64,000 nucleotides of DNA, from the NCBI GenBank assembly GCA_022841465.1, contig JALHRL010000018.1, positions 1-64,000 on the forward strand, written 5' to 3'. Positions within the stretch are counted from its first letter, which is position 1, and each line of letters begins with the position of its first letter. Below are positions 1 to 64,000 of the stretch, piece after piece. Below the pieces are notes generated by a model that ran no database searches, was not told the origin of the DNA, and saw only the letters and a program-made list of their open reading frames with translations. Made by a program: the position numbers and the translations under genes. This DNA comes from Bacteroidia bacterium. GTDB taxonomy: Bacteria > Bacteroidota > Bacteroidia > B-17B0 > Aurantibacillaceae.

Positions 1-140
1 TTATCCTGAGCCTTGTCGAAGGGAGACCCTTCTTCCGCTCTAAAAATGTTGGAAAGTAGCGATTGACGAATAATCTGCCTAAGTACAGGCAGAACAAGAA
101 GGAGGCGAGCTTGTGCATCACGGTGAGCAAATTCTTGGAT

Positions 141-164
141 GTCCCCAAAAACGAGGGACTTTTT
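141..164 (+). terminator. Candidate terminator of an upstream unit
   Basis: A short stem GTCCC (141-145) pairs with GGGAC (155-159) and is followed at once by TTTTT (160-164). The stem is only 5 bp, so it is weak as an intrinsic terminator, but it sits where transcription entering from before the window would have to stop ahead of the tRNA-Thr/tuf unit. Bases 1-120 show no convincing gene. Confidence 0.35.
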
Positions 165-247
165 GTGTGTGAGAAGGTATAGTTCTTTTAAAAAATGAGG
201 TAGAATGTGAAGATTGAGAATTTGTTTTAACCAAACAAAATTTAAAA

Positions 248-319
<72 letters not shown>

Positions 320-405
320 CAAAAAAACCTTTGTAACAGCAAGTGAATAAAATGAAATTAGTACAAAACTAATATATAACAAAAACAAGTAAATAAAATA
401 AAACT

Positions 406-1593
406 ATGGCAAAAGAAAAATTCGATCGTTCCAAACCACACGTAAACATTGGAACTATTGGTCACGTTGACCACGGAAAAACTACATTAACTGCAGCAAT
501 TACAGTTGTATTAGCAGAAAAGGGATTATCAGAAGTTAGAGATTTCTCTTCTATTGATAACGCTCCTGAAGAAAAAGAACGCGGTATTACCATAAATACT
601 TCTCATGTGGAGTATTCAACTGCAAACCGTCACTACGCTCACGTTGACTGTCCTGGTCACGCTGACTACGTTAAGAACATGGTTACAGGTGCTGCCCAAA
701 TGGATGGTGCTATCTTAGTTGTAGCTGCAACTGATGGACCAATGCCACAAACTCGTGAGCATATTCTATTAGCTCGTCAAGTAGGTGTTCCAAAAATCGT
801 TGTATTCATGAATAAAGTGGATATGGTTGAAGATGCAGAGTTATTAGATTTAGTTGAAATGGAAATCCGTGAATTATTAACTTTCTATAAATTTGATGGT
901 GATAACACACCAATTATCCGTGGTTCTGCTTTAGGTGGATTAAACAAAGATCCAAAATGGAGTGAAAAAATTATGGAATTAATGGATGCTGTTGATTCTT
1001 TTATTCCATTACCTCCACGCGAAAAAGATAAACCATTTTTGATGCCGGTTGAAGACGTTTTCACTATCACTGGTCGTGGTACTGTTGCTACAGGTCGTAT
1101 CGAAACAGGCGTTATCAACTCTGCTGATCCAGTAGATATTATTGGTATGGGTGCTGAAAAACTTTCATCTACCGTAACAGGTGTTGAGATGTTCCGTAAG
1201 ATTCTTGATTACGGTGAGGCTGGAGATAACGTAGGTTTATTATTACGTGGTGTTGAGAAAAAAGATATCCGTCGTGGAATGGTTATCATTAAGCCGGGTA
1301 CTGTTAAGCCACACGCTAAATTTAAAGCAGAGGTTTATATCTTGAAAAAAGAAGAAGGTGGACGTCACACTCCATTCCAAAATAAATATCGTCCACAATT
1401 CTATTTCCGTACAACTGACGTAACTGGTGAAATCAGTTTAGAAGCAGGACGTGAAATGGTAATGCCTGGAGATAATGTTACTATTGAAGTTAACTTAATT
1501 AACCCAATTGCGATGGACAAAGGTTTACGTTTTGCGATTCGTGAGGGTGGCCGTACCGTTGGTGCTGGCCAAGTTACTGAGATCTTAGATTAA
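406..1593 (+). CDS. tuf: Elongation factor Tu
   Basis: EF-Tu is the GTPase that delivers aminoacyl-tRNA to the ribosomal A site. The 395-residue length is normal for the family. The P-loop GHVDHGKT lies at residues 19-26, followed by the switch II motif DCPGH near residue 81 and NKVD near residue 136. Domains 2 and 3, the barrels that bind tRNA and EF-Ts, fill the rest. The gene is flanked by tRNA-Thr and tRNA-Trp and precedes secE, a common bacterial arrangement in which tuf and tRNA genes lead into the secE-nusG-rplKAJL-rpoBC cluster. The ATG start is preceded by an A-rich leader without a Shine-Dalgarno sequence, as is usual in Bacteroidota. Confidence 0.99.
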
Positions 1594-1631
1594 TATTACT
1601 TGCCATAGTCATCCCAATAGTAATTGGGATA

Positions 1632-1668
1632 GGCAAAATGGCTCCCAAAACGGGGTAGCCATTTTGCC
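1632..1668 (+). repeat. 12-bp perfect inverted repeat between tuf and tRNA-Trp
   Basis: GGCAAAATGGCT (1632-1643) pairs with AGCCATTTTGCC (1657-1668) around a 13-base loop whose CCC and GGGG could pair further. A smaller hairpin, TCCCAA with TTGGGA, lies just before it at about 1613-1629. No T-run follows, so it is a poor intrinsic terminator. It may instead be an RNA processing or stabilising element separating the tuf message from the tRNA-Trp/secE part. Confidence 0.6.
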
Positions 1669-1699
1669 ATTTATAATAGGTAATAAAAAATAGGTGTCT

Positions 1700-1770
1700 A
1701 CGGGCGTAGTTCAATGGTAGAATCGCGGTCTCCAAAACCGTTGATGGGAGTTCGAATCTCTCCGCCCGTG
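1700..1770 (+). tRNA. tRNA-Trp (anticodon CCA)
   Basis: The acceptor stem ACGGGCG (1700-1706) pairs with CGCCCGT (1763-1769), with G as discriminator at 1770, the base expected for bacterial tRNA-Trp. The anticodon arm GCGGT-CTCCAAA-ACCGT gives anticodon CCA. The T-arm carries the canonical TTCGAAT. CCA is not encoded. The gene sits 19 bases upstream of secE, so it must be cut from a transcript that also carries secE and nusG. Confidence 0.97.
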
Positions 1771-1789
1771 CATTAAAAAAGAAAAAGAA

Positions 1790-1984
1790 ATGAGTAAACT
1801 GTCTCAATACATAAGCGAAACTAAAAACGAGTTAGTAAACAAGGTTAGTTGGCCAAGTTGGCAAGAATTGCAAGGAAGTGCAGTAGTGGTAATGGTTTCA
1901 TCTATTATTATTGCATTAATTGTTTTTTTAATGGATTTGGGTTTTGAAAACCTAATGAAGGCAGCCTATAGTTTGGTTAGTTAA
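1790..1984 (+). CDS. secE: Preprotein translocase subunit SecE
   Basis: SecE is the small inner-membrane subunit that clamps SecY in the SecYEG protein-export channel. The 64 residues match the short, single-span form found in most bacteria outside the Enterobacteria. An amphipathic N-terminal helix holding the conserved NKVSWPSWQE segment (about residues 17-26) is followed by one hydrophobic span at about residues 31-55. The position between tRNA-Trp and nusG is the conserved one. nusG starts 17 bases later. Confidence 0.97.
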   Translation: MSKLSQYISETKNELVNKVSWPSWQELQGSAVVVMVSSIIIALIVFLMDLGFENLMKAAYSLVS

Positions 1985-2001
1985 TTAAAATTTTGTTTAA
2001 A

Positions 2002-2571
2002 ATGGCTGAAGATACAAAAACCGAAAGTTCAATCGCAAGAAAGTGGTACGTTGTGCGTGCTATTAGCGGTCAGGAAAAAAAGGTAAAGCAATATATTGAA
2101 ATGGAAATTTCGCGTTTGAAATTAAATGATTATGTAGCGCAGGTTTTAATACCTACCGAAAAAATCATTCAAATTAGAAACGGAAAAAAAACAATGAAGG
2201 AGCGTTCTTTTTATCCTGGTTACGTTTTAATTGAAGCTGCATTAGTTGGTGAAATTTCTCACATCATTAAAAACATTCCGGGAGTTATCGGGTTTTTAGG
2301 TGAAACAAAAGGTGGAGAAGCCGTTCCAATGCGCTTAAGTGAAGTAAACAGAATATTAGGTAAGGTAGATGAGTTAACCGAAAGCGAAGGTACCATGGCA
2401 ACCAATTATATTGTTGGCGAATCGGTAAAGGTTATCAATGGTCCGTTTAACGGATTTATCGGAATTATTGAAGAAATAATGGAAGATAAGAAGAAGATAA
2501 AAGTTACGGTTAAAATCTTCGGGCGTAAACAACCTGTAGAGTTGAACTTTGGAGAAGTTGAAAAAGAGTAA
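2002..2571 (+). CDS. nusG: Transcription termination/antitermination factor NusG
   Basis: NusG binds the RNA polymerase clamp through its NGN domain and contacts Rho or ribosomal protein S10 through its KOW domain. The NGN domain starts at the motif KWYVVRAISGQEKKV near residue 14 and runs to about residue 125. The C-terminal KOW domain is marked by GESVKVINGPFNGFIG. A TTG at 1993 in the same frame would add three residues, but the ATG at 2002 gives a normal start and a 189-residue protein. The gene lies between secE and the rplK leader, its conserved place. Confidence 0.97.
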   Translation: MAEDTKTESSIARKWYVVRAISGQEKKVKQYIEMEISRLKLNDYVAQVLIPTEKIIQIRNGKKTMKERSFYPGYVLIEAALVGEISHIIKNIPGVIGFLGETKGGEAVPMRLSEVNRILGKVDELTESEGTMATNYIVGESVKVINGPFNGFIGIIEEIMEDKKKIKVTVKIFGRKQPVELNFGEVEKE

Positions 2572-2726
2572 TTAAAATTAAAAAATTGATGATAAAATAA
2601 GTCGAAAGAAAATTGAGAAACTTTGCTGCTTCCAACTCAAAGTAAACTTTTCTGAGACAAAAAATCATCGATAAACAAATAACAACGAAGTAGGTGAGAG
2701 CCGCTTCAAATTAAAAACAAAATAAA
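2572..2726 (+). promoter_or_regulatory. Structured rplK leader with possible L1-binding site
   Basis: This 155-base gap before rplK is rich in complementary segments. ATTGATGAT (2585-2593) can pair with ATCATCGAT (2664-2672) with one G-T pair. TTGAG near 2614 can pair with CTCAA near 2640. GAAG (2687-2690) and CTTC (2704-2707) enclose TAGGTGAGAGCCG, which resembles the L1-binding segment of 23S rRNA (ATAGGTGGGAGCC in several bacteria). In E. coli, L1 represses its own L11-L1 operon by binding an rRNA-like site in the leader. The same control is inferred here from sequence likeness and position only. Confidence 0.45.
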
Positions 2727-3164
2727 ATGGCAAAAGAGTTATCGGCAATTGTGAAGTTGCAAATTAAAGGTGGTGCTGCCAACCCGTCGCCTCCAATTGG
2801 TCCTGCATTAGGTGCCAAAGGTGTAAACATCATGGAGTTCTGTAAGCAATTTAATGCCAGAACCCAAGAATCTCCCGGAAAAATTTTACCGGTTGTTATT
2901 AATGTTTATACTGATAAATCGTTTGATTTCGTTATCAAGCGTCCACCCGTTGCAGTTCAAATTAAGGATGCTACCAAAGTACAAACAGGGTCTGCTACCA
3001 GTAACCGAAAAAAAGTTGGTTCTATTACATGGGATCAAATTAAAAAAATTGCAGAAGATAAAATTGTAGACATGAATTGTTTTACAATTGAATCGGCAAT
3101 GAGTATGGTTGCAGGAACAGCTCGTAGTATGGGTGTTACGGTATCTGGCAACAAGCCGTTCTAA
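2727..3164 (+). CDS. rplK: 50S ribosomal protein L11
   Basis: L11 forms the stalk base of the large subunit together with the GTPase-associated region of 23S rRNA and is needed for full factor-dependent GTPase activity. At 145 residues it has the normal length. The proline-rich N-terminal domain contains [20 protein letters not shown] (about residues 20-39). The C-terminal rRNA-binding domain ends with [12 protein letters not shown]. It heads the rplKAJL block and is preceded by a structured leader that may allow feedback by L1. Confidence 0.99.
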
Positions 3165-3204
3165 AAAATTAAAAATTAATAACTAAAAACAAGCTTTCAA
3201 AAAA

Positions 3205-3897
3205 ATGGCAACGTTAACTAAAAAAAGAAAAGCAGCAGAAGCAAAATATGATGCTACTAAAGCTTACTCCGTTGCTGATGCTTCAAAAGTGGTAAAAGAT
3301 ATTACTACTACAAAATTTGATGCTTCAGTGGATCTTGCGATCCGTTTAGGAGTTGACCCGAGGAAAGCTAATCAAATGGTTCGTGGAACTGTATCATTAC
3401 CTCACGGAACAGGAAAAACATTGCGCGTATTAGCCATTGTTACTCCTGATAAAGAAGCGGAGGCTAAAGCTGCAGGTGCTGACTATGTTGGATTAGACGA
3501 GTACATCGAGAAAATAAAAGGAGGTTGGACAGATGTGGATGTTATCATCACAATGCCATCCGTTATGGGTAAAGTAGGTGCTTTAGGTCGTGTGTTAGGC
3601 CCTCGTGGTTTAATGCCAAACCCTAAAACCGGTACTGTAACCATGGAGGTTGGTAAAGCTGTTCAAGATTCTAAAGGTGGTAAAATTGATTTTAAAGTAG
3701 ATAAAGCAGGTATTATTCATGCTGCAGTTGGTAAAGTATCTTTTGATGCTGCTAAACTTGCTGAAAACGCAAATGAATTATTACAAGCCGTTTTAAAATT
3801 AAAACCATCAAGCGCAAAAGGTGCATACGTAAGATCTGTAACCATGAGCAGCACTATGAGTCCGGGTATTATCATTGATACCAAATCATTTAATTAA
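3205..3897 (+). CDS. rplA: 50S ribosomal protein L1
   Basis: L1 forms the mobile L1 stalk near the E site and is the usual autogenous repressor of the L11-L1 operon. The 230 residues and the conserved motif [18 protein letters not shown] (about residues 128-145) identify it clearly. The residues that contact rRNA and the mRNA operator in characterised L1 proteins lie in domain I, which appears intact. It follows rplK by 40 bases and precedes rplJ by 14 bases. Confidence 0.99.
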
Positions 3898-3911
3898 TAA
3901 ACTGCTAAAAA

Positions 3912-4406
3912 ATGAATAAAGCCGAAAAAACACAGTTAATAGACGAGTTAGTTGGCGAATTAAACGCTAACAACAAAATTTATTTAGCAGATTGTTCTTC
4001 ATTAACCGTAGAAAAAGTAAACAATTTTCGCAGAGCTTGTTTTGCTAAGAAAATTTCAGTTAGAGTTGTAAAAAACTCGTTATTGAAAAAAGCAATTGAG
4101 CGTGCAAACGAAACGCGTTTAACAGAATTGATTCCAGCTTTAAAAGGCGAAACTGCATTAATTTTTACCGACACAGCTAACGCTCCGGCAAAAGTTATTA
4201 AAGAGTTTCGTGGTAAAGATGTGAAGCCTGTTTTAAAAGCAGCGTTTGTAGAGGAAATGATTTTCTTAGGAGATAACAGTATTGATGCATTAGCTTCGTT
4301 GAAATCGAAAAACGAATTAATTGCTGATGTAGTAGCATTGTTGAAATCACCTATACAACGCGTAATTGGCGGTCTTGAAAATAAAAAAGACGCTGAAGCA
4401 GCATAA
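3912..4406 (+). CDS. rplJ: 50S ribosomal protein L10
   Basis: L10 anchors L7/L12 dimers to the ribosomal stalk base. The 164-residue protein has an N-terminal rRNA-binding domain that includes RVVKNSLLKKAIE (about residues 53-65), and a C-terminal helix that would carry the L7/L12 dimers. It follows rplA by 14 bases, leaving no room for a separate L10 leader like the one in E. coli. Regulation is therefore likely to act on the whole rplKAJL message. Confidence 0.98.
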   Translation: MNKAEKTQLIDELVGELNANNKIYLADCSSLTVEKVNNFRRACFAKKISVRVVKNSLLKKAIERANETRLTELIPALKGETALIFTDTANAPAKVIKEFRGKDVKPVLKAAFVEEMIFLGDNSIDALASLKSKNELIADVVALLKSPIQRVIGGLENKKDAEAA

Positions 4407-4463
4407 TGAAAAATAATCGAAAAAAGTAAAAACAATTAGTAATCAATTAAAATCCATAATAAA

Positions 4464-4835
4464 ATGGCAGATGTAAAATCAATAGCTGAAACATTAGTAG
4501 GCTTAACAGTAAAAGAAGTACAAGAATTATCTCAAATATTAAAAGATGAGTACGGAATTGAACCGGCTGCTGCTGCAGTTGTAGTATCAGGTGGTGCAGG
4601 TGGTGGAGATGCTGCTGCTGCAAAAACATCATTTGATGTTATGCTATTAGAAGCAGGTGCTGCTAAGTTAGGTGTTGTTAAAGTTGTAAAAGACTTAACA
4701 GGATTAGGCTTAAAAGAAGCAAAAGACTTAGTTGACGGTGCTCCAAAGCCTGTTAAAGAAGGAATTGGCAAGGAAGAAGCTGAAGCAATTAAAAAAGCTT
4801 TAGAAGAAGCCGGTGCTAAAGCTGAGGTAAAATAA
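4464..4835 (+). CDS. rplL: 50S ribosomal protein L7/L12
   Basis: L7/L12 is the multi-copy acidic stalk protein that recruits translation GTPases. The 123 residues show the N-terminal dimerisation helices (residues 1-33), an Ala/Gly-rich hinge (about 34-53) and the globular C-terminal domain with [20 protein letters not shown]. Length and domain order are normal. A strong hairpin with a T-run follows 18 bases after the stop codon and probably lowers transcription into rpoB relative to the stalk proteins. Confidence 0.99.
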
Positions 4836-4853
4836 TTACCCGCTTTTAACACT

Positions 4854-4896
4854 GGGAAAAGGCGCAGCAATTGAGCCCGCCTTTTCCCTTTTACTT
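4854..4896 (+). terminator. Intrinsic terminator or attenuator between rplL and rpoB
   Basis: The stem GGGAAAAGGCG (4854-4864) pairs perfectly with CGCCTTTTCCC (4878-4888) across a 13-base loop and is followed by TTTTACTT. The same position holds a partial terminator in the E. coli rplL-rpoB interval, where it sets the ratio of ribosomal stalk protein to polymerase. A partial-terminator role is inferred here, since no separate rpoB promoter is obvious. Confidence 0.8.
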
Positions 4897-4962
4897 CATT
4901 TAGAAGCAAAGAAGTAAAATACGCATAACGTCTTCATTGTATTAATTTAACCAACAATTACC

Positions 4963-7900
4963 TTGGCAACAATTAAAAATCAAAAACGAGTTAATTTCTC
5001 GTCAAACAAATTCCCGATTGATTATCCAGACTTTTTGGATATTCAAATAAAATCTTTCCAAGATTTTTTCCAATTGGAAACAACACCTGATAACCGTAAA
5101 AAAGAAGGTTTATTTAAGGTGTTTGCAGAAAACTTCCCTATTTCTGATGCACGAAACAACTTCGTGTTAGAATTTAAGGATTACTACATTGATCCTCCTC
5201 GTTACACCATTGATGAGTGTATTGAGCGTGGCTTAACGTATAGTGTGCCTCTAAAGGCAAAATTATATTTGTATTGTACAGATCCTGAACATGAGGATTT
5301 TGAGCCAATTATGCAAGATGTATACTTGGGTACCATTCCTTACATGTCGCCAAAAGGATCTTTTATTATAAATGGCGCCGAGCGTGTAATTGTTTCTCAG
5401 TTACACCGTTCTCCGGGTGTGTTCTTCGGTCAAAGCCGTCACGCAAACGGAACTAAATTGTATAGCGCTCGCGTTATTCCATTTAAAGGTTCTTGGATTG
5501 AATTTGCTACCGACATTAATAATGTAATGTATGCTTATATCGATCGTAAGAAAAAATTACCGGTAACAACTTTATTACGCGCTATAGGTTTTGAAAGCGA
5601 TAAACAAATTTTAGAAATATTTGGTTTAGCCGACGAAGTAAAAGTTAGCAAAGCCGGTTTAAAACGCGAAGTAGGTCGCAGGTTAGCAGCACGTGTTTTA
5701 AAAACATGGATTGAAGATTTTGTTGATGAAGATACCGGAGAGGTTGTTTCTATTGAGCGTAACGAAGTAATTATCGATCGTGAAACTGTTTTAGAAGACG
5801 AGCATATTGATTTAATTGTTGATGCAGACGTAAAATCTATCATCTTACACAAAGAAGATGTGAATACTGCTGATTACGCAATTATCTACAATACCTTACA
5901 AAAAGATTCAACCAACTCTGAAAAAGAAGCAATTGAATTTATTTACCGTTTATTACGTAATGCAGAACCACCGGATGAAGAAACAGCACGTGGTGTTATT
6001 GATAAATTATTTTTCTCTGATAAACGTTACGATTTAGGTGAAGTAGGACGTTACCGTATTAACAAAAAATTCGGTATCGATATTCCAATGGAAATCCGCG
6101 TTCTTACCAAAGAAGATATGATCTTAATCATTAAGTATTTGATTGAGCTAATTAACTCAAAAACAAATGTAGATGATATTGATCACTTATCTAACCGTCG
6201 TGTTCGTACAGTTGGTGAACAATTGTATGCTCAGTTTGGTGTTGGTTTAGCGCGTATTGCACGTACAATTCGCGAGCGTATGAACGTTCGTGATAACGAG
6301 GTGTTCTCGCCAACCGATTTAATTAATGCTAAAACATTATCGTCTGTTATAAACTCTTTCTTTGGTACAAACCAGTTATCTCAGTTCATGGATCAAACAA
6401 ATCCATTATCAGAGATTACGCACAAGCGTCGTTTATCTGCCCTTGGCCCTGGAGGTTTATCGCGTGAACGTGCAGGTTTTGAGGTACGTGACGTTCACTA
6501 TACTCACTATGGCCGCTTATGTACAATTGAAACTCCGGAAGGACCAAACATTGGTTTGATTTCTTCGTTGTGTGTATTTGCAAAAGTAAATAAACTAGGA
6601 TTTATTGAAACTCCATTCCGTAATGTAAATAACGGTAAAGTAGAAATTAATAAACCTGTTATTTATCTTACCGCTGAAGAAGAAGATCAAAAAAATATAG
6701 CTCAAGCAAATGTAAACTTAGATGATAAAGGAAACTTTATTACTCAAAAAGTTACTTCACGTTGCGAAGGCGATTTCCCAATTTTAGAGCCAAACAATAT
6801 TCATTTAATGGATGTTGCTCCTAATCAAATTGCATCTATAGCTGCATCATTAATTCCTTTCTTGGAGCATGATGACGCTAACCGTGCCTTGATGGGATCA
6901 AACATGCAACGTCAAGCTGTTCCTTTATTACGTCCTGAATCTCCAATTGTAGGCACGGGTATTGAAGCTCGTGTTGCGCAAGATTCACGCGTATTAATTA
7001 ATGCAGAAAACAATGGTATTGTAGAATACGTTGATGCAAATGAAATTACTATTCGTTACACTCGCTCAGAAGAAGAAAAATTAGTAAGCTTTGAAGGCGA
7101 TGTAAAAACTTATAAGTTAACCAAATTCCAAAAAACCAACCAAAGTACTTGTATGAACTTAAAACCAATCGTTAAGAAAGGTGATAAAGTTTCAAAAGGA
7201 CAAGTGTTATGCGAAGGGTATGCCACACAAGATGGTGAATTAGCATTAGGGCGTAACTTAAAAGTTGCGTTTATGCCTTGGAAAGGTTACAACTTTGAAG
7301 ATGCTATTGTAATTTCTGAAAAAATTGTTCGCGAAGATATATTCACATCTATTCATATTGATGAATATACTTTAGAAGTTCGTGATACAAAACGCGGATT
7401 AGAAGAATTAACTCCTGATATCCCTAACGTAAGCGAAGATGCTACCAAAGACCTAGATGAGAATGGTATTGTGCGTATTGGTGCTGATGTTAAAGAAGGT
7501 GATATCTTAATCGGAAAAATTACTCCTAAAGGTGAAACAGATCCTTCTCCTGAAGAAAAATTATTACGCGCCATCTTTGGTGACAAAGCCGGTGATGTAA
7601 AAGATGCTTCATTAAAAGTTTCTCCATCAATTAAAGGTGTTGTTATCGATAAAAGATTATTCTCTCGTGCTATTAAAGACAAGAAAACGAAAGCAGAAGA
7701 AAAACCAATGCTTGAGAAACTTGATTCTGAACACGAGAAAAATGTATACAACTTAAAATTAAAGTTGGTTGATAAATTATTTGTTCTTGTAAATGGCAGA
7801 ACATCGCAAGGTGTTACCAATATTTTAGGTGAAGAGGTTATTCCTCGCGGAACAAAATTCACTCAAAAATTATTAGAGCGTGTTGATTATTCTGAAGTAA

Positions 7901-8772
7901 ATCCTAGCAACTGGACCACCGATAAAGACAAAAACGAATCGGTAGAACGTTTGTTACATAACTTCATGATTCAGTACAATGATTTATTAGGAAAATACAA
8001 ACGCGAGAAATTCCAAATTTCAGTTGGTGACGAATTACCAAACGGAATCGTGAAATTAGCCAAGGTTTACATTGCACAAAAACGTAAGTTAAAAGTGGGT
8101 GATAAAATGGCTGGTCGTCACGGTAACAAAGGTATTGTTGCAAGAATTGTGAAGGAAGAAGATATGCCTTTCTTAGAAGATGGAACTCCGGTTGATATTG
8201 TTCTTAACCCACTTGGGGTACCTTCTCGTATGAACCTTGGACAGATTTATGAAACTGTTCTTGCTTGGGCGGGACAAAAATTAGGATTAAAATTTGCTAC
8301 TCCAATTTTTGACGGTGCTTCAATTACTGAAATTGATGAGTATACTAAAAAAGCAGGCGTTCCTCAATACGGCCGTACATACTTGTATGATGGTGGAACA
8401 GGCGAACGTTTCGATCAACCGGCAACTGTAGGTATTATTTACATGTTGAAATTAGGTCACATGGTTGATGATAAAATGCACGCTCGTTCAATCGGTCCTT
8501 ACTCACTTATTACACAACAACCTCTTGGTGGTAAAGCACAATTTGGTGGTCAGCGTTTTGGTGAAATGGAAGTTTGGGCGCTTGAGGCATACGGAGCAGC
8601 TAACGTGTTACAAGAATTGTTAACCGTAAAATCTGACGACGTTATTGGCCGTGCAAAAGCTTATGAAGCAATTGTAAAAGGTGAAAACATTCCTACTCCG
8701 GGTATTCCTGAGTCATTCAACGTATTGTTGCATGAGTTAAGAGGCTTGGCGTTAGATGTAACAATGGATTAA
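4963..8772 (+). CDS. rpoB: DNA-directed RNA polymerase subunit beta
   Basis: This is the beta subunit, forming one pincer of RNA polymerase and the rifampicin pocket. The 1269 residues match Bacteroidota RpoB. The rifampicin region, beginning [13 protein letters not shown] at about residue 466 and including [13 protein letters not shown], is wild-type in appearance. The C-terminus carries [20 protein letters not shown]. The N-terminus aligns with family members only if translation begins at TTG (4963). An in-frame TAA lies 15 bases upstream and the first internal ATG is more than 100 codons in. It is followed by rpoC after a 105-base gap holding an inverted repeat. Confidence 0.98.
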
Positions 8773-8774
8773 AA

Positions 8775-8820
8775 GCCTCACCCTAAATCCCTCTCCCTGT
8801 GGAGAGGGACTTTTAGAGGC
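8775..8820. repeat. Imperfect inverted repeat between rpoB and rpoC
   Basis: The inner stem TCCCTCTCC (8788-8796) pairs with GGAGAGGGA (8801-8809) around the tetraloop CTGT. An outer layer, GCCTC with CTAAA on the left and TTTAG with GAGGC on the right, extends the pairing. TTTT follows the inner stem. The composition (C/T-rich then G/A-rich) differs from its AT-rich surroundings and looks like a dispersed palindromic element. It might reduce transcription into rpoC or act in RNA processing. Confidence 0.6.
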
Positions 8821-8877
8821 AGCTTTTCGTCTGAAGAATAATAAAAGAAAATAAAAATTTAAACCAGTAAGTATAAC

Positions 8878-11800
8878 ATGGCTTTAAGAAGAGATAACAA
8901 ACAAAAATCAAATTTCTCTAAGATTACTATCAGCTTAGCGTCACCCGAAACGATTTTAAAGCGTTCAAGCGGTGAGGTGTTGAAGCCTGAAACAATCAAT
9001 TACCGTACTTACAAACCAGAAAGAGATGGTTTGTTTTGCGAGCGTATTTTTGGTCCTGTTAAGGATTACGAATGCCACTGCGGAAAATACAAGCGCATTC
9101 GTTACAAAGGTATTGTTTGCGACCGTTGTGGTGTTGAGGTTACTGAAAAGAAAGTACGTCGCGAGCGCATGGGGCACATTAATTTAGTGGTTCCTGTTGC
9201 ACACATTTGGTACTTCCGTTCGTTACCAAATAAAATTGGTTACCTATTAGGTTTACCAACCAAAAAGTTAGATATGATTATATACTACGAACGTTATGTA
9301 GTAATTAATGCAGGTGCTGCTGCTGAAAATGGCACCAGCTACTTAGACTTTTTAACTGAAGAAGAATATTTAAACATTGTTGATACATTGCCAAAAGAAA
9401 ACGCAATGTTAGATGATGCAGATCCAAATAAATTCATCGCTAAAATGGGTGCTGAAGCTTTACAAGATTTACTATCTCGTTTAGATTTAGATTCATTATC
9501 ATACGAATTACGTCACAAAGCAGGAAACGAAACTTCGCAACAACGTAAAAACGAAGCATTAAAACGTTTACAAGTTATTGAAGCATTCCGTCAGGCAAAC
9601 CAAAATGTGGTTAACAAACCTGAGTGGATGATTATAAAAGTTGTTCCGGTTATTCCACCTGAATTACGTCCTTTAGTTCCATTAGATGGAGGTCGTTTCG
9701 CAACATCAGATTTAAATGATTTATACCGTCGTGTTATTATTCGTAACAACCGTTTAAAGCGTTTAATTGAAATTAAAGCACCTGATGTAATTTTACGTAA
9801 CGAAAAACGTATGTTACAAGAATCAGTAGATTCATTGTTTGATAACTCACGTAAATCAAATGCAGTAAAAACGGAAAGTAACCGCGCTTTAAAATCTTTA
9901 TCAGATTCATTAAAAGGTAAGCAAGGACGTTTCCGTCAGAACTTATTAGGTAAACGTGTTGATTATTCTGCACGTTCGGTAATTGTTGTAGGTCCTGAAT
10001 TAAAACTACACGAGTGCGGTTTACCAAAAGAAATGGCAGCTGAGTTATTCAAACCATTTATCATTCGTAAAATGATTGAGCGTGGTATTGTAAAAACCGT
10101 AAAGTCTGCTAAGAAAATTGTAGATAGAAAAGAGCCAATTGTTTGGGATATTTTGGAGAACGCCTTAAAAGGACATCCGGTTTTATTAAACCGTGCTCCA
10201 ACCTTACACAGATTAGGTATTCAAGCTTTCCAACCAAAATTAATTGAAGGAAAAGCTATTCAATTGCATCCATTGGTTTGTACTGCGTTTAACGCCGATT
10301 TCGACGGTGACCAAATGGCGGTGCACGTTCCATTAGGACATGCAGCAATTTTAGAAGCTCAAATTTTAATGTTGGCTTCACACAATATTTTAAATCCATC
10401 TAACGGTGCTCCGGTTGCGGTACCTTCTCAAGACATGGTTCTTGGTTTGTACTACTTAACCAAAGGCAAGAAAAACTTAAAAGATGATGCAGTAAAAGGT
10501 GAAGGAAGAATTTTTTACAGTGCAGAAGAAGTAAACATTGCTTTAAACGAAAAGCAAGTTGATTTACATGCAATGATAAAAGTAAAAATTACCAATGCAT
10601 TAGAAGGAGATAAGTTAGTTGAGAAATTAATTGAAACAACTGTTGGACGTGTTATTTTCAACACAGTTGTTCCACACGAAGTTGGTTTCATTAACGAACT
10701 ATTAACTAAAAAATCTTTACGCGATATCATCGGTAACGTTATTAAACGTTCAGGTATGGCGGTTGCTGCTAAATTCTTAGATGATATTAAAGAATTAGGT
10801 TTCCGTACTGCGTTTAAAGGTGGTTTATCGTTTAACCTTGGTGATATTCAAACTCCGGATGAAAAAGTAAAAATTATTTCGGATGCTCAAGAGCAAGTAG
10901 ATGAAGTAATTGCTAATTACAACATGGGTTTTATTACCAACAACGAACGTTACAACCAAATTATTGATATTTGGACACATGCTAACTCTAAGGTAACGAA
11001 GAAAGTAATGGATAAACTAAGCACTGAAAGACAAGGTTTCAATGCGGTTTATATGATGCTTGATTCAGGTGCCCGTGGTAGTAAAGAGCAAATTAAACAG
11101 TTAAGCGGTATGCGCGGTTTGATGGCGAAGCCTCAAAAAGCAGGTGATACAACGGCTTCTATTATCGAGAATCCGGTATTATCAAACTTCCGTGAAGGTT
11201 TATCTATCTTAGAATATTTTATTTCAACTCACGGTGCGCGTAAAGGTTTGGCCGATACGGCATTAAAAACAGCCGATGCGGGTTACTTAACTCGTCGTTT
11301 GGTTGACGTGGCTCAAGATGTCATTATTAACGAATTTGATTGCGGTACACTTCGTGGATTAAGCATGACAGCGTTAAAAAATAACGATGATGTTGTTGAA
11401 TCGTTGTACGATCGTATTTTAGGTCGTGTTGCTGTGAATGATTTATATCATCCAACAACAGGCGAATTAATTATTGCCGGTGGCGAATTAATTAACGAAG
11501 ATATTGCAACTTTAATTGAAGCATCTCCTATTGAAACTGTTGATATTCGTTCGGTATTAACTTGCGAATCTAGAAGTGGTGTTTGTTCTAAATGTTACGG
11601 ACGTAACTTAGCAAACGGACGTTTAGTTCAGTTAGGTGAAGCAGTTGGTGTTATTGCAGCTCAATCAATTGGTGAGCCGGGTACACAGTTAACATTACGT
11701 ACCTTCCACGTGGGTGGTACGGCAAGTAACGTTGCTGCATCTTCTAGCTTAATTGCTAAGTACGATGGTATAGCTGATATTGATGAATTAAGAACAGTAG

Positions 11801-13173
11801 AGCGTGTTAACCCTGATGGTAAAAAAGTAAACGTGGTAATTGGTCGTTCTACGGAAGTAAGAATTTCTGATGCCAACACTGGTATTACTTTAACTACAGG
11901 TAACATTCCTTATGGTTCTAACTTATTTATTAAACCGGGTGCTAAAGTAAAAAAGGGTGATGTTATTTGTGATTGGGATCCATACAACGCCATTATCGTT
12001 TCAGAATTTGGTGGAACAACCGAGTTTGAGCACATCAAAGAAAATGTTACTTACAGAGAAGAAAGTGATGAGCAAACCGGTTTCCGCGAAAAAGTAATTA
12101 TTGAGAGTAAAGATAAAACCATGAGTCCGTTAATTAAAATTGTGGACAAAAAAGGTGAACCATTAAAAACATACAACATTCCGGTAGGTGCACACATTGT
12201 AATAAATGAAGGAGCAAAAATTGAACCGGGTGCTGTGTTAGTAAAAATTCCTCGTGTTACAGGTAAAACAGGTGATATTACCGGTGGTTTACCTCGTGTA
12301 ACAGAGTTGTTTGAAGCACGTAACCCAAGTAACCCTGCAGTTGTTAGTGAAATTGATGGTATTGTAAGCTTTGGTAAAATTAAGCGTGGTAACCGCGAAG
12401 TGGTTGTTGAAGCAAAAACAGGAGAGCAACGCCGTTACTTGGTTAACCTAAGTAAACATATTTTGGTTCAAGAGAATGATTTTGTACGCGCAGGTGATTC
12501 GTTATCTGATGGTGCAGTTAGCCCTGGTGATATTTTATCAATTAAAGGCCCTACTGCTGTACAAGAATATTTAGTGAACGAAATTCAGGAGGTATATCGT
12601 TTACAAGGTCAGAAATTAAATGATAAACACTTTGAAACTATTGTGCGTCAAATGATGCGTAAGGTAGAGATTGTTGATCCGGGAGACACCATGTTCTTAG
12701 AGCAACAATTGGTAAACAAAGTTGATTTTATGGCGGAGAACGATAACGTATTTGGTAAAAAAGTAATTGTTGATCCGGGTGATAGCGCGGAATTAAAACG
12801 CGGACAAATTATTACTGCTCGTAAATTACGCGATGAGAACTCTGTTTTAAAACGTAAAGATTTAAAAATAGTGGAAGCACGTGATGCAGTTCCTGCAACA
12901 GCTAACCCAATACTACAAGGTATTACAAGAGCATCGTTACAAACAAGCAGTTGGATTTCTGCGGCATCGTTCCAGGAAACAACAAAGGTGTTAAACGAAG
13001 CAGCTGTAAACGGAAAAGTAGATACCTTAAACGGATTAAAAGAAAACGTAATTGTTGGACATTTAATTCCTGCAGGTACAGGTTTACGCCAATACGAAAA
13101 ATTAGTAGTAGGAAGCAAAGAAGAGTTTGAACGCCTTATGGCTAGTAAAGAAGAAATTGAGCAAGAAGCTTAA
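8878..13173 (+). CDS. rpoC: DNA-directed RNA polymerase subunit beta'
   Basis: This is the beta' subunit, which carries the catalytic magnesium site and the clamp. The 1431 residues are normal for Bacteroidota. The N-terminal zinc site is visible as CHCGKYKR followed by VCDRCG (about residues 65-85). The absolutely conserved NADFDGD lies at about residues 472-478. The second zinc cluster appears in [17 protein letters not shown]. The trigger-loop and jaw regions follow in the usual order. The reading frame is intact throughout, and a strong intrinsic terminator closes the operon 18 bases after the stop. Confidence 0.99.
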
Positions 13174-13190
13174 TTGAAACATAAGTAATT

Positions 13191-13222
13191 AAAAACCCCA
13201 ACAGCAATGTTGGGGTTTTTTT
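13191..13222 (+). terminator. Intrinsic terminator after rpoC
   Basis: CCCCAACA pairs with TGTTGGGG across the loop GCAA and is followed by seven T residues. A preceding run of A residues extends the stem. This is a strong Rho-independent terminator ending the tuf-to-rpoC block. Confidence 0.93.
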
Positions 13223-13329
13223 GTTGGGGGAATTTATTATCTTAGTTGTAAGGAACTAATTGCTGATTGCGCATATTAGTAAGTTAGTGGTAACTCTATG
13301 AGTACACTGCAATCTTCAAAAAGACGACT

Positions 13330-14373
13330 ATGAAATTAAATATACTTTTATTTCTAAGCACCATTACTCTCTTGACATCATGCAATGGACAAACCTCTAA
13401 TCAGAACAAAACCACTGACCAATTTACAAAAGGTGACACCGTCAAAGAACTTGGTAAAAGCATAATGGTTGTTTATCAAGACAAGAAGAATGTTTATTGG
13501 TTTGGAAGTTGGGAAACAGGGGTTTATAAATACGATGGAAATGAATTAGTTAATTACACAACAAAACACGGTTTGCTGAACAACAGAGTTGATGAAATAA
13601 AAGAAGATAAATTTGGTAATATTTATTTTGGAAGTGCAAACGCAACGTCATCCATATCAAAATTTAACGGAAATAATTTCATGACTTTAACGGCAGTTCC
13701 CAGTGAAAATTGGAAACTTGAATCCACAGATATGTGGTTTGAATATTCTTATGGAAATACCGGAAAAGTATATCGCTATGATGGGATTACATTATATGAA
13801 TTGCAGTTTCCTAACCCACCAAATTTATCCAATCCATTTGATATCTATAGCATTTATAAAGATAGAAAAGGAAACATTTGGTTTGGCACAAACCCAGTTG
13901 GAGTTTGCCGATACGATGGGAAATCGTTTGAATGGATTACAGAAGAAGATGTGACAGAATTTCGCAATGAAGGTGCGAATGGAGTGCGTTCAATTACAGA
14001 AGACAAAAATGGTGACTTTTGGTTCAATACCGAATATCGTTATAGTGTGTACGACAGCACCACTTTAAAATGCAAGAAATTTTACACAAGACACGAAAGC
14101 ATAGGTGGTTTAGATGGGAAAACGGGCAGCAATTTGGACGAGTATCTTTCAACAATAATAGACAACAATGGCAATTTGTGGTTTGTAACCTATCGTGATG
14201 GAGTTTGGAAATATGATGGAACAAAAATCACTCATTATGTAGTTCAAGATAATTCAAAAGACATTACAATATTCAGTATTTACAAAGACAACAATGGTGA
14301 CCTTTGGCTTGGGACACACGAAAATGGAGCATGGAAATTTAACGGTCAAACATTTGTAAAATTCGTACAATGA
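13330..14373 (+). CDS. Propeller-repeat lipoprotein (Reg_prop-like)
   Basis: The 347-residue protein starts with a lipoprotein signal (LLTSCNG, lipidated Cys18). It then shows about seven repeats of the kind DKKGNIWFGT...YDGxxF, the pattern of the two-component regulator propeller repeat that forms the periplasmic sensor of hybrid histidine kinases. Here there is no membrane span, kinase or response regulator after the propeller, so it is a stand-alone, envelope-anchored propeller that probably binds a ligand or partner. It is isolated between the rpoC terminator and a structured intergenic stretch, and its codon use looks less A/T-biased than its neighbours. It may have arrived by transfer. 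Its partner is unknown. Confidence 0.75.
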   Translation: MKLNILLFLSTITLLTSCNGQTSNQNKTTDQFTKGDTVKELGKSIMVVYQDKKNVYWFGSWETGVYKYDGNELVNYTTKHGLLNNRVDEIKEDKFGNIYFGSANATSSISKFNGNNFMTLTAVPSENWKLESTDMWFEYSYGNTGKVYRYDGITLYELQFPNPPNLSNPFDIYSIYKDRKGNIWFGTNPVGVCRYDGKSFEWITEEDVTEFRNEGANGVRSITEDKNGDFWFNTEYRYSVYDSTTLKCKKFYTRHESIGGLDGKTGSNLDEYLSTIIDNNGNLWFVTYRDGVWKYDGTKITHYVVQDNSKDITIFSIYKDNNGDLWLGTHENGAWKFNGQTFVKFVQ

Positions 14374-14446
14374 AAAATTGAAGAGCTAAAATGATTCCTG
14401 ATTTAAAGCTGAAAGACCTTTACCAAAAGACTGCATATAATTTAAA

Positions 14447-14516
14447 GTAAGCCCAGTCGCTAATAGCATCTACTGGCTATTGGGTGGAATCTGCGCTTAT
14501 TGAGACATTAACCCAA
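14447..14516. other. Structured non-coding stretch after the propeller gene
   Basis: No gene is visible in 14374-14522. The stretch holds nested complementary blocks: CCCA (14452-14455) with TGGG (14481-14484), ATAGC (14463-14467) with GCTAT (14476-14480), and an outer TAAGC/GCTTA pair. It is richer in G and C than its surroundings. It could be a transcription terminator lacking a T-run, a recombination-site remnant, or a small RNA. None of these can be decided from sequence alone. Confidence 0.35.
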
Positions 14517-14522
14517 CAACTT

Positions 14523-14915
14523 TCATTTAAAACTGTTCAACCATTTCAGCGCATCTTTTTCGTTACTAAAAAGTTTGTGTGGAATTTTTTCGTAGCGGTT
14601 TTTAAAAGTGAAATAAAATTTTGCAAATATGCGTTGTGGTAAACCGTGTACAATTATTGCAATGGCAGAATGATTGTTAATATTAAACATTTCTGTTTCA
14701 CGCGCTTCCTTATTTACACTTCCATAGCGCCCGGTAACTACTAAAACGGGTGTAATGCTTTGTGTTAACTGTGTAATTGCATTTTGAAATTCTTTAATAT
14801 CATTAATGCCAACTTCGTATTCATCGTGTTTAAAACGAAACTCTATAATTCCATCAACTAATTTAATAATTGCAAGATTTGTGGTTATAGAATTAGTTTC
14901 GTTTGTATTCATCAA
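14523..14915 (-). CDS. Hypothetical protein, STAS/SpoIIAA-like
   Basis: This 130-residue protein has no signal peptide and no catalytic motif I can name. Its alternating beta and helix pattern, with a central hydrophobic strand (TPVLVVTGRYGSVN) followed by helices, resembles small STAS or SpoIIAA-like proteins seen in Bacteroidota. The fold assignment is a guess. It is the last gene of a tight minus-strand run, starting 2 bases after the stop of the M48 protease gene, so it is probably co-transcribed with it. Confidence 0.55.
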   Translation of the reverse strand: MMNTNETNSITTNLAIIKLVDGIIEFRFKHDEYEVGINDIKEFQNAITQLTQSITPVLVVTGRYGSVNKEARETEMFNINNHSAIAIIVHGLPQRIFAKFYFTFKNRYEKIPHKLFSNEKDALKWLNSFK

Positions 14916-14917
14916 GT

Positions 14918-15718
14918 TTATTGAGGCCTGTAATATTTTTTAGCTTCCGGCATAAATGCTTTTAAGGTTTTAATTCTTGTTTCATCGCTAGGGTGAGTGC
15001 TTAATAATTCAGGTGGCTTTTGTCCGCCCGCAGAGGCCATGCGTTGCCAAAACGGAACAGCGGCCTCCGGGTTATAACCGGCCATGGCCGAAAATATTAA
15101 TCCCATTTTATCGGCTTCTGTTTCGTGTTTACGGCTGTAGCTAAGCATACCCAAAGTGCTTCCGGCTCCAAATGCTTGTAAAAAAAGTTGCTGCGTTAAT
15201 GCCGGCTTTTGTGATAACGCTATAGAAAGTGCTGCGCCACCAAACTGAATTAATAAACCTTGACTCATACGTTGGTTACCATGGCGTGCAATGGCGTGCG
15301 CAATTTCGTGGCCCATAACTACTGCCATGCCTTCTTCATCCTGTGTTAAAGGTAAAATGCCGGTGTAAAAAACTACTTTACCCCCGGGCATACACCAGGC
15401 GTTAATAGTAGGGTCGTCTATTAAATTAAATTCCCAGGTAAAGCCTTTTAAATCGTTACTTAAACCCTTATCTGCATAATATTTTTCAACCGCTTTTTGA
15501 ATTCGGGTGCCGCAATTTTTTACCATTTGAGTTCGAGAATCGTTGGTAGATAAAGGTGGGTTTTGTGCTAAAACTTTTGAGTACTCTTGGCTACTCATTA
15601 GCATTAATTCCGATTCCGGAACCAAACTCAAACTACGTTTTCCTGTTACCGCATTTTTATGGCATGCCAAAAAAATGGCAAGTAATGAAATAAAGAGAAG
15701 TGCAATTGTTTTTTTCAT
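14918..15718 (-). CDS. M48 family zinc metalloprotease, lipoprotein
   Basis: This is a periplasm-facing peptidase of the M48 (LoiP/YggG-like) group, probably removing misfolded envelope proteins. The signal ends in a lipobox with Cys19. The zinc site HEIAH lies at residues 137-141, and the third ligand is Glu201 in HETEADKMG. The 266-residue length suits the single-domain form without the TPR tail of BepA. It lies 1 base after clpS and 2 bases before the next gene, so the three are almost certainly one transcript. Confidence 0.92.
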   Translation of the reverse strand: MKKTIALLFISLLAIFLACHKNAVTGKRSLSLVPESELMLMSSQEYSKVLAQNPPLSTNDSRTQMVKNCGTRIQKAVEKYYADKGLSNDLKGFTWEFNLIDDPTINAWCMPGGKVVFYTGILPLTQDEEGMAVVMGHEIAHAIARHGNQRMSQGLLIQFGGAALSIALSQKPALTQQLFLQAFGAGSTLGMLSYSRKHETEADKMGLIFSAMAGYNPEAAVPFWQRMASAGGQKPPELLSTHPSDETRIKTLKAFMPEAKKYYRPQ

Positions 15719-15719
15719 T

Positions 15720-16016
15720 TTAATTTATTGTTTCAATTCTTGCGGTTAATCCCTTTTCTAATATGGCTTCGCAAATGGGTTTTAATTGTTTGTATGAACC
15801 ATTTTTTACTGCGCAATTTCCTTTGTAATGAATTAAGTAAGTGCATTGCATGGCTTGCTCAGGCTCATGGCCGCAGTATTTCATTAAAGTTTCAATTACA
15901 AAATCAAAAGTATTTACATCATCATTATAAACCACAATTGATTTTTGTTTTACTTCCTGAACAACTGTTTCAGTAAGTTCAAGAACATCCAATTCTGTGT
16001 CTAAATTTGATTTCAT
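15720..16016 (-). CDS. clpS: Clp protease adaptor ClpS
   Basis: ClpS binds N-degron substrates and hands them to a Clp ATPase. The 98-residue protein has a flexible acidic N-terminus (residues 1-22) and then the core with the conserved YNDDVNTFDFVIETL motif that forms the N-degron pocket, followed by the helix holding HEPEQA. A Clp ATPase gene (clpC) lies elsewhere in this window at 27291-29840 and is a likely partner. It sits between fah and the M48 protease gene, with gaps of 13 and 1 bases. Confidence 0.93.
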   Translation of the reverse strand: MKSNLDTELDVLELTETVVQEVKQKSIVVYNDDVNTFDFVIETLMKYCGHEPEQAMQCTYLIHYKGNCAVKNGSYKQLKPICEAILEKGLTARIETIN

Positions 16017-16029
16017 TTTTTATAATTAA

Positions 16030-17289
16030 TTAATTTTTTGCAGGTAATAAAGTGGCAGCACATTCACCAAAACCAACACGTATGTTTTCTTTTTTGCAAT
16101 ATCCTCTAATGGTTATGGTATCATTATCGTTTACAAATTTTCTTTCGCTGCCATCTTTTAATTTAATAGGTTTGGTGCCTCGCCAAGTTAACTCTAAAAA
16201 GCTTCCGTATTCTGTTTCTTTAGGGCCACTAATGGTTCCGCTGGCCATTAGGTCTCCAATATTTATATTACAACCGTTTACGGTGTGATGTGCTAATTGT
16301 TGCTCCATGGTGTAATACATGTATTTGTAATTACTGGTACAAACTAAATTTTCTTCACCGTTTTGTGGTTTTAAATACACTTCTAAATTAATGTCTATAT
16401 TTTTATTTCCACTGTATTGTAAGTAGGGTAGAAGAGGAGGGTTTTGCTCGTAGCCTTTTACTCTAAAGGGTTCTAGGGCTTCTAAAGTTACTATCCAGGG
16501 AGAAACAGTACTTGCAAAATTCTTTGCTAAAAAAGGACCTAGTGGAACATATTCCCATGTTTGAATATCGCGTGCGCTCCAATCGTTAAACAACAACATT
16601 CCAAAAATATAATCATCGGCATTTGCAGTTGTAACTGAATCGCCCATTTGTGTGCCTTTACCAATTACAAAAGCGGTTTCTAATTCAATATCCAGTAATT
16701 TGCTTGGACCAAATACAGGTGTTTCTGAATCTGCCGGTTTTGTTTGTCCTTTTGGGCGATGGAATGAATGACCGCTCACGCAAATGCTGCTTGCTCTGCC
16801 ATGGTACCCTACTGGTAAATGTTTCCAGTTAGGAAGCAGCGCGTTGTTTGGATCACGAAACATAGTGCCCACGTTGGTTGCATGATCGATGCTGCTGTAA
16901 AAATCGGTATAATCGCCTACTTTAACAGGCATCAACATTTTTACAACGTTTTGTTTCTTAATTACCTCGTTGTAAAGTGCAGTATCTTTTTTAAGAATTG
17001 AATTTTCGTCGCACAACAATTCAATTATTTTATTGCGCACTTTATTGGTAACGGTTTTTCCTAAAGCAATAAAATCATTTAAGTTTTCTTTTTCAAAAAC
17101 AGATCTGTTTAAATCAAACACATCTGCGCTTTCTAATTCAAACAAATCAATAATAGAATCACCAATGGCACTGCAGGCATGGTGTTTTACATTACCGTCT
17201 GAATACACACCAAAAGGAATGTTGTAAATACTAAAGTCGGAATTATCAGCTACCTGAAACCAGGTGTTTAATTTTTTTATGTCAGCCAT
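16030..17289 (-). CDS. fahA: Fumarylacetoacetase
   Basis: This enzyme hydrolyses fumarylacetoacetate to fumarate and acetoacetate, the last step of tyrosine breakdown through homogentisate. The 419 residues match full-length eukaryote-like FAH, with the N-terminal SH3-like domain and the C-terminal catalytic domain. Visible motifs include DFYSSIDHATNVGTMFR, which holds the catalytic His and metal-ligand Asp, and NDWSARDIQTWEYVPLGPF. No other tyrosine-pathway gene (hppD, hmgA) is in the window. Its start overlaps the previous reading frame by 8 bases, indicating translational coupling. Confidence 0.96.
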   Translation of the reverse strand: MADIKKLNTWFQVADNSDFSIYNIPFGVYSDGNVKHHACSAIGDSIIDLFELESADVFDLNRSVFEKENLNDFIALGKTVTNKVRNKIIELLCDENSILKKDTALYNEVIKKQNVVKMLMPVKVGDYTDFYSSIDHATNVGTMFRDPNNALLPNWKHLPVGYHGRASSICVSGHSFHRPKGQTKPADSETPVFGPSKLLDIELETAFVIGKGTQMGDSVTTANADDYIFGMLLFNDWSARDIQTWEYVPLGPFLAKNFASTVSPWIVTLEALEPFRVKGYEQNPPLLPYLQYSGNKNIDINLEVYLKPQNGEENLVCTSNYKYMYYTMEQQLAHHTVNGCNINIGDLMASGTISGPKETEYGSFLELTWRGTKPIKLKDGSERKFVNDNDTITIRGYCKKENIRVGFGECAATLLPAKN

Positions 17290-17785
17290 TTCTAGATAGA
17301 ATATTTGTTTTTAAATCTTCTGCAATTTGAGGATGTATGGTTTTTGAATTTTCAATTATTAAAATTGCTTTGGTTAAAACCTCTTCGTTGTTTACTTCTT
17401 CAATATTTGTGGCAACCGTAAGTGCTTCAAAGGCGGTCATGTAATCGGGATTGCAAGCTTCTTCAATAAAAAACAAAAAGTTTTCTTTAAAATCTAAGGC
17501 ACATTCCCAGCAAATGCTTAAAAGTTTTGCTTTATCCTCGTTGTTATCTGCCTCGGTAATTGCTTTAATTAATAAATTTTGTAGGTTGTGTTTTTTAACC
17601 TGAAATAATTTTTCGTCGCGTTCTTCTCTGCTTAAATTTTCGTCGAATAAAGAAATAATTAAATCAACATCTTGTTCTTTGTACTGAGCGGCGCCATCAT
17701 TAATGGCAATGGTAAGTGTATTGTAGTTTTCTTTATCAAACAATTTTTCGGGGTTAAATTCTTCCTCGTTTAATAATTCTTTCAT
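17282..17785 (-). CDS. Hypothetical helical protein (HEAT-like)
   Basis: I do not recognise a named family. The 167-residue protein is acidic and almost wholly helical, with a spacing of hydrophobic residues that suggests HEAT-like helical pairs. It has no signal peptide or membrane span, so it is probably cytoplasmic. Its 3' end overlaps fah by 8 bases and it starts 9 bases after the moxR stop. The position suggests it works with MoxR or the peptidase-related genes downstream, but this is inference. Confidence 0.7.
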   Translation of the reverse strand: MKELLNEEEFNPEKLFDKENYNTLTIAINDGAAQYKEQDVDLIISLFDENLSREERDEKLFQVKKHNLQNLLIKAITEADNNEDKAKLLSICWECALDFKENFLFFIEEACNPDYMTAFEALTVATNIEEVNNEEVLTKAILIIENSKTIHPQIAEDLKTNILSRNG

Positions 17786-17794
17786 TTTGTTGTA

Positions 17795-18757
17795 TTAAAG
17801 AAGTTGGTTAATAATATCTTCAATTTTAATTCCTTCTGCTTCTGCTTTGTAATTTTTTACAATTCTATGGCGTAGAATAGGAATTGCAATTGCTTTTACA
17901 TCTTCAATATCGGGGCTATACTTTCCGTTAATAGCTGCATGGCATTTTGCACCAATAATTAAATATTGAGAAGCACGTGGCCCGGCACCCCACGATAAAT
18001 ATTTTTTAGAAACATCGGCACTAAATTCACTTTCTAATCGGGTTTTATTTACCAGTTTTACGGCGTATTCAATCACATTATCGGCAACCGACATTTTACG
18101 AATTAAATCTTGGTAAAAAGTAATTTCGGCACTGGTTAAAATATTTTTTAATGTAACTTTTGCATTGGTGGTTGTTTGTTTTACTACTTGCATTTCTTCT
18201 TTAAAAGAAGGGTAATCTAACCAAACATTAAACATAAAACGGTCAAGCTGCGCTTCCGGCAAAGGATAAGTACCTTCTTGTTCAATTGGGTTTTGTGTTG
18301 CTAAAACAAAGAAGGGTTGTTCTAAAGGATATTTTTTTCCGGCTGCAGTAATTTGTCTTTCTTGCATTGCCTCCAGTAATGCAGCTTGTGTTTTTGGTGG
18401 GGTACGATTTATTTCATCGGCCAAAATAATATTGGCAAATAAGGGACCTTTAATAAATTTAAAATTACGTTGTTCATCTAGTATCTCACTTCCAATAATA
18501 TCACTGGGCATTAAATCGGGTGTAAACTGGATGCGATTAAAACTTAAACCTAAAGCATCTGAAATGGTATTAACAAGTAAGGTTTTTGCAAGTCCTGGAA
18601 CACCTACTAATAAACAGTGGCCATTGCTAAAAATGCTTATTAGAACATTTTTTACGGTTTCTTCTTGCCCAACAATAATTTTTGCAATTTCGTTATTAAG
18701 CTCTTTGTATTTTAAAACAAATGATTGAAGGGCCTCGGTATCACTTTTAAAATTCAT
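17795..18757 (-). CDS. MoxR family AAA+ ATPase
   Basis: MoxR ATPases act as chaperones that help assemble or insert metal cofactors into protein complexes, often beside von Willebrand factor A proteins. The Walker A motif is the MoxR form GVPGLAKT near residue 37, Walker B is ILADEINR near residue 111, and sensor 1 is FFVLATQNP. The 320 residues are the usual length. No VWA or DUF58 partner gene follows, which is unusual for MoxR loci. Instead the gene heads a six-gene minus-strand run ending at 14523. Confidence 0.94.
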   Translation of the reverse strand: MNFKSDTEALQSFVLKYKELNNEIAKIIVGQEETVKNVLISIFSNGHCLLVGVPGLAKTLLVNTISDALGLSFNRIQFTPDLMPSDIIGSEILDEQRNFKFIKGPLFANIILADEINRTPPKTQAALLEAMQERQITAAGKKYPLEQPFFVLATQNPIEQEGTYPLPEAQLDRFMFNVWLDYPSFKEEMQVVKQTTTNAKVTLKNILTSAEITFYQDLIRKMSVADNVIEYAVKLVNKTRLESEFSADVSKKYLSWGAGPRASQYLIIGAKCHAAINGKYSPDIEDVKAIAIPILRHRIVKNYKAEAEGIKIEDIINQLL

Positions 18758-18816
18758 ATATAAAATTTGACCTAAATTTAAGAATTATAAAGCCAAATTT
18801 TAAATAAAAGTGGATT

Positions 18817-20727
18817 TTACTTTTGCACTACAATTTTAGTGAAACGAGTGTTTCCCAAGTAACTTGTGCTTAAGAAATATAATCCTTCACTTAAATTAAC
18901 ATCTGGTATATAATTTAAAGCGTTGTTTTGAGTAGTAACGCTAAAGCTTTCTTCTTTCAATAATTTTCCGCTTATATCAAACAATTTTATTAATACATTT
19001 TCATTATCTAAAACACCTTCAAACTGAATGGTGAATGATCCGTTATTTGGATTAGGAAATACGATGTAATTAAAATTACTTGCATCGTATTCGGTATTGT
19101 TTACGCTAATGGTATAATGTTTTTTATGCGCCCCGTTAAAATCTGTTTGGGCAATGCGATAGTAATTTACACCGTTAAGTGGTTTAAAATCTTTTGCAGA
19201 ATACGATAATTTATTTTTACTGTTACCGTTTTTTGCTTTTGATTTAATGTTTTCTATGGCAATAAATGTAACCGCATCTTCACTGCGCTCAATTGTAAAA
19301 AAATCATTGTTTAATTCGCTGGCGGTTGTCCATGTTAGTAAAACATGCTTCCCTTGTTTTTTCGCATCAAACTGAATTAATTCTACGGGTAAGTTTCCAC
19401 CAACATTTGGCAATATACCAGATCCGTTTGTACCGGCTGCTGCACCTGCTAAATTTGTACATGGGTTTGAATTGTTGTTGCAACCTGGGGTACCATTGTT
19501 GGTTGCAACCATTACGTTTGAAGTAGGTTGTGCAGCAGAAAAAACTACTATGCCTTGGCCGCCTGCGCCACCACCACCATGTGGTTGACCATCTCCAGAC
19601 CTTCCTCCATTACCACCACTTGCTGTAATGGTTAAAGGGCAGGTAGCCGATAAAGAAAAACTATTTACTTGCAATATTACACTTCCTGCGGCTCCACCGC
19701 CACCCATGCCGTCATTTGTTCCACCATTTGCATTTGCTCCATTGGCAGTAATTCTTAATCCTCCAGTGCATGTTGTGTTAGATAATATTCTATCGGCTTT
19801 AATAATTACAATTCCTCCTCCGTTTCCGCCCGGTGTTTGTTGTGTATTATTACCTTGTCCGCCGCCGCCGCCACCGCCCATAAAAATTCGGTTGTTAACG
19901 ATGTAGCTTGATAAACTTAAGCCAGCTAAACCACCAGTAGGGTTGCTGGTACAATTGTTGTAACCTGCACCGCCAGTACCTCCGGCTGTCCAATTACCGC
20001 CGCCACCTGCTCCGGAATTGTGATGACTTCCGCCACCGCCGCCGGATGCAATTTTTCCACGCGAATTATTAAAATCTGCGTTAGTACTTTTATAAATTCC
20101 TTCGCCTTTAAAGCCCCTTTGGTTATCATTTAAAACATACACTGTTGTTTGCGCAGCAGCACATTGCGGGCCACCATTGTTTACAGAAACAGTGCCGCCT
20201 CTAAAACCTTGTGCATTGGCTGTAATTTGATGTTGAAGTGTAAAATCGGTGCCTACTTCAATTGCAACAACCCCACCAATATTGCCGTTCCATGCAGTAG
20301 CGGTTATTGCATTAGTAGAAGTAAAGGCAGCAGCACTTAAAAGTTTAAAACTTATAATTTGTAAAGAAGAATTATTACCGGTGTTATATGAATTAACTAA
20401 GGCATTTGAAAGGGTTATAGTTGCATTGGCACCAGAACGCACAATTGAATTTACTGTATTTACTTCCCATAAACCTGCACTTTGAATGTTTGCAATATCT
20501 CCAAACGATGCCACGTTGGTTGTGTTTGTTCCAATAACATCGTCTTGCATTTGCATTATTATTACTTTTTCAGTTGCGGCAAATGAATAAGAAGTAGGCT
20601 CAGTTAAATTACTAACCGTAAAAGTAGTTCCGGAAATATTAGTAACTTTTGCATAGGCATTGTAGACTACTTGAGAAAAACTAACATTAAGAAGAAATAA
20701 AAATAAAATAAGTAAAAAACGCTTCAT
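18817..20727 (-). CDS. Glycine-rich T9SS-secreted protein
   Basis: The 636-residue protein has an N-terminal Sec signal (to about residue 19). The central region (about 180-440) is very glycine-rich with stretches such as GGGGGSHH and GGGGGGGQGNN. A fibronectin-like segment beginning LIQFDAKKQGKHVLLTWTT (about 460-540) follows, and the C-terminus is a type A sorting domain starting VFPNPNNGSF and ending KIVVQK. It is predicted to be exported through the type IX system and anchored at or released from the cell surface, perhaps as an adhesin. It stands alone between moxR and the acyl-CoA dehydrogenase operon. Confidence 0.88.
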   Translation of the reverse strand: MKRFLLILFLFLLNVSFSQVVYNAYAKVTNISGTTFTVSNLTEPTSYSFAATEKVIIMQMQDDVIGTNTTNVASFGDIANIQSAGLWEVNTVNSIVRSGANATITLSNALVNSYNTGNNSSLQIISFKLLSAAAFTSTNAITATAWNGNIGGVVAIEVGTDFTLQHQITANAQGFRGGTVSVNNGGPQCAAAQTTVYVLNDNQRGFKGEGIYKSTNADFNNSRGKIASGGGGGSHHNSGAGGGGNWTAGGTGGAGYNNCTSNPTGGLAGLSLSSYIVNNRIFMGGGGGGGQGNNTQQTPGGNGGGIVIIKADRILSNTTCTGGLRITANGANANGGTNDGMGGGGAAGSVILQVNSFSLSATCPLTITASGGNGGRSGDGQPHGGGGAGGQGIVVFSAAQPTSNVMVATNNGTPGCNNNSNPCTNLAGAAAGTNGSGILPNVGGNLPVELIQFDAKKQGKHVLLTWTTASELNNDFFTIERSEDAVTFIAIENIKSKAKNGNSKNKLSYSAKDFKPLNGVNYYRIAQTDFNGAHKKHYTISVNNTEYDASNFNYIVFPNPNNGSFTIQFEGVLDNENVLIKLFDISGKLLKEESFSVTTQNNALNYIPDVNLSEGLYFLSTSYLGNTRFTKIVVQK

Positions 20728-20803
20728 CTGAATTGATTTAAAAGACTGAAGCTAAGGTACAATTTTTTTAGTTTGTTTTTTTATTATAAAAAGGATAATT
20801 CGG

Positions 20804-20840
20804 AATTAAAAAAGACCCTTTTAAAGGGTCTTTTTTAATT
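20804..20840 (-). terminator. Intrinsic terminator after the acyl-CoA dehydrogenase gene
   Basis: AATTAAAAAAGACCC (20804-20818) is complementary to GGGTCTTTTTTAATT (20826-20840). Read on the minus strand it is a stem followed by a T-run directly after the stop codon of the last gene of the etf operon. It is symmetrical and could also stop plus-strand transcription. Confidence 0.9.
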
Positions 20841-22014
20841 AGTCTTTTAACAATTCTCTGGCAATTACCAGTTTTTGAATTTCGCTGGTACCTTCACCAA
20901 TAGTACAAAGTTTACTATCTCGATAAAATTTTTCTACCGGAAAATCTTTTGTGTATCCGTAACCGCCAAATATTTGAACGGCTTCTGTGCTAACTTTAAC
21001 AGCCACTTCACTTGCGTAATATTTTGCAAAGGCACTTTCTTTGGTCATTTTTTTGCCTTTGTTTTTTAAATCTGCTGCTTGAAAAGTAAGTAATTCTGCT
21101 GCTTCGTATTCTGTAGCCATATCTGCAATTTTAAATGCAATAGCCTGGAAATTTGCAATGGGTTGTCCGAATTGTTGACGTTCTTTAGCGTATTTAATAC
21201 TTGCATTTAAGGCACCTTTGGCAATTCCTAAACTTAATGCGGCAATACTAATACGTCCACCATCCAATACTTTCATTGCTTGTACAAAACCATCACCAAT
21301 GTTTCCTAAAACTTGCGATTTATGTATTTTACAATCTTCAAAAATTAATTCGGCGGTTTCGCTGGCGCGCATTCCTAATTTGTTTTCTTTTTTACCACCT
21401 TTAAAACCCGGGGTTCCTCGTTCTACAATAAATGCAGTAATTCCATGGCTGTCTAACAATTCACCGGTCCGCGCCAAAACTACGGCAACATTTCCTGTAA
21501 TACCGTGTGTAATCCAGTTTTTGGTTCCGTTTAACACCCAATAATCTCCCTCTTTTTTCGCAACACATTTCATGCGCATAGCATCACTTCCTGTGTTTGC
21601 TTCGGTTAAACCCCAAGCGCCAATCCATTCGGCAGAGGCTAATTTTGGTAAATATTTTTTCTTTTGTTCTTCGTTACCAAAGGCTAAAATATGTCCGGTA
21701 CACAAACTATTATGCGCAGCCATTGATAATGCAATAGAGCCGCAAATGCTTCCTAATTCGGTAATAGCAGTAACATATTCTGTATAACTGAATCCTGAGC
21801 CTCCGTATTCGGTAGGAACTAAAACACCCATTAATCCAAGTTCTCCAAGCTTTTTGAAAACTTCAACCGGAAATTCTTGACTTTCGTCCCATTCCATCAT
21901 TTTAGGAAGAATATGATCCTTCCCAAATTTGCGAATCATATCCGCTATCATTTGTTGGTTTTCGCTCATTTGAAAGCTCATCCCTATTTGTGAATCTAAT
22001 AATTGACCAGACAT
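20839..22014 (-). CDS. Acyl-CoA dehydrogenase
   Basis: This FAD enzyme introduces the alpha-beta double bond in acyl-CoA esters and passes electrons to ETF, whose genes head the same operon. The family signatures GAWGLTEANTGSDA and FGGYGYTKDFPVEKFYRD are clear, and the catalytic base lies in IGEGTSEIQ near the C-terminus. The longest frame (391 residues) overlaps apt by 19 bases. An internal ATG at residue 12 would give 380 residues, the common length for short-chain enzymes, and no overlap, so the start is uncertain. Substrate chain length cannot be told. Confidence 0.95.
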   Translation of the reverse strand: MSGQLLDSQIGMSFQMSENQQMIADMIRKFGKDHILPKMMEWDESQEFPVEVFKKLGELGLMGVLVPTEYGGSGFSYTEYVTAITELGSICGSIALSMAAHNSLCTGHILAFGNEEQKKKYLPKLASAEWIGAWGLTEANTGSDAMRMKCVAKKEGDYWVLNGTKNWITHGITGNVAVVLARTGELLDSHGITAFIVERGTPGFKGGKKENKLGMRASETAELIFEDCKIHKSQVLGNIGDGFVQAMKVLDGGRISIAALSLGIAKGALNASIKYAKERQQFGQPIANFQAIAFKIADMATEYEAAELLTFQAADLKNKGKKMTKESAFAKYYASEVAVKVSTEAVQIFGGYGYTKDFPVEKFYRDSKLCTIGEGTSEIQKLVIARELLKD

Positions 22015-22526
22015 ACTATATTATTTGAGTGTTTAATTAATTTTTCTTTTCCGTTTAAAAAATCAAGGCCTACAACAAAGTTAAAACCTAATACTGTTGC
22101 ATCCAATTTTTTAACTAAATCTGCGGCTGCGGCGGCAGTTCCACCAGTTGCCAACAAATCATCGTGTATCAAAACTTTCCATCCTTTTTTAAGGGCGTCT
22201 TCGTGCATTTCTATTTTAGATACACCGTATTCTAATTCGTATTCTACAGCTATTTTTTTATAAGGCAATTTACCTGCTTTTCTTATTAAAACAAAAGGAA
22301 TTCCTAATTTATTTGCCATCATAAAGCCAAATAAAAAACCGCGACTTTCAATACCAATAATGGCATCGGGTTTTTCGCTCATTTGGGAAATAAAACCATC
22401 TGCAATTTTTGTGCAAAGTGTTTGATTGTAAAAAATAGGGGTAATATCTTTAAAATTTATGCCGGCTTTCGGAAAATCGGGAACATTGCGAATGGTATTG
22501 CGTATTTCTTGCGTAAGTTCCAACAA
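21996..22526 (-). CDS. apt: Adenine phosphoribosyltransferase
   Basis: Apt salvages adenine by joining it to PRPP to make AMP. The 176 residues carry the motifs VPDFPKAGINFKDITPI near the N-terminus and the PRPP-binding loop LIHDDLLATGGTAAAA (about residues 121-136). Translation must start at TTG (22524-22526), which directly abuts the TAA of the upstream nuclease gene. No ATG is available near the conserved N-terminus. It lies in an operon with etfBA, a bifunctional nuclease and an acyl-CoA dehydrogenase. Confidence 0.95.
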   Translation of the reverse strand: MLELTQEIRNTIRNVPDFPKAGINFKDITPIFYNQTLCTKIADGFISQMSEKPDAIIGIESRGFLFGFMMANKLGIPFVLIRKAGKLPYKKIAVEYELEYGVSKIEMHEDALKKGWKVLIHDDLLATGGTAAAAADLVKKLDATVLGFNFVVGLDFLNGKEKLIKHSNNIVCLVNY

Positions 22527-23132
22527 TTAAGATTTTTTGCGATTATTTAGTTCATCTCTAATTTTTGAAGCTAATTCGTATTGTTCGTCGTCTAAAGCAG
22601 TTTGCAATAAACCTTTTAATTCTTCGGTGCTTTTGTTTTTGTATTCACCTTTTTCTGAAGTTGATGTTTCTGAAGATGTTTCAACGGCTGTTGTTGTTTC
22701 TGTTGTTGCAGCAGGAGCCTCATCGTCTAACACAATACCTGCACTTTTTAAAATAAATTCGTAAGTGTAAATTGGGCATTTAAAACGAATGGCAAGTGCA
22801 ATAGCATCGCTGGTGCGTGCATCAATTTCAACATCTTTGGTGCCATCGTTACAAATTAATTTGGCGTAAAAAATGCCTTCTACTAAATTGTAAATTAAAA
22901 CTTCGCTTACCGAAATATCAAATGATTCTGCGAAGGAGCGAAATAAATCGTGTGTAAGAGGCCGACTTGGGCTCATTTTTTCCAGTTCAATAGCAATGGC
23001 TTGAGCCTCAAAACCCCCAATTATAATGGGTAAACGTCGGCTTCCGGTAGCTTCTCCAAGAACAAGTGCGTAAGCTCCGCTTTGAGTTTGACTGTAAGAA
23101 AGACCAACAATTTCTAACTGAACTTTTTTCAT
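22527..23132 (-). CDS. Bifunctional nuclease family protein (DUF151) with UVR motif
   Basis: The N-terminal 135 residues form the BFN/DUF151 domain, with GEATGSRRLPIIIGGFEAQA and ARTSDAIALAIRFKCPIY as hallmarks. Members related to plant BBD proteins have been reported to have nuclease activity. After a Thr/Glu/Ser-rich linker, the C-terminus carries a UvrB/UvrC-type motif (LKGLLQTALDDEQYELASKI), a helical hairpin used for protein contacts. This two-part form is common in Bacteroidota. The gene sits between etfA (33-base gap) and apt (no gap). Confidence 0.9.
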   Translation of the reverse strand: MKKVQLEIVGLSYSQTQSGAYALVLGEATGSRRLPIIIGGFEAQAIAIELEKMSPSRPLTHDLFRSFAESFDISVSEVLIYNLVEGIFYAKLICNDGTKDVEIDARTSDAIALAIRFKCPIYTYEFILKSAGIVLDDEAPAATTETTTAVETSSETSTSEKGEYKNKSTEELKGLLQTALDDEQYELASKIRDELNNRKKS

Positions 23133-23165
23133 TTATACGATTCTAATTTAAGAAAAAAATCCAAA

Positions 23166-24146
23166 TTAATTTTGACTTGATTTAAACTTTTTGATAGCCT
23201 CTGTAAGCTTTGGAAGCACAGTAAAGGCATCGCCAATAATTCCGTAATCAGCAGATTTAAAGAAAGGAGCTTCTTTATCGTTATTTATAACAACAATGGT
23301 TTTACTTCCGTTAACACCAGCCAAATGCTGAATTGCTCCGGAAATACCAATGGCAATGTATAAATTTGGGCGTATGGCAACACCGGTTTGTCCAACATGT
23401 TCATGGTGTGGACGCCAGTGCATATCGGCAACGGGGCGAGAGCAGGCAGTGGTAGCACCTAATGAAGTAGCTAAATCTTCTACAATTTTCCAGTTTTCAG
23501 GACCTTTTAAACCGCGCCCTGCACTTACAACCAATTCAGCTTCCGGCAATGGAATAGAACCTCCGCCACTGTTTGATTTCACTTCTTTTACCACAATTTT
23601 TGATTGAACGCTGCTTAAATCAACATTAAAATCACTTGCAGCAACCGCGCTTCCATTTAATTGAACCGGAAAACTATTTGGTAAAAGAGAAATGATTTTA
23701 ATATCTGAATGAATTACATAAGTAGCGTTTGCTTTACCCGAGAAAACATTTTTCTTTACTTCAAAAGAAGAACCATTAACTACAGGAAAATCAATTGCAC
23801 CTGCAACCAAACCAGCGTTTAATTTAGCAGATAGGCGAGGAGCAGCAGCTTTTCCGGTTACATCAAAAGCAAAAAGAATAACCTTAGAACCTTCTGCTTT
23901 TGCGGCTTGTTCTACCATTGCCGTAATAAGCATAGAATCGTTTTTTATGGAATCATTTTTTACGGAAAGAATTTTTGTTGCACCTGCTTTGCCCATTTCT
24001 TCGCAATGCGAAGCATCGGCATTATTGATAATTGCAGTTACGCTACCACCAATTTGCTTTGCAATGTTTGCAGCGTAATTAATGCATTCTAGCGATGATT
24101 TTTTTACTCTTCCTTTTGAAACTTCTGTATAAACAAGAACTGACAT
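23166..24146 (-). CDS. etfA: Electron transfer flavoprotein subunit alpha
   Basis: EtfA binds FAD and, with EtfB, carries electrons from acyl-CoA dehydrogenases to the quinone pool. The 326 residues have the N-terminal ETF domain and the C-terminal FAD domain with GRGLKGPENWKIVEDLA, the loop GQTGVAIRPNLYIAIGISGA, and the final KSADYGIIGD. It follows etfB by 22 bases. The dehydrogenase at the end of the same operon is a likely electron donor. Confidence 0.96.
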   Translation of the reverse strand: MSVLVYTEVSKGRVKKSSLECINYAANIAKQIGGSVTAIINNADASHCEEMGKAGATKILSVKNDSIKNDSMLITAMVEQAAKAEGSKVILFAFDVTGKAAAPRLSAKLNAGLVAGAIDFPVVNGSSFEVKKNVFSGKANATYVIHSDIKIISLLPNSFPVQLNGSAVAASDFNVDLSSVQSKIVVKEVKSNSGGGSIPLPEAELVVSAGRGLKGPENWKIVEDLATSLGATTACSRPVADMHWRPHHEHVGQTGVAIRPNLYIAIGISGAIQHLAGVNGSKTIVVINNDKEAPFFKSADYGIIGDAFTVLPKLTEAIKKFKSSQN

Positions 24147-24168
24147 ATTTTTAATTTCTTTAAATTAA

Positions 24169-24912
24169 TTAAATAACTTTTGCTTCGGTGTGTAACAAAC
24201 TTACAAGTTCATCAACGTTATCTTCGCTAATCATTTTACAAGTAGTGCGTCCCGGATTTAAAGCGTATGATTTTATAGTTGTTAATGAATTGTTATTGCT
24301 TGCCTCAACAACTTGTAAAGGTTTTGTGCGAGCAGCCATAATACCGCGCATGTTAGGGATACGTTGTTCTGCCATTCCTTTTGCGCAGCTAATAACCAAA
24401 GGTAAATCGCATTCCACTACTTGAGCGCCGCCATCAATCTCATGTTCTGCGGTAATTTTATTTCCGGCTACTTCTAGTTTTGTGGCCAAAGAAACAAACG
24501 GTTGATCTAATAAACCTGCAATAATAGCACCTACCGATGAACCATTGTAGTTAATGGTTTCTTTACCTACTAAAACCAATTCGTATGAATTTGCTTTTGC
24601 ATAGTTTGCAATTTGTTCTGCTACAAAAAAAGCATCAGGCCCATCGGTATTAATGCGAACAGCATCATCTGCCCCTAAAGACAAACCTTTACGAATAGTA
24701 GCTTCACTATCAGCTAAGCCAACATGGATTAAGGTAACTTTCTCGGCAAGATTTGCTTCTTTTAATTCTAAAGCTCTAACAAGAGCATACCATTCATCGT
24801 AAGGATTAATAACGTAGGTTACGCCTTGTCCGTTAAATTTGGTATCGCCGTCAGTAAACTGAATTTTAGTAGTTGTATCGGGAACATTACTAATTGCAAC
24901 TAAAATTTTCAT
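24169..24912 (-). CDS. etfB: Electron transfer flavoprotein subunit beta
   Basis: EtfB is the AMP-binding partner of EtfA. The 247-residue protein has the family start MKILVAISNVPDT, the central VLVGKETINYNGSSVGAIIA and the C-terminal recognition loop region around PNMRGIMAARTKPL. It is the first gene of the operon etfB-etfA-nuclease-apt-acyl-CoA dehydrogenase. A near-perfect Bacteroidota promoter lies 68-98 bases upstream of the start codon. Confidence 0.96.
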   Translation of the reverse strand: MKILVAISNVPDTTTKIQFTDGDTKFNGQGVTYVINPYDEWYALVRALELKEANLAEKVTLIHVGLADSEATIRKGLSLGADDAVRINTDGPDAFFVAEQIANYAKANSYELVLVGKETINYNGSSVGAIIAGLLDQPFVSLATKLEVAGNKITAEHEIDGGAQVVECDLPLVISCAKGMAEQRIPNMRGIMAARTKPLQVVEASNNNSLTTIKSYALNPGRTTCKMISEDNVDELVSLLHTEAKVI

Positions 24913-24979
24913 ATGAAATAATTTAATGTTAAAAATAATTGCTTAACCTTTTGATTTTACTACAAAAAATTAAGGAATG

Positions 24980-25010
24980 CAAAGTTAACATTATAGCCCT
25001 TTTAATCAAA
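24980..25010 (-). promoter_or_regulatory. Bacteroidota-type promoter of the etf operon
   Basis: On the minus strand the -33 element TTTG (25010-25007) is followed after exactly 19 bases by TAACTTTG (24987-24980), matching the TTTG-N19-TAnnTTTG consensus. Transcription would start at about 24973, giving a leader of about 60 bases before etfB. Confidence 0.75.
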
Positions 25011-25070
25011 TTTGCTGCAATAATTTATTTGCACAAATAAAGGTACTTTTTAACAGAAAATAGAGTAGGC

Positions 25071-25532
25071 TTAAGCGTTGTTTTTATCGTGGAGTTTATC
25101 CAATAAAAAGTTTAATGAATTGATATCGTTTTTATCTAAATGCTTAAACAACTCTATAAATGTTTCATCAACATGATCAAGAGATTCAAGTAATTTTAAA
25201 CCTTTTTCGCTAATTAAAAGGTTTAAGTTTCTTCTATCGGTTTTACTTTCTACCTTAACAACAAAACCTTTTTTAATAAGCTTATCTACAATTCTGGAAG
25301 CATCACTCATAGCATCCAGCATTCTTTCTTTAATTAAACGCAAGTTACAAGTACTAGGGTATTGCCCACGCAGGATTCTTAAAACATTGTACTGTTGGTG
25401 CGTTATTTCTTGATTTTTAAAATGATTTTGTATGAGATAATTAATCCAGTGACTGGTATACAAAATGTTAATTGCCAATTTATGCTCTGGCGTTTTGAAT
25501 TTAGATTGTTTAATTTTTGTTTCTAGTGACAT
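25071..25532 (-). CDS. MarR family transcriptional regulator
   Basis: The 153-residue protein has the winged-helix layout of MarR dimers: helical N-terminal dimerisation region, recognition helix within MSDASRIVDKLIKKGFVV (about residues 83-100), and the wing DRRNLNLLISEKGLKLL with its conserved DRR. Such regulators usually repress their own gene and neighbours from short palindromes. Two copies of a 12-bp palindrome lie in the yceI promoter just upstream, making it the most likely target. A terminator-like hairpin lies 9 bases before this start codon. Confidence 0.93.
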   Translation of the reverse strand: MSLETKIKQSKFKTPEHKLAINILYTSHWINYLIQNHFKNQEITHQQYNVLRILRGQYPSTCNLRLIKERMLDAMSDASRIVDKLIKKGFVVKVESKTDRRNLNLLISEKGLKLLESLDHVDETFIELFKHLDKNDINSLNFLLDKLHDKNNA

Positions 25533-25540
25533 AAATAAAA

Positions 25541-25562
25541 AGAGGCCGTGGTTACGACCTCT
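25541..25562 (-). terminator. Terminator-like hairpin just upstream of marR
   Basis: On the minus strand AGAGGTCGT pairs with the segment ACGGCCTCT with one mismatch around a short loop, and TTTTTATTT follows before the marR start codon. It may end the yceI message while letting some transcripts read through into marR, or act as an attenuator together with the alternative hairpins at 25618-25677. Confidence 0.6.
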
Positions 25563-25617
25563 AATTTAACAATTTAATTAAATTCTAAATTTATTTAAGT
25601 GTTTGAACATGAATATT

Positions 25618-25677
25618 AAGGCTAAATAAAACTGCCGGAGACACTTGTGTGCAGGCGTTTCCAAGAATTAGCCTTGG
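25618..25677 (-). promoter_or_regulatory. Mutually exclusive hairpins between yceI and marR
   Basis: On the minus strand CCAAG-GCTAATT-CTTGG (25677-25661) forms a 5-bp hairpin. A segment inside it, AAGGCTAA (25675-25668), can instead pair with TTAGCCTT (25625-25618). That longer stem would enclose another small hairpin built from CTGC and GCAG and the palindrome ACACAAGTGT. The two folds exclude each other. This is the layout of an attenuator, and a terminator-like hairpin lies downstream just before marR. It could also be a small RNA or a palindromic repeat. Confidence 0.4.
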
Positions 25678-25720
25678 TTTTATATTTCGACAAAAACCTT
25701 ATAAATAAAGATAGATTTTT

Positions 25721-26314
25721 TTAAGATTTATTTAATTCAATGGTTATGTTAAGGTTTACATCATCGCTAACAACAACGCCCCCCGATTCAAGTGCAGCGT
25801 TCCAGGTTAAGCCAAAATCTTTACGATTAATTTTTCCGGTTACTTTAAACGCATATTTAATATTACCCCAAGGGTCTTTTACTGTTTTTTCTGAACCAAC
25901 GGCAACTAAAATTACTTTTTTGGTAACACCTTTAATGCTTAAGTTGCCTTCTAAAATATAGGTTGTTTTTACTTTAGTTGGCTTCATGCTTGTGGCAATA
26001 AATGTCATTTTTGGGAATTTTTCTGCATCAAAAAAATCAGGCCCTTTTAAATGTCCATCTCTTTTTTCATCATCTGTGTTTACAGAAGCTGCATCAATGT
26101 TAAAGGCAATTTTAGCATCTGTAAAATCTGTTTCGGTTTTACTTGAAATGCCGCCTTCGTAAATTTTAAATTTCCCTTCGGTTTCACTTACCATTAAATG
26201 AGTAACAGAAAAGCCTACTTTAGAGTGGCTGTTATCAATTTTCCAGTTAACTTGTGCAAAGGTGCCAGCAATAACTCCCGTAACTGCTGCAATTGTTAGA
26301 ATAGTTTTTTTCAT
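25721..26314 (-). CDS. YceI family lipid-binding periplasmic protein
   Basis: YceI proteins are lipocalin-like barrels that bind isoprenoid-type lipids in the periplasm and often respond to stress. The protein has a Sec signal (MKKTILTIAAVTGVIAGTFA), then the family pattern VNWKIDNSHSKVGFSVTHLM, HLKGPDFFDAEKFPKMTF and GNLSIKGVTKKV. I chose the ATG at 26314, giving 197 residues. An ATG seven codons upstream precedes the signal peptide without benefit. It is the first gene of a unit with marR, and its promoter holds the likely MarR operators. Confidence 0.93.
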   Translation of the reverse strand: MKKTILTIAAVTGVIAGTFAQVNWKIDNSHSKVGFSVTHLMVSETEGKFKIYEGGISSKTETDFTDAKIAFNIDAASVNTDDEKRDGHLKGPDFFDAEKFPKMTFIATSMKPTKVKTTYILEGNLSIKGVTKKVILVAVGSEKTVKDPWGNIKYAFKVTGKINRKDFGLTWNAALESGGVVVSDDVNLNITIELNKS

Positions 26315-26332
26315 AGTTTTTTTATCTGGATA

Positions 26333-26366
26333 CAAATATATGTTATAACATCTAATGTTATAACAT
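26333..26366 (-). promoter_or_regulatory. yceI promoter with tandem MarR-type operators
   Basis: The perfect 12-bp palindrome ATGTTATAACAT occurs twice, at 26340-26351 and 26355-26366, 15 bp centre to centre. On the minus strand TATATTTG (26340-26333) matches the -7 consensus TAnnTTTG. Nineteen bases upstream TTAT (26363-26360) sits where the -33 element belongs, inside the distal palindrome. A dimeric regulator on these sites would cover the promoter. The marR gene is the next gene downstream of yceI, so it is the obvious candidate. Confidence 0.75.
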
Positions 26367-26463
26367 ATAAATATTAAAAGATGTTAATGTCCTAATTAAC
26401 AACATTATACAAAATAAATAATTTAATGAATACATCTCAAAAGTAAAAATTAATAGAATAGTT

Positions 26464-26471
26464 TACCTTTA
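26464..26471 (+). promoter_or_regulatory. Possible -7 element of the 26486 lipoprotein gene
   Basis: TACCTTTA matches seven of eight positions of TAnnTTTG and lies 15 bases before the start codon. No clear -33 TTTG is seen at the right distance, so support is limited. Confidence 0.3.
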
Positions 26472-26485
26472 TTCAAAAAATTGGA

Positions 26486-27235
26486 ATGAAATACGCCAAC
26501 ATTATTCTTTTTACAATTTGCATTGTGTTTTTTTCTTGTAAAAAGGAGGACAAAACGCCAAATAACAATACAGGAAACACCACACCTATTACCGATGGGA
26601 GTATAAGTAATGAAGCTACCCATAGTGGAATTTTAACAAGTGGCTCATATACTACCATATTGATGAATAATACGCCTTTTGTAAGTGAAAGAGCCAAGGC
26701 ATATTTTAGCAGTACACCAACTCAGTTTATGAATTCTACTACGGCTATGCAAGTTTCAAAAGTGTTTTTTAATGGAGATACGCTTTCATATAGCTCAATA
26801 ATGAAATATTATGATTCATACACTCCTGTTAATTTAGCAACTGAAACTTGGTCGGTGGTTGGAGCAAACAACATTGGTTCTTTTTCAACTTCTATTAATG
26901 CAGTTACACCCGGTTTTAATGCTGTTTCTATACCAGATAGTATAAGCAAAGGGAGTGGGTTTTCAGTTAATATTAATAATGTTGCTAATACAGAAAAAGC
27001 AAATGTTTTTTTAATGGATGGAACAAACACTATTACAGGATTTGTAACAAAAAATTTATCGAACGGTAATAACAATGTAACCTTTTCTGCTTCTGAATTA
27101 AATTTACTTACAACAACCAATAATGGTTATTTTGCAATTGTTTTATCCTCTGATAAGGCTTTTTATTTTTCAGGAAAAAGCTTTCAGTTTGTGCGCGAGG
27201 CACAGTACTCCAAGGAAATAAAAATTAAACCTTAA
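26486..27235 (+). CDS. Hypothetical lipoprotein
   Basis: The 249-residue protein begins with a lipoprotein signal (FFSCKK, lipidated Cys18), then an Asn/Thr-rich linker to about residue 40. The rest is probably beta-rich, with no catalytic motif I can identify. It is likely anchored in the outer membrane or inner face of the envelope. It stands alone: it is divergent from yceI across the operator region, and is convergent with clpC, from which a shared bidirectional terminator separates it. MarR might therefore affect it as well, but nothing shows that directly. Confidence 0.7.
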   Translation: MKYANIILFTICIVFFSCKKEDKTPNNNTGNTTPITDGSISNEATHSGILTSGSYTTILMNNTPFVSERAKAYFSSTPTQFMNSTTAMQVSKVFFNGDTLSYSSIMKYYDSYTPVNLATETWSVVGANNIGSFSTSINAVTPGFNAVSIPDSISKGSGFSVNINNVANTEKANVFLMDGTNTITGFVTKNLSNGNNNVTFSASELNLLTTTNNGYFAIVLSSDKAFYFSGKSFQFVREAQYSKEIKIKP

Positions 27236-27248
27236 TTAAAATAAAAAA

Positions 27249-27275
27249 CCTCAACATGTTTTGTTGAGGTTTTTA
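27249..27275. terminator. Bidirectional terminator between the lipoprotein gene and clpC
   Basis: CCTCAACA (27249-27256) pairs with TGTTGAGG (27262-27269). A residues precede and T residues follow the stem, so it works for both converging genes. Confidence 0.9.
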
Positions 27276-27290
27276 TAATTTTGGTTTTTA

Positions 27291-29840
27291 CTATCCTTTA
27301 TCTTCTTTCTTGCTTTTTTTACCGCCTTTTGGTTTAATGCTATTTACGGTAATTTCAGAGGTTTCTTTATTATAATCTACTTCAATTTCATCGCCCTCCG
27401 TTAAATTATTTTTAATCATCTCCTCAGCCATAGGATCCTCTAAATATTTTTGAATGGCTCTTTTTAAAGGACGCGCACCGTAGTTTGCATCGTATCCTTT
27501 TTCTACAATAAAATCTTTAGCAGCGTCTGTAATTTTAATAGTGAAACCAAGTTTTTGAATTCTACCAAATAAATTACCTAATTCAATATCAATAATTTTA
27601 TGGATATCTTCTTTAGATAATGCATTAAACATAATTACATCATCTATTCTGTTTAAAAATTCAGGAGCAAATGCTTTCTTTAATGCATTTTCAATAACAC
27701 CTTTTGCATGATCATCGGCACTATCTTCCTTAGAAGCTGTTCCAAATCCAACACCTTGCCCAAAGTCTTTTAACTGACGCGCACCAATGTTAGAAGTCAT
27801 AATAATAATGGTGTTTTTAAAATCTATTTTTCTGCCTAAACTATCTGTAAGCATACCATCATCTAATACCTGTAATAACATATTAAATACATCCGGATGT
27901 GCTTTTTCAATTTCATCTAACAACACAACAGAATATGGTCTGCGGCGTACTTTTTCCGTTAGCTGTCCGCCTTCTTCATAACCCACGTACCCCGGAGGAG
28001 CACCAATTAAACGAGTTACGGCAAATTTTTCCATGTACTCACTCATATCAATTCTAATTAACGCATCGTCGTTATCAAACAAATGACGCGCCAACACTTT
28101 TGCCAATTGTGTTTTACCAACACCGGTAGGGCCTAAAAATATAAATGAACCAATAGGTTTGTTAGGGTCTTTTAAACCTGCACGGTTACGCTGAATAGCT
28201 TTTACTACTTTTAAAACTGCTGCATCTTGGCCGATTACTTTACCTTTAAGTAATTCGCCCATCTTCACCAATTTATCGCTTTCGTTTTGATTAACGCGTT
28301 GCACAGGCACTCCGCTCATCATACTCACTACTTCTGCAACATTTTCTTCAGTAACTGTTACACGATTTTGACGTGTTTGTTCTTCCCATGCTTTTTTAGC
28401 TGTTTCTAATTCAGCTTGCAAGGTTTTTTCAGTATCTCTTAAACGCGCTGCTTCTTCGTATTTTTGACTGCGAACAACCTGATTTTTTAATTCCTTAATA
28501 TCTTCAATTTTCTTTTCAATATCTAAAATGTTTTGCGGCACATTAATATTGGTGATGTGCACACGGCTACCTGCTTCGTCTAATGCATCTATTGCTTTGT
28601 CTGGCAAATGCCTGTCGGTAATATAACGCGAGGTTAAAGTAACACATGCTTTTAAAGCTTCGGGTGTATATGTAACATTGTGATGATCTTCGTATTTGCC
28701 TTTAATGTTATTTAAAATTTGAAACGATTCTTCTTCCGTTGCAGGTTCAATAATTACTTTTTGAAAGCGACGTTCTAAAGCACCATCTTTTTCTATATAC
28801 TGGCGGTATTCATCCAAAGTTGTTGCACCAATACATTGTATTTCTCCACGCGCTAAGGCTGGTTTAAACATATTGCTTGCATCTAAACTGCCGCTTGCTC
28901 CACCTGCTCCAATAATAGTGTGAATTTCATCTATAAATAAAATCACATCCGGACTTTTTTCTAATTCGTTCATTACCGCTTTCATTCGCTCTTCAAACTG
29001 CCCTCGGTATTTTGTTCCGGCAACTAAACTTGCCAAATCTAAAGTAACAACACGCTTATTATATAATACACGGCTAACTTTTCTTTCTACAATTCGCAAT
29101 GCTAAACCTTCTGCAATACTTGATTTACCAACACCGGGCTCACCTATTAAAATGGGGTTGTTTTTTTTACGACGCGATAAAATTTGCGATACACGTTCAA
29201 TTTCTTTTTCTCTTCCAACAACCGGATCTAACTTTCCGTCTTCTGCCATTTTGGTTAAATCGCGCCCGAAATTATCTAAAACAGGAGTTTTACTTTTAGT
29301 ATCACCTTGCTTCTTTTGCTGGCTGCTGCTAGCTCCACCAAATGCTGCGTCATCTTCACCTTCATCATCATTTCCTGCAGTAGAATTTTCTATTTTATTC
29401 GGGTTTTCATTAAAGCCTTCTAATTCTGCACGTACTGCATCGTAATCAACACCAAATTTTAATAAACTTTTAGTAACAATATTATCCGGGTCTTTTAAAA
29501 CACAAAGTAATAAATGTTCCGTTCCTATTTGAACCGACTTAAATGTTTTTGCTTCTAAATAAGTTAATTTTAAAACTTTTTCGGCTTGTTTTACTAAGGG
29601 AATATTAGCTAAGTTGTTAGATTTTCTTAAACCCGGAGTTAAACCGCTTTCAATCATTTTTCTTAGTTCAGAAGAATCAACACCCAAGGCTTTTATTAAG
29701 CGCATGCCAACACCTTCTCCATCTCTAATCATTCCAAGCATTAAATGTTCAATGCCTATATAATCGTGCCCCAAACGCATCGCCTCTTCTCGGCTATAAG
29801 TGATAACGTCTTTTACGCGGGGTGAAAATTTTGCTTCCAT
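27291..29840 (-). CDS. clpC: ATP-dependent Clp protease ATP-binding subunit ClpC
   Basis: ClpC is an AAA+ unfoldase that feeds ClpP and uses adaptors such as ClpS, encoded at 15720-16016. The 849 residues show paired Clp N-terminal repeats (1-145), an acidic linker, AAA domain 1 with GEPGVGKS (about 232), a short middle domain containing a UVR-like motif ([18 protein letters not shown]), and AAA domain 2 with GPTGVGKT (about 570). The middle domain is short, which separates it from the disaggregase ClpB. It is transcribed away from gyrA. Confidence 0.96.
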
Positions 29841-29859
29841 AATTGTACTATTTACGTTG

Positions 29860-29890
29860 TTAAATTACATATACTGTGCCACAATCAAAA
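29860..29890 (-). promoter_or_regulatory. Candidate clpC promoter
   Basis: On the minus strand TTTTG (29890-29886) is followed after 18 bases by TAATTTAA (29867-29860), close to the Bacteroidota TTTG-N19-TAnnTTTG pattern. Transcription would start roughly 15 bases before the clpC start codon. The rest of the divergent gap to gyrA (to 30112) is very AT-rich with no clear gene. Confidence 0.5.
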
Positions 29891-30112
29891 ATATTATTTA
29901 TTAACTGTTTTTTATTTAAGAATATATTCAACTTTTAACAAAAAATTTGTTGATAAGTTTTAGCTGAAATTCCTTATTTTTCGGTACTTTCATTGGCTAC
30001 TATTTTTATTTAGTATTACGAAATAAAAGCTAAAAAGGTTTGATTTAATACTGACAAAAGTACAGCAAAATAACACAAATTAAGACGAACAAATAGATAA
30101 AAAAGAGCATTT

Positions 30113-32650
30113 ATGGCAGACGGAGAAAAAATTATTCCAATTAACATTGAAGATGAAATGAAAACGGCTTACATCGATTATTCGATGTCGGTTATTGTAT
30201 CACGTGCTTTACCGGATGTACGCGATGGTTTAAAACCTGTGCATCGCAGGGTTTTATACGGTATGTTAGATTTAGGTGTATTACACAATCGCCCTTATAA
30301 AAAGTCTGCACGTATTGTTGGGGAAGTACTAGGTAAGTACCATCCGCACGGTGATGCTTCCGTTTACGATACCATGGTACGTATGGCCCAAGAGTGGAGT
30401 TTACGTTATATGTTGGTAGATGGGCAAGGAAATTATGGCTCAATGGATGGCGATCCTCCTGCGGCAATGCGTTATACCGAAGCTCGTTTAAGAAAGATTA
30501 CCGAAGAAATGTTGAACGATATTGAAAAAGATACCGTTGACTTTAGACCAAACTTTGATGACTCATTAACAGAACCTACCGTTCTTCCATCACGCATTCC
30601 TAATTTACTAGTGAATGGTGCTTCTGGAATTGCCGTTGGTATGGCTACTAATATGGCTCCGCATAACTTAACAGAAGTGGTGGAAGCAATTTTAGCATAC
30701 ATTGATGATAGAAATATTGACATTGAAGGATTAATGAAATTTGTTAAGGCTCCTGATTTTCCTACAGGAGGTATTATTTATGGATACGAAGGTGTTAAAG
30801 AAGCTTTTAGAACCGGTAGAGGTAGAGTTGTTATTCGATCAAAAGCAAATATTGAACCGGTAAATAATCGCGAAAGAATTGTGGTTACAGAAGTGCCTTA
30901 TCAAATTAACAAGGCAGAAATGATTAAGCGCCAGTGGGAGCTTTGTAACGAGAAAAAAATTGAAGGAATTAGTGAAATTCGTGATGAAAGTAACCGCGAG
31001 GGGATACGTATTGTTTATGAATTAAGAAGCGATGCCATTTCTAATGTTGTATTAAATAATTTGTATAAATATTCGGCATTACAAACTTCTTTCTCTATTA
31101 ATAATGTTGTTCTTGTAAATGGTCGCCCTGAAATGTTGAATCTGAAAGACATGATTCATCATTTTGTGGAACACCGCCACGATGTTGTTGTAAGAAGAAC
31201 AAAATACGATTTAGCGCAAGCAGAAAAACGCGCACATATTTTACAAGGCTTATTAATTGCTATTGATAATTTAGATGCAGTAATAAAAATTATTCGTGAA
31301 AGCGATAGTCCGGATATTGCCCGCGAAGAATTAATTACCAAATTTAGTTTAAGCGATGTTCAGGCCCGCGCTATTTTAGATATGCGTTTAAGAACATTAA
31401 CCGGACTGGAACGCGATAAGTTAAAAGCAGAATACGATGAGCTATTAAAAACCATAGCACACTTAAATGAAATTTTAAATAACGAAGCTTTGCGTTACAC
31501 TATTATAAAAGACGAGTTAATTGAAATAAAAGAAAAGTATGGCGATGAACGCAGAACAGAAATTGTTTATGCGGGCGATGATTTAAAAATGGAAGATATG
31601 ATAGCCGATGAAGATGTGGTAATTACCATTTCTCACATGGGTTACATGAAACGTACTAATTTAGATGAGTATCGTGCGCAAGGCAGGGGTGGAAAAGGAA
31701 GTAAAGGGTCATCAACGCGCGATGAAGATTTTATTGAACACATGTTTATTGCCTCAACACACAATTATTTATTGTTGTTTACAGAAAAAGGACAATGTTA
31801 TTGGTTGCGTGCATTTGAAGTTCCGGAAGGAAATAAACAAAGTAAGGGCAGACCAATTCAAAACTTAATAAGTATACCACAAGATGATAAAGTAAAAGCG
31901 TTTATTAATGTAAAGAGTTTATCAGATGAAGAGTATATCAATAATAACTTTATAGTATTGTGCACCAAAAATGGTATCATCAAAAAAACAACATTAGAAG
32001 CGTATTCACGTCCGCGTGCTAATGGTATTAACGCAGTAACTATTAGAGAGGGAGATGTTTTATTAGAAGCAGCTTTAACAAACGGTAAGAGCGAAATAAT
32101 GATTGCTACTTTACGAGGAAAAGTTTGTCGCTTTAACGAAGAAAAAGTTAGACCAATGGGAAGAAATGCCAGTGGTGTAATTGGTGTTGATTTAGATGAT
32201 GAAGGTGGAAGCAACGAAGTAATAGGCATGATTTGTATAGACAGTCCTTCTACTAACGTATTAGTTGTTTCTGAAAAAGGTTATGGCAAACGAAGTGATG
32301 TAGATGAATACCGCATTACTAATCGTGGCGGTAAAGGTGTAAAAACAATTAACGTTACCGATAAAACCGGAAATTTAGTTTCAATTAAAGGTGTTACAGA
32401 TAACGATGATTTAATGATTATTACCAAAAACGGAATAGCCATTAGAATTAATGTTTCAGATTTACGTGTAATGGGAAGAGCTACGCAAGGTGTTCGCTTA
32501 ATTAATATTTCTGAAAGCGATAGCATTGCGGCAGTAACTAAAGTTGACCATGATGAAAATGAAGAAGCTGTAAAAATTGAAACTCCGGATGGTAATGGTG
32601 GCCCTGAAGATGCAGGGGAACCGGAAAATAATACAGAAATTAAAGAATAA
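30113..32650 (+). CDS. gyrA: DNA gyrase subunit A
   Basis: GyrA cuts and rejoins DNA in the gyrase A2B2 complex. The 845 residues include the winged-helix domain with the catalytic Tyr121 in [10 protein letters not shown] and the C-terminal DNA-wrapping propeller with the GyrA-box-like [10 protein letters not shown] single acidic tail ends the protein. In the quinolone region the sequence is [14 protein letters not shown]: the residue matching E. coli Ser83 is Ala82, while the acidic Asp86 (E. coli Asp87) is kept. The gene is divergent from clpC and followed 73 bases later by a TPR protein gene. Confidence 0.98.
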
Positions 32651-32723
32651 AAGATGTTAAAATAATTTATACGGTATGCAATTTGAAATAAAAGCAGTCT
32701 GTATTAAAAGAAGATAAACAATT

Positions 32724-34079
32724 ATGAAAACTATAAAAATAATAGCAATTGCAATTTTACCGTTATTCGGTTTCTCGCAAAAAATGAAAGTTCAAACGGC
32801 ATGGCGCGCGTTGAATGATTATGAATCAACAGTAAAAAATGGTAAGCCCGATATTGCTTATTTAGATAAAGCTAAAGACGCAATTGAAATGGCCCTAACC
32901 CATGAGGATACAAAAAACCAGGGTAAAACGTATGCATATAAAGCTCGTATTATGTACAATTATTATATGTACAATTTAAATGCAGAAATGAAAAAGTTAG
33001 AAGCAACTGTTGCCGATAAAAGAGAACGCGCAGATTTAGCTTATGGAAACACATCTACCAAAGAATTTGAAATTGCAAATGAATGTGTAGATAAAATAAA
33101 AGACATCGACCCAAAATACATGGAAGTGATTCAGGATGGTTTTACTAAAGGTACATCTCAATTAAGCGAAGATGATGTGAAGTTTACCTTAGTTGCTACT
33201 CAAATGAAAATGGAAGCCGGTAATATTGCAAATGGAAAATACAAGGCAAAAAACTACGATGAGGCATCTGATTATTTTTATAAGTTAGCTTATTTAAATA
33301 TGGCTTTAACCAAAAAGAAAGACACTGCTAATTTTTACAATGCCTGTGTTTCTGCAGCCAGAGCCAAAAACAACAGCAAAATTTTAGAATACAACAAAAA
33401 AATGGTTGATTTAAAAATTGCCGCTCCTTATAACTTTGTTGCTATGTACAATGCAAACATGGCTAAAAACGATACTACTGCTGCAATGGCCATTTTGAAA
33501 AAAGGCCGCACTACATTCCCTGATGATATAGAATTATTAAACAGAGAAACAGATTTTTATTTACAAAAAGGAAAACAGCAAGAAGCTTTAAATAATTTAA
33601 ATGCATCTGTTGAAAAAGACCCAAACAATCCATTGTTTTATTTAGTGCGTGGAAACATTTACGATAATATGGCCAATCCAAAAGATGCAAACGGAAAAGA
33701 TATGGATAAGCCGGCAAGTTTTGATGAGTGGTTTAAAAATGCAGAATCTAATTATTCAAAAGTAATTGAATTAAATCCCGCAAATAAAGATCATTTGTAC
33801 AACTCATTATACAACTTGGGTGCAATGTATAATAACTATGGCGGATACATTCAAACCAGGGCAGGTAATTTAACATTGGCAGAGGCTGCAAAAAAAGGCA
33901 AAGAAATGGAAGCGCAAGCACAAGGATATTATAAAAAAGCCATTCCATTATTAGAAAGAGCATTGGAGATTAAACCGGAAGACAGAGGAACAATGTCTGC
34001 TTTGCGAAAATTATACATGATGACGAACGACCAAGCAAAAGCAACTGAAATGAACAACAGAATTAAAAACGCAAAATAA
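32724..34079 (+). CDS. Tetratricopeptide repeat protein, secreted
   Basis: The 451-residue protein has a Sec signal (to about residue 18, ending FGFSQ) and is otherwise helical. Recognisable TPR units lie in the C-terminal half, for example LNNLNASVEKDPNNPLFYLV and a run ending AIPLLERALEIKPEDRGTM. TPR arrays mediate protein-protein contacts, so it is probably a periplasmic scaffold. It follows gyrA by 73 bases and ends at a strong terminator, so it may be co-transcribed with gyrA. Its function is unknown. Confidence 0.85.
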   Translation: MKTIKIIAIAILPLFGFSQKMKVQTAWRALNDYESTVKNGKPDIAYLDKAKDAIEMALTHEDTKNQGKTYAYKARIMYNYYMYNLNAEMKKLEATVADKRERADLAYGNTSTKEFEIANECVDKIKDIDPKYMEVIQDGFTKGTSQLSEDDVKFTLVATQMKMEAGNIANGKYKAKNYDEASDYFYKLAYLNMALTKKKDTANFYNACVSAARAKNNSKILEYNKKMVDLKIAAPYNFVAMYNANMAKNDTTAAMAILKKGRTTFPDDIELLNRETDFYLQKGKQQEALNNLNASVEKDPNNPLFYLVRGNIYDNMANPKDANGKDMDKPASFDEWFKNAESNYSKVIELNPANKDHLYNSLYNLGAMYNNYGGYIQTRAGNLTLAEAAKKGKEMEAQAQGYYKKAIPLLERALEIKPEDRGTMSALRKLYMMTNDQAKATEMNNRIKNAK

Positions 34080-34102
34080 TTTAAATTTTATTTTACAATG
34101 TT

Positions 34103-34130
34103 AAAAAGCCCGCAAATTGCGGGCTTTTTT
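34103..34130 (+). terminator. Intrinsic terminator after the TPR gene
   Basis: AAAAAGCCCGCA pairs with TGCGGGCTTTTTT across a three-base loop. The strong GC stem and T-run make it a clear Rho-independent terminator. Confidence 0.93.
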
Positions 34131-34213
34131 ATTGATAATTAATGAATAAATTAACAATTACTTGATAATTTAATGTATTTTATTTATATTCATTGTATAT
34201 AAAATTAACTTCA

Positions 34214-34594
34214 ATGAGGAGTAGGTATAAAATAATTATATTTTTTCTTGTTACAACATTTTTTAGTTATGCGCAACAAGAACCTAAGCCAAGTGACGCT
34301 ATTGGTGATAAAGTTGTAATTGGTTTTCCGGAAATTCAAGCAAATCAAATTGATTCAATTTCCAAAAAATTAAAAGTATTTACTCAAATAGAATCTGCCA
34401 TTTTTGTCAAAGGAATTCATAATTGCTTATTACTAAAGTTTAATAATTCTTTTTCAAACTTTGCTACCTATTACAATTTACTGAAAACAGTTTCGCCCTA
34501 TTACGATGTTGAAAAATGTTATTTTAAAGTGGATAGAGCATACGCAGAAATTTTGGGAATGGTAAAACCTAAAGATTACATAATTATAAAGTGA
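34214..34594 (+). CDS. Small secreted hypothetical protein
   Basis: This 126-residue protein has a Sec signal (FFLVTTFFSYAQ, to about residue 21) and a compact alpha/beta-looking body with no motif I recognise. I start it at ATG 34214. A TTG at 34193 in the same frame would add seven residues that spoil the signal. Its stop overlaps the GTG start of the next gene by 4 bases (GTGA), so translation of the two is coupled. The coupling suggests that the small protein assists, anchors or accompanies the large T9SS cargo protein. Confidence 0.75.
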   Translation: MRSRYKIIIFFLVTTFFSYAQQEPKPSDAIGDKVVIGFPEIQANQIDSISKKLKVFTQIESAIFVKGIHNCLLLKFNNSFSNFATYYNLLKTVSPYYDVEKCYFKVDRAYAEILGMVKPKDYIIIK

Positions 34595-36915
34595 TAAAAA
34601 AAGTTATACATAGTTTAATTTTAATTTTTTTTTCGGTTAATGTAAAATCGCAAACAACTAATTTTAGCATGTCAAATTCCACTCAAACTGTTCCTTGCAG
34701 TGGCACTTATAATTTTTATGATAGCGGAGGTTCGGGAGGGAATTATAACAACAGCGAAAATTTTACAGTTACCTTTTATCCTGCAACTGCAGGAATGTGT
34801 TTATCAATAAACTTTAGTGCTTTTGATACAGAAAGTGGTTTTGATTTTTTTAGAGCTTACGACGGTATCAGTGCTGCTGCACCATTAATAGGATCATATT
34901 CCGGAAGCACTATTCCTCCAACCATTACCAGTTCGGGCGGGCCAATAACAGTAGTTTTTACATCTGATGGTTCAGTAACCTATTCCGGCTGGGCTGCAAT
35001 TATATCTTGTGTAGCTTGCCCACCACCACCTCCACCATCGTTTCTAATGAACAACACCAACGTTACTTTAACATGTACATCATCTTTTAGTTTGTTTTAT
35101 GACAGTGGAGGAGCTTCGGCAGATTACTCTAATAGCGAAAATTTAACCAAAACATTTACGGCGCCTCCCGGAAGTTGTTTGTCGTTTACCTTTGGAAGTT
35201 TCTCTACTGAATCGTGTTGCGATAGATTAAGAATATATGATGGACCAAATGCAGCAAGTCCATTAATTGGTACTTTTCTTGGAACAAGCGGTCCGGGTGT
35301 AGTAACTTCATCCGGTTCTTCTTTAACTTTTAGTTTTACTTCAGATGGGTCTGTAACCGACCCCGGTTGGACAGCGTCATTATCATGTTTGCCAGCATGT
35401 ACAGGAACACCTAATGCCGGATTTGCAAGTAATTCTAGTTTTCCTTGCATTGCAGCAGGTAACACGCAGTTAATGGCAACAGGTTTATCAATTGGTTGCG
35501 GAATAGTCTATCAGTGGCAATCAGGGCCAAGCACTACGGGGCCGTGGACAAATGTAGCCGGCGCAACCACTACTACATTAAATGTTCCAATTAATGCATC
35601 TATGTTTTACAGATTAGTTTCAACTTGCGGTACTAACAGTATTTCAACTTCAGTGGCTGCTGCTTCAGGTTACTCTATTGCGTGTTCATTAAGTTCATAT
35701 ACACCTTCATCTGTTGGTTATAGTTTCGATACCTTTGTAGGAACCGTTTTGCCTACAACTGATGATGTTTTATTTGGTAGCGTAACGCTTTTTTCTTTTC
35801 CGTTTTGTTTTAGTGGATTTCAATACAATGGAGGGTATCCGGCATCTAACTCATCATTTGTTTTTGATGCAGTAGGATGTAATCCAAATATTCAAACCGC
35901 TACATATGCTGCTGCTGGTGTTGGAACAGGTTATACCATTCCTAATCCCGCTCCCGTCAATGGAACATCCATTCCCAGAAATGCAATTTTGGGTCCATGG
36001 CACGATACCAATCCGGGTGCTGGTGGGGTAATGAGGTATGGTGTATTAGGTACCGCGCCAAACAGAAGGTTTGTTTTATCGTATGAAAATGTTCCCATGT
36101 TTTCGTGTACCAGTGTTTTATTTACTGGCCAAATAAAATTATATGAAACTACAGGAGATATTGAAATTCATATTGGAAGTAAACAATTATGTACAGGGTG
36201 GAATAGTGGAAGAGCAGTTTTAGGTTTGCATAATTACGATGGCACAATTTATGTACCACCGGTTAATGCAACCGCACATAACTCGCCCACGCAATGGACA
36301 ATGACAAATACCGCCTACCGTTTTAGTACGGCATGTCCGGCTAACATAACCTGCGTTACAATTTTGCCAAATGGTTTTAGTAAATTGTACGGACAAAATT
36401 TTAGAACAGTAAACAAACTTTGGTGGGAAACAACAGACGAAAAAAATGTGAAAGAATATGTTGTTTATAGAAGTACAGATGCAACTGAATTTTCAAGTTT
36501 AGGAAAGTTAACTGCTAATAATGCTGCATCTACTTATCTTTATGAAGACAATGATTTTAAATCAGGCATCATTCATTATTACAAAGTAAAATCAATAATG
36601 AACGATGGAACTGAAAAAGAAACATCTATTTATCCAATTTACAGTATTGAAGAAAATGTTTTAATTACAGCCTTGTATCCAAATCCTGCAAATGATAAAA
36701 TTACATTAACCATTAATGGTGGTGTTCAGGCTGATTGTGAATTTGCTATTTATGATCAATATGGTAAATTAATGAAATCTCAAGCTAAAAAAGTAAAAGC
36801 AGGAGTTAGTAATGTTGAGTTAGAAATAAATGAGCTACCAATTGGTTTATACTTTATAGAAGTTAAAACAACCGATGGTGCTGTGGTTTCAAAACAAAAA
36901 TTCAGTAAACTTTAA
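34591..36915 (+). CDS. T9SS-secreted protein with two CUB-like domains
   Basis: The protein (774 residues) starts with GTG and a Sec signal (to about residue 20). Two CUB-like domains follow at about 25-140 and 155-270, both with the pattern SGG...NYxNSEN and a final SDGSV...GWxA. They are separated by a poly-proline linker. An Ig-like segment and a large central domain lie next, and the C-terminus is a type A sorting domain beginning ALYPNPANDK. CUB domains bind proteins or glycans in the extracellular space. It is predicted to be exported by the type IX system, and it is translationally coupled to the small secreted protein upstream. Confidence 0.87.
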   Translation: MIKKVIHSLILIFFSVNVKSQTTNFSMSNSTQTVPCSGTYNFYDSGGSGGNYNNSENFTVTFYPATAGMCLSINFSAFDTESGFDFFRAYDGISAAAPLIGSYSGSTIPPTITSSGGPITVVFTSDGSVTYSGWAAIISCVACPPPPPPSFLMNNTNVTLTCTSSFSLFYDSGGASADYSNSENLTKTFTAPPGSCLSFTFGSFSTESCCDRLRIYDGPNAASPLIGTFLGTSGPGVVTSSGSSLTFSFTSDGSVTDPGWTASLSCLPACTGTPNAGFASNSSFPCIAAGNTQLMATGLSIGCGIVYQWQSGPSTTGPWTNVAGATTTTLNVPINASMFYRLVSTCGTNSISTSVAAASGYSIACSLSSYTPSSVGYSFDTFVGTVLPTTDDVLFGSVTLFSFPFCFSGFQYNGGYPASNSSFVFDAVGCNPNIQTATYAAAGVGTGYTIPNPAPVNGTSIPRNAILGPWHDTNPGAGGVMRYGVLGTAPNRRFVLSYENVPMFSCTSVLFTGQIKLYETTGDIEIHIGSKQLCTGWNSGRAVLGLHNYDGTIYVPPVNATAHNSPTQWTMTNTAYRFSTACPANITCVTILPNGFSKLYGQNFRTVNKLWWETTDEKNVKEYVVYRSTDATEFSSLGKLTANNAASTYLYEDNDFKSGIIHYYKVKSIMNDGTEKETSIYPIYSIEENVLITALYPNPANDKITLTINGGVQADCEFAIYDQYGKLMKSQAKKVKAGVSNVELEINELPIGLYFIEVKTTDGAVVSKQKFSKL

Positions 36916-36987
36916 TTTCATTTTTAAAAAATAGGTCTTTTTTAGTAGGCTTTAATTCATTACTTTAGTACCCCTAAAATTACTACT

Positions 36988-38682
36988 ATGTCAGCAACAC
37001 CCGAAGGAAGACAAATAATATTCAGCATGGTGAATGTTTCAAAAATTCACCCACCTCAAAAGCAAGTTTTAAAAGATATTTACATTTCCTTTTATTATGG
37101 TGCCAAAATTGGCGTGCTTGGTTTAAATGGTTCAGGTAAATCAACCTTACTGCGCATTATTGCAGGAATGGATAAAGATTATATTGGTGAGATACATCAA
37201 ACTCCAGGATACAGCATTGGTATGCTTGAGCAAGAACCGCAGTTAGATGAAAGTAAAACAGTAATAGAGGTGGTGCGCGAAGGTGTAAAACAGTTTACAG
37301 ATATTTTAGATGAGTTTGAAGTAGTAAATAATAAGTTTGGTGACGAAGAGATTTTAAATGATCCGGATAAAATGGATAAATTAATTACTCGCCAATCTCA
37401 ATTGCAAGAGTTAATTGATCAACACGATCTTTGGAATTTAGACAGCCGTTTAGAACGAGCTATGGATGCATTACGCTGTCCGGAAAGTAATGCTTCTGTA
37501 AAAGTGTTATCGGGTGGTGAAAGACGCCGTATAGCTTTATGCCGTTTGTTATTGCAAGAGCCCGATATTTTATTACTAGATGAGCCAACCAACCACTTAG
37601 ATGCTGAAAGCGTTGATTGGTTAGAGCAACATTTAAAGCAATACAAAGGAACAATTATAGCTGTAACCCACGACCGTTATTTTTTAGATAACGTTGCCGG
37701 TTGGATTTTAGAACTGGATAGAGGAGAAGGTATTCCTTGGAAAGGAAATTATAGCAGCTGGCTTGAGCAAAAAGGTGCCCGCTTAAAACAAGAAGAAAAA
37801 ACAGAAAGCAAACGCCAAAAAACATTAGCACGCGAGTTAGATTGGGTTCGCCAAGGTGTAAAAGGCCGAGGTGTAAAACAAAAGGCACGTTTGAACAATT
37901 ACGAAAAAATGTTGAATGAAGATTCGAAAGTAAAAGAAGAAAACTTAGAAATATTTATTCCAAATGGTCCGCGTTTAGGTAACGATGTTATTGAAGCAGT
38001 AGATGTTTCAAAAGCATTTGGCGACCGATTATTGTATGAACATCTTAATTTTAAACTACCTCCTGCAGGAATTGTAGGAATAATTGGGCCAAACGGTGCC
38101 GGTAAAACCACCTTGTTTAGAATGATATTAGAGCAAGAGAAACCAACAAGTGGTGAATTTAAAATAGGGCCAACAGTAAAAATTAGTTATGTAGATCAAA
38201 CCCATAAAGATATTGACCCAAACAAAACGGTATACGATGTTATTAGTGGAGGATTAGATAATTTATTGGTAGAAGGGCGTTCTTTAAATTCGCGCGCTTA
38301 CATTTCTCGTTTTAATTTTAATGGAAGCGATCAAGGAAAAAAGTGCTCGGTATTATCAGGAGGAGAGCGAAACAGATTGCATTTAGCTTTAGCTTTAAAA
38401 GAAGGTGGTAATGTTTTGTTATTAGATGAGCCAACAAATGATTTAGATGTAAACACACTTCGTGCATTGGAAGAAGGCCTAGAAAATTTTGCCGGTTGTG
38501 CCGTAATTATTAGTCACGATAGGTGGTTTTTAGATAGAGTATGTACGCATATTTTAGCATTTGAAGGGGATAGCAGCGTTTATTGGTTTGAAGGAGGGTA
38601 TAGCGAATACGAAGAAAACCGCAAAAAACGCTTGGGTAATGTAGAGCCAAAAAGACCACGTTATAAAAAATTGGCTGTTTAA
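36988..38682 (+). CDS. ettA: Energy-dependent translational throttle protein EttA (ABC-F)
   Basis: EttA is a cytoplasmic ABC-F ATPase that binds the ribosomal E site and gates entry into elongation according to the ATP/ADP ratio. The 564 residues carry two ABC domains with Walker A motifs GLNGSGKS (45-52) and GPNGAGKT (about 370) and signatures LSGGERRRIALCRLL and LSGGERNRLHLALAL. The interdomain linker that touches tRNA contains WVRQGVKGRGVKQKARLNNY. It lacks the long C-terminal coiled coil of Uup. The next gene starts 3 bases later. Confidence 0.94.
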   Translation: MSATPEGRQIIFSMVNVSKIHPPQKQVLKDIYISFYYGAKIGVLGLNGSGKSTLLRIIAGMDKDYIGEIHQTPGYSIGMLEQEPQLDESKTVIEVVREGVKQFTDILDEFEVVNNKFGDEEILNDPDKMDKLITRQSQLQELIDQHDLWNLDSRLERAMDALRCPESNASVKVLSGGERRRIALCRLLLQEPDILLLDEPTNHLDAESVDWLEQHLKQYKGTIIAVTHDRYFLDNVAGWILELDRGEGIPWKGNYSSWLEQKGARLKQEEKTESKRQKTLARELDWVRQGVKGRGVKQKARLNNYEKMLNEDSKVKEENLEIFIPNGPRLGNDVIEAVDVSKAFGDRLLYEHLNFKLPPAGIVGIIGPNGAGKTTLFRMILEQEKPTSGEFKIGPTVKISYVDQTHKDIDPNKTVYDVISGGLDNLLVEGRSLNSRAYISRFNFNGSDQGKKCSVLSGGERNRLHLALALKEGGNVLLLDEPTNDLDVNTLRALEEGLENFAGCAVIISHDRWFLDRVCTHILAFEGDSSVYWFEGGYSEYEENRKKRLGNVEPKRPRYKKLAV

Positions 38683-38685
38683 TAA

Positions 38686-39561
38686 ATGTATCTAAAGCAA
38701 ATAATTTACGTTTATAAAAAAGTAAAACCATTTTTATTGAAATATAATTTTTTTGCATTATTAAGTTTGTTTTTTGCATGTGCGTGTGATTTTAAAGCAC
38801 AAACACCTTTAATAAATACAGCGGGTGTTACTGTAAAAAGCAGGTTAATTGCACCGGAAGGCTTTATTCGTATAGTAGATTCAGAAAACTCTTTTATTAC
38901 ATTTTTAGGAAATTACCCTTTAAAAAAAGCAGGTTCGAAAGTTTATTTATTTGATGGCAAAGAAAAGAACAGGCAAGATGTACATGCAGCGGTATTGGAT
39001 ATTGATGTGGGAAAGAAAGATCTGCAGCAATGCGCTGATGCGGTTATGCGTTTACGTGCAGAGTATTTATACAAAAACAAACAATACGATAAATTGCATT
39101 TTAATTTTACCAATGGATTTAAAGCAGAATATAAAAAATGGATGCAGGGTTACCGTATAAAGGTAAAAAGCAATAAGTGCAGTTGGTATTTGGCTGTAAA
39201 ACCATTAAATACTTATGAAACATTTAAAGCCTATTTAGAAATTGTTTTTTCTTATGCCGGAACGTTATCGTTATCAAAACAATTAAATCCTAAAAAATTA
39301 AGTGAATTAAAAGCTGGCGATGTTTTTATAAAAGGTGGTTCGCCCGGGCATGCTGTTATTGTTATGGATGTTGCGGAAAATACTAAAACAAAAGAAAAAA
39401 TATTTTTATTGGCACAAAGTTACATGCCTGCACAAAACATTCACATCCTTAAAAACCCTAATAACAATTCAATATCGCCTTGGTACAGTTTAAAAGATGG
39501 TGAAGTGCTTAGAACTCCGGAGTGGACATTTGAACCCGGCTCACTTTATACTTTTGATTGA
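38686..39561 (+). CDS. DUF4846 domain-containing protein
   Basis: The 291-residue protein has a basic N-terminus and one hydrophobic segment (about residues 18-36) ending FFACACDFKAQ, which may be a lipoprotein signal. The body matches the DUF4846 pattern: RIVDSENSFITFLGNYPLK near the start, CADAVMRLRAEYLY in the middle and KAGDVFIKGGSPGHAVIVMDVAEN toward the end. The last motif, with its conserved Gly-His, recalls NlpC/P60-like or CHAP enzymes, but no activity is shown. It follows ettA by 3 bases, and its 3' end overlaps the convergent ispE gene by 16 bases. Confidence 0.82.
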   Translation: MYLKQIIYVYKKVKPFLLKYNFFALLSLFFACACDFKAQTPLINTAGVTVKSRLIAPEGFIRIVDSENSFITFLGNYPLKKAGSKVYLFDGKEKNRQDVHAAVLDIDVGKKDLQQCADAVMRLRAEYLYKNKQYDKLHFNFTNGFKAEYKKWMQGYRIKVKSNKCSWYLAVKPLNTYETFKAYLEIVFSYAGTLSLSKQLNPKKLSELKAGDVFIKGGSPGHAVIVMDVAENTKTKEKIFLLAQSYMPAQNIHILKNPNNNSISPWYSLKDGEVLRTPEWTFEPGSLYTFD

Positions 39562-40376
39562 TTTTTTTCTTGAATAAAAAACACTTCGTTGTTGTTGCTT
39601 TCCCAAATTGGTTTTTCTTTAAAGATACCAAATACGGTACTTCCGCTACCGCTCATGCTTGCATAAACTGCGCCTTTTAAATACATTTTTTCTTTTAATT
39701 CAGAAATTTTTAGATGTGATTTAAAAACAGATTTTTCAAAATCATTTACTAATATATTTTTCCAGTTTTCTATTGGTTCTGTTTCAATAATTTTTTTTAT
39801 GGATACTTTTGGTTGAATTGGTTCAATCCCTTGGTAGGCTAATTTTGTATTGGAGTGTATTTTTGGATACACCAATAAAATGTAATAATTTGATAAATCA
39901 ACGTTTATATTTTCAAAAATGTTTCCTTTTTCAGTAGCAAAAACAGGTTTGTTTTCAATAAAAAAGGAGCAATCGCTTCCAATTTGTGAAGCCATATTTA
40001 ATTTTTCAGAAAGAGGTATGTTTAAGTTAAACTTTGCGTTCATTAAATTTATAAAAGTTGCTGCATTTGCACTTCCACCACCAATTCCGGCACCCATTGG
40101 TAAATTTTTATATAAATGCACTTTAATTGGCGGAATAGGATATTTGGCTTGAATTAATTGGTGCGTTTTATAAATAACATTGTTTTGTAAATCTCCCTCA
40201 ATGGGTAAGCCTGAAATAGTTAGGTTAAAGCACTGGTTTTCAGAATCTTCAATTACTTCTAAGGCGTCGTGCCATAAAATGGGATAAAATACTGTTTCTA
40301 TATCGTGGTAACCATCGCTGCGTTTCCTTACTACATTAAGGCCTAGGTTAATTTTGCAGGGACTAAAAACAAGCAT
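39546..40376 (-). CDS. ispE: 4-diphosphocytidyl-2-C-methyl-D-erythritol kinase
   Basis: IspE phosphorylates CDP-methylerythritol in the MEP route to isoprenoids. The 276-residue protein is a GHMP kinase: the N-terminal SPCKINLGLNVVRKRSDGYH, the ATP loop PMGAGIGGGSANAATFI (about residues 91-107) and a C-terminal glycine-rich motif SMSGSGSTVFGIF are all present. It stands alone on the minus strand, and its last 16 bases overlap the converging DUF4846 gene. Confidence 0.95.
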   Translation of the reverse strand: MLVFSPCKINLGLNVVRKRSDGYHDIETVFYPILWHDALEVIEDSENQCFNLTISGLPIEGDLQNNVIYKTHQLIQAKYPIPPIKVHLYKNLPMGAGIGGGSANAATFINLMNAKFNLNIPLSEKLNMASQIGSDCSFFIENKPVFATEKGNIFENINVDLSNYYILLVYPKIHSNTKLAYQGIEPIQPKVSIKKIIETEPIENWKNILVNDFEKSVFKSHLKISELKEKMYLKGAVYASMSGSGSTVFGIFKEKPIWESNNNEVFFIQEKNQSKV

Positions 40377-40389
40377 TTTTTAACGTTTT

Positions 40390-40420
40390 TTTGTACGTAA
40401 TGAAATTTTCACTAAATTGC
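40390..40420 (+). promoter_or_regulatory. Candidate promoter of the 40443 lipoprotein gene
   Basis: TTTG (40390-40393) is followed after 19 bases by TAAATTGC (40413-40420), which fits TTTG-N19-TAnnTTTG at the spacing and at most -7 positions. The start codon lies 22 bases further on. Confidence 0.5.
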
Positions 40421-40442
40421 ATGAAATTAACCTAAAAGAATT

Positions 40443-41444
40443 ATGAAAATGAAAAAAATTGCTACCAAATTTTCAGCAATTGCTTTAATGGCTTTAGCCT
40501 TAACTTCTTGTAATAAGAAAACGAATACGGCTCCAGAGCCAGATCAAGAATTTCAATCATCAATAGATGCTTCTGCGGCAAATATGATTGCTGCTGATAT
40601 TGATATGATGGTTGCTCAATCTAGCGAGTATTCTAACATGCAATTTTATTCTCATGGTCCCGGTGCAGGATCTAATGTAGTTGTTGTGAACAGAAATGAC
40701 ACATTAAATAAGCTGATTACATTAGAATTTTATAATGCGAAAGGTTATGATGGAAAAATAAGAAATGGTAAAATTGTTGTCAATTTTGGGACTTGTTCTA
40801 CAGGAACAGCAACATCTGCAGGACAGGTTTATGTTAGAAACCCTAACCACATGTCGGTTGTAACCTTTATTAATTACAGTGTAAATAAATATAAATTAGA
40901 TAATGTGAGTACATTTTCTGTCATAAATACAACTCCTGCAGGATATACGCGTACATTAACTCCATTAACTTGGAAATTAGTAGGTGATTTATTAATTAAA
41001 GACACTACAAAATCTTTAACAGATAATGATATTCAGTGGAAAGGAACTTTAAACAAAACATTGGTTAATTCAACAAGTAACACCATTCATCCAAATGCTT
41101 TGTTACCAATTGTTTGGACAACTACCAACACTGCACTTAAATCAAACGCAATTAATGCCATTGTAAGATACACAGGAACAATAACAGGATTTACTAACAA
41201 AGCAGATAATTATACGTATACAATTGATGATGAAAATCCAATTGAAAGAAACTTTGGTTGTTCACCTGATTATTGGATAAATAAGCATCACCATCCGTTT
41301 GTTGGTGGGAAGGTAAACTTTAAAACCGGCGATAAATCTCAAAGATGGTTGTATTATGGTGATAAGGATGGCACCAAGTATTGTGATAACAGCGGTATCA
41401 TTTACATAGATGGTATAAGTTACAATATGGATTTAGCCCACTAG
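40443..41444 (+). CDS. Hypothetical lipoprotein
   Basis: The 333-residue protein has a lipoprotein signal (LALTSCNKK, lipidated Cys near residue 24). The rest is probably beta-rich, with repeated two-part patterns such as GKIRNGKIVVNF and VRYTGTITGF. No catalytic motif is visible. Near the C-terminus, NFGCSPDYWINKHHHPFVGG clusters Cys and three His residues and might bind metal. It is a single-gene unit with its own candidate promoter and terminator. The family is not one I can name. Confidence 0.75.
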   Translation: MKMKKIATKFSAIALMALALTSCNKKTNTAPEPDQEFQSSIDASAANMIAADIDMMVAQSSEYSNMQFYSHGPGAGSNVVVVNRNDTLNKLITLEFYNAKGYDGKIRNGKIVVNFGTCSTGTATSAGQVYVRNPNHMSVVTFINYSVNKYKLDNVSTFSVINTTPAGYTRTLTPLTWKLVGDLLIKDTTKSLTDNDIQWKGTLNKTLVNSTSNTIHPNALLPIVWTTTNTALKSNAINAIVRYTGTITGFTNKADNYTYTIDDENPIERNFGCSPDYWINKHHHPFVGGKVNFKTGDKSQRWLYYGDKDGTKYCDNSGIIYIDGISYNMDLAH

Positions 41445-41460
41445 AAACCTTAGGAAATTT

Positions 41461-41487
41461 AAACCCCGCTTTAGCGGGGTTTTTTTA
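41461..41487. terminator. Bidirectional terminator between the lipoprotein gene and nnr
   Basis: CCCCGCT (41464-41470) pairs with AGCGGGG (41473-41479), followed by eight T residues. A residues in front allow use by the converging nnr gene, although that T-run is short. Confidence 0.9.
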
Positions 41488-41490
41488 TGA

Positions 41491-43002
41491 TTATTTTTCT
41501 AGTTTAAAAAAGGCTTTACCAAGTTGGTTAATTATTTCGGATGCCAACAAACTTTCCATGCTTGATTTTTTTATACTTAAGTCGGCAGCATAACCATGCA
41601 CAAAAACACCAATAATAGAAGCTTTAGCAGGCGAATAGCCACGCGCTAATAATCCGCAGAGGATACCTGTTAAAGCATCTCCTGATCCGCCTTTTGCCAT
41701 TCCGGCATTTCCACTGCTATTAAAGTAAACGGTGCCATCAGGGAAACAGATTGCAGAAAAGGCGCCTTTTAAAATTAAAATACATCTGTTATTAAATGCA
41801 AATTGTGTTGCAGTGTTTAATCTTTCAAAATCATTTGCATGGCTTTGTGTTAATCTATCAAATTCCTTTGGGTGTGGGCTTAGTATTGTTTCAGGTGGTA
41901 AAAATGAGAGCCAGGTTTTGTTTTCAGATAATATGTTTAATGCATCTGCATCAATAATTAATTGTGCATTGTTATAATTTAAAAGTTTTTTCAGTACTGT
42001 TTGTGTTTCATCTTCGGTACCTAAACCTGGCCCAATTGCAATTGCATTAAAGGTGTTTAATGGGGGTAACTCAGAAATATAATACGGGTTGGAATCAACG
42101 CTTAACATAGCTTCGGGTAATTTTGCTGTTAAATTCGTGGTAACTTTTTCTGTAGAGTGGAGTGTTAGTTTACCTGCCCCACTTTTTAAACAAGCCTTAG
42201 CACTAAGTATAGCGGCGCCAGGCATATTGTTTTTGCCTGCAATAATTAATGCATGTCCGTAGTTTCCTTTATGGCTGAATTTATTTCGAGTTGTAATTAA
42301 CTTTTTTACCAAATATTTTGTGGTAAAATTGTATTTGGTTTGCAAATTTTTAATTGCATCGGGGTGCAATCCAATGTCTAAAACATCAAAATAGGGTACA
42401 TACTTTGCGTTTTGCGCAAATAAAAAAGAAAGTTTTGGAAACTGAAAGGTTAAGGTTAAAGAAGATTGAACAATTACATCCTCTTTAGAATTAGCGATAT
42501 CAATGTATAAACCACTTGGGCAATCAATACTGATAATTTTTGTAAAATTAGAATTAATGAATTTTACCGTATCGGCTGTAAGGCCTGATAGAGGCTTGTT
42601 TAAACCACTTCCAAATAGTGCATCAATGGCAATAACATTTGATGATAATTTTAATTGAGTTAAATCATCTGCAGAATTAATTTCTATTATGCTATTTGCA
42701 AATTGTTTTAGTTTATTAAAATTTTCTTCAGCATCATTTGAAAAAGTTTTGGTATAATTAATTACAATTGCCTTTGCTTTACAACCTCTTTCAATAAGCA
42801 TTCTTGTAATGGCTAAACCATCACCTCCATTATTTCCTTTACCACAAAAAACAAAAACTTCAGTTGAATCGTTGATGAATTTTAAACTATTGGTTACGCA
42901 GGCACGCGCTGCTCTTTCCATTAAATGAATAGAAGTAATAGGCTCGTGTTGAATGGTATATTCATCAACAAATTTTAATTGTTCTTTACTAAGAATATGC
43001 AT
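41491..43002 (-). CDS. nnr: Bifunctional NAD(P)H-hydrate repair enzyme
   Basis: Nnr repairs hydrated NAD(P)H: the N-terminal domain epimerises S and R forms and the C-terminal domain dehydrates the S form using ATP or ADP. The 503 residues contain FCGKGNNGGDGLAITRML (about residues 51-68) of the epimerase, SIDCPSGL, and the kinase-like dehydratase motifs AIGPGLGTEDE, LSPHPKEFDRL and GSGDALTGILCGLLA. Both domains look complete. A tiny Cys-rich membrane protein gene ends 6 bases before the start codon. Confidence 0.96.
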   Translation of the reverse strand: MHILSKEQLKFVDEYTIQHEPITSIHLMERAARACVTNSLKFINDSTEVFVFCGKGNNGGDGLAITRMLIERGCKAKAIVINYTKTFSNDAEENFNKLKQFANSIIEINSADDLTQLKLSSNVIAIDALFGSGLNKPLSGLTADTVKFINSNFTKIISIDCPSGLYIDIANSKEDVIVQSSLTLTFQFPKLSFLFAQNAKYVPYFDVLDIGLHPDAIKNLQTKYNFTTKYLVKKLITTRNKFSHKGNYGHALIIAGKNNMPGAAILSAKACLKSGAGKLTLHSTEKVTTNLTAKLPEAMLSVDSNPYYISELPPLNTFNAIAIGPGLGTEDETQTVLKKLLNYNNAQLIIDADALNILSENKTWLSFLPPETILSPHPKEFDRLTQSHANDFERLNTATQFAFNNRCILILKGAFSAICFPDGTVYFNSSGNAGMAKGGSGDALTGILCGLLARGYSPAKASIIGVFVHGYAADLSIKKSSMESLLASEIINQLGKAFFKLEK

Positions 43003-43008
43003 GAAAAA

Positions 43009-43125
43009 TTATTTACAAGAACAGTTGTTATTACAATCTGTTTTTTTTGAGGCTTTATAAAATTTAACAGCTAGAAAAACCACAGCTAACAGAAGGGTAA
43101 GTATAGCTAAAACAAGTTGTATCAT
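43009..43125 (-). CDS. Small Cys-rich membrane protein (FeoB-associated type)
   Basis: This 38-residue reading frame runs ATG to TAA on the minus strand. It starts with a single hydrophobic span (MIQLVLAILTLLLAVVFLAV), then a short basic stretch, and ends in a Cys/Asn tail DCNNNCSCK. This is the architecture of the FeoB-associated Cys-rich membrane proteins, short one-span proteins with a C-terminal Cys cluster facing the cytoplasm. No feo genes are in the window. It lies 6 bases upstream of nnr and may share its transcript. Its size makes it easy for gene callers to miss. Confidence 0.65.
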   Translation of the reverse strand: MIQLVLAILTLLLAVVFLAVKFYKASKKTDCNNNCSCK

Positions 43126-43227
43126 AATGTAAATTTACTTTTTTTGATGCGTTTAAACAAGTTAGCTTAAATTAAAAAGGGTTTAAACAAAACTGCTTAA
43201 ACCCTATACATTAAAATTGTATTTAAT

Positions 43228-44307
43228 TTATTGATGTCTAATTTTTAATGCAATTTTACCAATATCATTTAATTCATCTTGGCCGGTTGTAATTACTCTG
43301 CCTCCTTTTTTAATTACTTCTATTGCTAAATGGCTTGAAATATCATCTACCGCATTAGGCAGATTAGCATCGCTTACTAATTCCAAACCTGAATCTCCAT
43401 TAAAAATGGCTGATTGTTTAAACGATTCATTAATTATTAATAAATCTGCTCTTCCTTCTTTTGCAGCCTTATAAATTTCAATAATATCAGTTAGTACTTT
43501 TCCTTGTGAAACGGCAGCTTTCATTTCTACAATTGCGTTAGAGCGACTAATTTTCTGAATGTCTTTCATCACTTCCCAACCTTGTGCTGCTATTTGGTGT
43601 TGATTAACATTATTGTAATCAATAGCCACATTGCCGGAATAAATGTTTGGTTTATCAGCTACTTCCATTAAAAAACTATGATTGTCTTTAGTAGAAATAA
43701 TTACACAATTTGTTTTTTTTGCGCCAATATATTTAACCAATGCCTTATCTACCTTGTTTAAATATTCTTTCACCATTAAATCATGTGCTTTTTGATCGCT
43801 CATTTTTGTTTGGTCTGTTATATAATGTTGATTTTCTTTAAATGGAAAATCACCATTTTTAACTTCTTCAATTATGGCATCATTTGCGGCTCTGAACAAA
43901 TGAACTCCGCTTTGAGAAAGAAGCAATATTAAATATTCTTCGTTGTGATAAATACTATTAATTAAAGGGCGAATAGCAAAACTTTCTGCAATGTGTACCC
44001 CGCTAGTATTCGTTTTCCAAATAGATTTAAGTACTTCTTTGGTATTATTAGATAAGAATATGTGAACACTATCTAAATTATGTGTTACATCTAATTCTTT
44101 TGGTAAACTTTCTAATTTGCTTAATAATGAAGCAATTTCTCTTTTGTCAAACTCTTTTACGAGTTTGTTTTCTGCTTCTTTGCATAAATTTTTCAATTCA
44201 ATTTCATCTTGCATTCTTTCAGGATGTGTTCTATGTGTGTTAAGCGAAATAGTTACACATGGTTTACTTTTTTCTTCAATTAATTTTGATATTACATCTG
44301 CTTTCAT
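43228..44307 (-). CDS. baeRF3-like protein (archaeo-eukaryotic release factor relative)
   Basis: The 359-residue protein starts with a PCVTISLNTHR segment, has a central RNase H-like region, and ends in an L7Ae-like domain with GGRVITTGQDELNDIGKIAL, the layout of bacterial relatives of eRF1/Pelota described as baeRF families. Those proteins were proposed from sequence to act in ribosome rescue or stress. The peptide-release GGQ motif is not seen. It has no signal peptide. The gene stands alone with a -7-like element (TAAATTTG) at 44348-44341 on its strand. Confidence 0.65.
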   Translation of the reverse strand: MKADVISKLIEEKSKPCVTISLNTHRTHPERMQDEIELKNLCKEAENKLVKEFDKREIASLLSKLESLPKELDVTHNLDSVHIFLSNNTKEVLKSIWKTNTSGVHIAESFAIRPLINSIYHNEEYLILLLSQSGVHLFRAANDAIIEEVKNGDFPFKENQHYITDQTKMSDQKAHDLMVKEYLNKVDKALVKYIGAKKTNCVIISTKDNHSFLMEVADKPNIYSGNVAIDYNNVNQHQIAAQGWEVMKDIQKISRSNAIVEMKAAVSQGKVLTDIIEIYKAAKEGRADLLIINESFKQSAIFNGDSGLELVSDANLPNAVDDISSHLAIEVIKKGGRVITTGQDELNDIGKIALKIRHQ

Positions 44308-44636
44308 ATTTATTTTGGTTTTTTAATTATCGTTGTTCGTCAAATTTATGTATGAATCAATAGTGAATTATTGATAATAATCAGTTATAAAATCAACATT
44401 TATCAGTAAGTTAAGCATTCTGGGTATAGGAAACATGTTTATTTTTTACTAATCAAAATAGAGAAATAAGTACCGAGCTATAATTGTAGATTATAAGTGA
44501 AATAAGTGTTTTAACACACTAAAAATCATTTAGATGTAAAGCAAAATCAATCTAAATGGTTTTTGGTTAATTTCAAATTTTCATCAAAATGGTATTGCTT
44601 TTTTTACTAGTTTCGCGTTAAATTAAAATTAACTAA
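44308..44636. other. Divergent intergenic region with an inverted repeat
   Basis: No gene is visible in this 329-base gap between the baeRF3-like gene and the repeat-rich T9SS cargo gene. On the minus strand TAAATTTG (44348-44341) fits the -7 consensus for the baeRF3-like gene. CATTTAGAT (44527-44535) and ATCTAAATG (44550-44558) form a 9-bp inverted repeat followed by TTTTTGG. It could be an operator or a terminator. The remainder is AT-rich with no further signal I can support. Confidence 0.5.
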
Positions 44637-47414
44637 ATGAGAAAAATTTACCTATTTCTATCTATTATTGTAATGCTAAGCGCAAAATTAACCGCGCAGC
44701 AAGCCTATTATAAAGCTCCTGCAGGAACGGCTACAACCAACGTTCGTGCTCCCAACGGTTCTGTTGGGCATACTACTATGCGTGGTGCGTTTGTAGTTAC
44801 GGCCTCAGAATTAGCCGGTATTTCAACTGTAACTCAAATTAACGGATTCGGATTTAACTTAATTGGCGGAACGGCTTCAACCCCTGTAACCGGAACAATT
44901 CAAGTTTATTTACAAAATACATCTGACGTAACTTACACTAAAGGAAATAATTGGTCAACTATTATTACCGGTATGACTTCTGTTTATAACAATGCAATTA
45001 CAATACCATCGGGAAGTACTATTGCACAAGCAGTAAATGTTTTATTACCTTCTCCATTTACCTATACAGGTGGTGGAATGTATGTTGCATACGATTGGAT
45101 ATCTAGCGGTCCGTTTGAAACAAGCACCGTAGTTGCAAATTATCAAAGTGAAACTAATATACCAACAGGTGGTGCTTCCTCTGCTTCTAGCTCAACAACA
45201 GCACCAACTACTTTAGGATTAACCAACTTCAGACCAAATTTTAATTTTGGTTACATCAATACTTTTACCAATGAGGCTTCTGTGCAATTGATTAAAAGTC
45301 ATGGTAAAATTCCTCTAACCATGTACGCGCCTTATTCGTTTACTGCTGTGGTGAAAAACATGGCAAGTGTTGCTATGACCAATGTGCAAGTAGATTTAAG
45401 CATGAGTGGTGCAAATAACTTTACAACAACAACAACAATACCAAACATTAATCCAGGAGCTACTTTAAATGCTGTGTTTCCTGCGTTTACTGCAACAGCG
45501 CAGGGCATGAGTACCATAACAGTATCTGTTTTACCTGATGAGAACAATGCTAATAACGTAGCAACAACATCTCAATCGGTAACCTGTGAAACATTAATTA
45601 ATACACCTGCTACTTTTAATGATGCAAGTTATAATTCAGGAGTTGGATTTAACACCGCATCAGGAATTATTTATAATAGAATTAGACCAACAATTAATAC
45701 TTCTGTAACTGCAATTAATGTATTTATTGCCAATAACGCAGCTACAGTAGGGAAACCAATTTATTGCGTATTGGGTAATTCCGGCGGAACCATTTTAGCG
45801 TGGACAAACACCATTACTATTACGGCGCCTATGTTAAGCTCTTGGCAAACCTTTTATTTTGCGAATCCGGTAAACGTATTGGCAAACACCAATTACCATT
45901 CAGGCTTAGCTATACCGGCCGGAAATCCGGGGTACTTCCCGTTAGGGGCAGCAACTTCATCTTATGTCCCTACTGATATTTATTATACATCAAGTTTAAC
46001 GGGTGGTTTTGTTGGTTCTTTAACCCAAAATTTAGGTTATTTTGGAATGGAAACTTTATTTTATAATGGTATAGATTTAACTGTTACTTCACCAACAGTT
46101 TGTAGCGGTACTGTTCCTAATTTAACCTTAACGGCAAATGGCGCAACAAACTATACTTGGAGTACCGGAGCAAATACAAGTACAATAGGAATTATTACAC
46201 CAAGTGCAACAACTAACTATACTGTAAAAGGTACAGATGCATTAGGCAATTGTTATGTAAAGAAAATAGCAACAGTATTAGTTAATATTACTCCAACCAT
46301 TACTGTTCCTGTAGGAGGAATTTGCCCTGTAGGAGGTTCACATACTTTTGTTCCAACAGGAGCAGCTACTTATACTTACGAAGGTGGTTCAGACATAGTT
46401 TCGCCAACGGTTACAACTACTTATTCAGTAGCGGGAACTTCCTCAGCAGGATGTATCAGCGCCCCGGTAACTACATCGGTTATTGTTACAAACAGCGTTA
46501 ACTTATCTATATTAACTCCAACCGGAATTTGTGTAGGAACTTCCGGAACTTTAACAGGGCAAGGTGCAGCAACTTATTCTTGGAGTAACGGTTCTACTTT
46601 AAACCCAATTGTTGTTTCACCTACCGTTTCTACAACTTACGGTGTTTTAGGTACAGTAGGAACTTGTACAGCGTATACTACCGATTTATTGATTGTAAAT
46701 CCAAACCCAACGGTAAATTTAGTAATGTCTAATACTACTGCATGTACAAGTGGTATTCCATCTGTAACTTTAACAGCAACCGGTGCAACCACGTATTCAT
46801 GGAGTTTTGGCTCTTCAAGTTCTTCGGTAGTTATTTCTCCAACAGCAACTGCCGGCTATTCGGTTATAGGAACAGATTTAATGGGCTGTAAGAATGTAAA
46901 AAACTTTTTATTACCGGTAAGTCCTAGTCCTACCATTACCGCAAGCACCAGCGACAGTTTAATATGTATTAATAAAACAGCAACCTTAACTGCTACAGGT
47001 GGTGTAAATTATGTATGGAGTAACAACACTTCAACTACATCGGTTGCGGTTGTATCTCCAACTACTACTACTATTTATACCGTTACAGGTTATGGGGCTA
47101 ATGGTTGTGCTAATACTTTTACCATAGAGCAAGTGGTTGATCCGTGTGCAGGAATTAAAGAGGTGAACGGAAAGTTAATTCGTTCTTCTATCTATCCTAA
47201 CCCAACAACAGGAATTTTTAATATTGCAATTTCAGAAATTTCAGAAAACACCATTTTAGAAATTTACAATCAATTAGGGCAATTGGTGGTTTCTCATAAA
47301 TTAACCAGAACTCTTCAATCGCTTGATGTTTCGGGAGTATCAAACGGTATGTATTTTATAAAAATAAAAGAGAACAATCAAATAATAGATTCGTTCCGTT
47401 TAATTAAAAACTAA
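44637..47414 (+). CDS. Large repeat T9SS-secreted protein
   Basis: The 925-residue protein has a Sec signal (to about residue 21, ending AKLTAQ), two beta-rich domains (about 25-260 and 310-480), and then five Ig-like tandem repeats of about 75-80 residues. Each repeat has the pattern LTATGATTYSWS...SPTxTTxYxVxGT...GC, with a Cys at the repeat end and one near the start. The C-terminus is a type A sorting domain beginning SIYPNPTTGIF. Such proteins are exported through the type IX system and act as adhesins or surface enzymes. No enzyme domain is obvious. The gene is a single transcription unit closed by a strong terminator. Confidence 0.88.
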   Translation: MRKIYLFLSIIVMLSAKLTAQQAYYKAPAGTATTNVRAPNGSVGHTTMRGAFVVTASELAGISTVTQINGFGFNLIGGTASTPVTGTIQVYLQNTSDVTYTKGNNWSTIITGMTSVYNNAITIPSGSTIAQAVNVLLPSPFTYTGGGMYVAYDWISSGPFETSTVVANYQSETNIPTGGASSASSSTTAPTTLGLTNFRPNFNFGYINTFTNEASVQLIKSHGKIPLTMYAPYSFTAVVKNMASVAMTNVQVDLSMSGANNFTTTTTIPNINPGATLNAVFPAFTATAQGMSTITVSVLPDENNANNVATTSQSVTCETLINTPATFNDASYNSGVGFNTASGIIYNRIRPTINTSVTAINVFIANNAATVGKPIYCVLGNSGGTILAWTNTITITAPMLSSWQTFYFANPVNVLANTNYHSGLAIPAGNPGYFPLGAATSSYVPTDIYYTSSLTGGFVGSLTQNLGYFGMETLFYNGIDLTVTSPTVCSGTVPNLTLTANGATNYTWSTGANTSTIGIITPSATTNYTVKGTDALGNCYVKKIATVLVNITPTITVPVGGICPVGGSHTFVPTGAATYTYEGGSDIVSPTVTTTYSVAGTSSAGCISAPVTTSVIVTNSVNLSILTPTGICVGTSGTLTGQGAATYSWSNGSTLNPIVVSPTVSTTYGVLGTVGTCTAYTTDLLIVNPNPTVNLVMSNTTACTSGIPSVTLTATGATTYSWSFGSSSSSVVISPTATAGYSVIGTDLMGCKNVKNFLLPVSPSPTITASTSDSLICINKTATLTATGGVNYVWSNNTSTTSVAVVSPTTTTIYTVTGYGANGCANTFTIEQVVDPCAGIKEVNGKLIRSSIYPNPTTGIFNIAISEISENTILEIYNQLGQLVVSHKLTRTLQSLDVSGVSNGMYFIKIKENNQIIDSFRLIKN

Positions 47415-47434
47415 ACCAAATTAAATTTTAAATA

Positions 47435-47466
47435 AAAGCGGCTCAGAACATGAGCCGCTTTTTTTA
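47435..47466 (+). terminator. Intrinsic terminator after the 925-residue cargo gene
   Basis: AAAGCGGCTCA pairs with TGAGCCGCTTT across the loop GAACA and is followed by a T-run. Confidence 0.93.
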
Positions 47467-47532
47467 TTGATTGTTAACTATTTATGTTTTTTATATTTAG
47501 CAGCATCACTTAACTTTACAAAAAAATAATTC

Positions 47533-48174
47533 ATGAATAAAGTATTAATTGGGGTTAACGCGTTACTTGTTATTGCAGTAGCTTATTTGTTTTATAAAAC
47601 TTCAGGAAGTTCGGTTGGTACTGTTGAAGGAAGTAACAACAACGAAGAAAAAACAGAAATAGCTAAACCAGTAGAAAAGAAAGAAGTTCCCATAACTGGA
47701 AAAATAGCCTTTGTAAATTTAGATAGTTTAAATGAAAGAAGTTTGTATGTTGATTATATGACAAAAAAATTACGTAGTAGCCAAGCTTCTATTGAAGGCA
47801 GCTTAGAGAATTTAAGCATGCAGTATCAGAAAAAAATGGAAGAATATCAAACTTCTGCCAGTGCCGGAATTGCTCCTGAGAGCGAGTTAGCAGCAAAAGC
47901 AAGGGAGATTCAGAAAATTGAAACAGATGCAAAAAACAAACAAATGCAAATGGATAATTTAATGATGGAAATGAATGATAAAAAAATGGAGTTTCAAGAA
48001 GAGGTGAGAGCTTATATAAAAGAAAATTATGCTTCTAAATATGATTATGTTTTTACATACAGTGAAACAGTACCCATTATGTTGTATGGTTCTCCATCGG
48101 CCGAAATTACAAATGAAGTTATTTATGCAATTAATGAGAAATTTAAAGCCAAACAAGCAAGTAATAAAAAATAA
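47533..48174 (+). CDS. OmpH/Skp family periplasmic chaperone-like protein
   Basis: Skp-type proteins hold unfolded outer-membrane proteins in the periplasm. The 213-residue protein has one N-terminal membrane span (residues 4-22), a charged linker, then KIAFVNLDSLNERSLYVDYM followed by a long coiled coil (about 80-160) and a C-terminal return segment, matching the OmpH/Skp pattern. The N-terminal span is not followed by a clear cleavage site, so it may stay anchored in the inner membrane. A possible -7 element TAACTTTA lies at 47511-47518. Its stop codon shares a base with the start of the next gene (TAATG). Confidence 0.85.
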   Translation: MNKVLIGVNALLVIAVAYLFYKTSGSSVGTVEGSNNNEEKTEIAKPVEKKEVPITGKIAFVNLDSLNERSLYVDYMTKKLRSSQASIEGSLENLSMQYQKKMEEYQTSASAGIAPESELAAKAREIQKIETDAKNKQMQMDNLMMEMNDKKMEFQEEVRAYIKENYASKYDYVFTYSETVPIMLYGSPSAEITNEVIYAINEKFKAKQASNKK

Positions 48175-48575
48175 TGACCATGTCTAAATTATACGAAAAA
48201 ATAAAACTAGTAGAAGAGTTTCACGAGGTTTTTCAAATAGGAAATGCAAACAACATTAAATTAATTGATGAAAAAGATTTTACCTTACGTTATAATTTAA
48301 TTAAAGAAGAAAACGAAGAATATTTGGAAGCTTGTAAAAACGGAGATATTGTTGAAATAGCAGACGCTTTGGGCGATCAGTTATATATTTTATTCGGTAC
48401 AATTTTAAAACACGGTTTACAACATAAAATTGAAGAGGTGTATGATGAAATACACCGAAGTAACATGAGTAAACTGGATGAAAACGGCCAACCCATTTTT
48501 AGAGAAGACGGAAAAATTTTAAAGAGTGAAAAATATTTCAGGCCCGAAATTCATAAAATAATTCCGCTTAAATAA
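48174..48575 (+). CDS. MazG-like nucleotide pyrophosphohydrolase
   Basis: The 133-residue protein fits the all-alpha NTP pyrophosphohydrolase superfamily, whose members cleave nucleotides to monophosphate and PPi. The metal-binding motifs are visible as KEENEEYLEA and EIADALGDQLYILFG, the usual EExxE then ExxD arrangement. The substrate cannot be told from sequence. The start codon overlaps the stop of the OmpH-like gene, so the two are translationally coupled. An in-frame ATG two codons further on is also possible. It converges on the GNAT gene with one base between stop codons. Confidence 0.85.
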   Translation: MTMSKLYEKIKLVEEFHEVFQIGNANNIKLIDEKDFTLRYNLIKEENEEYLEACKNGDIVEIADALGDQLYILFGTILKHGLQHKIEEVYDEIHRSNMSKLDENGQPIFREDGKILKSEKYFRPEIHKIIPLK

Positions 48576-48576
48576 A

Positions 48577-49059
48577 TTATAAATCTTTTAGCATCCAAAT
48601 ATTACAACCGCTATGGCCCGAATTGCCTAGCGGTTTTTTTAATTTATTAAAACCACTTTTTTCGTAAATGGAAATGGCTTTATCAAAAGCAGGCAAACTT
48701 TCAATGTACATTTTCCTGAAATTAAATTCTTTAGCGCTTTCTATACATTTTTCCATTAATAATTTACCAATGCCTTTGCTTCGTGCCTCGGCAGCAATAT
48801 AAAATTTTACTAATTCAACACAGTTTTTTTCTAATCCTTCGGTAGGAAAAATTCCACAGCAACCAATTATTTTGTTGTTAAGTTCTGCAACCCATAAAAC
48901 AGATTTTGCTTGTTTAAACAATTCAAATAAGTTATCGGTAGTAGGGTCAGAATAAACGGTGCCTTTTGTTGGCGCATGGTGTTCAATAAAAACATCACGA
49001 ATTATTTTTGCCAATAATGCGTTATCTTTTTCTTCTATTTGCCTAATACTAATTTGCAA
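48577..49059 (-). CDS. GNAT family N-acetyltransferase
   Basis: This enzyme should move an acetyl group from acetyl-CoA to an amine. The 160 residues show the GNAT order: beta strands with VLWVAELNNKIIGCCGIFPT, the acetyl-CoA loop ARSKGIGKLLMEKCIESA (about residues 92-109) and the final strand with FDKAISIYEKSGF. The substrate is unknown. It starts 3 bases after the M1 peptidase stop and probably shares its transcript. Confidence 0.9.
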   Translation of the reverse strand: MQISIRQIEEKDNALLAKIIRDVFIEHHAPTKGTVYSDPTTDNLFELFKQAKSVLWVAELNNKIIGCCGIFPTEGLEKNCVELVKFYIAAEARSKGIGKLLMEKCIESAKEFNFRKMYIESLPAFDKAISIYEKSGFNKLKKPLGNSGHSGCNIWMLKDL

Positions 49060-49062
49060 TTT

Positions 49063-52000
49063 CTAGAATGCACGGTTAATGCCAATCATCCATCGCATTT
49101 GAATGTAATCTTCTTCAGCAAATGGTAAGCGATTAATAAATAATGGCATATCAAATCTAACAACAAGTGGTTTTAATCCCGTTAATTGTCCCCAACGGAA
49201 AATATTTAAAGCAACACCAACTCCCGCATCGGCCATCACTTCGCTCATTGTAATTGTTTTACCGGGCGCATTGGTATTTATTATTCCTGCATCGGCAAAT
49301 AAGTATGGTTCAAAACGCAATGTTCTTTTTACTGCCTTAGGACTTAAAAAACTAAATACTTCACCAAATTCTAATTCTGCACTAAAAGATGTGCCTGTGG
49401 TTCCTTTGTAATTGTATGAAAGTGTACCATCTTCATTTTTTTGTGGAAGCAAATAACCCGAAAATCCTCTTAGGTTTAAACCTCCACCTGCAGTAAAATG
49501 ATTAGTAACTTCACCATAATTTCCCCACTGGCGTGCAATAAAACCATACGAGCGTGTGTATTTATTCTCCATTAACTCTTCGTTATTTGCACCGGCCACA
49601 AATAACATACTTTCACTTGGTAAATTGTTTCCAAAACCAAATTGGGCAAATAAACGTGTGTTTAAATTTAGTTTCCAAAGTTTGTTGTGATTAACGGAAC
49701 TAAAACTTACTGCAGAAAAATCGTAATCGTTGGTAAATGCAGAAGAACGAATGTTAAAGTTTAACATACCAAAACCTTTTCTGTATCTATAATTATGATC
49801 AAAACCTACATGCATGGCATTGTTCCACTTTTGGTATCCCCATTCTTGAGTGTGAATTAAATAAGTCATGTCTTGCGGAATATCACGTAGCATCCCTTTA
49901 AAGTGTCCGTAGAAACGTGTTTTATCGTTATTGCTTTTTCTCTCTAATCCAACTGTTGCACCATCTAGTCCATCTAATGATTTTAATTGCATGTAAAAAT
50001 TAACCTTACGCAAATATTTATTTAAACTTGTTTTGTAGTTAAACAAAAAGGAGATTGGGTTAAACTTATTTACATTATCGCTGCTATTAATATACGATTG
50101 TAAAAAACCGGTGCTAAACCAAGCCGTTAAATCAAAAATATGTTTGGTGTTTAAATAATCGCCACTTAATGCTGCTCCAACTTTTAAACCGTCGTATCCA
50201 TTGTGCCATAAACTTGGTCGGATGCGCATATCGTATTGTTTCCAGTTTGGTGGATTATAAACTTTCGAATCAAATCGTACACTTACTTTTCCTTTCTTCA
50301 CATTATTGGTCATATCAATATCTGCTAATCGTTTGCTTGGGTCAATAATCACATTTTTAATTTTTGAACCAATGTTTAAGGTGGCAGTGTAAGAAGTTTT
50401 AATTTTAGGACCCCAACCAATCCAGCGTGGAAGAGTAGTAGCACCGGTTGGTTTTTCAAACCATGTGTTTGGAATGTAATAATGCCTGGCAGAATCATTT
50501 GCGTCAATTACCGCAAAATCTAAAGGCATTTGCATGCTTCCTTTTCGTTTAAAGCTTATCTGATAAATCCCTTTTCCTTTGTTTTTTATTTTACCAATTT
50601 TGTAATCAATCGTTTTGGTGGTTTCCAACCATTGATCAAAAAACCAATTTAAATCAACGCCTGTAAATTGAATGATTGAATTTCTGAAATCTTCCGGGTA
50701 AGGATGACAAAATTTCCATTGATAAAAATAAAACTGCATGGCTTTATCAAACAAGGCGCGGCCTAAAACGTACTCTAAGTTTTTAAGCATGGTTGCTGTT
50801 TTATAGTAAACTTGTCCGTAACCACCTCCATGCCTTATTCCGCCGTTAAAATCATCGCTATGTGTATTTAACTGAACTTGCTCATCGCGCATTACGTTTG
50901 TAACGTAATACGGATTGTAAATATCTGCATCTACAACTTTTACAGGTTTTGAATAAGCGTCTACATATTTATCCATTAAATTCATTTTAGCTTTCTTTTG
51001 CTGAATATCAAAAGGGCCTTCAATAAATTGATACGTATCTGCGGTGTAAAATTGCGTAAAGCCTTCATCTAAAAAAGCACGATAGGTTTCGTTGCTTCCT
51101 ACCATTCCAAAAAACCAATTGTGAGTTAGTTCATGAATAAATAAACCTCTGTATCCCGGATCCCAACCACCGTTTAAGGTAATCATTGGATATTCCATTC
51201 CATCCATGGCATCTGCACTAATCATTTTTGGGTAATGATAAGGCCCAATATTGTAACTGTTTACTTCAATAATTTTTGTAAGATAATCGGATGCGTTGTA
51301 CCATCCTGCTGCATGGGGCTCTTGCACTAAAGCAATGCAGCGAATTCCGTTTATTTTTGATTCGCCAATGCGGTAATTGGGGTCGGCGGTATAAGCTACA
51401 TCGTGAACGTTTATTGCACTAAACTTCCATGTTTTTTTACTTCCGTCTTTTTTTATTATTGTGCTTGGCGGCGAGTTAAATGGTTTTTTAAGGAAGTTAG
51501 AAATATCTAATTTTTTTCGCAGTGTATCCGGTAACATTTCTTTTTCGTTGGTCATAACTCCGGTACCATCTACAATATAATTATTTGGGAAAGTTAACTC
51601 TACATTAAATGAACCAAAGTTTCCGTAAAATTCATGATCCATGTGTTGATCGGTGTTCCATCCAAATTTCCTGTCAAATACACTTATGCGAGGGTACCAA
51701 TGAACAATATCGTAATGTTTGCTTCCAAAAGAGTTAAACATTTTCATTCGGTTGCGAATAACTTCTTTATCAAAGTAGGTTTTAAAATTTATTTTAAAGG
51801 TTATTGATTCACCTGATTTTACCGGGCGAGGCAACCAAACCTTCATAACAGTATTATCTATTTCGGTTTTTAATTCCTTTCCGTCAATTGAAATACTTTC
51901 AACGGCAGTACCTAAATCATTATTGCGGTATTTACCGTATTTAAATTTGTAATCGTTGTTTTTATATAAATCAGATAAGTAAGAATTTTTTGTTTGTGCA

Positions 52001-52266
52001 TTGCTGTAAAGGTTAAAGAATACAAAAGATAAATCGTATGGAGAATTATTCCAATAGGTTAATTCTTCGTTTCCACTTAAAATATCTGTACTGTCATTTA
52101 TTTCGGCTTTTATTATGTAGTGAACGTCTTGTTGCCAATATCCTTCATAAGGTTTTCGGTTTTTCCAATACAGCTCGTTGGTACTCGAGCGATAATCGAT
52201 GTACTCGTTTTGCGAAATAAAAAATAGCGGGGCTATTAATAAAAGCAATAGGTGTATCCTATTCAT
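49063..52266 (-). CDS. M1 family metallopeptidase with C-terminal outer-membrane barrel
   Basis: The protein (1067 residues) has a Sec signal (to about residue 18) and a gluzincin aminopeptidase domain. The zinc site is HELTH at 378-382 with Glu401 completing HEXXH-X18-E, and GMEYPM stands for the substrate-binding motif. From about residue 660 to the end the sequence changes to strands of alternating residues, includes GGGLNLRGFSG (near 930), close to the barrel motif of Omp85/BamA-type proteins, and ends in Phe, as outer-membrane barrels do. The peptidase would then sit on the cell surface or periplasmic face. The barrel call is inference. Confidence 0.88.
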   Translation of the reverse strand: MNRIHLLLLLIAPLFFISQNEYIDYRSSTNELYWKNRKPYEGYWQQDVHYIIKAEINDSTDILSGNEELTYWNNSPYDLSFVFFNLYSNAQTKNSYLSDLYKNNDYKFKYGKYRNNDLGTAVESISIDGKELKTEIDNTVMKVWLPRPVKSGESITFKINFKTYFDKEVIRNRMKMFNSFGSKHYDIVHWYPRISVFDRKFGWNTDQHMDHEFYGNFGSFNVELTFPNNYIVDGTGVMTNEKEMLPDTLRKKLDISNFLKKPFNSPPSTIIKKDGSKKTWKFSAINVHDVAYTADPNYRIGESKINGIRCIALVQEPHAAGWYNASDYLTKIIEVNSYNIGPYHYPKMISADAMDGMEYPMITLNGGWDPGYRGLFIHELTHNWFFGMVGSNETYRAFLDEGFTQFYTADTYQFIEGPFDIQQKKAKMNLMDKYVDAYSKPVKVVDADIYNPYYVTNVMRDEQVQLNTHSDDFNGGIRHGGGYGQVYYKTATMLKNLEYVLGRALFDKAMQFYFYQWKFCHPYPEDFRNSIIQFTGVDLNWFFDQWLETTKTIDYKIGKIKNKGKGIYQISFKRKGSMQMPLDFAVIDANDSARHYYIPNTWFEKPTGATTLPRWIGWGPKIKTSYTATLNIGSKIKNVIIDPSKRLADIDMTNNVKKGKVSVRFDSKVYNPPNWKQYDMRIRPSLWHNGYDGLKVGAALSGDYLNTKHIFDLTAWFSTGFLQSYINSSDNVNKFNPISFLFNYKTSLNKYLRKVNFYMQLKSLDGLDGATVGLERKSNNDKTRFYGHFKGMLRDIPQDMTYLIHTQEWGYQKWNNAMHVGFDHNYRYRKGFGMLNFNIRSSAFTNDYDFSAVSFSSVNHNKLWKLNLNTRLFAQFGFGNNLPSESMLFVAGANNEELMENKYTRSYGFIARQWGNYGEVTNHFTAGGGLNLRGFSGYLLPQKNEDGTLSYNYKGTTGTSFSAELEFGEVFSFLSPKAVKRTLRFEPYLFADAGIINTNAPGKTITMSEVMADAGVGVALNIFRWGQLTGLKPLVVRFDMPLFINRLPFAEEDYIQMRWMIGINRAF

Positions 52267-52384
52267 TTGGGTTGAGTTTTACGGGTAAATATGCTTAAAA
52301 AATATCATTAAAAAAAGTGGATTTATCATTAAAATCAAGGCTTTTACCATGTTTTTTATCTTTAAAATATTGCAAAAGCTTTTG

Positions 52385-52392
52385 TATCTTTG
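52385..52392 (+). promoter_or_regulatory. -7 element of gltX
   Basis: TATCTTTG matches TAnnTTTG exactly and lies just 9 bases before the gltX start codon. Transcription would begin only a few bases before the ATG, so the message would be almost leaderless. No clear -33 TTTG is seen 19 bases upstream. Confidence 0.5.
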
Positions 52393-52401
52393 GTCGGTAT
52401 T

Positions 52402-53919
52402 ATGGAAAAAAGAGTAAGAGTAAGATTTGCACCAAGCCCAACAGGAGGGCTTCATATGGGAGGTGTACGCACAGCTTTGTTTAATTATTTATTTGCTAAA
52501 AAACACGGTGGAGATTTTATTTTAAGAATTGAAGATACCGACCAAACCCGCTTTGTAGAAGGTGCTGAAGAATATATTATTAATGCATTAAAATGGTGTG
52601 GCATACCACCCAATGAAGGTGTTGGATTTGGTGATGGGCCATATAAACCATACCGCCAGAGCGAAAGAAAAGCAAGCGGTATTTATAGAAAGTATGCCGA
52701 TAAGTTAATTGAAAGTGGCCATGCTTATTATGCTTTTGATACTTCTGAAGAATTGGATGAAATGCGTAAACGATTAGAAGCTGCTAAGGTTGTGGCTCCG
52801 CAATACAATGCGGTAACCCGCCAAAATATGCGGAATAGTTTAACGTTAAGTGCAGAAGAAGTAAAAAAATTAATAGAGGAGGGTAAGCCTTATGTTATTC
52901 GTTTAAAAGTACCGCGTAACGAAGAAATTAGATTTCAGGATATAATACGCGGTTGGGTTGTTGTTAATAGTTCGCAGGTAGATGATAAAGTTTTATTAAA
53001 GAGCGATGGAATGCCAACGTATCATTTAGCACACATTGTTGATGATATAGAAATGAAAATTAGCCATGCTGTTAGAGGAGAAGAGTGGTTGCCAAGCGCA
53101 CCCGCACATATTTTAATATATACGTATTTAGGTTTAGAGAATGAAATGCCACAATTAGCGCATTTACCTTTAATTCTTAATCCGGATGGTAATGGAAAGA
53201 TTTCTAAACGAGAATCACGCTTCCCTGTGTTCCCTTTAAGTTGGAAAGATCCGCGCGAAGCAGAACCGTTTTTGGGTTACAAAGAAGCAGGATATTATCC
53301 CGAAGCTTTTGTGAATATTTTGGCATTGTTGGGTTGGAATCCCGGTACAAATGAAGAACTTTTTACCATTGATGAAATGGCAAAGCTTTTTGATTTTGAA
53401 AGAGTAAATAAAAGTGGTGCTAAGTTTGATCCCGAAAAAGCAAAGTGGTTTAACCAACAATATTTAAGAAAAAAATCGGATAAAGAATTAGCAGAAGCGT
53501 TTAAACCCATTTTAAAAGAAAAAGGACATGAGGCTTCTGACGCTTTTTTAGAAGAGTATTGCCGTTTGGTAAAAGAAAAGGCTCGTTTTGTAAATGAATT
53601 TTGGCAGTTTGGCTGTTTTATTTTTGAAGAGCCAACTTCGTATGATGAAAAAGTTATTCAAAAGAAATGGACTGCGGAAGCGAAGGAGATTTTTATTAAA
53701 TTTGTGGTGAAGTTAAACGCATTAACTGAATGGAGCGTAACGAGTTTAACAGATTGCTTTAATAATGCAGCAAGCGAAATTGGCAAACCGGATATGCAGT
53801 TGTTAAGAGTTTTAACTACGGGTGTTGCAGGCGGACCGCAATTATTGGATGTGTTGGTTTTAATAGGAAAAGAAAGAACTTTAAGTCGATTAAGTAAAGC
53901 ATTAGAGAAAATAAGTTGA
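52402..53919 (+). CDS. gltX: Glutamyl-tRNA synthetase
   Basis: GltX charges tRNA-Glu (and in some bacteria tRNA-Gln) with glutamate. I start it at ATG 52402; a TTG at 52390 in frame would add four residues but overlaps the promoter element. The 505 residues show the class I HIGH signature as FAPSPTGGLHMGG near residue 8 and the KMSKS loop as KISKR near 266. The anticodon-binding C-terminal domain is complete. The last 4 bases overlap the next reading frame, so the two are coupled. Confidence 0.97.
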   Translation: MEKRVRVRFAPSPTGGLHMGGVRTALFNYLFAKKHGGDFILRIEDTDQTRFVEGAEEYIINALKWCGIPPNEGVGFGDGPYKPYRQSERKASGIYRKYADKLIESGHAYYAFDTSEELDEMRKRLEAAKVVAPQYNAVTRQNMRNSLTLSAEEVKKLIEEGKPYVIRLKVPRNEEIRFQDIIRGWVVVNSSQVDDKVLLKSDGMPTYHLAHIVDDIEMKISHAVRGEEWLPSAPAHILIYTYLGLENEMPQLAHLPLILNPDGNGKISKRESRFPVFPLSWKDPREAEPFLGYKEAGYYPEAFVNILALLGWNPGTNEELFTIDEMAKLFDFERVNKSGAKFDPEKAKWFNQQYLRKKSDKELAEAFKPILKEKGHEASDAFLEEYCRLVKEKARFVNEFWQFGCFIFEEPTSYDEKVIQKKWTAEAKEIFIKFVVKLNALTEWSVTSLTDCFNNAASEIGKPDMQLLRVLTTGVAGGPQLLDVLVLIGKERTLSRLSKALEKIS

Positions 53920-54302
53920 GAATTGTTTTTACATATTTAGTGTTGCTTGCCTTTTTAACGCAATTGGGTAGCAGACTTTATGTGTTAGTTAATTTTCAAA
54001 TAAATAAAGAATACATTGCCGAGAATTTGTGTGAGAACAAAGAAGAACCTGAAAGTTGTTGCGAGGGTTCTTGTCATTTAACCAAAGAGTTAGTGAAAGT
54101 AGAAGAGGCCGAAAACCAGGGCCCCTTAAAAACCGAAGATTCTAAAAAGGAGAAATTGGAAGATGTTTTTAATTTTAATTCAAGTATTAAAATGTTTTTT
54201 CAGGTAAATAGCGCAGATGTTGCTAAAGTTGTTACCGATAATTTCAGAATAAAAAAAGGCTATTTACCTTCTGTTTTTCACCCACCATCTTTATTTATTT
54301 AA
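53916..54302 (+). CDS. Cys-rich small membrane-anchored protein
   Basis: The 128-residue protein begins with a hydrophobic N-terminal span (RIVFTYLVLLAFLTQLG), followed by a Cys/His motif: Cys39, Cys48, Cys49, Cys53 and His54 in ESCCEGSCHL. The rest is charged. The start codon is TTG (53916) overlapping the gltX stop as TTGA. No ATG is available before the span. The motif would suit metal binding or a redox function in the periplasm. It lies 98 bases before an MbnP-like lipoprotein gene, and similar proteins accompany such genes in other Bacteroidota. Confidence 0.75.
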   Translation: MRIVFTYLVLLAFLTQLGSRLYVLVNFQINKEYIAENLCENKEEPESCCEGSCHLTKELVKVEEAENQGPLKTEDSKKEKLEDVFNFNSSIKMFFQVNSADVAKVVTDNFRIKKGYLPSVFHPPSLFI

Positions 54303-54400
54303 ATTTTATTGATTTCAAAACGCATTTGAGGATGAGGTAATTCAACTTACACAAAAGTTGAGGGTTTAAATATTTTTAAAAATTAAATAAATAAAAAATT

Positions 54401-55171
54401 ATGAAAAAATTAGTTTTAGTGGCTTTCACAGCACTAGCAATTATTGCATGTAAAAAAGATCCTGTTGAACCAACACCAACACCAACACCAGCAGCCACAA
54501 CCGGCACTATAAAAGTAGAATTTGAAGCGGTTGTAGGAACAAGTTCGTTAACTTTTGGATCACAGCAATATTATAACGCAAACAATGATACTTTTACTGT
54601 AAGTATGCTAAAGTATTACGTTAGTAATATAGTATTAACAAAAGCAGATAACAGTACTTTTACCGTTGCAAATGCTTATTATATTGTTGATCATAATACT
54701 GCGGGTAAAAATGTAATTAGCATTGTTAACGTTCCTATTGCAAATTACAAAGCCATTCAATTTTTAATTGGTGTTGATTCATTAAGAAATGTATCAGGAG
54801 CTCAAGAAGGAGCTTTAGCACCATCAGATATGTTTTGGTCGTGGTCAACAGGTTACATTATGGCAAAGTTTGAAGGGAATTCACCTCAATCTACTGCAAC
54901 CAACAATAAATTAATGTTTCACGTTGGAGGATTTAGTGGTGTAAATAATTCTTTAAAAACGATAAACCTTTCATTTAATACCGAAACAGCAAATGTATCG
55001 GCAACTGCAACTCCTGAAGTACATTTAAAAGCAGATATTTTAAAATGGTTTACAGGTGTAAATACCATTTCATTTGCTTCTGTAAATGTAGTACACATGC
55101 CGGGAATGAATGCTAAAAAATTAGCAGACAATTACGCAAGTATGTTTTCGTTTGATCACATACATAATTAA
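54401..55171 (+). CDS. MbnP-like copper-binding lipoprotein
   Basis: MbnP is a periplasmic copper protein in which a Trp can be oxidised to kynurenine by a dihaem peroxidase, MbnH. This 256-residue homologue has a lipoprotein signal (Cys17), a Pro/Thr linker and the family core. The characteristic MFWSWSTGYIMAKFEG places Trp146 and Trp148. His174 and the C-terminal HMPGMN (His232, Met233, Met236) with a final FDHIHN offer metal ligands. No MbnH gene is in the window. It lies between the Cys-rich protein and a CxxCxC outer-membrane protein, so the three look like a metal-handling set. Confidence 0.82.
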   Translation: MKKLVLVAFTALAIIACKKDPVEPTPTPTPAATTGTIKVEFEAVVGTSSLTFGSQQYYNANNDTFTVSMLKYYVSNIVLTKADNSTFTVANAYYIVDHNTAGKNVISIVNVPIANYKAIQFLIGVDSLRNVSGAQEGALAPSDMFWSWSTGYIMAKFEGNSPQSTATNNKLMFHVGGFSGVNNSLKTINLSFNTETANVSATATPEVHLKADILKWFTGVNTISFASVNVVHMPGMNAKKLADNYASMFSFDHIHN

Positions 55172-55185
55172 ACAATAAATTAAAT

Positions 55186-55214
55186 AATGCATCCGGAAAT
55201 TTTCCGGATGCATT
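55186..55214. terminator. Perfect 13-bp palindromic hairpin between the MbnP and barrel genes
   Basis: ATGCATCCGGAAA pairs with TTTCCGGATGCAT around a single base, so the hairpin would form with a loop of about 4-7 bases. It is followed by a T-rich run before the next start codon. It could be a partial terminator lowering expression of the outer-membrane protein, or a processing site. Confidence 0.6.
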
Positions 55215-55228
55215 TAATATTTTTTAAA

Positions 55229-56215
55229 ATGAAAAAAGTAATATTACTTTCTTTCGTTGTTTTTGCTAATTCTGTTTTTGCCTGTGATATGTGCGGTTGT
55301 TTTTTAGGAATTGTTCCTTACGACAACCAAAGCAGTGTTTCTTTTTTACATCGTTACAGGGCTTTTAATGGATATAGAAATTACCAACATCATTCAAAAA
55401 TGTTTGTTCCGGGCGCATATAAAACAATGCACGGAGATGAACATCACGATTCAATTGCAAGAAATTATTCAAGTGCCGATTACGAAACGTATAAAGTTTA
55501 CGAGTTAAGAGGGAAATTTTATTTTCATAAGCGCTGGGAGTTAAACGCTATTGTTGGAATTAGCAATAACAAAAGCAAAGAAGATTCAATAACAATAAAC
55601 CATACCGGATTAAACGACCCCAGTTTTTATGTAGGCTATCATTTAATACAACCCTCGTTAGAAAAAAACTGGAAGCATCGTTTAATTTTGGCGGGTGGAA
55701 TAAAAATTCCGTCCGGAAATTATTATGTGAAGGATGACATGGGTAAACGCTTGCCTTTTTTAATGCAGCCGGGAACAGGCAGTATAGATTATTTTGCCTT
55801 TGCGAATTATATTGTTGGTTTTAAAAAATTCGGATTGTCTACTACCAATAATTTTAAATTAAACGGAACTAATTTTTATAAGGAGAGAGTTGGTAACAGT
55901 TATACGAACTTCACCAATTTGTTTTATAAAATCCCCATAAAAAATGTAGTTTTAATTCCGTCTTTTAATTCGTATTATGAGTTTACCAAAGGTTTGTATG
56001 TAAAAGAATCATTAACCAAGGCTACTTCTATGAATGAATTGATGCTAGGAGTGGGGGCAGATTGTTTTTATAAAAATGTGGGTTTAAATGTTGCGTTTCA
56101 GCGAACAGTTTACCAGCAAGTTCATCAGGGAAATTTAAAATCGGCAGGTAGGTTGGTGATTGGCTTAACGTATAATTTTAACCAACGAAATTATTTACTT
56201 AAAAAGAAAGATTAG
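55229..56215 (+). CDS. CxxCxC outer-membrane barrel protein
   Basis: I start the gene at ATG 55229, giving 328 residues with a clean signal (MKKVILLSFVVFANSVFA). An ATG at 55187 lies within the upstream hairpin. The mature N-terminus begins with Cys19, Cys22 and Cys24 in ACDMCGCF, which may be lipidated or bind metal. The rest alternates as in outer-membrane beta barrels and ends in strands such as VGLNVAFQRTVYQQ and RLVIGLTYNF. A barrel with a Cys-rich N-terminus directly after an MbnP-like gene suggests metal uptake or export, but this is inference. Confidence 0.78.
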   Translation: MKKVILLSFVVFANSVFACDMCGCFLGIVPYDNQSSVSFLHRYRAFNGYRNYQHHSKMFVPGAYKTMHGDEHHDSIARNYSSADYETYKVYELRGKFYFHKRWELNAIVGISNNKSKEDSITINHTGLNDPSFYVGYHLIQPSLEKNWKHRLILAGGIKIPSGNYYVKDDMGKRLPFLMQPGTGSIDYFAFANYIVGFKKFGLSTTNNFKLNGTNFYKERVGNSYTNFTNLFYKIPIKNVVLIPSFNSYYEFTKGLYVKESLTKATSMNELMLGVGADCFYKNVGLNVAFQRTVYQQVHQGNLKSAGRLVIGLTYNFNQRNYLLKKKD

Positions 56216-56220
56216 GGTAG

Positions 56221-56820
56221 TTATCTGTTTATTTCTTTCAGTAACTTTTCGAATTCTGGTTTAAGTTCATTTATTTTACCTGCCGTAACCCCTATTGTAA
56301 TTTGGTTTTTTAGGTGATGCGGTCGCTTATGAATTTTATAATCCTTAGGCATAAACGAAAAACCAAAACTTACACTAAACTCGTCGTAATGATTGTTATT
56401 AGTAGTGGTGTTTGTAATTCCGTTGTTGTTGTTTTTAAAAATTACAAGTTCAATTTCATTATTGTGCCAAATACCATTAAGATAAATAGAACCTTGAACT
56501 TTAACGTTTTTTTGAGTGTTATTTGAAATGGCATCAAATACTTGTTTGTTTAAATGAATTACATAGTACAACGAAGTTCCTAAAAGGTCATCAATCCAAT
56601 TGTCCAGTGTATCACTTTTAGATTTGAATTTATCAAATTCTATTTTTAAGACTAGTTCGTTTTTTGTCTCATTAAAAAACACCAAAGCTCTGTTACTTTC
56701 AGAATAGCAATTGGTTTTTTGCACGCACGTTTGCAAGTAAGCCGATGAAGAAATTACGTTTTGCGATTGGCTATAAAAGCTAATAATGGTGAATATTAAA
56801 ATTAAATATATATTTTTCAT
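56221..56820 (-). CDS. Hypothetical secreted protein
   Basis: The 199-residue protein has a Sec signal (to about residue 19, ending SQSQ) and a beta-rich body. A segment with QGSIYLNGIWHNNEIELVIF recalls the YceI lipocalin pattern, though weakly, and an Asn/Thr run (about 130-145) interrupts it. I cannot name the family with confidence. It converges on the outer-membrane protein gene with 5 bases between stop codons, and ends 4 bases downstream of dnaG on the same strand, so it may be co-transcribed with dnaG. Confidence 0.65.
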   Translation of the reverse strand: MKNIYLILIFTIISFYSQSQNVISSSAYLQTCVQKTNCYSESNRALVFFNETKNELVLKIEFDKFKSKSDTLDNWIDDLLGTSLYYVIHLNKQVFDAISNNTQKNVKVQGSIYLNGIWHNNEIELVIFKNNNNGITNTTTNNNHYDEFSVSFGFSFMPKDYKIHKRPHHLKNQITIGVTAGKINELKPEFEKLLKEINR

Positions 56821-56824
56821 ACTA

Positions 56825-58801
56825 TTACTTTGTTACTACTCTTCCTAATAATTTGTTTACACGTATTTTACTTCTTTCTAAATCAACCAGTTTTTTTTGA
56901 ACAGCATAAATATCATCGTCACTTAATGTTTTAATAGAATCTTTCAATTCTTTAATTCTTTCGCTTAAATATTTTTCTTTTAAACTCAACAGCATGTGCG
57001 AAACAGATTTTTTAACTTCTAATTTTTCGTCGTTTACATATACGCCAAACTTTTCCCATTTCGGACTTAAATCATAACCAATATGGGCTACATTTAATGT
57101 AAAACTGCTAATGGCAGGGTTGGTGTGATTGGTAAAATGTTTAAGGCTGGGTAATTCTCCTTTTTCTATTTCGTGAACAAACTCATCTAATATTAGTTGG
57201 TGTATGGGGTCTTTAAATTCTATTTCATCTCTCCATAATTCAAACAAAACATATTCGCAAACTGTTAATTCTAAAGCTTGTATTTCTTTTTCTTCATTTT
57301 CCTGATCAACAGTAATTATAATATTACCATAATTCATCATTAGTTTCAGTAACTCTTGCTCTTCAAACCAAATTAAATCAACCGGCTCTTCTTTTAATTC
57401 TTCTGTTGTTGTAATGCCCGTTTCTTGGTTTTGTTCTTGAGAATAATCATTTGATTTCCCTTTTACGGAACTATTTCTTCGTAATTTATTTACCTCTGTT
57501 TGCAGTATTTGTTCGGCCATCTCCATAATAGAAGCGCATTCTTTTACGTAAATACTGCGCGTAATATTATCGGGTATTAAGGAAATATTTTGAACCAAAT
57601 CTTTAATAATTTCTGCTTTTTTAATAGGGTCGTTTTTTGTTTCTGCACTAAGTTTTCTGGCTTTAAAAATTAAAAAATCAGTAGCATTATTTTTTAAGTA
57701 AGTTGCATATTCTTCGGCAGTAACTTTTCTGCTAAACGAATCGGGGTCGTCGTTGTCAGGAAACAACAATACCTTTACATTCATACCTTCTTCTAAAAGC
57801 AAAGGAATTGCGCGTGCGCTGGCTTTTTGTCCGGCTTCATCGCCATCGTATAAAATAACAACATTGTTGGTAAAGCGATGAATAGCTTTAATTTGCTCTA
57901 AGGTTAACGAAGTTCCGCTAGAGGCAACTACGTTTTCAATTCCGGCTTGGTGCATGGCAATTACATCCATGTAACCTTCTACCAAATAACATAAATTATT
58001 TTGTTGTATTGCTTTTTTACCTAACCATAAACCGTACAATACTTTGCTTTTATTGTAAATATCGGTTTCGGGACTATTAATGTATTTAGCAATTTTTTTA
58101 TCAGACGATAAAGTTCTTCCTCCAAAGGCAACAACCCTTCCACCGGAATCGTGTATGGGAAACATAACACGTCCGGCATAACGGTCAAATAAATCGTTAG
58201 CGGTTATTTCGTTTCCTTCCACATATTGGTTGCTTAAAATACTCATACCTGTTTTTGCAAGGTATTCGGGCTTATAAGTAGCTTTAATTGCTGCGTTAGT
58301 AAATGCTTTTCTTTCTTCTAAGCTATATCCTAATTGAAATTTGGTAATAATATCGGGACGTAATCCTCTTTCTATAAAATAACTTAATCCAATAGATTTA
58401 CCCTCATCGCTTTCATTCATTATTTCATTAAAGTAACGTGCGGCAAATTGCATTACAATGAGCATGCTTTCGCGCTCTCCCAATTTTTGTTGCTCTTCGG
58501 GGGTAACTTCTTTTTCTACAACTTCAATACCGTATTTATTGGCCAACCACTTTAATGCCTCCGGGTAACTAAGGCTTAAATGCTCCATAATAAAATTAAT
58601 GCTGGTGCCGGCTTTACCGCAACCAAAACATTTATAAATACCTTTTACAGGTGAAACGGTAAAGGAGGGTGTTTTTTCGCCATGAAAGGGACATAAACCC
58701 AATAAATTGGCACCACGTTTTTTAAGCGTTATAAATTCACCCAAAACTTCTTCAACTCGGGCGGCTTCAATTATTTTATCTACGGTATCGCGAGGTATCA
58801 C
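56825..58801 (-). CDS. dnaG: DNA primase
   Basis: DnaG makes RNA primers for replication. The 658-residue protein has the CHC2 zinc finger (Cys37, His40, Cys58, Cys61 in CPFHG and CFGCG), the RNA polymerase domain with the conserved VVAFGGR, and the Toprim motif EGYMDVIAMH with Glu near residue 273 followed by the ASSGTSLT motif. The C-terminal helicase-binding region carries an acidic insert with no match I recognise. It is 4 bases upstream of a hypothetical secreted protein gene. Confidence 0.96.
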   Translation of the reverse strand: MIPRDTVDKIIEAARVEEVLGEFITLKKRGANLLGLCPFHGEKTPSFTVSPVKGIYKCFGCGKAGTSINFIMEHLSLSYPEALKWLANKYGIEVVEKEVTPEEQQKLGERESMLIVMQFAARYFNEIMNESDEGKSIGLSYFIERGLRPDIITKFQLGYSLEERKAFTNAAIKATYKPEYLAKTGMSILSNQYVEGNEITANDLFDRYAGRVMFPIHDSGGRVVAFGGRTLSSDKKIAKYINSPETDIYNKSKVLYGLWLGKKAIQQNNLCYLVEGYMDVIAMHQAGIENVVASSGTSLTLEQIKAIHRFTNNVVILYDGDEAGQKASARAIPLLLEEGMNVKVLLFPDNDDPDSFSRKVTAEEYATYLKNNATDFLIFKARKLSAETKNDPIKKAEIIKDLVQNISLIPDNITRSIYVKECASIMEMAEQILQTEVNKLRRNSSVKGKSNDYSQEQNQETGITTTEELKEEPVDLIWFEEQELLKLMMNYGNIIITVDQENEEKEIQALELTVCEYVLFELWRDEIEFKDPIHQLILDEFVHEIEKGELPSLKHFTNHTNPAISSFTLNVAHIGYDLSPKWEKFGVYVNDEKLEVKKSVSHMLLSLKEKYLSERIKELKDSIKTLSDDDIYAVQKKLVDLERSKIRVNKLLGRVVTK

Positions 58802-58870
58802 TTTAAAATAAGTAGAACTTTAAAGATACGCATAATTCAGAAAGAGATTTTGAATTTAAATCATTGTCAA

Positions 58871-58899
58871 TAAAAAACCCAACCTGATTGGGTTGGGCG
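58871..58899 (-). terminator. Intrinsic terminator after the RRM gene
   Basis: CCCAACC (58878-58884) pairs with GGTTGGG (58891-58897). Read on the minus strand the stem is followed by TTTTTTA, ending the transcript of the RNA-binding protein gene before dnaG. Confidence 0.88.
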
Positions 58900-58925
58900 A
58901 ATAAAAATTTTATTTTTAATGATAA

Positions 58926-59210
58926 TTAACCGTTGCTTGCGGCGCTGTTTTCAGTATCGTTGTTTTCTTTTTTACCTTTTGCTTCAGCAACTACAATTGC
59001 TCTTTCAAAGTGAGAGGTGCCATTTAAAGCATTAATGGCAGCGTTGGCTTCATCATCGTTGGCCATTTCTACAAAGCCGTATCCTTTGCTTCTTTTCGTT
59101 TCCTTATCTTTTATAATTCTTACGCTTGTAACTTCGCCGTAAGCAGAAAATAATTCAGAAAGGGCTTGTTCACGCACCTTAAAACTGATGTTGCTGACAA
59201 AAATGTTCAT
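58926..59210 (-). CDS. RRM-domain RNA-binding protein
   Basis: The 94-residue protein is a single RNA recognition motif with RNP2 as IFVSNI at residues 3-8 and RNP1 as KGYGFVEM (about 42-49), followed by an acidic/Asn-rich tail. Similar proteins in cyanobacteria and Bacteroidota bind single-stranded RNA. A Bacteroides member controls global gene expression, and it is the closest functional guide. It is a separate unit with its own terminator, upstream of dnaG. Confidence 0.94.
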   Translation of the reverse strand: MNIFVSNISFKVREQALSELFSAYGEVTSVRIIKDKETKRSKGYGFVEMANDDEANAAINALNGTSHFERAIVVAEAKGKKENNDTENSAASNG

Positions 59211-59314
59211 TGTTTTATTTAGTTAATTTAGTTAAGTAAAATTAATAAATAAATCAATAAATACAACGCATTGATAAAAAAAAATGGCAATTGGTCGAAA
59301 AATCCGGTTTTTTA

Positions 59315-59695
59315 TTAAAACAATTTAGCAACAACACTTATCTCTACGTTAGCGTCCTTCGGTAATCGGGCAGCCTGAATAGTGGCACGGGTTGGAAAAT
59401 CGCCTTTAAAATAACCGGCATAAACTTCATTCACATGCACAAAATTGTTCATGTCGTTTAAAAATATGGTGGTTTTTACAATGTTATCATAGGTACAGCC
59501 GCAAGCCTTTAAAATAGCACCAATGTAATCCATCACAATTTTGGTTTCTTCTTTTATAGGGGCTTTAATTAACTGTTTACTCTGTAAATCCATGGCAATG
59601 GTTCCGCTTAAATAAACGGTATCGCCAACAATCATGGCTTGATTATAGGGGCCAATTGGCGCAGGAGCATCCGGGGTATTAATTATTTTTTTCAT
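59315..59695 (-). CDS. ridA: RidA family protein
   Basis: RidA hydrolyses reactive enamine/imine intermediates from amino-acid dehydratases. The 126-residue trimeric-fold protein has GPYNQAMIVGDTVYLSGTIA near the N-terminus and the conserved catalytic Arg in FPTRATIQAARLPKDA near the C-terminus. It is separated from its neighbours by gaps of about 100 bases on each side and seems to be a single-gene unit. Confidence 0.95.
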   Translation of the reverse strand: MKKIINTPDAPAPIGPYNQAMIVGDTVYLSGTIAMDLQSKQLIKAPIKEETKIVMDYIGAILKACGCTYDNIVKTTIFLNDMNNFVHVNEVYAGYFKGDFPTRATIQAARLPKDANVEISVVAKLF

Positions 59696-59855
59696 AATAA
59701 ACTTTTAATGTTCTTTAATACTTGATAATTACTCTGTTCTAAAACAGGAATAAATGTAATAATTATTTCTAAACTTAATCCACAAACGGTTAAAATAGGT
59801 TTTGATATTACGACCTATTAAAAAGTTTAGTGCTACCTTCAAAACCTGTAAAGCT

Positions 59856-61097
59856 ATGGTGTTTCTGTTGTTTAAAGAAAGTGTGCGATTTGCCTGGCAG
59901 GCTTTGGTGGGTAATAAACTGCGCTCTTTTTTAAGCTTGTTAGGTATTACTATTGGTATTTTTGCCATCATTTTAGTTTTTACCATTGTAGATAGTTTAG
60001 AGAGTAATATTCGTTCCTCCATACAATCATTAGGAAATAATGTAATTTATGTTCAAAAATGGCCATGGTCGTTTGGCGAAAATTATCCTTGGTGGAAATA
60101 TATGAACAGGCCCTTACCGCAGTACGAAGAATTGGAAGACTTAATTAAGCGAAGTAAAACTACTGAGGCTTTGGCTTACCGAATGGGTGTAAGAAAGGTG
60201 GTGAAGTTTCAATCGAACAGTATAGAAAATTGTGTAATTGGTGGTATATCTCACGAGTTTTTTAAAATTAAAAATTTTGAAATAAGCGATGGACGCTACT
60301 TTACCTTATCGGAAGCAGAAGGGGGGTATCAGGTAGCATTAATAGGAGATAAAATTAAGGAAGGTTTATTTCCGAACACCGACCCCTTAGGAAAACAAAT
60401 AAAAATTAGCGGATTTAAAGCAACCGTTATTGGGGTTATAAAAAAAGAAGGAGAAAGTATGTTGGGTGGGTCTATGGATAACCAAGTGCTTATTCCTTTT
60501 AATTTCGGTCGCAAATTTATGGATACCCGATCAGAGAACTCAGACCCTATTATTTTTGCAAAGGCAAAGCCCAATATTACCAATGTAGAAATGGCAGACG
60601 AGTTAACAGGTTTATTGCGTTCGGTAAGAAGACTTAAACCTGCCGCAGAAGATAATTTTGCCTTAAATGAAACCAGTTTGTTAAGCAAAGGATTTGATAT
60701 GTTGTTTGATATTATAGGAAAGGCGGGCTGGATAATAGGAGGCTTTTCTATTTTAGTAGGAGGTTTTGGAATTGCCAATATTATGTTTGTTTCGGTAAGA
60801 GAGCGCACCAACATTATTGGAATTCAAAAAAGTTTAGGGGCTAAAAACCATTTTATTTTAATTCAGTTTTTAACAGAAAGTATTTTGCTTAGTTTGTTTG
60901 GCGGAATAATTGGTCTTTTACTTATTTATTTGCTCACTTTTGGTGCCAGTGGAGCCATAGATATGGAAATAACTTTAACCGCCACCAATATATTTTTAGG
61001 ATTAACAGTATCTGTATTAATTGGCGTAATTAGTGGCTTTGTGCCTGCTTATGGCGCTTCGCAATTAGACCCAGTAGAAGCAATAAGAACAACCTAG
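59856..61097 (+). CDS. MacB-type ABC transporter permease
   Basis: The 413-residue protein matches MacB/FtsX permeases: one N-terminal membrane span (about residues 20-45), a large periplasmic MacB_PCD domain with SLGNNVIYVQKW and GMGxRKVVKFQ-like segments, and three C-terminal spans with the FtsX signature ERTNIIGIQKSLGAKN. I start it at ATG 59856. A TTG at 59802 would add 18 residues before the span. The usual ATPase partner gene is not adjacent, so it must come from elsewhere. The substrate is unknown. Confidence 0.92.
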   Translation: MVFLLFKESVRFAWQALVGNKLRSFLSLLGITIGIFAIILVFTIVDSLESNIRSSIQSLGNNVIYVQKWPWSFGENYPWWKYMNRPLPQYEELEDLIKRSKTTEALAYRMGVRKVVKFQSNSIENCVIGGISHEFFKIKNFEISDGRYFTLSEAEGGYQVALIGDKIKEGLFPNTDPLGKQIKISGFKATVIGVIKKEGESMLGGSMDNQVLIPFNFGRKFMDTRSENSDPIIFAKAKPNITNVEMADELTGLLRSVRRLKPAAEDNFALNETSLLSKGFDMLFDIIGKAGWIIGGFSILVGGFGIANIMFVSVRERTNIIGIQKSLGAKNHFILIQFLTESILLSLFGGIIGLLLIYLLTFGASGAIDMEITLTATNIFLGLTVSVLIGVISGFVPAYGASQLDPVEAIRTT

Positions 61098-61101
61098 TTA
61101 A

Positions 61102-61440
61102 ATGAAAAGACCAAAAATAATTTCTGTACTGTGCATCATTGGTTTTATAATGGTTGTTTTTGCTTTTGTAAATGTTTTTTCGCCCGATATTAAAAAAATT
61201 GGAATGGCGGTTCCGGCGCTTTACGGAGCCATTATAGCCATGCAGTTTATTTCATTAGTTGGAGTGTGGTATTTTAAACAATGGGGCACTACGGCATATT
61301 TAATTGCTTTTTTTAGCAAACTAATTTTTCATATGCTCATTAACGATACAGGAATTGGTTTTTATGTATTTGTTTTAGTGTCTATTATTTCAGCGGTTTA
61401 TTTTCTGCGATATTTTACTAAAATGAACCCTAATTTCTAA
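61102..61440 (+). CDS. Small hypothetical membrane protein
   Basis: The 112-residue protein has four predicted membrane spans (about residues 8-26, 36-55, 63-80 and 84-103) and short loops. No motif I recognise is present. It starts 4 bases after the permease stop, so it is very probably co-transcribed with it. Confidence 0.7.
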   Translation: MKRPKIISVLCIIGFIMVVFAFVNVFSPDIKKIGMAVPALYGAIIAMQFISLVGVWYFKQWGTTAYLIAFFSKLIFHMLINDTGIGFYVFVLVSIISAVYFLRYFTKMNPNF

Positions 61441-61506
61441 AAGGGGGATTTAATCGTCTTATTTTTTAGTCAAATCATCTAATTTTAACCTAATTCAAGA
61501 TAAATG

Positions 61507-61540
61507 TTTTGTTATATTCCTTTTTTTTTGTATAACTTTA
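61507..61540 (+). promoter_or_regulatory. Candidate recQ promoter
   Basis: TTTTG (61507-61511) is followed after 21 bases by TAACTTTA (61533-61540), close to the Bacteroidota consensus. The recQ start codon lies 57 bases downstream. The interval has no other gene. Confidence 0.5.
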
Positions 61541-61597
61541 TAGGAGAATAAGGATTTTATTCACTCAACAATAACTAGTTTTTAATCAATAATAGGA

Positions 61598-63808
61598 ATG
61601 ATTGCCGAAGTAGAAACACCAGAACTGTTAGAATCGCTAAAGAGTTTTTTTGGCTTTGACAAGTTTAAAGGGAACCAAGAAAAGATAATTAAAAGTATAC
61701 TAAACAGAAAGGATACTTTTGTAATAATGCCAACCGGCGGAGGTAAAAGTTTATGTTACCAATTACCCGCTATTTTAAACGAAGGAACGGCAATAATTGT
61801 TTCTCCACTTATTGCCTTAATGAAAAATCAGGTAGATGCTATTCGTGGTTTTAGCGACCAAGATGGTATTGCACACTTTTTAAATTCATCTTTAAACAAA
61901 GCAGATACTTTAAAAGTAAAGAAAGATGTTACCGGCGGAAAAACAAAACTGTTATATGTAGCACCTGAAACATTAACCAAAGAAGATAACCTTGCTTTTT
62001 TTAGAGAATTTAAAATTTCGTTTTTTGCTATTGATGAGGCGCATTGTATTTCTGAATGGGGACATGATTTCAGGCCGGAATACCGCCGTTTACGCCCACT
62101 AATAGATTCATTAGGAGAAAACATACCTGTAATGGCATTAACTGCTACGGCAACTCCAAAGGTACAACAAGATATTCAAAAAAACTTAGGCATGCAAAAT
62201 GCCAATGTGTTTAAATCATCGTTTAATCGTTCTAATTTATTTTATGAAGTAAGGCCTAAGCAAAATGTTATAAAAGAAATAATAAAGTTTGTAAAGCAAA
62301 ACTCCGGTAAAAGCGGAATTATTTATTGTTTATCGCGCAAAAAAGTAGAAGAGGTTGCTCAGCTGTTAAAAGTAAATGGTATAAAGGCTTCTGCTTACCA
62401 TGCAGGATTAGACGCCAAAGAAAGAGCACGAACACAAGATATGTTTCTAATGGAAGATTTGGATGTAATAGTTGCAACCATTGCTTTTGGAATGGGTATT
62501 GATAAACCCGATGTGCGCTATGTAATTCATCACGATATTCCAAAATCATTAGAAGGGTATTACCAAGAAACAGGTCGTGCAGGGCGCGATGGTGGTGAAG
62601 GAAATTGTTTAACTTTTTACAGCTACGATGATATTATTAAGCTGGAAAAGTTTATGAAAGACAAACCGGTAGCCGAACAAGAAATTGGAAAGCAAATGTT
62701 ATCGGAAACATCTTCCTTTGCCGAAACAAGTAGTTGCCGTCGTAAATTTTTACTGCATTATTTTGGTGAAGAGTTTGAAGAGAAAAAATGCGGCGAGATG
62801 TGCGATAACTGCCGTACTCCAAAACAAAAATTTGAAGCCAAAGAAGATTTGGAATTAGTATTAGAGTGTATTATAGAAATGAAAGAAAAACACAAATTAC
62901 GCGATGTAATTAATGTGTTAATGGGAACCCTTACTGCTACTGCAAAATCATACAAACACAATCAATTAGATAGCTGGAGCAAAGGTATAGAAGATGAGAA
63001 GGAAGAAAAATTCTGGCAATCGGTATTAAGACAAGCAATTGTAAACGGATATATTACAAAAGATATTGAAAATTATGGTTTATTAAAAGTAGCAGATAAA
63101 GGTCATGCGTTTTTGAAAAAACCACATAGTATTAAGTTTACCCGTGATAGAGATTTTAATAATACCGATAAAGACGAAGAAGATATTGTTACCGGCGGTA
63201 AAGGTAGTGGTGCTTCTGATGAGGTGTTGTATAATATGCTAAAAGATTTGGTAAAGAAAACCGCTAAAGCTAAAAATTTACCTCCTTACGTAATTTTTCA
63301 GGAAACTTCTTTAGAGGAAATGGCTATTCAGTATCCTATTACCATGGATGAGCTAACCAAAATTAGCGGAGTAGGTGCGGGTAAAGCAGCAAAGTACGGT
63401 AAACCCTTTTTAGAGTTAATTAAAAAGTATGTAGAAGAAAATGAAATAGAACGCCCTAGCGATATGGTTATTAAATCGGTAGTTAATAAATCCGGTTTAA
63501 AAGTATACATCATTCAAAACATTGACAGGAAAGTTAGTTTGAAAGATATGGCCAAAAGCAAAAGCAAGAGTATTGATGAATTGCTGGATGATATTGAAAC
63601 CATAGTAGCATCGGGAACCAAGGTTAATTTAAATTATTACATTGATGAAATAATGGATGAAGAGAAGCAGGAAGAAGTAATGGAATATTTTAAAGAAAGC
63701 GAAACAGATAGTATTGATAAGGCTTTAAAAGAGTTAGGTGGAGCTGATTATACCGAGCAAGAATTGCGTATTATGCGCATTAAGTTTTATTCTGAATTTG
63801 GAAATTAA
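61598..63808 (+). CDS. recQ: ATP-dependent DNA helicase RecQ
   Basis: RecQ is a 3'-5' helicase working in recombinational repair. The 736 residues show Walker A TGGGKS (about 46-51), the DEAH box (146-149) followed by WGHDFRPEYRRL, helicase C motifs QETGRAGRDG, a zinc site with CRRK and CGEMCDNC, the winged-helix RQC region, and an HRDC domain with TKISGVGAGKAAKYG. A C-terminal extension of about 110 residues follows, probably helix-turn-helix, typical of Bacteroidota RecQ. A strong terminator ends the unit. Confidence 0.96.
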   Translation: MIAEVETPELLESLKSFFGFDKFKGNQEKIIKSILNRKDTFVIMPTGGGKSLCYQLPAILNEGTAIIVSPLIALMKNQVDAIRGFSDQDGIAHFLNSSLNKADTLKVKKDVTGGKTKLLYVAPETLTKEDNLAFFREFKISFFAIDEAHCISEWGHDFRPEYRRLRPLIDSLGENIPVMALTATATPKVQQDIQKNLGMQNANVFKSSFNRSNLFYEVRPKQNVIKEIIKFVKQNSGKSGIIYCLSRKKVEEVAQLLKVNGIKASAYHAGLDAKERARTQDMFLMEDLDVIVATIAFGMGIDKPDVRYVIHHDIPKSLEGYYQETGRAGRDGGEGNCLTFYSYDDIIKLEKFMKDKPVAEQEIGKQMLSETSSFAETSSCRRKFLLHYFGEEFEEKKCGEMCDNCRTPKQKFEAKEDLELVLECIIEMKEKHKLRDVINVLMGTLTATAKSYKHNQLDSWSKGIEDEKEEKFWQSVLRQAIVNGYITKDIENYGLLKVADKGHAFLKKPHSIKFTRDRDFNNTDKDEEDIVTGGKGSGASDEVLYNMLKDLVKKTAKAKNLPPYVIFQETSLEEMAIQYPITMDELTKISGVGAGKAAKYGKPFLELIKKYVEENEIERPSDMVIKSVVNKSGLKVYIIQNIDRKVSLKDMAKSKSKSIDELLDDIETIVASGTKVNLNYYIDEIMDEEKQEEVMEYFKESETDSIDKALKELGGADYTEQELRIMRIKFYSEFGN

Positions 63809-63827
63809 ACTTCACAACAATTAAACT

Positions 63828-63857
63828 AAAAAGCGCGAGATGTATCTCGCGCTTTTT
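63828..63857 (+). terminator. Intrinsic terminator after recQ
   Basis: GCGCGAGAT pairs perfectly with ATCTCGCGC across the two-base loop GT, flanked by A residues before and T residues after. Confidence 0.93.
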
Positions 63858-63904
63858 GTTTAGAGGAAACCTATTTATTGCATTAGAAATATGCTTATTA
63901 TTTA

Positions 63905-63979
63905 CACAAAACCCGCTTACTGTATGACTAAGCGGGTGTTTGTGCAACCTGCAAAAGATAAAAGTGTTATCGTGCAGGT
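63905..63979. repeat. Two further hairpins at the window end
   Basis: ACCCGCTTA (63911-63919) pairs with TAAGCGGGT (63929-63937) with flanking CACAAA/TTTGTG extending it. Eight bases later ACCTGCA (63947-63953) pairs with TGCAGGT (63973-63979). On the minus strand these could be terminators for a gene that ends just before the window edge, where an in-frame MAVK-stop is visible at about 63984-63998. That gene cannot be judged from so few codons. Confidence 0.5.
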
Positions 63980-64000
63980 ATAATTTATTTAACAGCCATA

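Follow-up and report, generated by a model that had tools for sequence, protein, structure and literature searches.

What is the function of two identical palindromes lying immediately in front of a yceI gene? In the window, by which we mean the complete stretch of 64,000 nucleotides analyzed here, both copies of ATGTTATAACAT are perfect palindromes with a start-to-start distance of 15 bp, and a marR gene lies beside yceI on the same strand (Table 1). Both observations were already part of the sequence-only reading and can be read directly from the DNA; that reading had further predicted direct repression of a yceI–marR unit. Our analysis makes it very probable that the two palindromes form a tandem operator for the MarR-family repressor whose gene directly follows yceI, and most likely this tandem would be the autoregulatory operator of the adjacent MarR. 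To our knowledge few operators of MarR regulators from Bacteroidota seem to have been described, and a literature search for YceI together with MarR in Bacteroidota gave no paper among the matches listed, subscription papers being mostly outside its scope.

Table 1. Features of the yceI–marR locus in the window
Feature	Positions	Strand	Description	Basis
Distal box ATGTTATAACAT (putative operator)	26355..26366	.	covers the -33 region in front of yceI	sequence
Proximal box ATGTTATAACAT (putative operator)	26340..26351	.	fills the spacer; 1 base common with the -7 element	sequence
-7 promoter element TATATTTG	26333..26340	-	fits TAHHTTTG reported for F. johnsoniae (PMC6847099)	sequence
yceI	25721..26314	-	YceI lipocalin-like family, 197 aa	PF04264, 155.3 bits vs cut-off 23.7
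Terminator-like hairpin	25541..25562	-	between yceI and marR; 9 pairs, T-rich tail to the marR start codon	
marR	25071..25532	-	proposed repressor, 153 aa	PF01047 (MarR wHTH domain), 33.4 bits vs curated cut-off 24.6

On the minus strand the order is ATGTTATAACAT TAG ATGTTATAACAT ATATTTG, followed by 18 nt to the start codon of yceI (ATG, 26314-26312); the gap between the boxes is 3 bp and reads CTA on the plus strand. The promoter elements of the window were assigned by consensus only, and TATATTTG runs from 26340 to 26333 on the minus strand. For F. johnsoniae the accessible text of PMC6847099 gives a -7 consensus TAHHTTTG, a weak -33 element and a transcription start 4-5 nt downstream. Because of this 4-5 nt rule the yceI start site would be expected near 26328. 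The layout claimed earlier, with one box over the -33 region and the other reaching up to the -7 element, holds for the position of the boxes, but the -33 position of the window reads TTA and has no TTG. Beyond the yceI promoter there is a divergent ORF of 249 aa (26486-27235) which by eye looks like a lipoprotein; it has no match in Pfam or NCBIfam and none in the marR loci L004-L097.

Exact copies of ATGTTATAACAT are confined to the two promoter boxes, both in the 64-kb window and in the whole genome (3,773,151 bp), where the search for further sites suggested in the sequence-only reading was carried out. With up to 2 mismatches the window contains 8 matches against 8.9 expected, so that weak copies carry no meaning. 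In the whole genome such matches (368 per strand) are even fewer than those of the reversed control (526), and we rejected the weak 12-mer copies as a regulon. For the single AT-rich 12-mer, 0.7-1.6 copies are expected per genome (Markov order 0-3, window composition), that is, the single word is at background frequency. Two exact boxes at the observed spacing are expected about 1e-6 times (0.7-4e-6, composition only). The tandem pattern ATGTTNNAACATNNNATGTTNNAACAT is found in the genome at one place with up to 2 mismatches and at one other with 3, the reversed control giving 1 match. It is the tandem, not the single word, that exceeds chance. The earlier reading had held that a random occurrence at the expected frequency would speak against it; as the word is at background and the pair is unique at up to 2 mismatches, this is true of the word and not of the pair. 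A viral scan gave no match to the exact tandem, and the only Rfam matches of the window at gathering scores were two tRNAs.

Is the pair conserved in related genomes? A MarR protein match (E ≤0.001) is present in 101 of 120 relatives, and the sample used here comprises 95 marR loci, from which two copies of the window locus (L001 and L002) were excluded and in which the window's own locus (L003) is included. At 51 of the 95 loci yceI lies upstream of marR on the same strand, and 45 of these 51 linked promoters have the tandem at a 3-bp gap with at most 4 mismatches of 20. Throughout these 45 promoters (window included) G3, T4, A9 and C10 are invariant in both boxes; taken separately, positions 3, 4, 8, 9, 10 and 11 are invariant in the distal box and positions 2, 3, 4, 9 and 10 in the proximal one. 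The centre varies, its two bases being mostly AC, GC, GT, AT or TA, and so do the box ends, in some cases on the two sides at once (5 distal boxes read TTG...CAA). Such invariant flanks around a variable middle would fit a protein that contacts the two half-sites and leaves the centre free. The six exceptions are L010 and L041 with the proximal box only, L033 with one box, L062 with a weak pair at gap 2, and L076 and L084 with 8 mismatches at best and nothing close; for L076 a later search with a different pattern and a wider region did place a tandem. A chance or structural repeat without any regulator would agree with the background frequency of the single 12-mer. However, the pair and its spacing are kept in 45 of 51 linked promoters while the centres vary, and this explanation has next to no probability.

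Whole genomes were scanned as well. With at most 1 mismatch the tandem is found in 55 of 87 family genomes (reversed control 1 of 87); two of the 55, G004 and G005, have an unrelated match in common, and one further weak match was seen in each of G011, G013 and G058. The match common to G004 and G005 is an identical TTGTTTTTACAACGCATGTTATAACGT at G004:C2:36784-36810 and G005:C43:64458-64484, and neither yceI nor marR was found around the G005 copy (L102). Genus g1 (40 genomes) has the tandem in 30 of the 34 genomes with a strong MarR match; in the remainder the site is degenerate or single-box (G027, G028, G039) or marR is broken at contig ends (G004). Among the six g1 genomes without a strong MarR match, G011 and G023 have the site and their contigs end within yceI, and the tandem is absent from G005, G029, G033 and G038. 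A single box joined to the -7 element, ATGTTNNAACATNNATTTG, occurs in 44 of 87 family genomes (reversed control 3 of 87). Its matches fall at known yceI–marR or tandem places in 37 of the 44 and at a contig end in G121; single matches elsewhere were seen in G039, G060, G043, G063, G070 and G061.

The promoter elements can be compared in the linked promoters. TAnnTTTG is found in 43 of the 45 linked promoters with the tandem, and 17 of these 43 have a TTG 20 nt upstream of the -7 match, inside the distal box. Further upstream, TTTAAC or TTAACA begins at a distance of 11-14 nt from the distal box in 32 of 45 linked loci and of 21-23 nt in 7, one of them the window (at 21, about 26387); in the other 6 neither word is present within 24 nt of the distal box.

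Does the site belong to yceI or to marR? At the 44 loci without yceI in front, we searched the 120 nt preceding marR for two WTGTNNNNACAW boxes with a gap of 0-20. A pair at gap 3 with at most 2 mismatches of 16 precedes marR at 15 of the 44 loci (shuffles 0.2). A second sample, drawn from 29 loci and 100 stretches with repeats dropped, consists of 116 loci with distinct proteins; here the best-scoring matches were taken first, so that the draw is not random, and some loci have yceI in front. The gap-3 pair stands before marR at 47 of these 116 loci (shuffles 0.6). Other gaps exceed the shuffles less strongly (gap 7 at 28 of 116 vs 0.5, gap 0 at 20, gap 9 at 19), perhaps through overlapping half-sites. 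The three other yceI paralogues of the genome have no tandem. Judged by these comparisons, the site follows marR, not yceI. All 224 loci taken together encode 211 distinct MarR proteins, 117 with the tandem at up to 2 mismatches and 94 without it, and the MarR subfamily was matched in 291 of 396 sampled Bacteroidia genomes (E ≤1e-22). Two loci, L090 (G065) and L093 (G058), are marR–pirin–pirin–nitroreductase rows with TTGTTGTAACAA CTA TTGTTATTACTA before marR; both genomes also contain yceI–marR loci (L012 and L009, respectively).

The product of the window's marR gene is predicted to have the MarR-family fold: the structural model (mean pLDDT 79.5) gives its best hit with MepR 4l9n (Z 15.0, rmsd 2.8 over 136 residues). 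The closest solved structure by sequence is 3u2r, a MarR protein of Planctomyces limnophilus, with 48.9 bits for the window protein and 99.4 for A1. The 12 NCBIfam MarR families listed all stay under their cut-offs (HpaR 42.8 vs 121.2). In the model D77 stands just before the predicted recognition helix (78-88) and C62 just before the helix formed by residues 64-70; by the alignment of L004, residue 77 is the one preceding 'LTR' of E. coli MarR. Compared with the 45 linked MarRs, the window protein has A74 where the others have R or K, K93 where they have R, and S96 where 38 of 45 have Cys. Among linked proteins of at least 46% identity (six lower linked ones and proteins shorter than 120 aa excluded), C62 is found in 40 of 45 against 4 of 43 others, and C96 in 38 of 45 against 25 of 43. 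We considered a C62–C96 thiol switch as a general mechanism and ruled it out since the window protein has S96, which means that such a disulfide is not general.

Residue 77 goes together with one base of the operator. Base 5, with the complement of base 8, was free in the search pattern and was counted in the half-sites of the 117 loci. Proteins with D at residue 77 have T at base 5 in 189 of 200 half-sites (A 10, G 1), those with N have A in 201 of 268 (T 47, C 17, G 3), or put differently, D77 is found with TGTT..AACA and N77 with TGTA..TACA; 18 of the 67 N77 sites are mixed. Outside the yceI–marR clade, the D-type loci L090, L093 and L260, in which the pair lies before marR itself, mostly have T, and L097 is mixed. 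As the tree has no more than two changes at residue 77, corresponding to 1-2 independent pairs, the association is not significant alone and relatedness could suffice. These data also bear on the possibility that the boxes are bound by a different transcription factor which regulates both yceI and marR-type operons. Such a factor could be argued for as MarR is named as the binder from sequence comparison. Against this, the site occurs about once per genome, it stays with marR when gene order and partner genes change, and base 5 changes with residue 77 of MarR, and we regard another factor as highly improbable.

If MarR is the binder, one dimer would sit on each 12-bp box. The centres of the boxes are 15 bp apart (about 1.4 turns), which would place the dimers on roughly opposite faces of the DNA, where they could bind together, possibly cooperatively. 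Once bound, the dimers would lie across the spacer and the edge of the -7 element and block access of RNA polymerase, and this coverage of the promoter favours repression over activation. It is also conceivable that MarR binds the tandem and activates yceI or acts as a dual regulator; the distal box lies upstream of the spacer, and YvmB of B. subtilis is described in PMC4992311 as a positive regulator of yisI. The proximal box, however, shares a base with the -7 element, and among the 117 loci, irrespective of their kind, 61 have TAnnTTTG beginning at the last base of this box, which is a blocking position, so that activation is quite improbable. A MarR repressor is the reading we follow. In the repressed state yceI would be silent until an inducer frees the DNA of MarR.

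How marR itself is read is less straightforward. The two genes are separated by 188 bp containing the hairpin, and terminator-like hairpins are present in 27 of 51 yceI–marR gaps, window included, which argues against simple cotranscription. Of the repression proposed earlier for the yceI–marR unit, a conserved operator at a blocking position supports the repression, whereas the hairpin calls for caution about the unit. Given the hairpin, marR is probably read by leak, by read-through or from its own start, also in the repressed state, and the repressor may then be kept low relative to YceI. No perfect ATGTTNNAACAT box was listed in the yceI–marR gaps. The intergenic hairpin may set the ratio of YceI to MarR.

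Which signal could release the repressor? Within the stretches examined, yceI was the only partner found at the 51 linked loci, so that the ligand of the window operon is a guess. Partners of related MarRs are more varied. At the 44 loci without yceI in front, the genes downstream of marR on the same strand are pirin (15), yceI (11), nitroreductase (4), LigB dioxygenase (3), OsmC (1) and one that we take to be DoxX-like, its protein having no Pfam match; names are from Pfam matches of representatives, and all partner counts are raw numbers. The 116 further loci have yceI 48, pirin 21, nitroreductase 19 and LigB 7 downstream, and yceI 16, pirin 6, OsmC 2 and nitroreductase 1 upstream, with any partner at 85 loci. 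These partners hint at quinones or other electrophiles, and our most likely guess for the inducer would be a quinone or another small aromatic electrophile. YceI proteins bind isoprenoids. In PMC5350466 they are termed bacterial lipocalins. The inducer could then be a lipid or isoprenoid that YceI binds, and not a quinone or electrophile to which MarR itself responds; this variant is compatible with the tandem operator. The MarR relatives sit, however, with pirin, nitroreductase, LigB dioxygenase and OsmC, like quinone-responsive regulons. The YceI domain covers residues 24-194, and by eye the N-terminus has a signal-peptide-like stretch; we know of no path by which a secreted YceI would act on MarR. 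The suggestion of the sequence-only reading that the ligand is bound by YceI found no support here, and we consider a YceI ligand as the inducer rather doubtful.

Known MarR systems share some of these features. E. coli MarR represses its own operon at two sites; it shares the wHTH fold of the window model (Z 14.1 to 3voe) and differs in operator sequence and in its antibiotic-resistance regulon. MhqR of S. aureus and B. subtilis is a MarR repressor, as proposed here, and the genes under its control, for quinone reductases, nitroreductases and dioxygenases (PMC6798810), resemble the partners of this subfamily, whereas the window operon holds none of these detoxification enzymes. According to PMC12893000 quinones bind MhqR without a thiol switch; the sequence match of SaMhqR (9QDR in the same source) is 47.9 bits with A1 and 27.6 with the window protein. 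The operator reported for MhqR is a single 9-9 bp inverted repeat, TATCTCGAA-aTCGAaATA, at -6 to +12 around the start site (PMC6798810), whereas the window has two copies of ATGTTATAACAT, which lie upstream of the -7 element and reach up to it. The zinc repressors ZitR/AdcR of the MarR superfamily share the layout. Here a MarR-type dimer is described with two 12-bp palindromes over the -35 and -10 elements of the zit promoter (PMC6372160), and in the window, too, two palindromes lie over both promoter elements, as far as these are assigned by consensus only. The ZitR/AdcR box is TTAACYRGTTAA, the repressor is zinc-dependent and the promoter is of the -35/-10 type according to the same source; the window boxes are not TTAACYRGTTAA and the promoter is -33/-7. 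Autorepression by MarR proteins and, from the ZitR report, paired palindromes over both promoter elements are known, and the box sequence is the part of its own here.

Taken together, the comparisons support a conserved operator, kept with unusual precision, placed to block the -33/-7 promoter of Bacteroidota and tied to a MarR subfamily across families and gene orders. It is possible, and we propose it only tentatively, that this class-wide subfamily does in Bacteroidia what MhqR does in the quinone response elsewhere. Each member would guard the operon to which it belongs (with yceI, pirin, nitroreductase or LigB dioxygenase) via two WTGTNNNNACAW boxes that keep a 15-bp period and adjoin the -7 element, with specificity set largely by residue 77 (D77 for TGTT..AACA, N77 for TGTA..TACA). 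If so, the network would be readable from sequence. For the MarR subfamily the analysis provides a precise operator, a spacing and a candidate specificity residue, for the widespread protein YceI a clue to what it responds to, and a repressor with such a simple operator could serve as a genetic tool in Bacteroidota.
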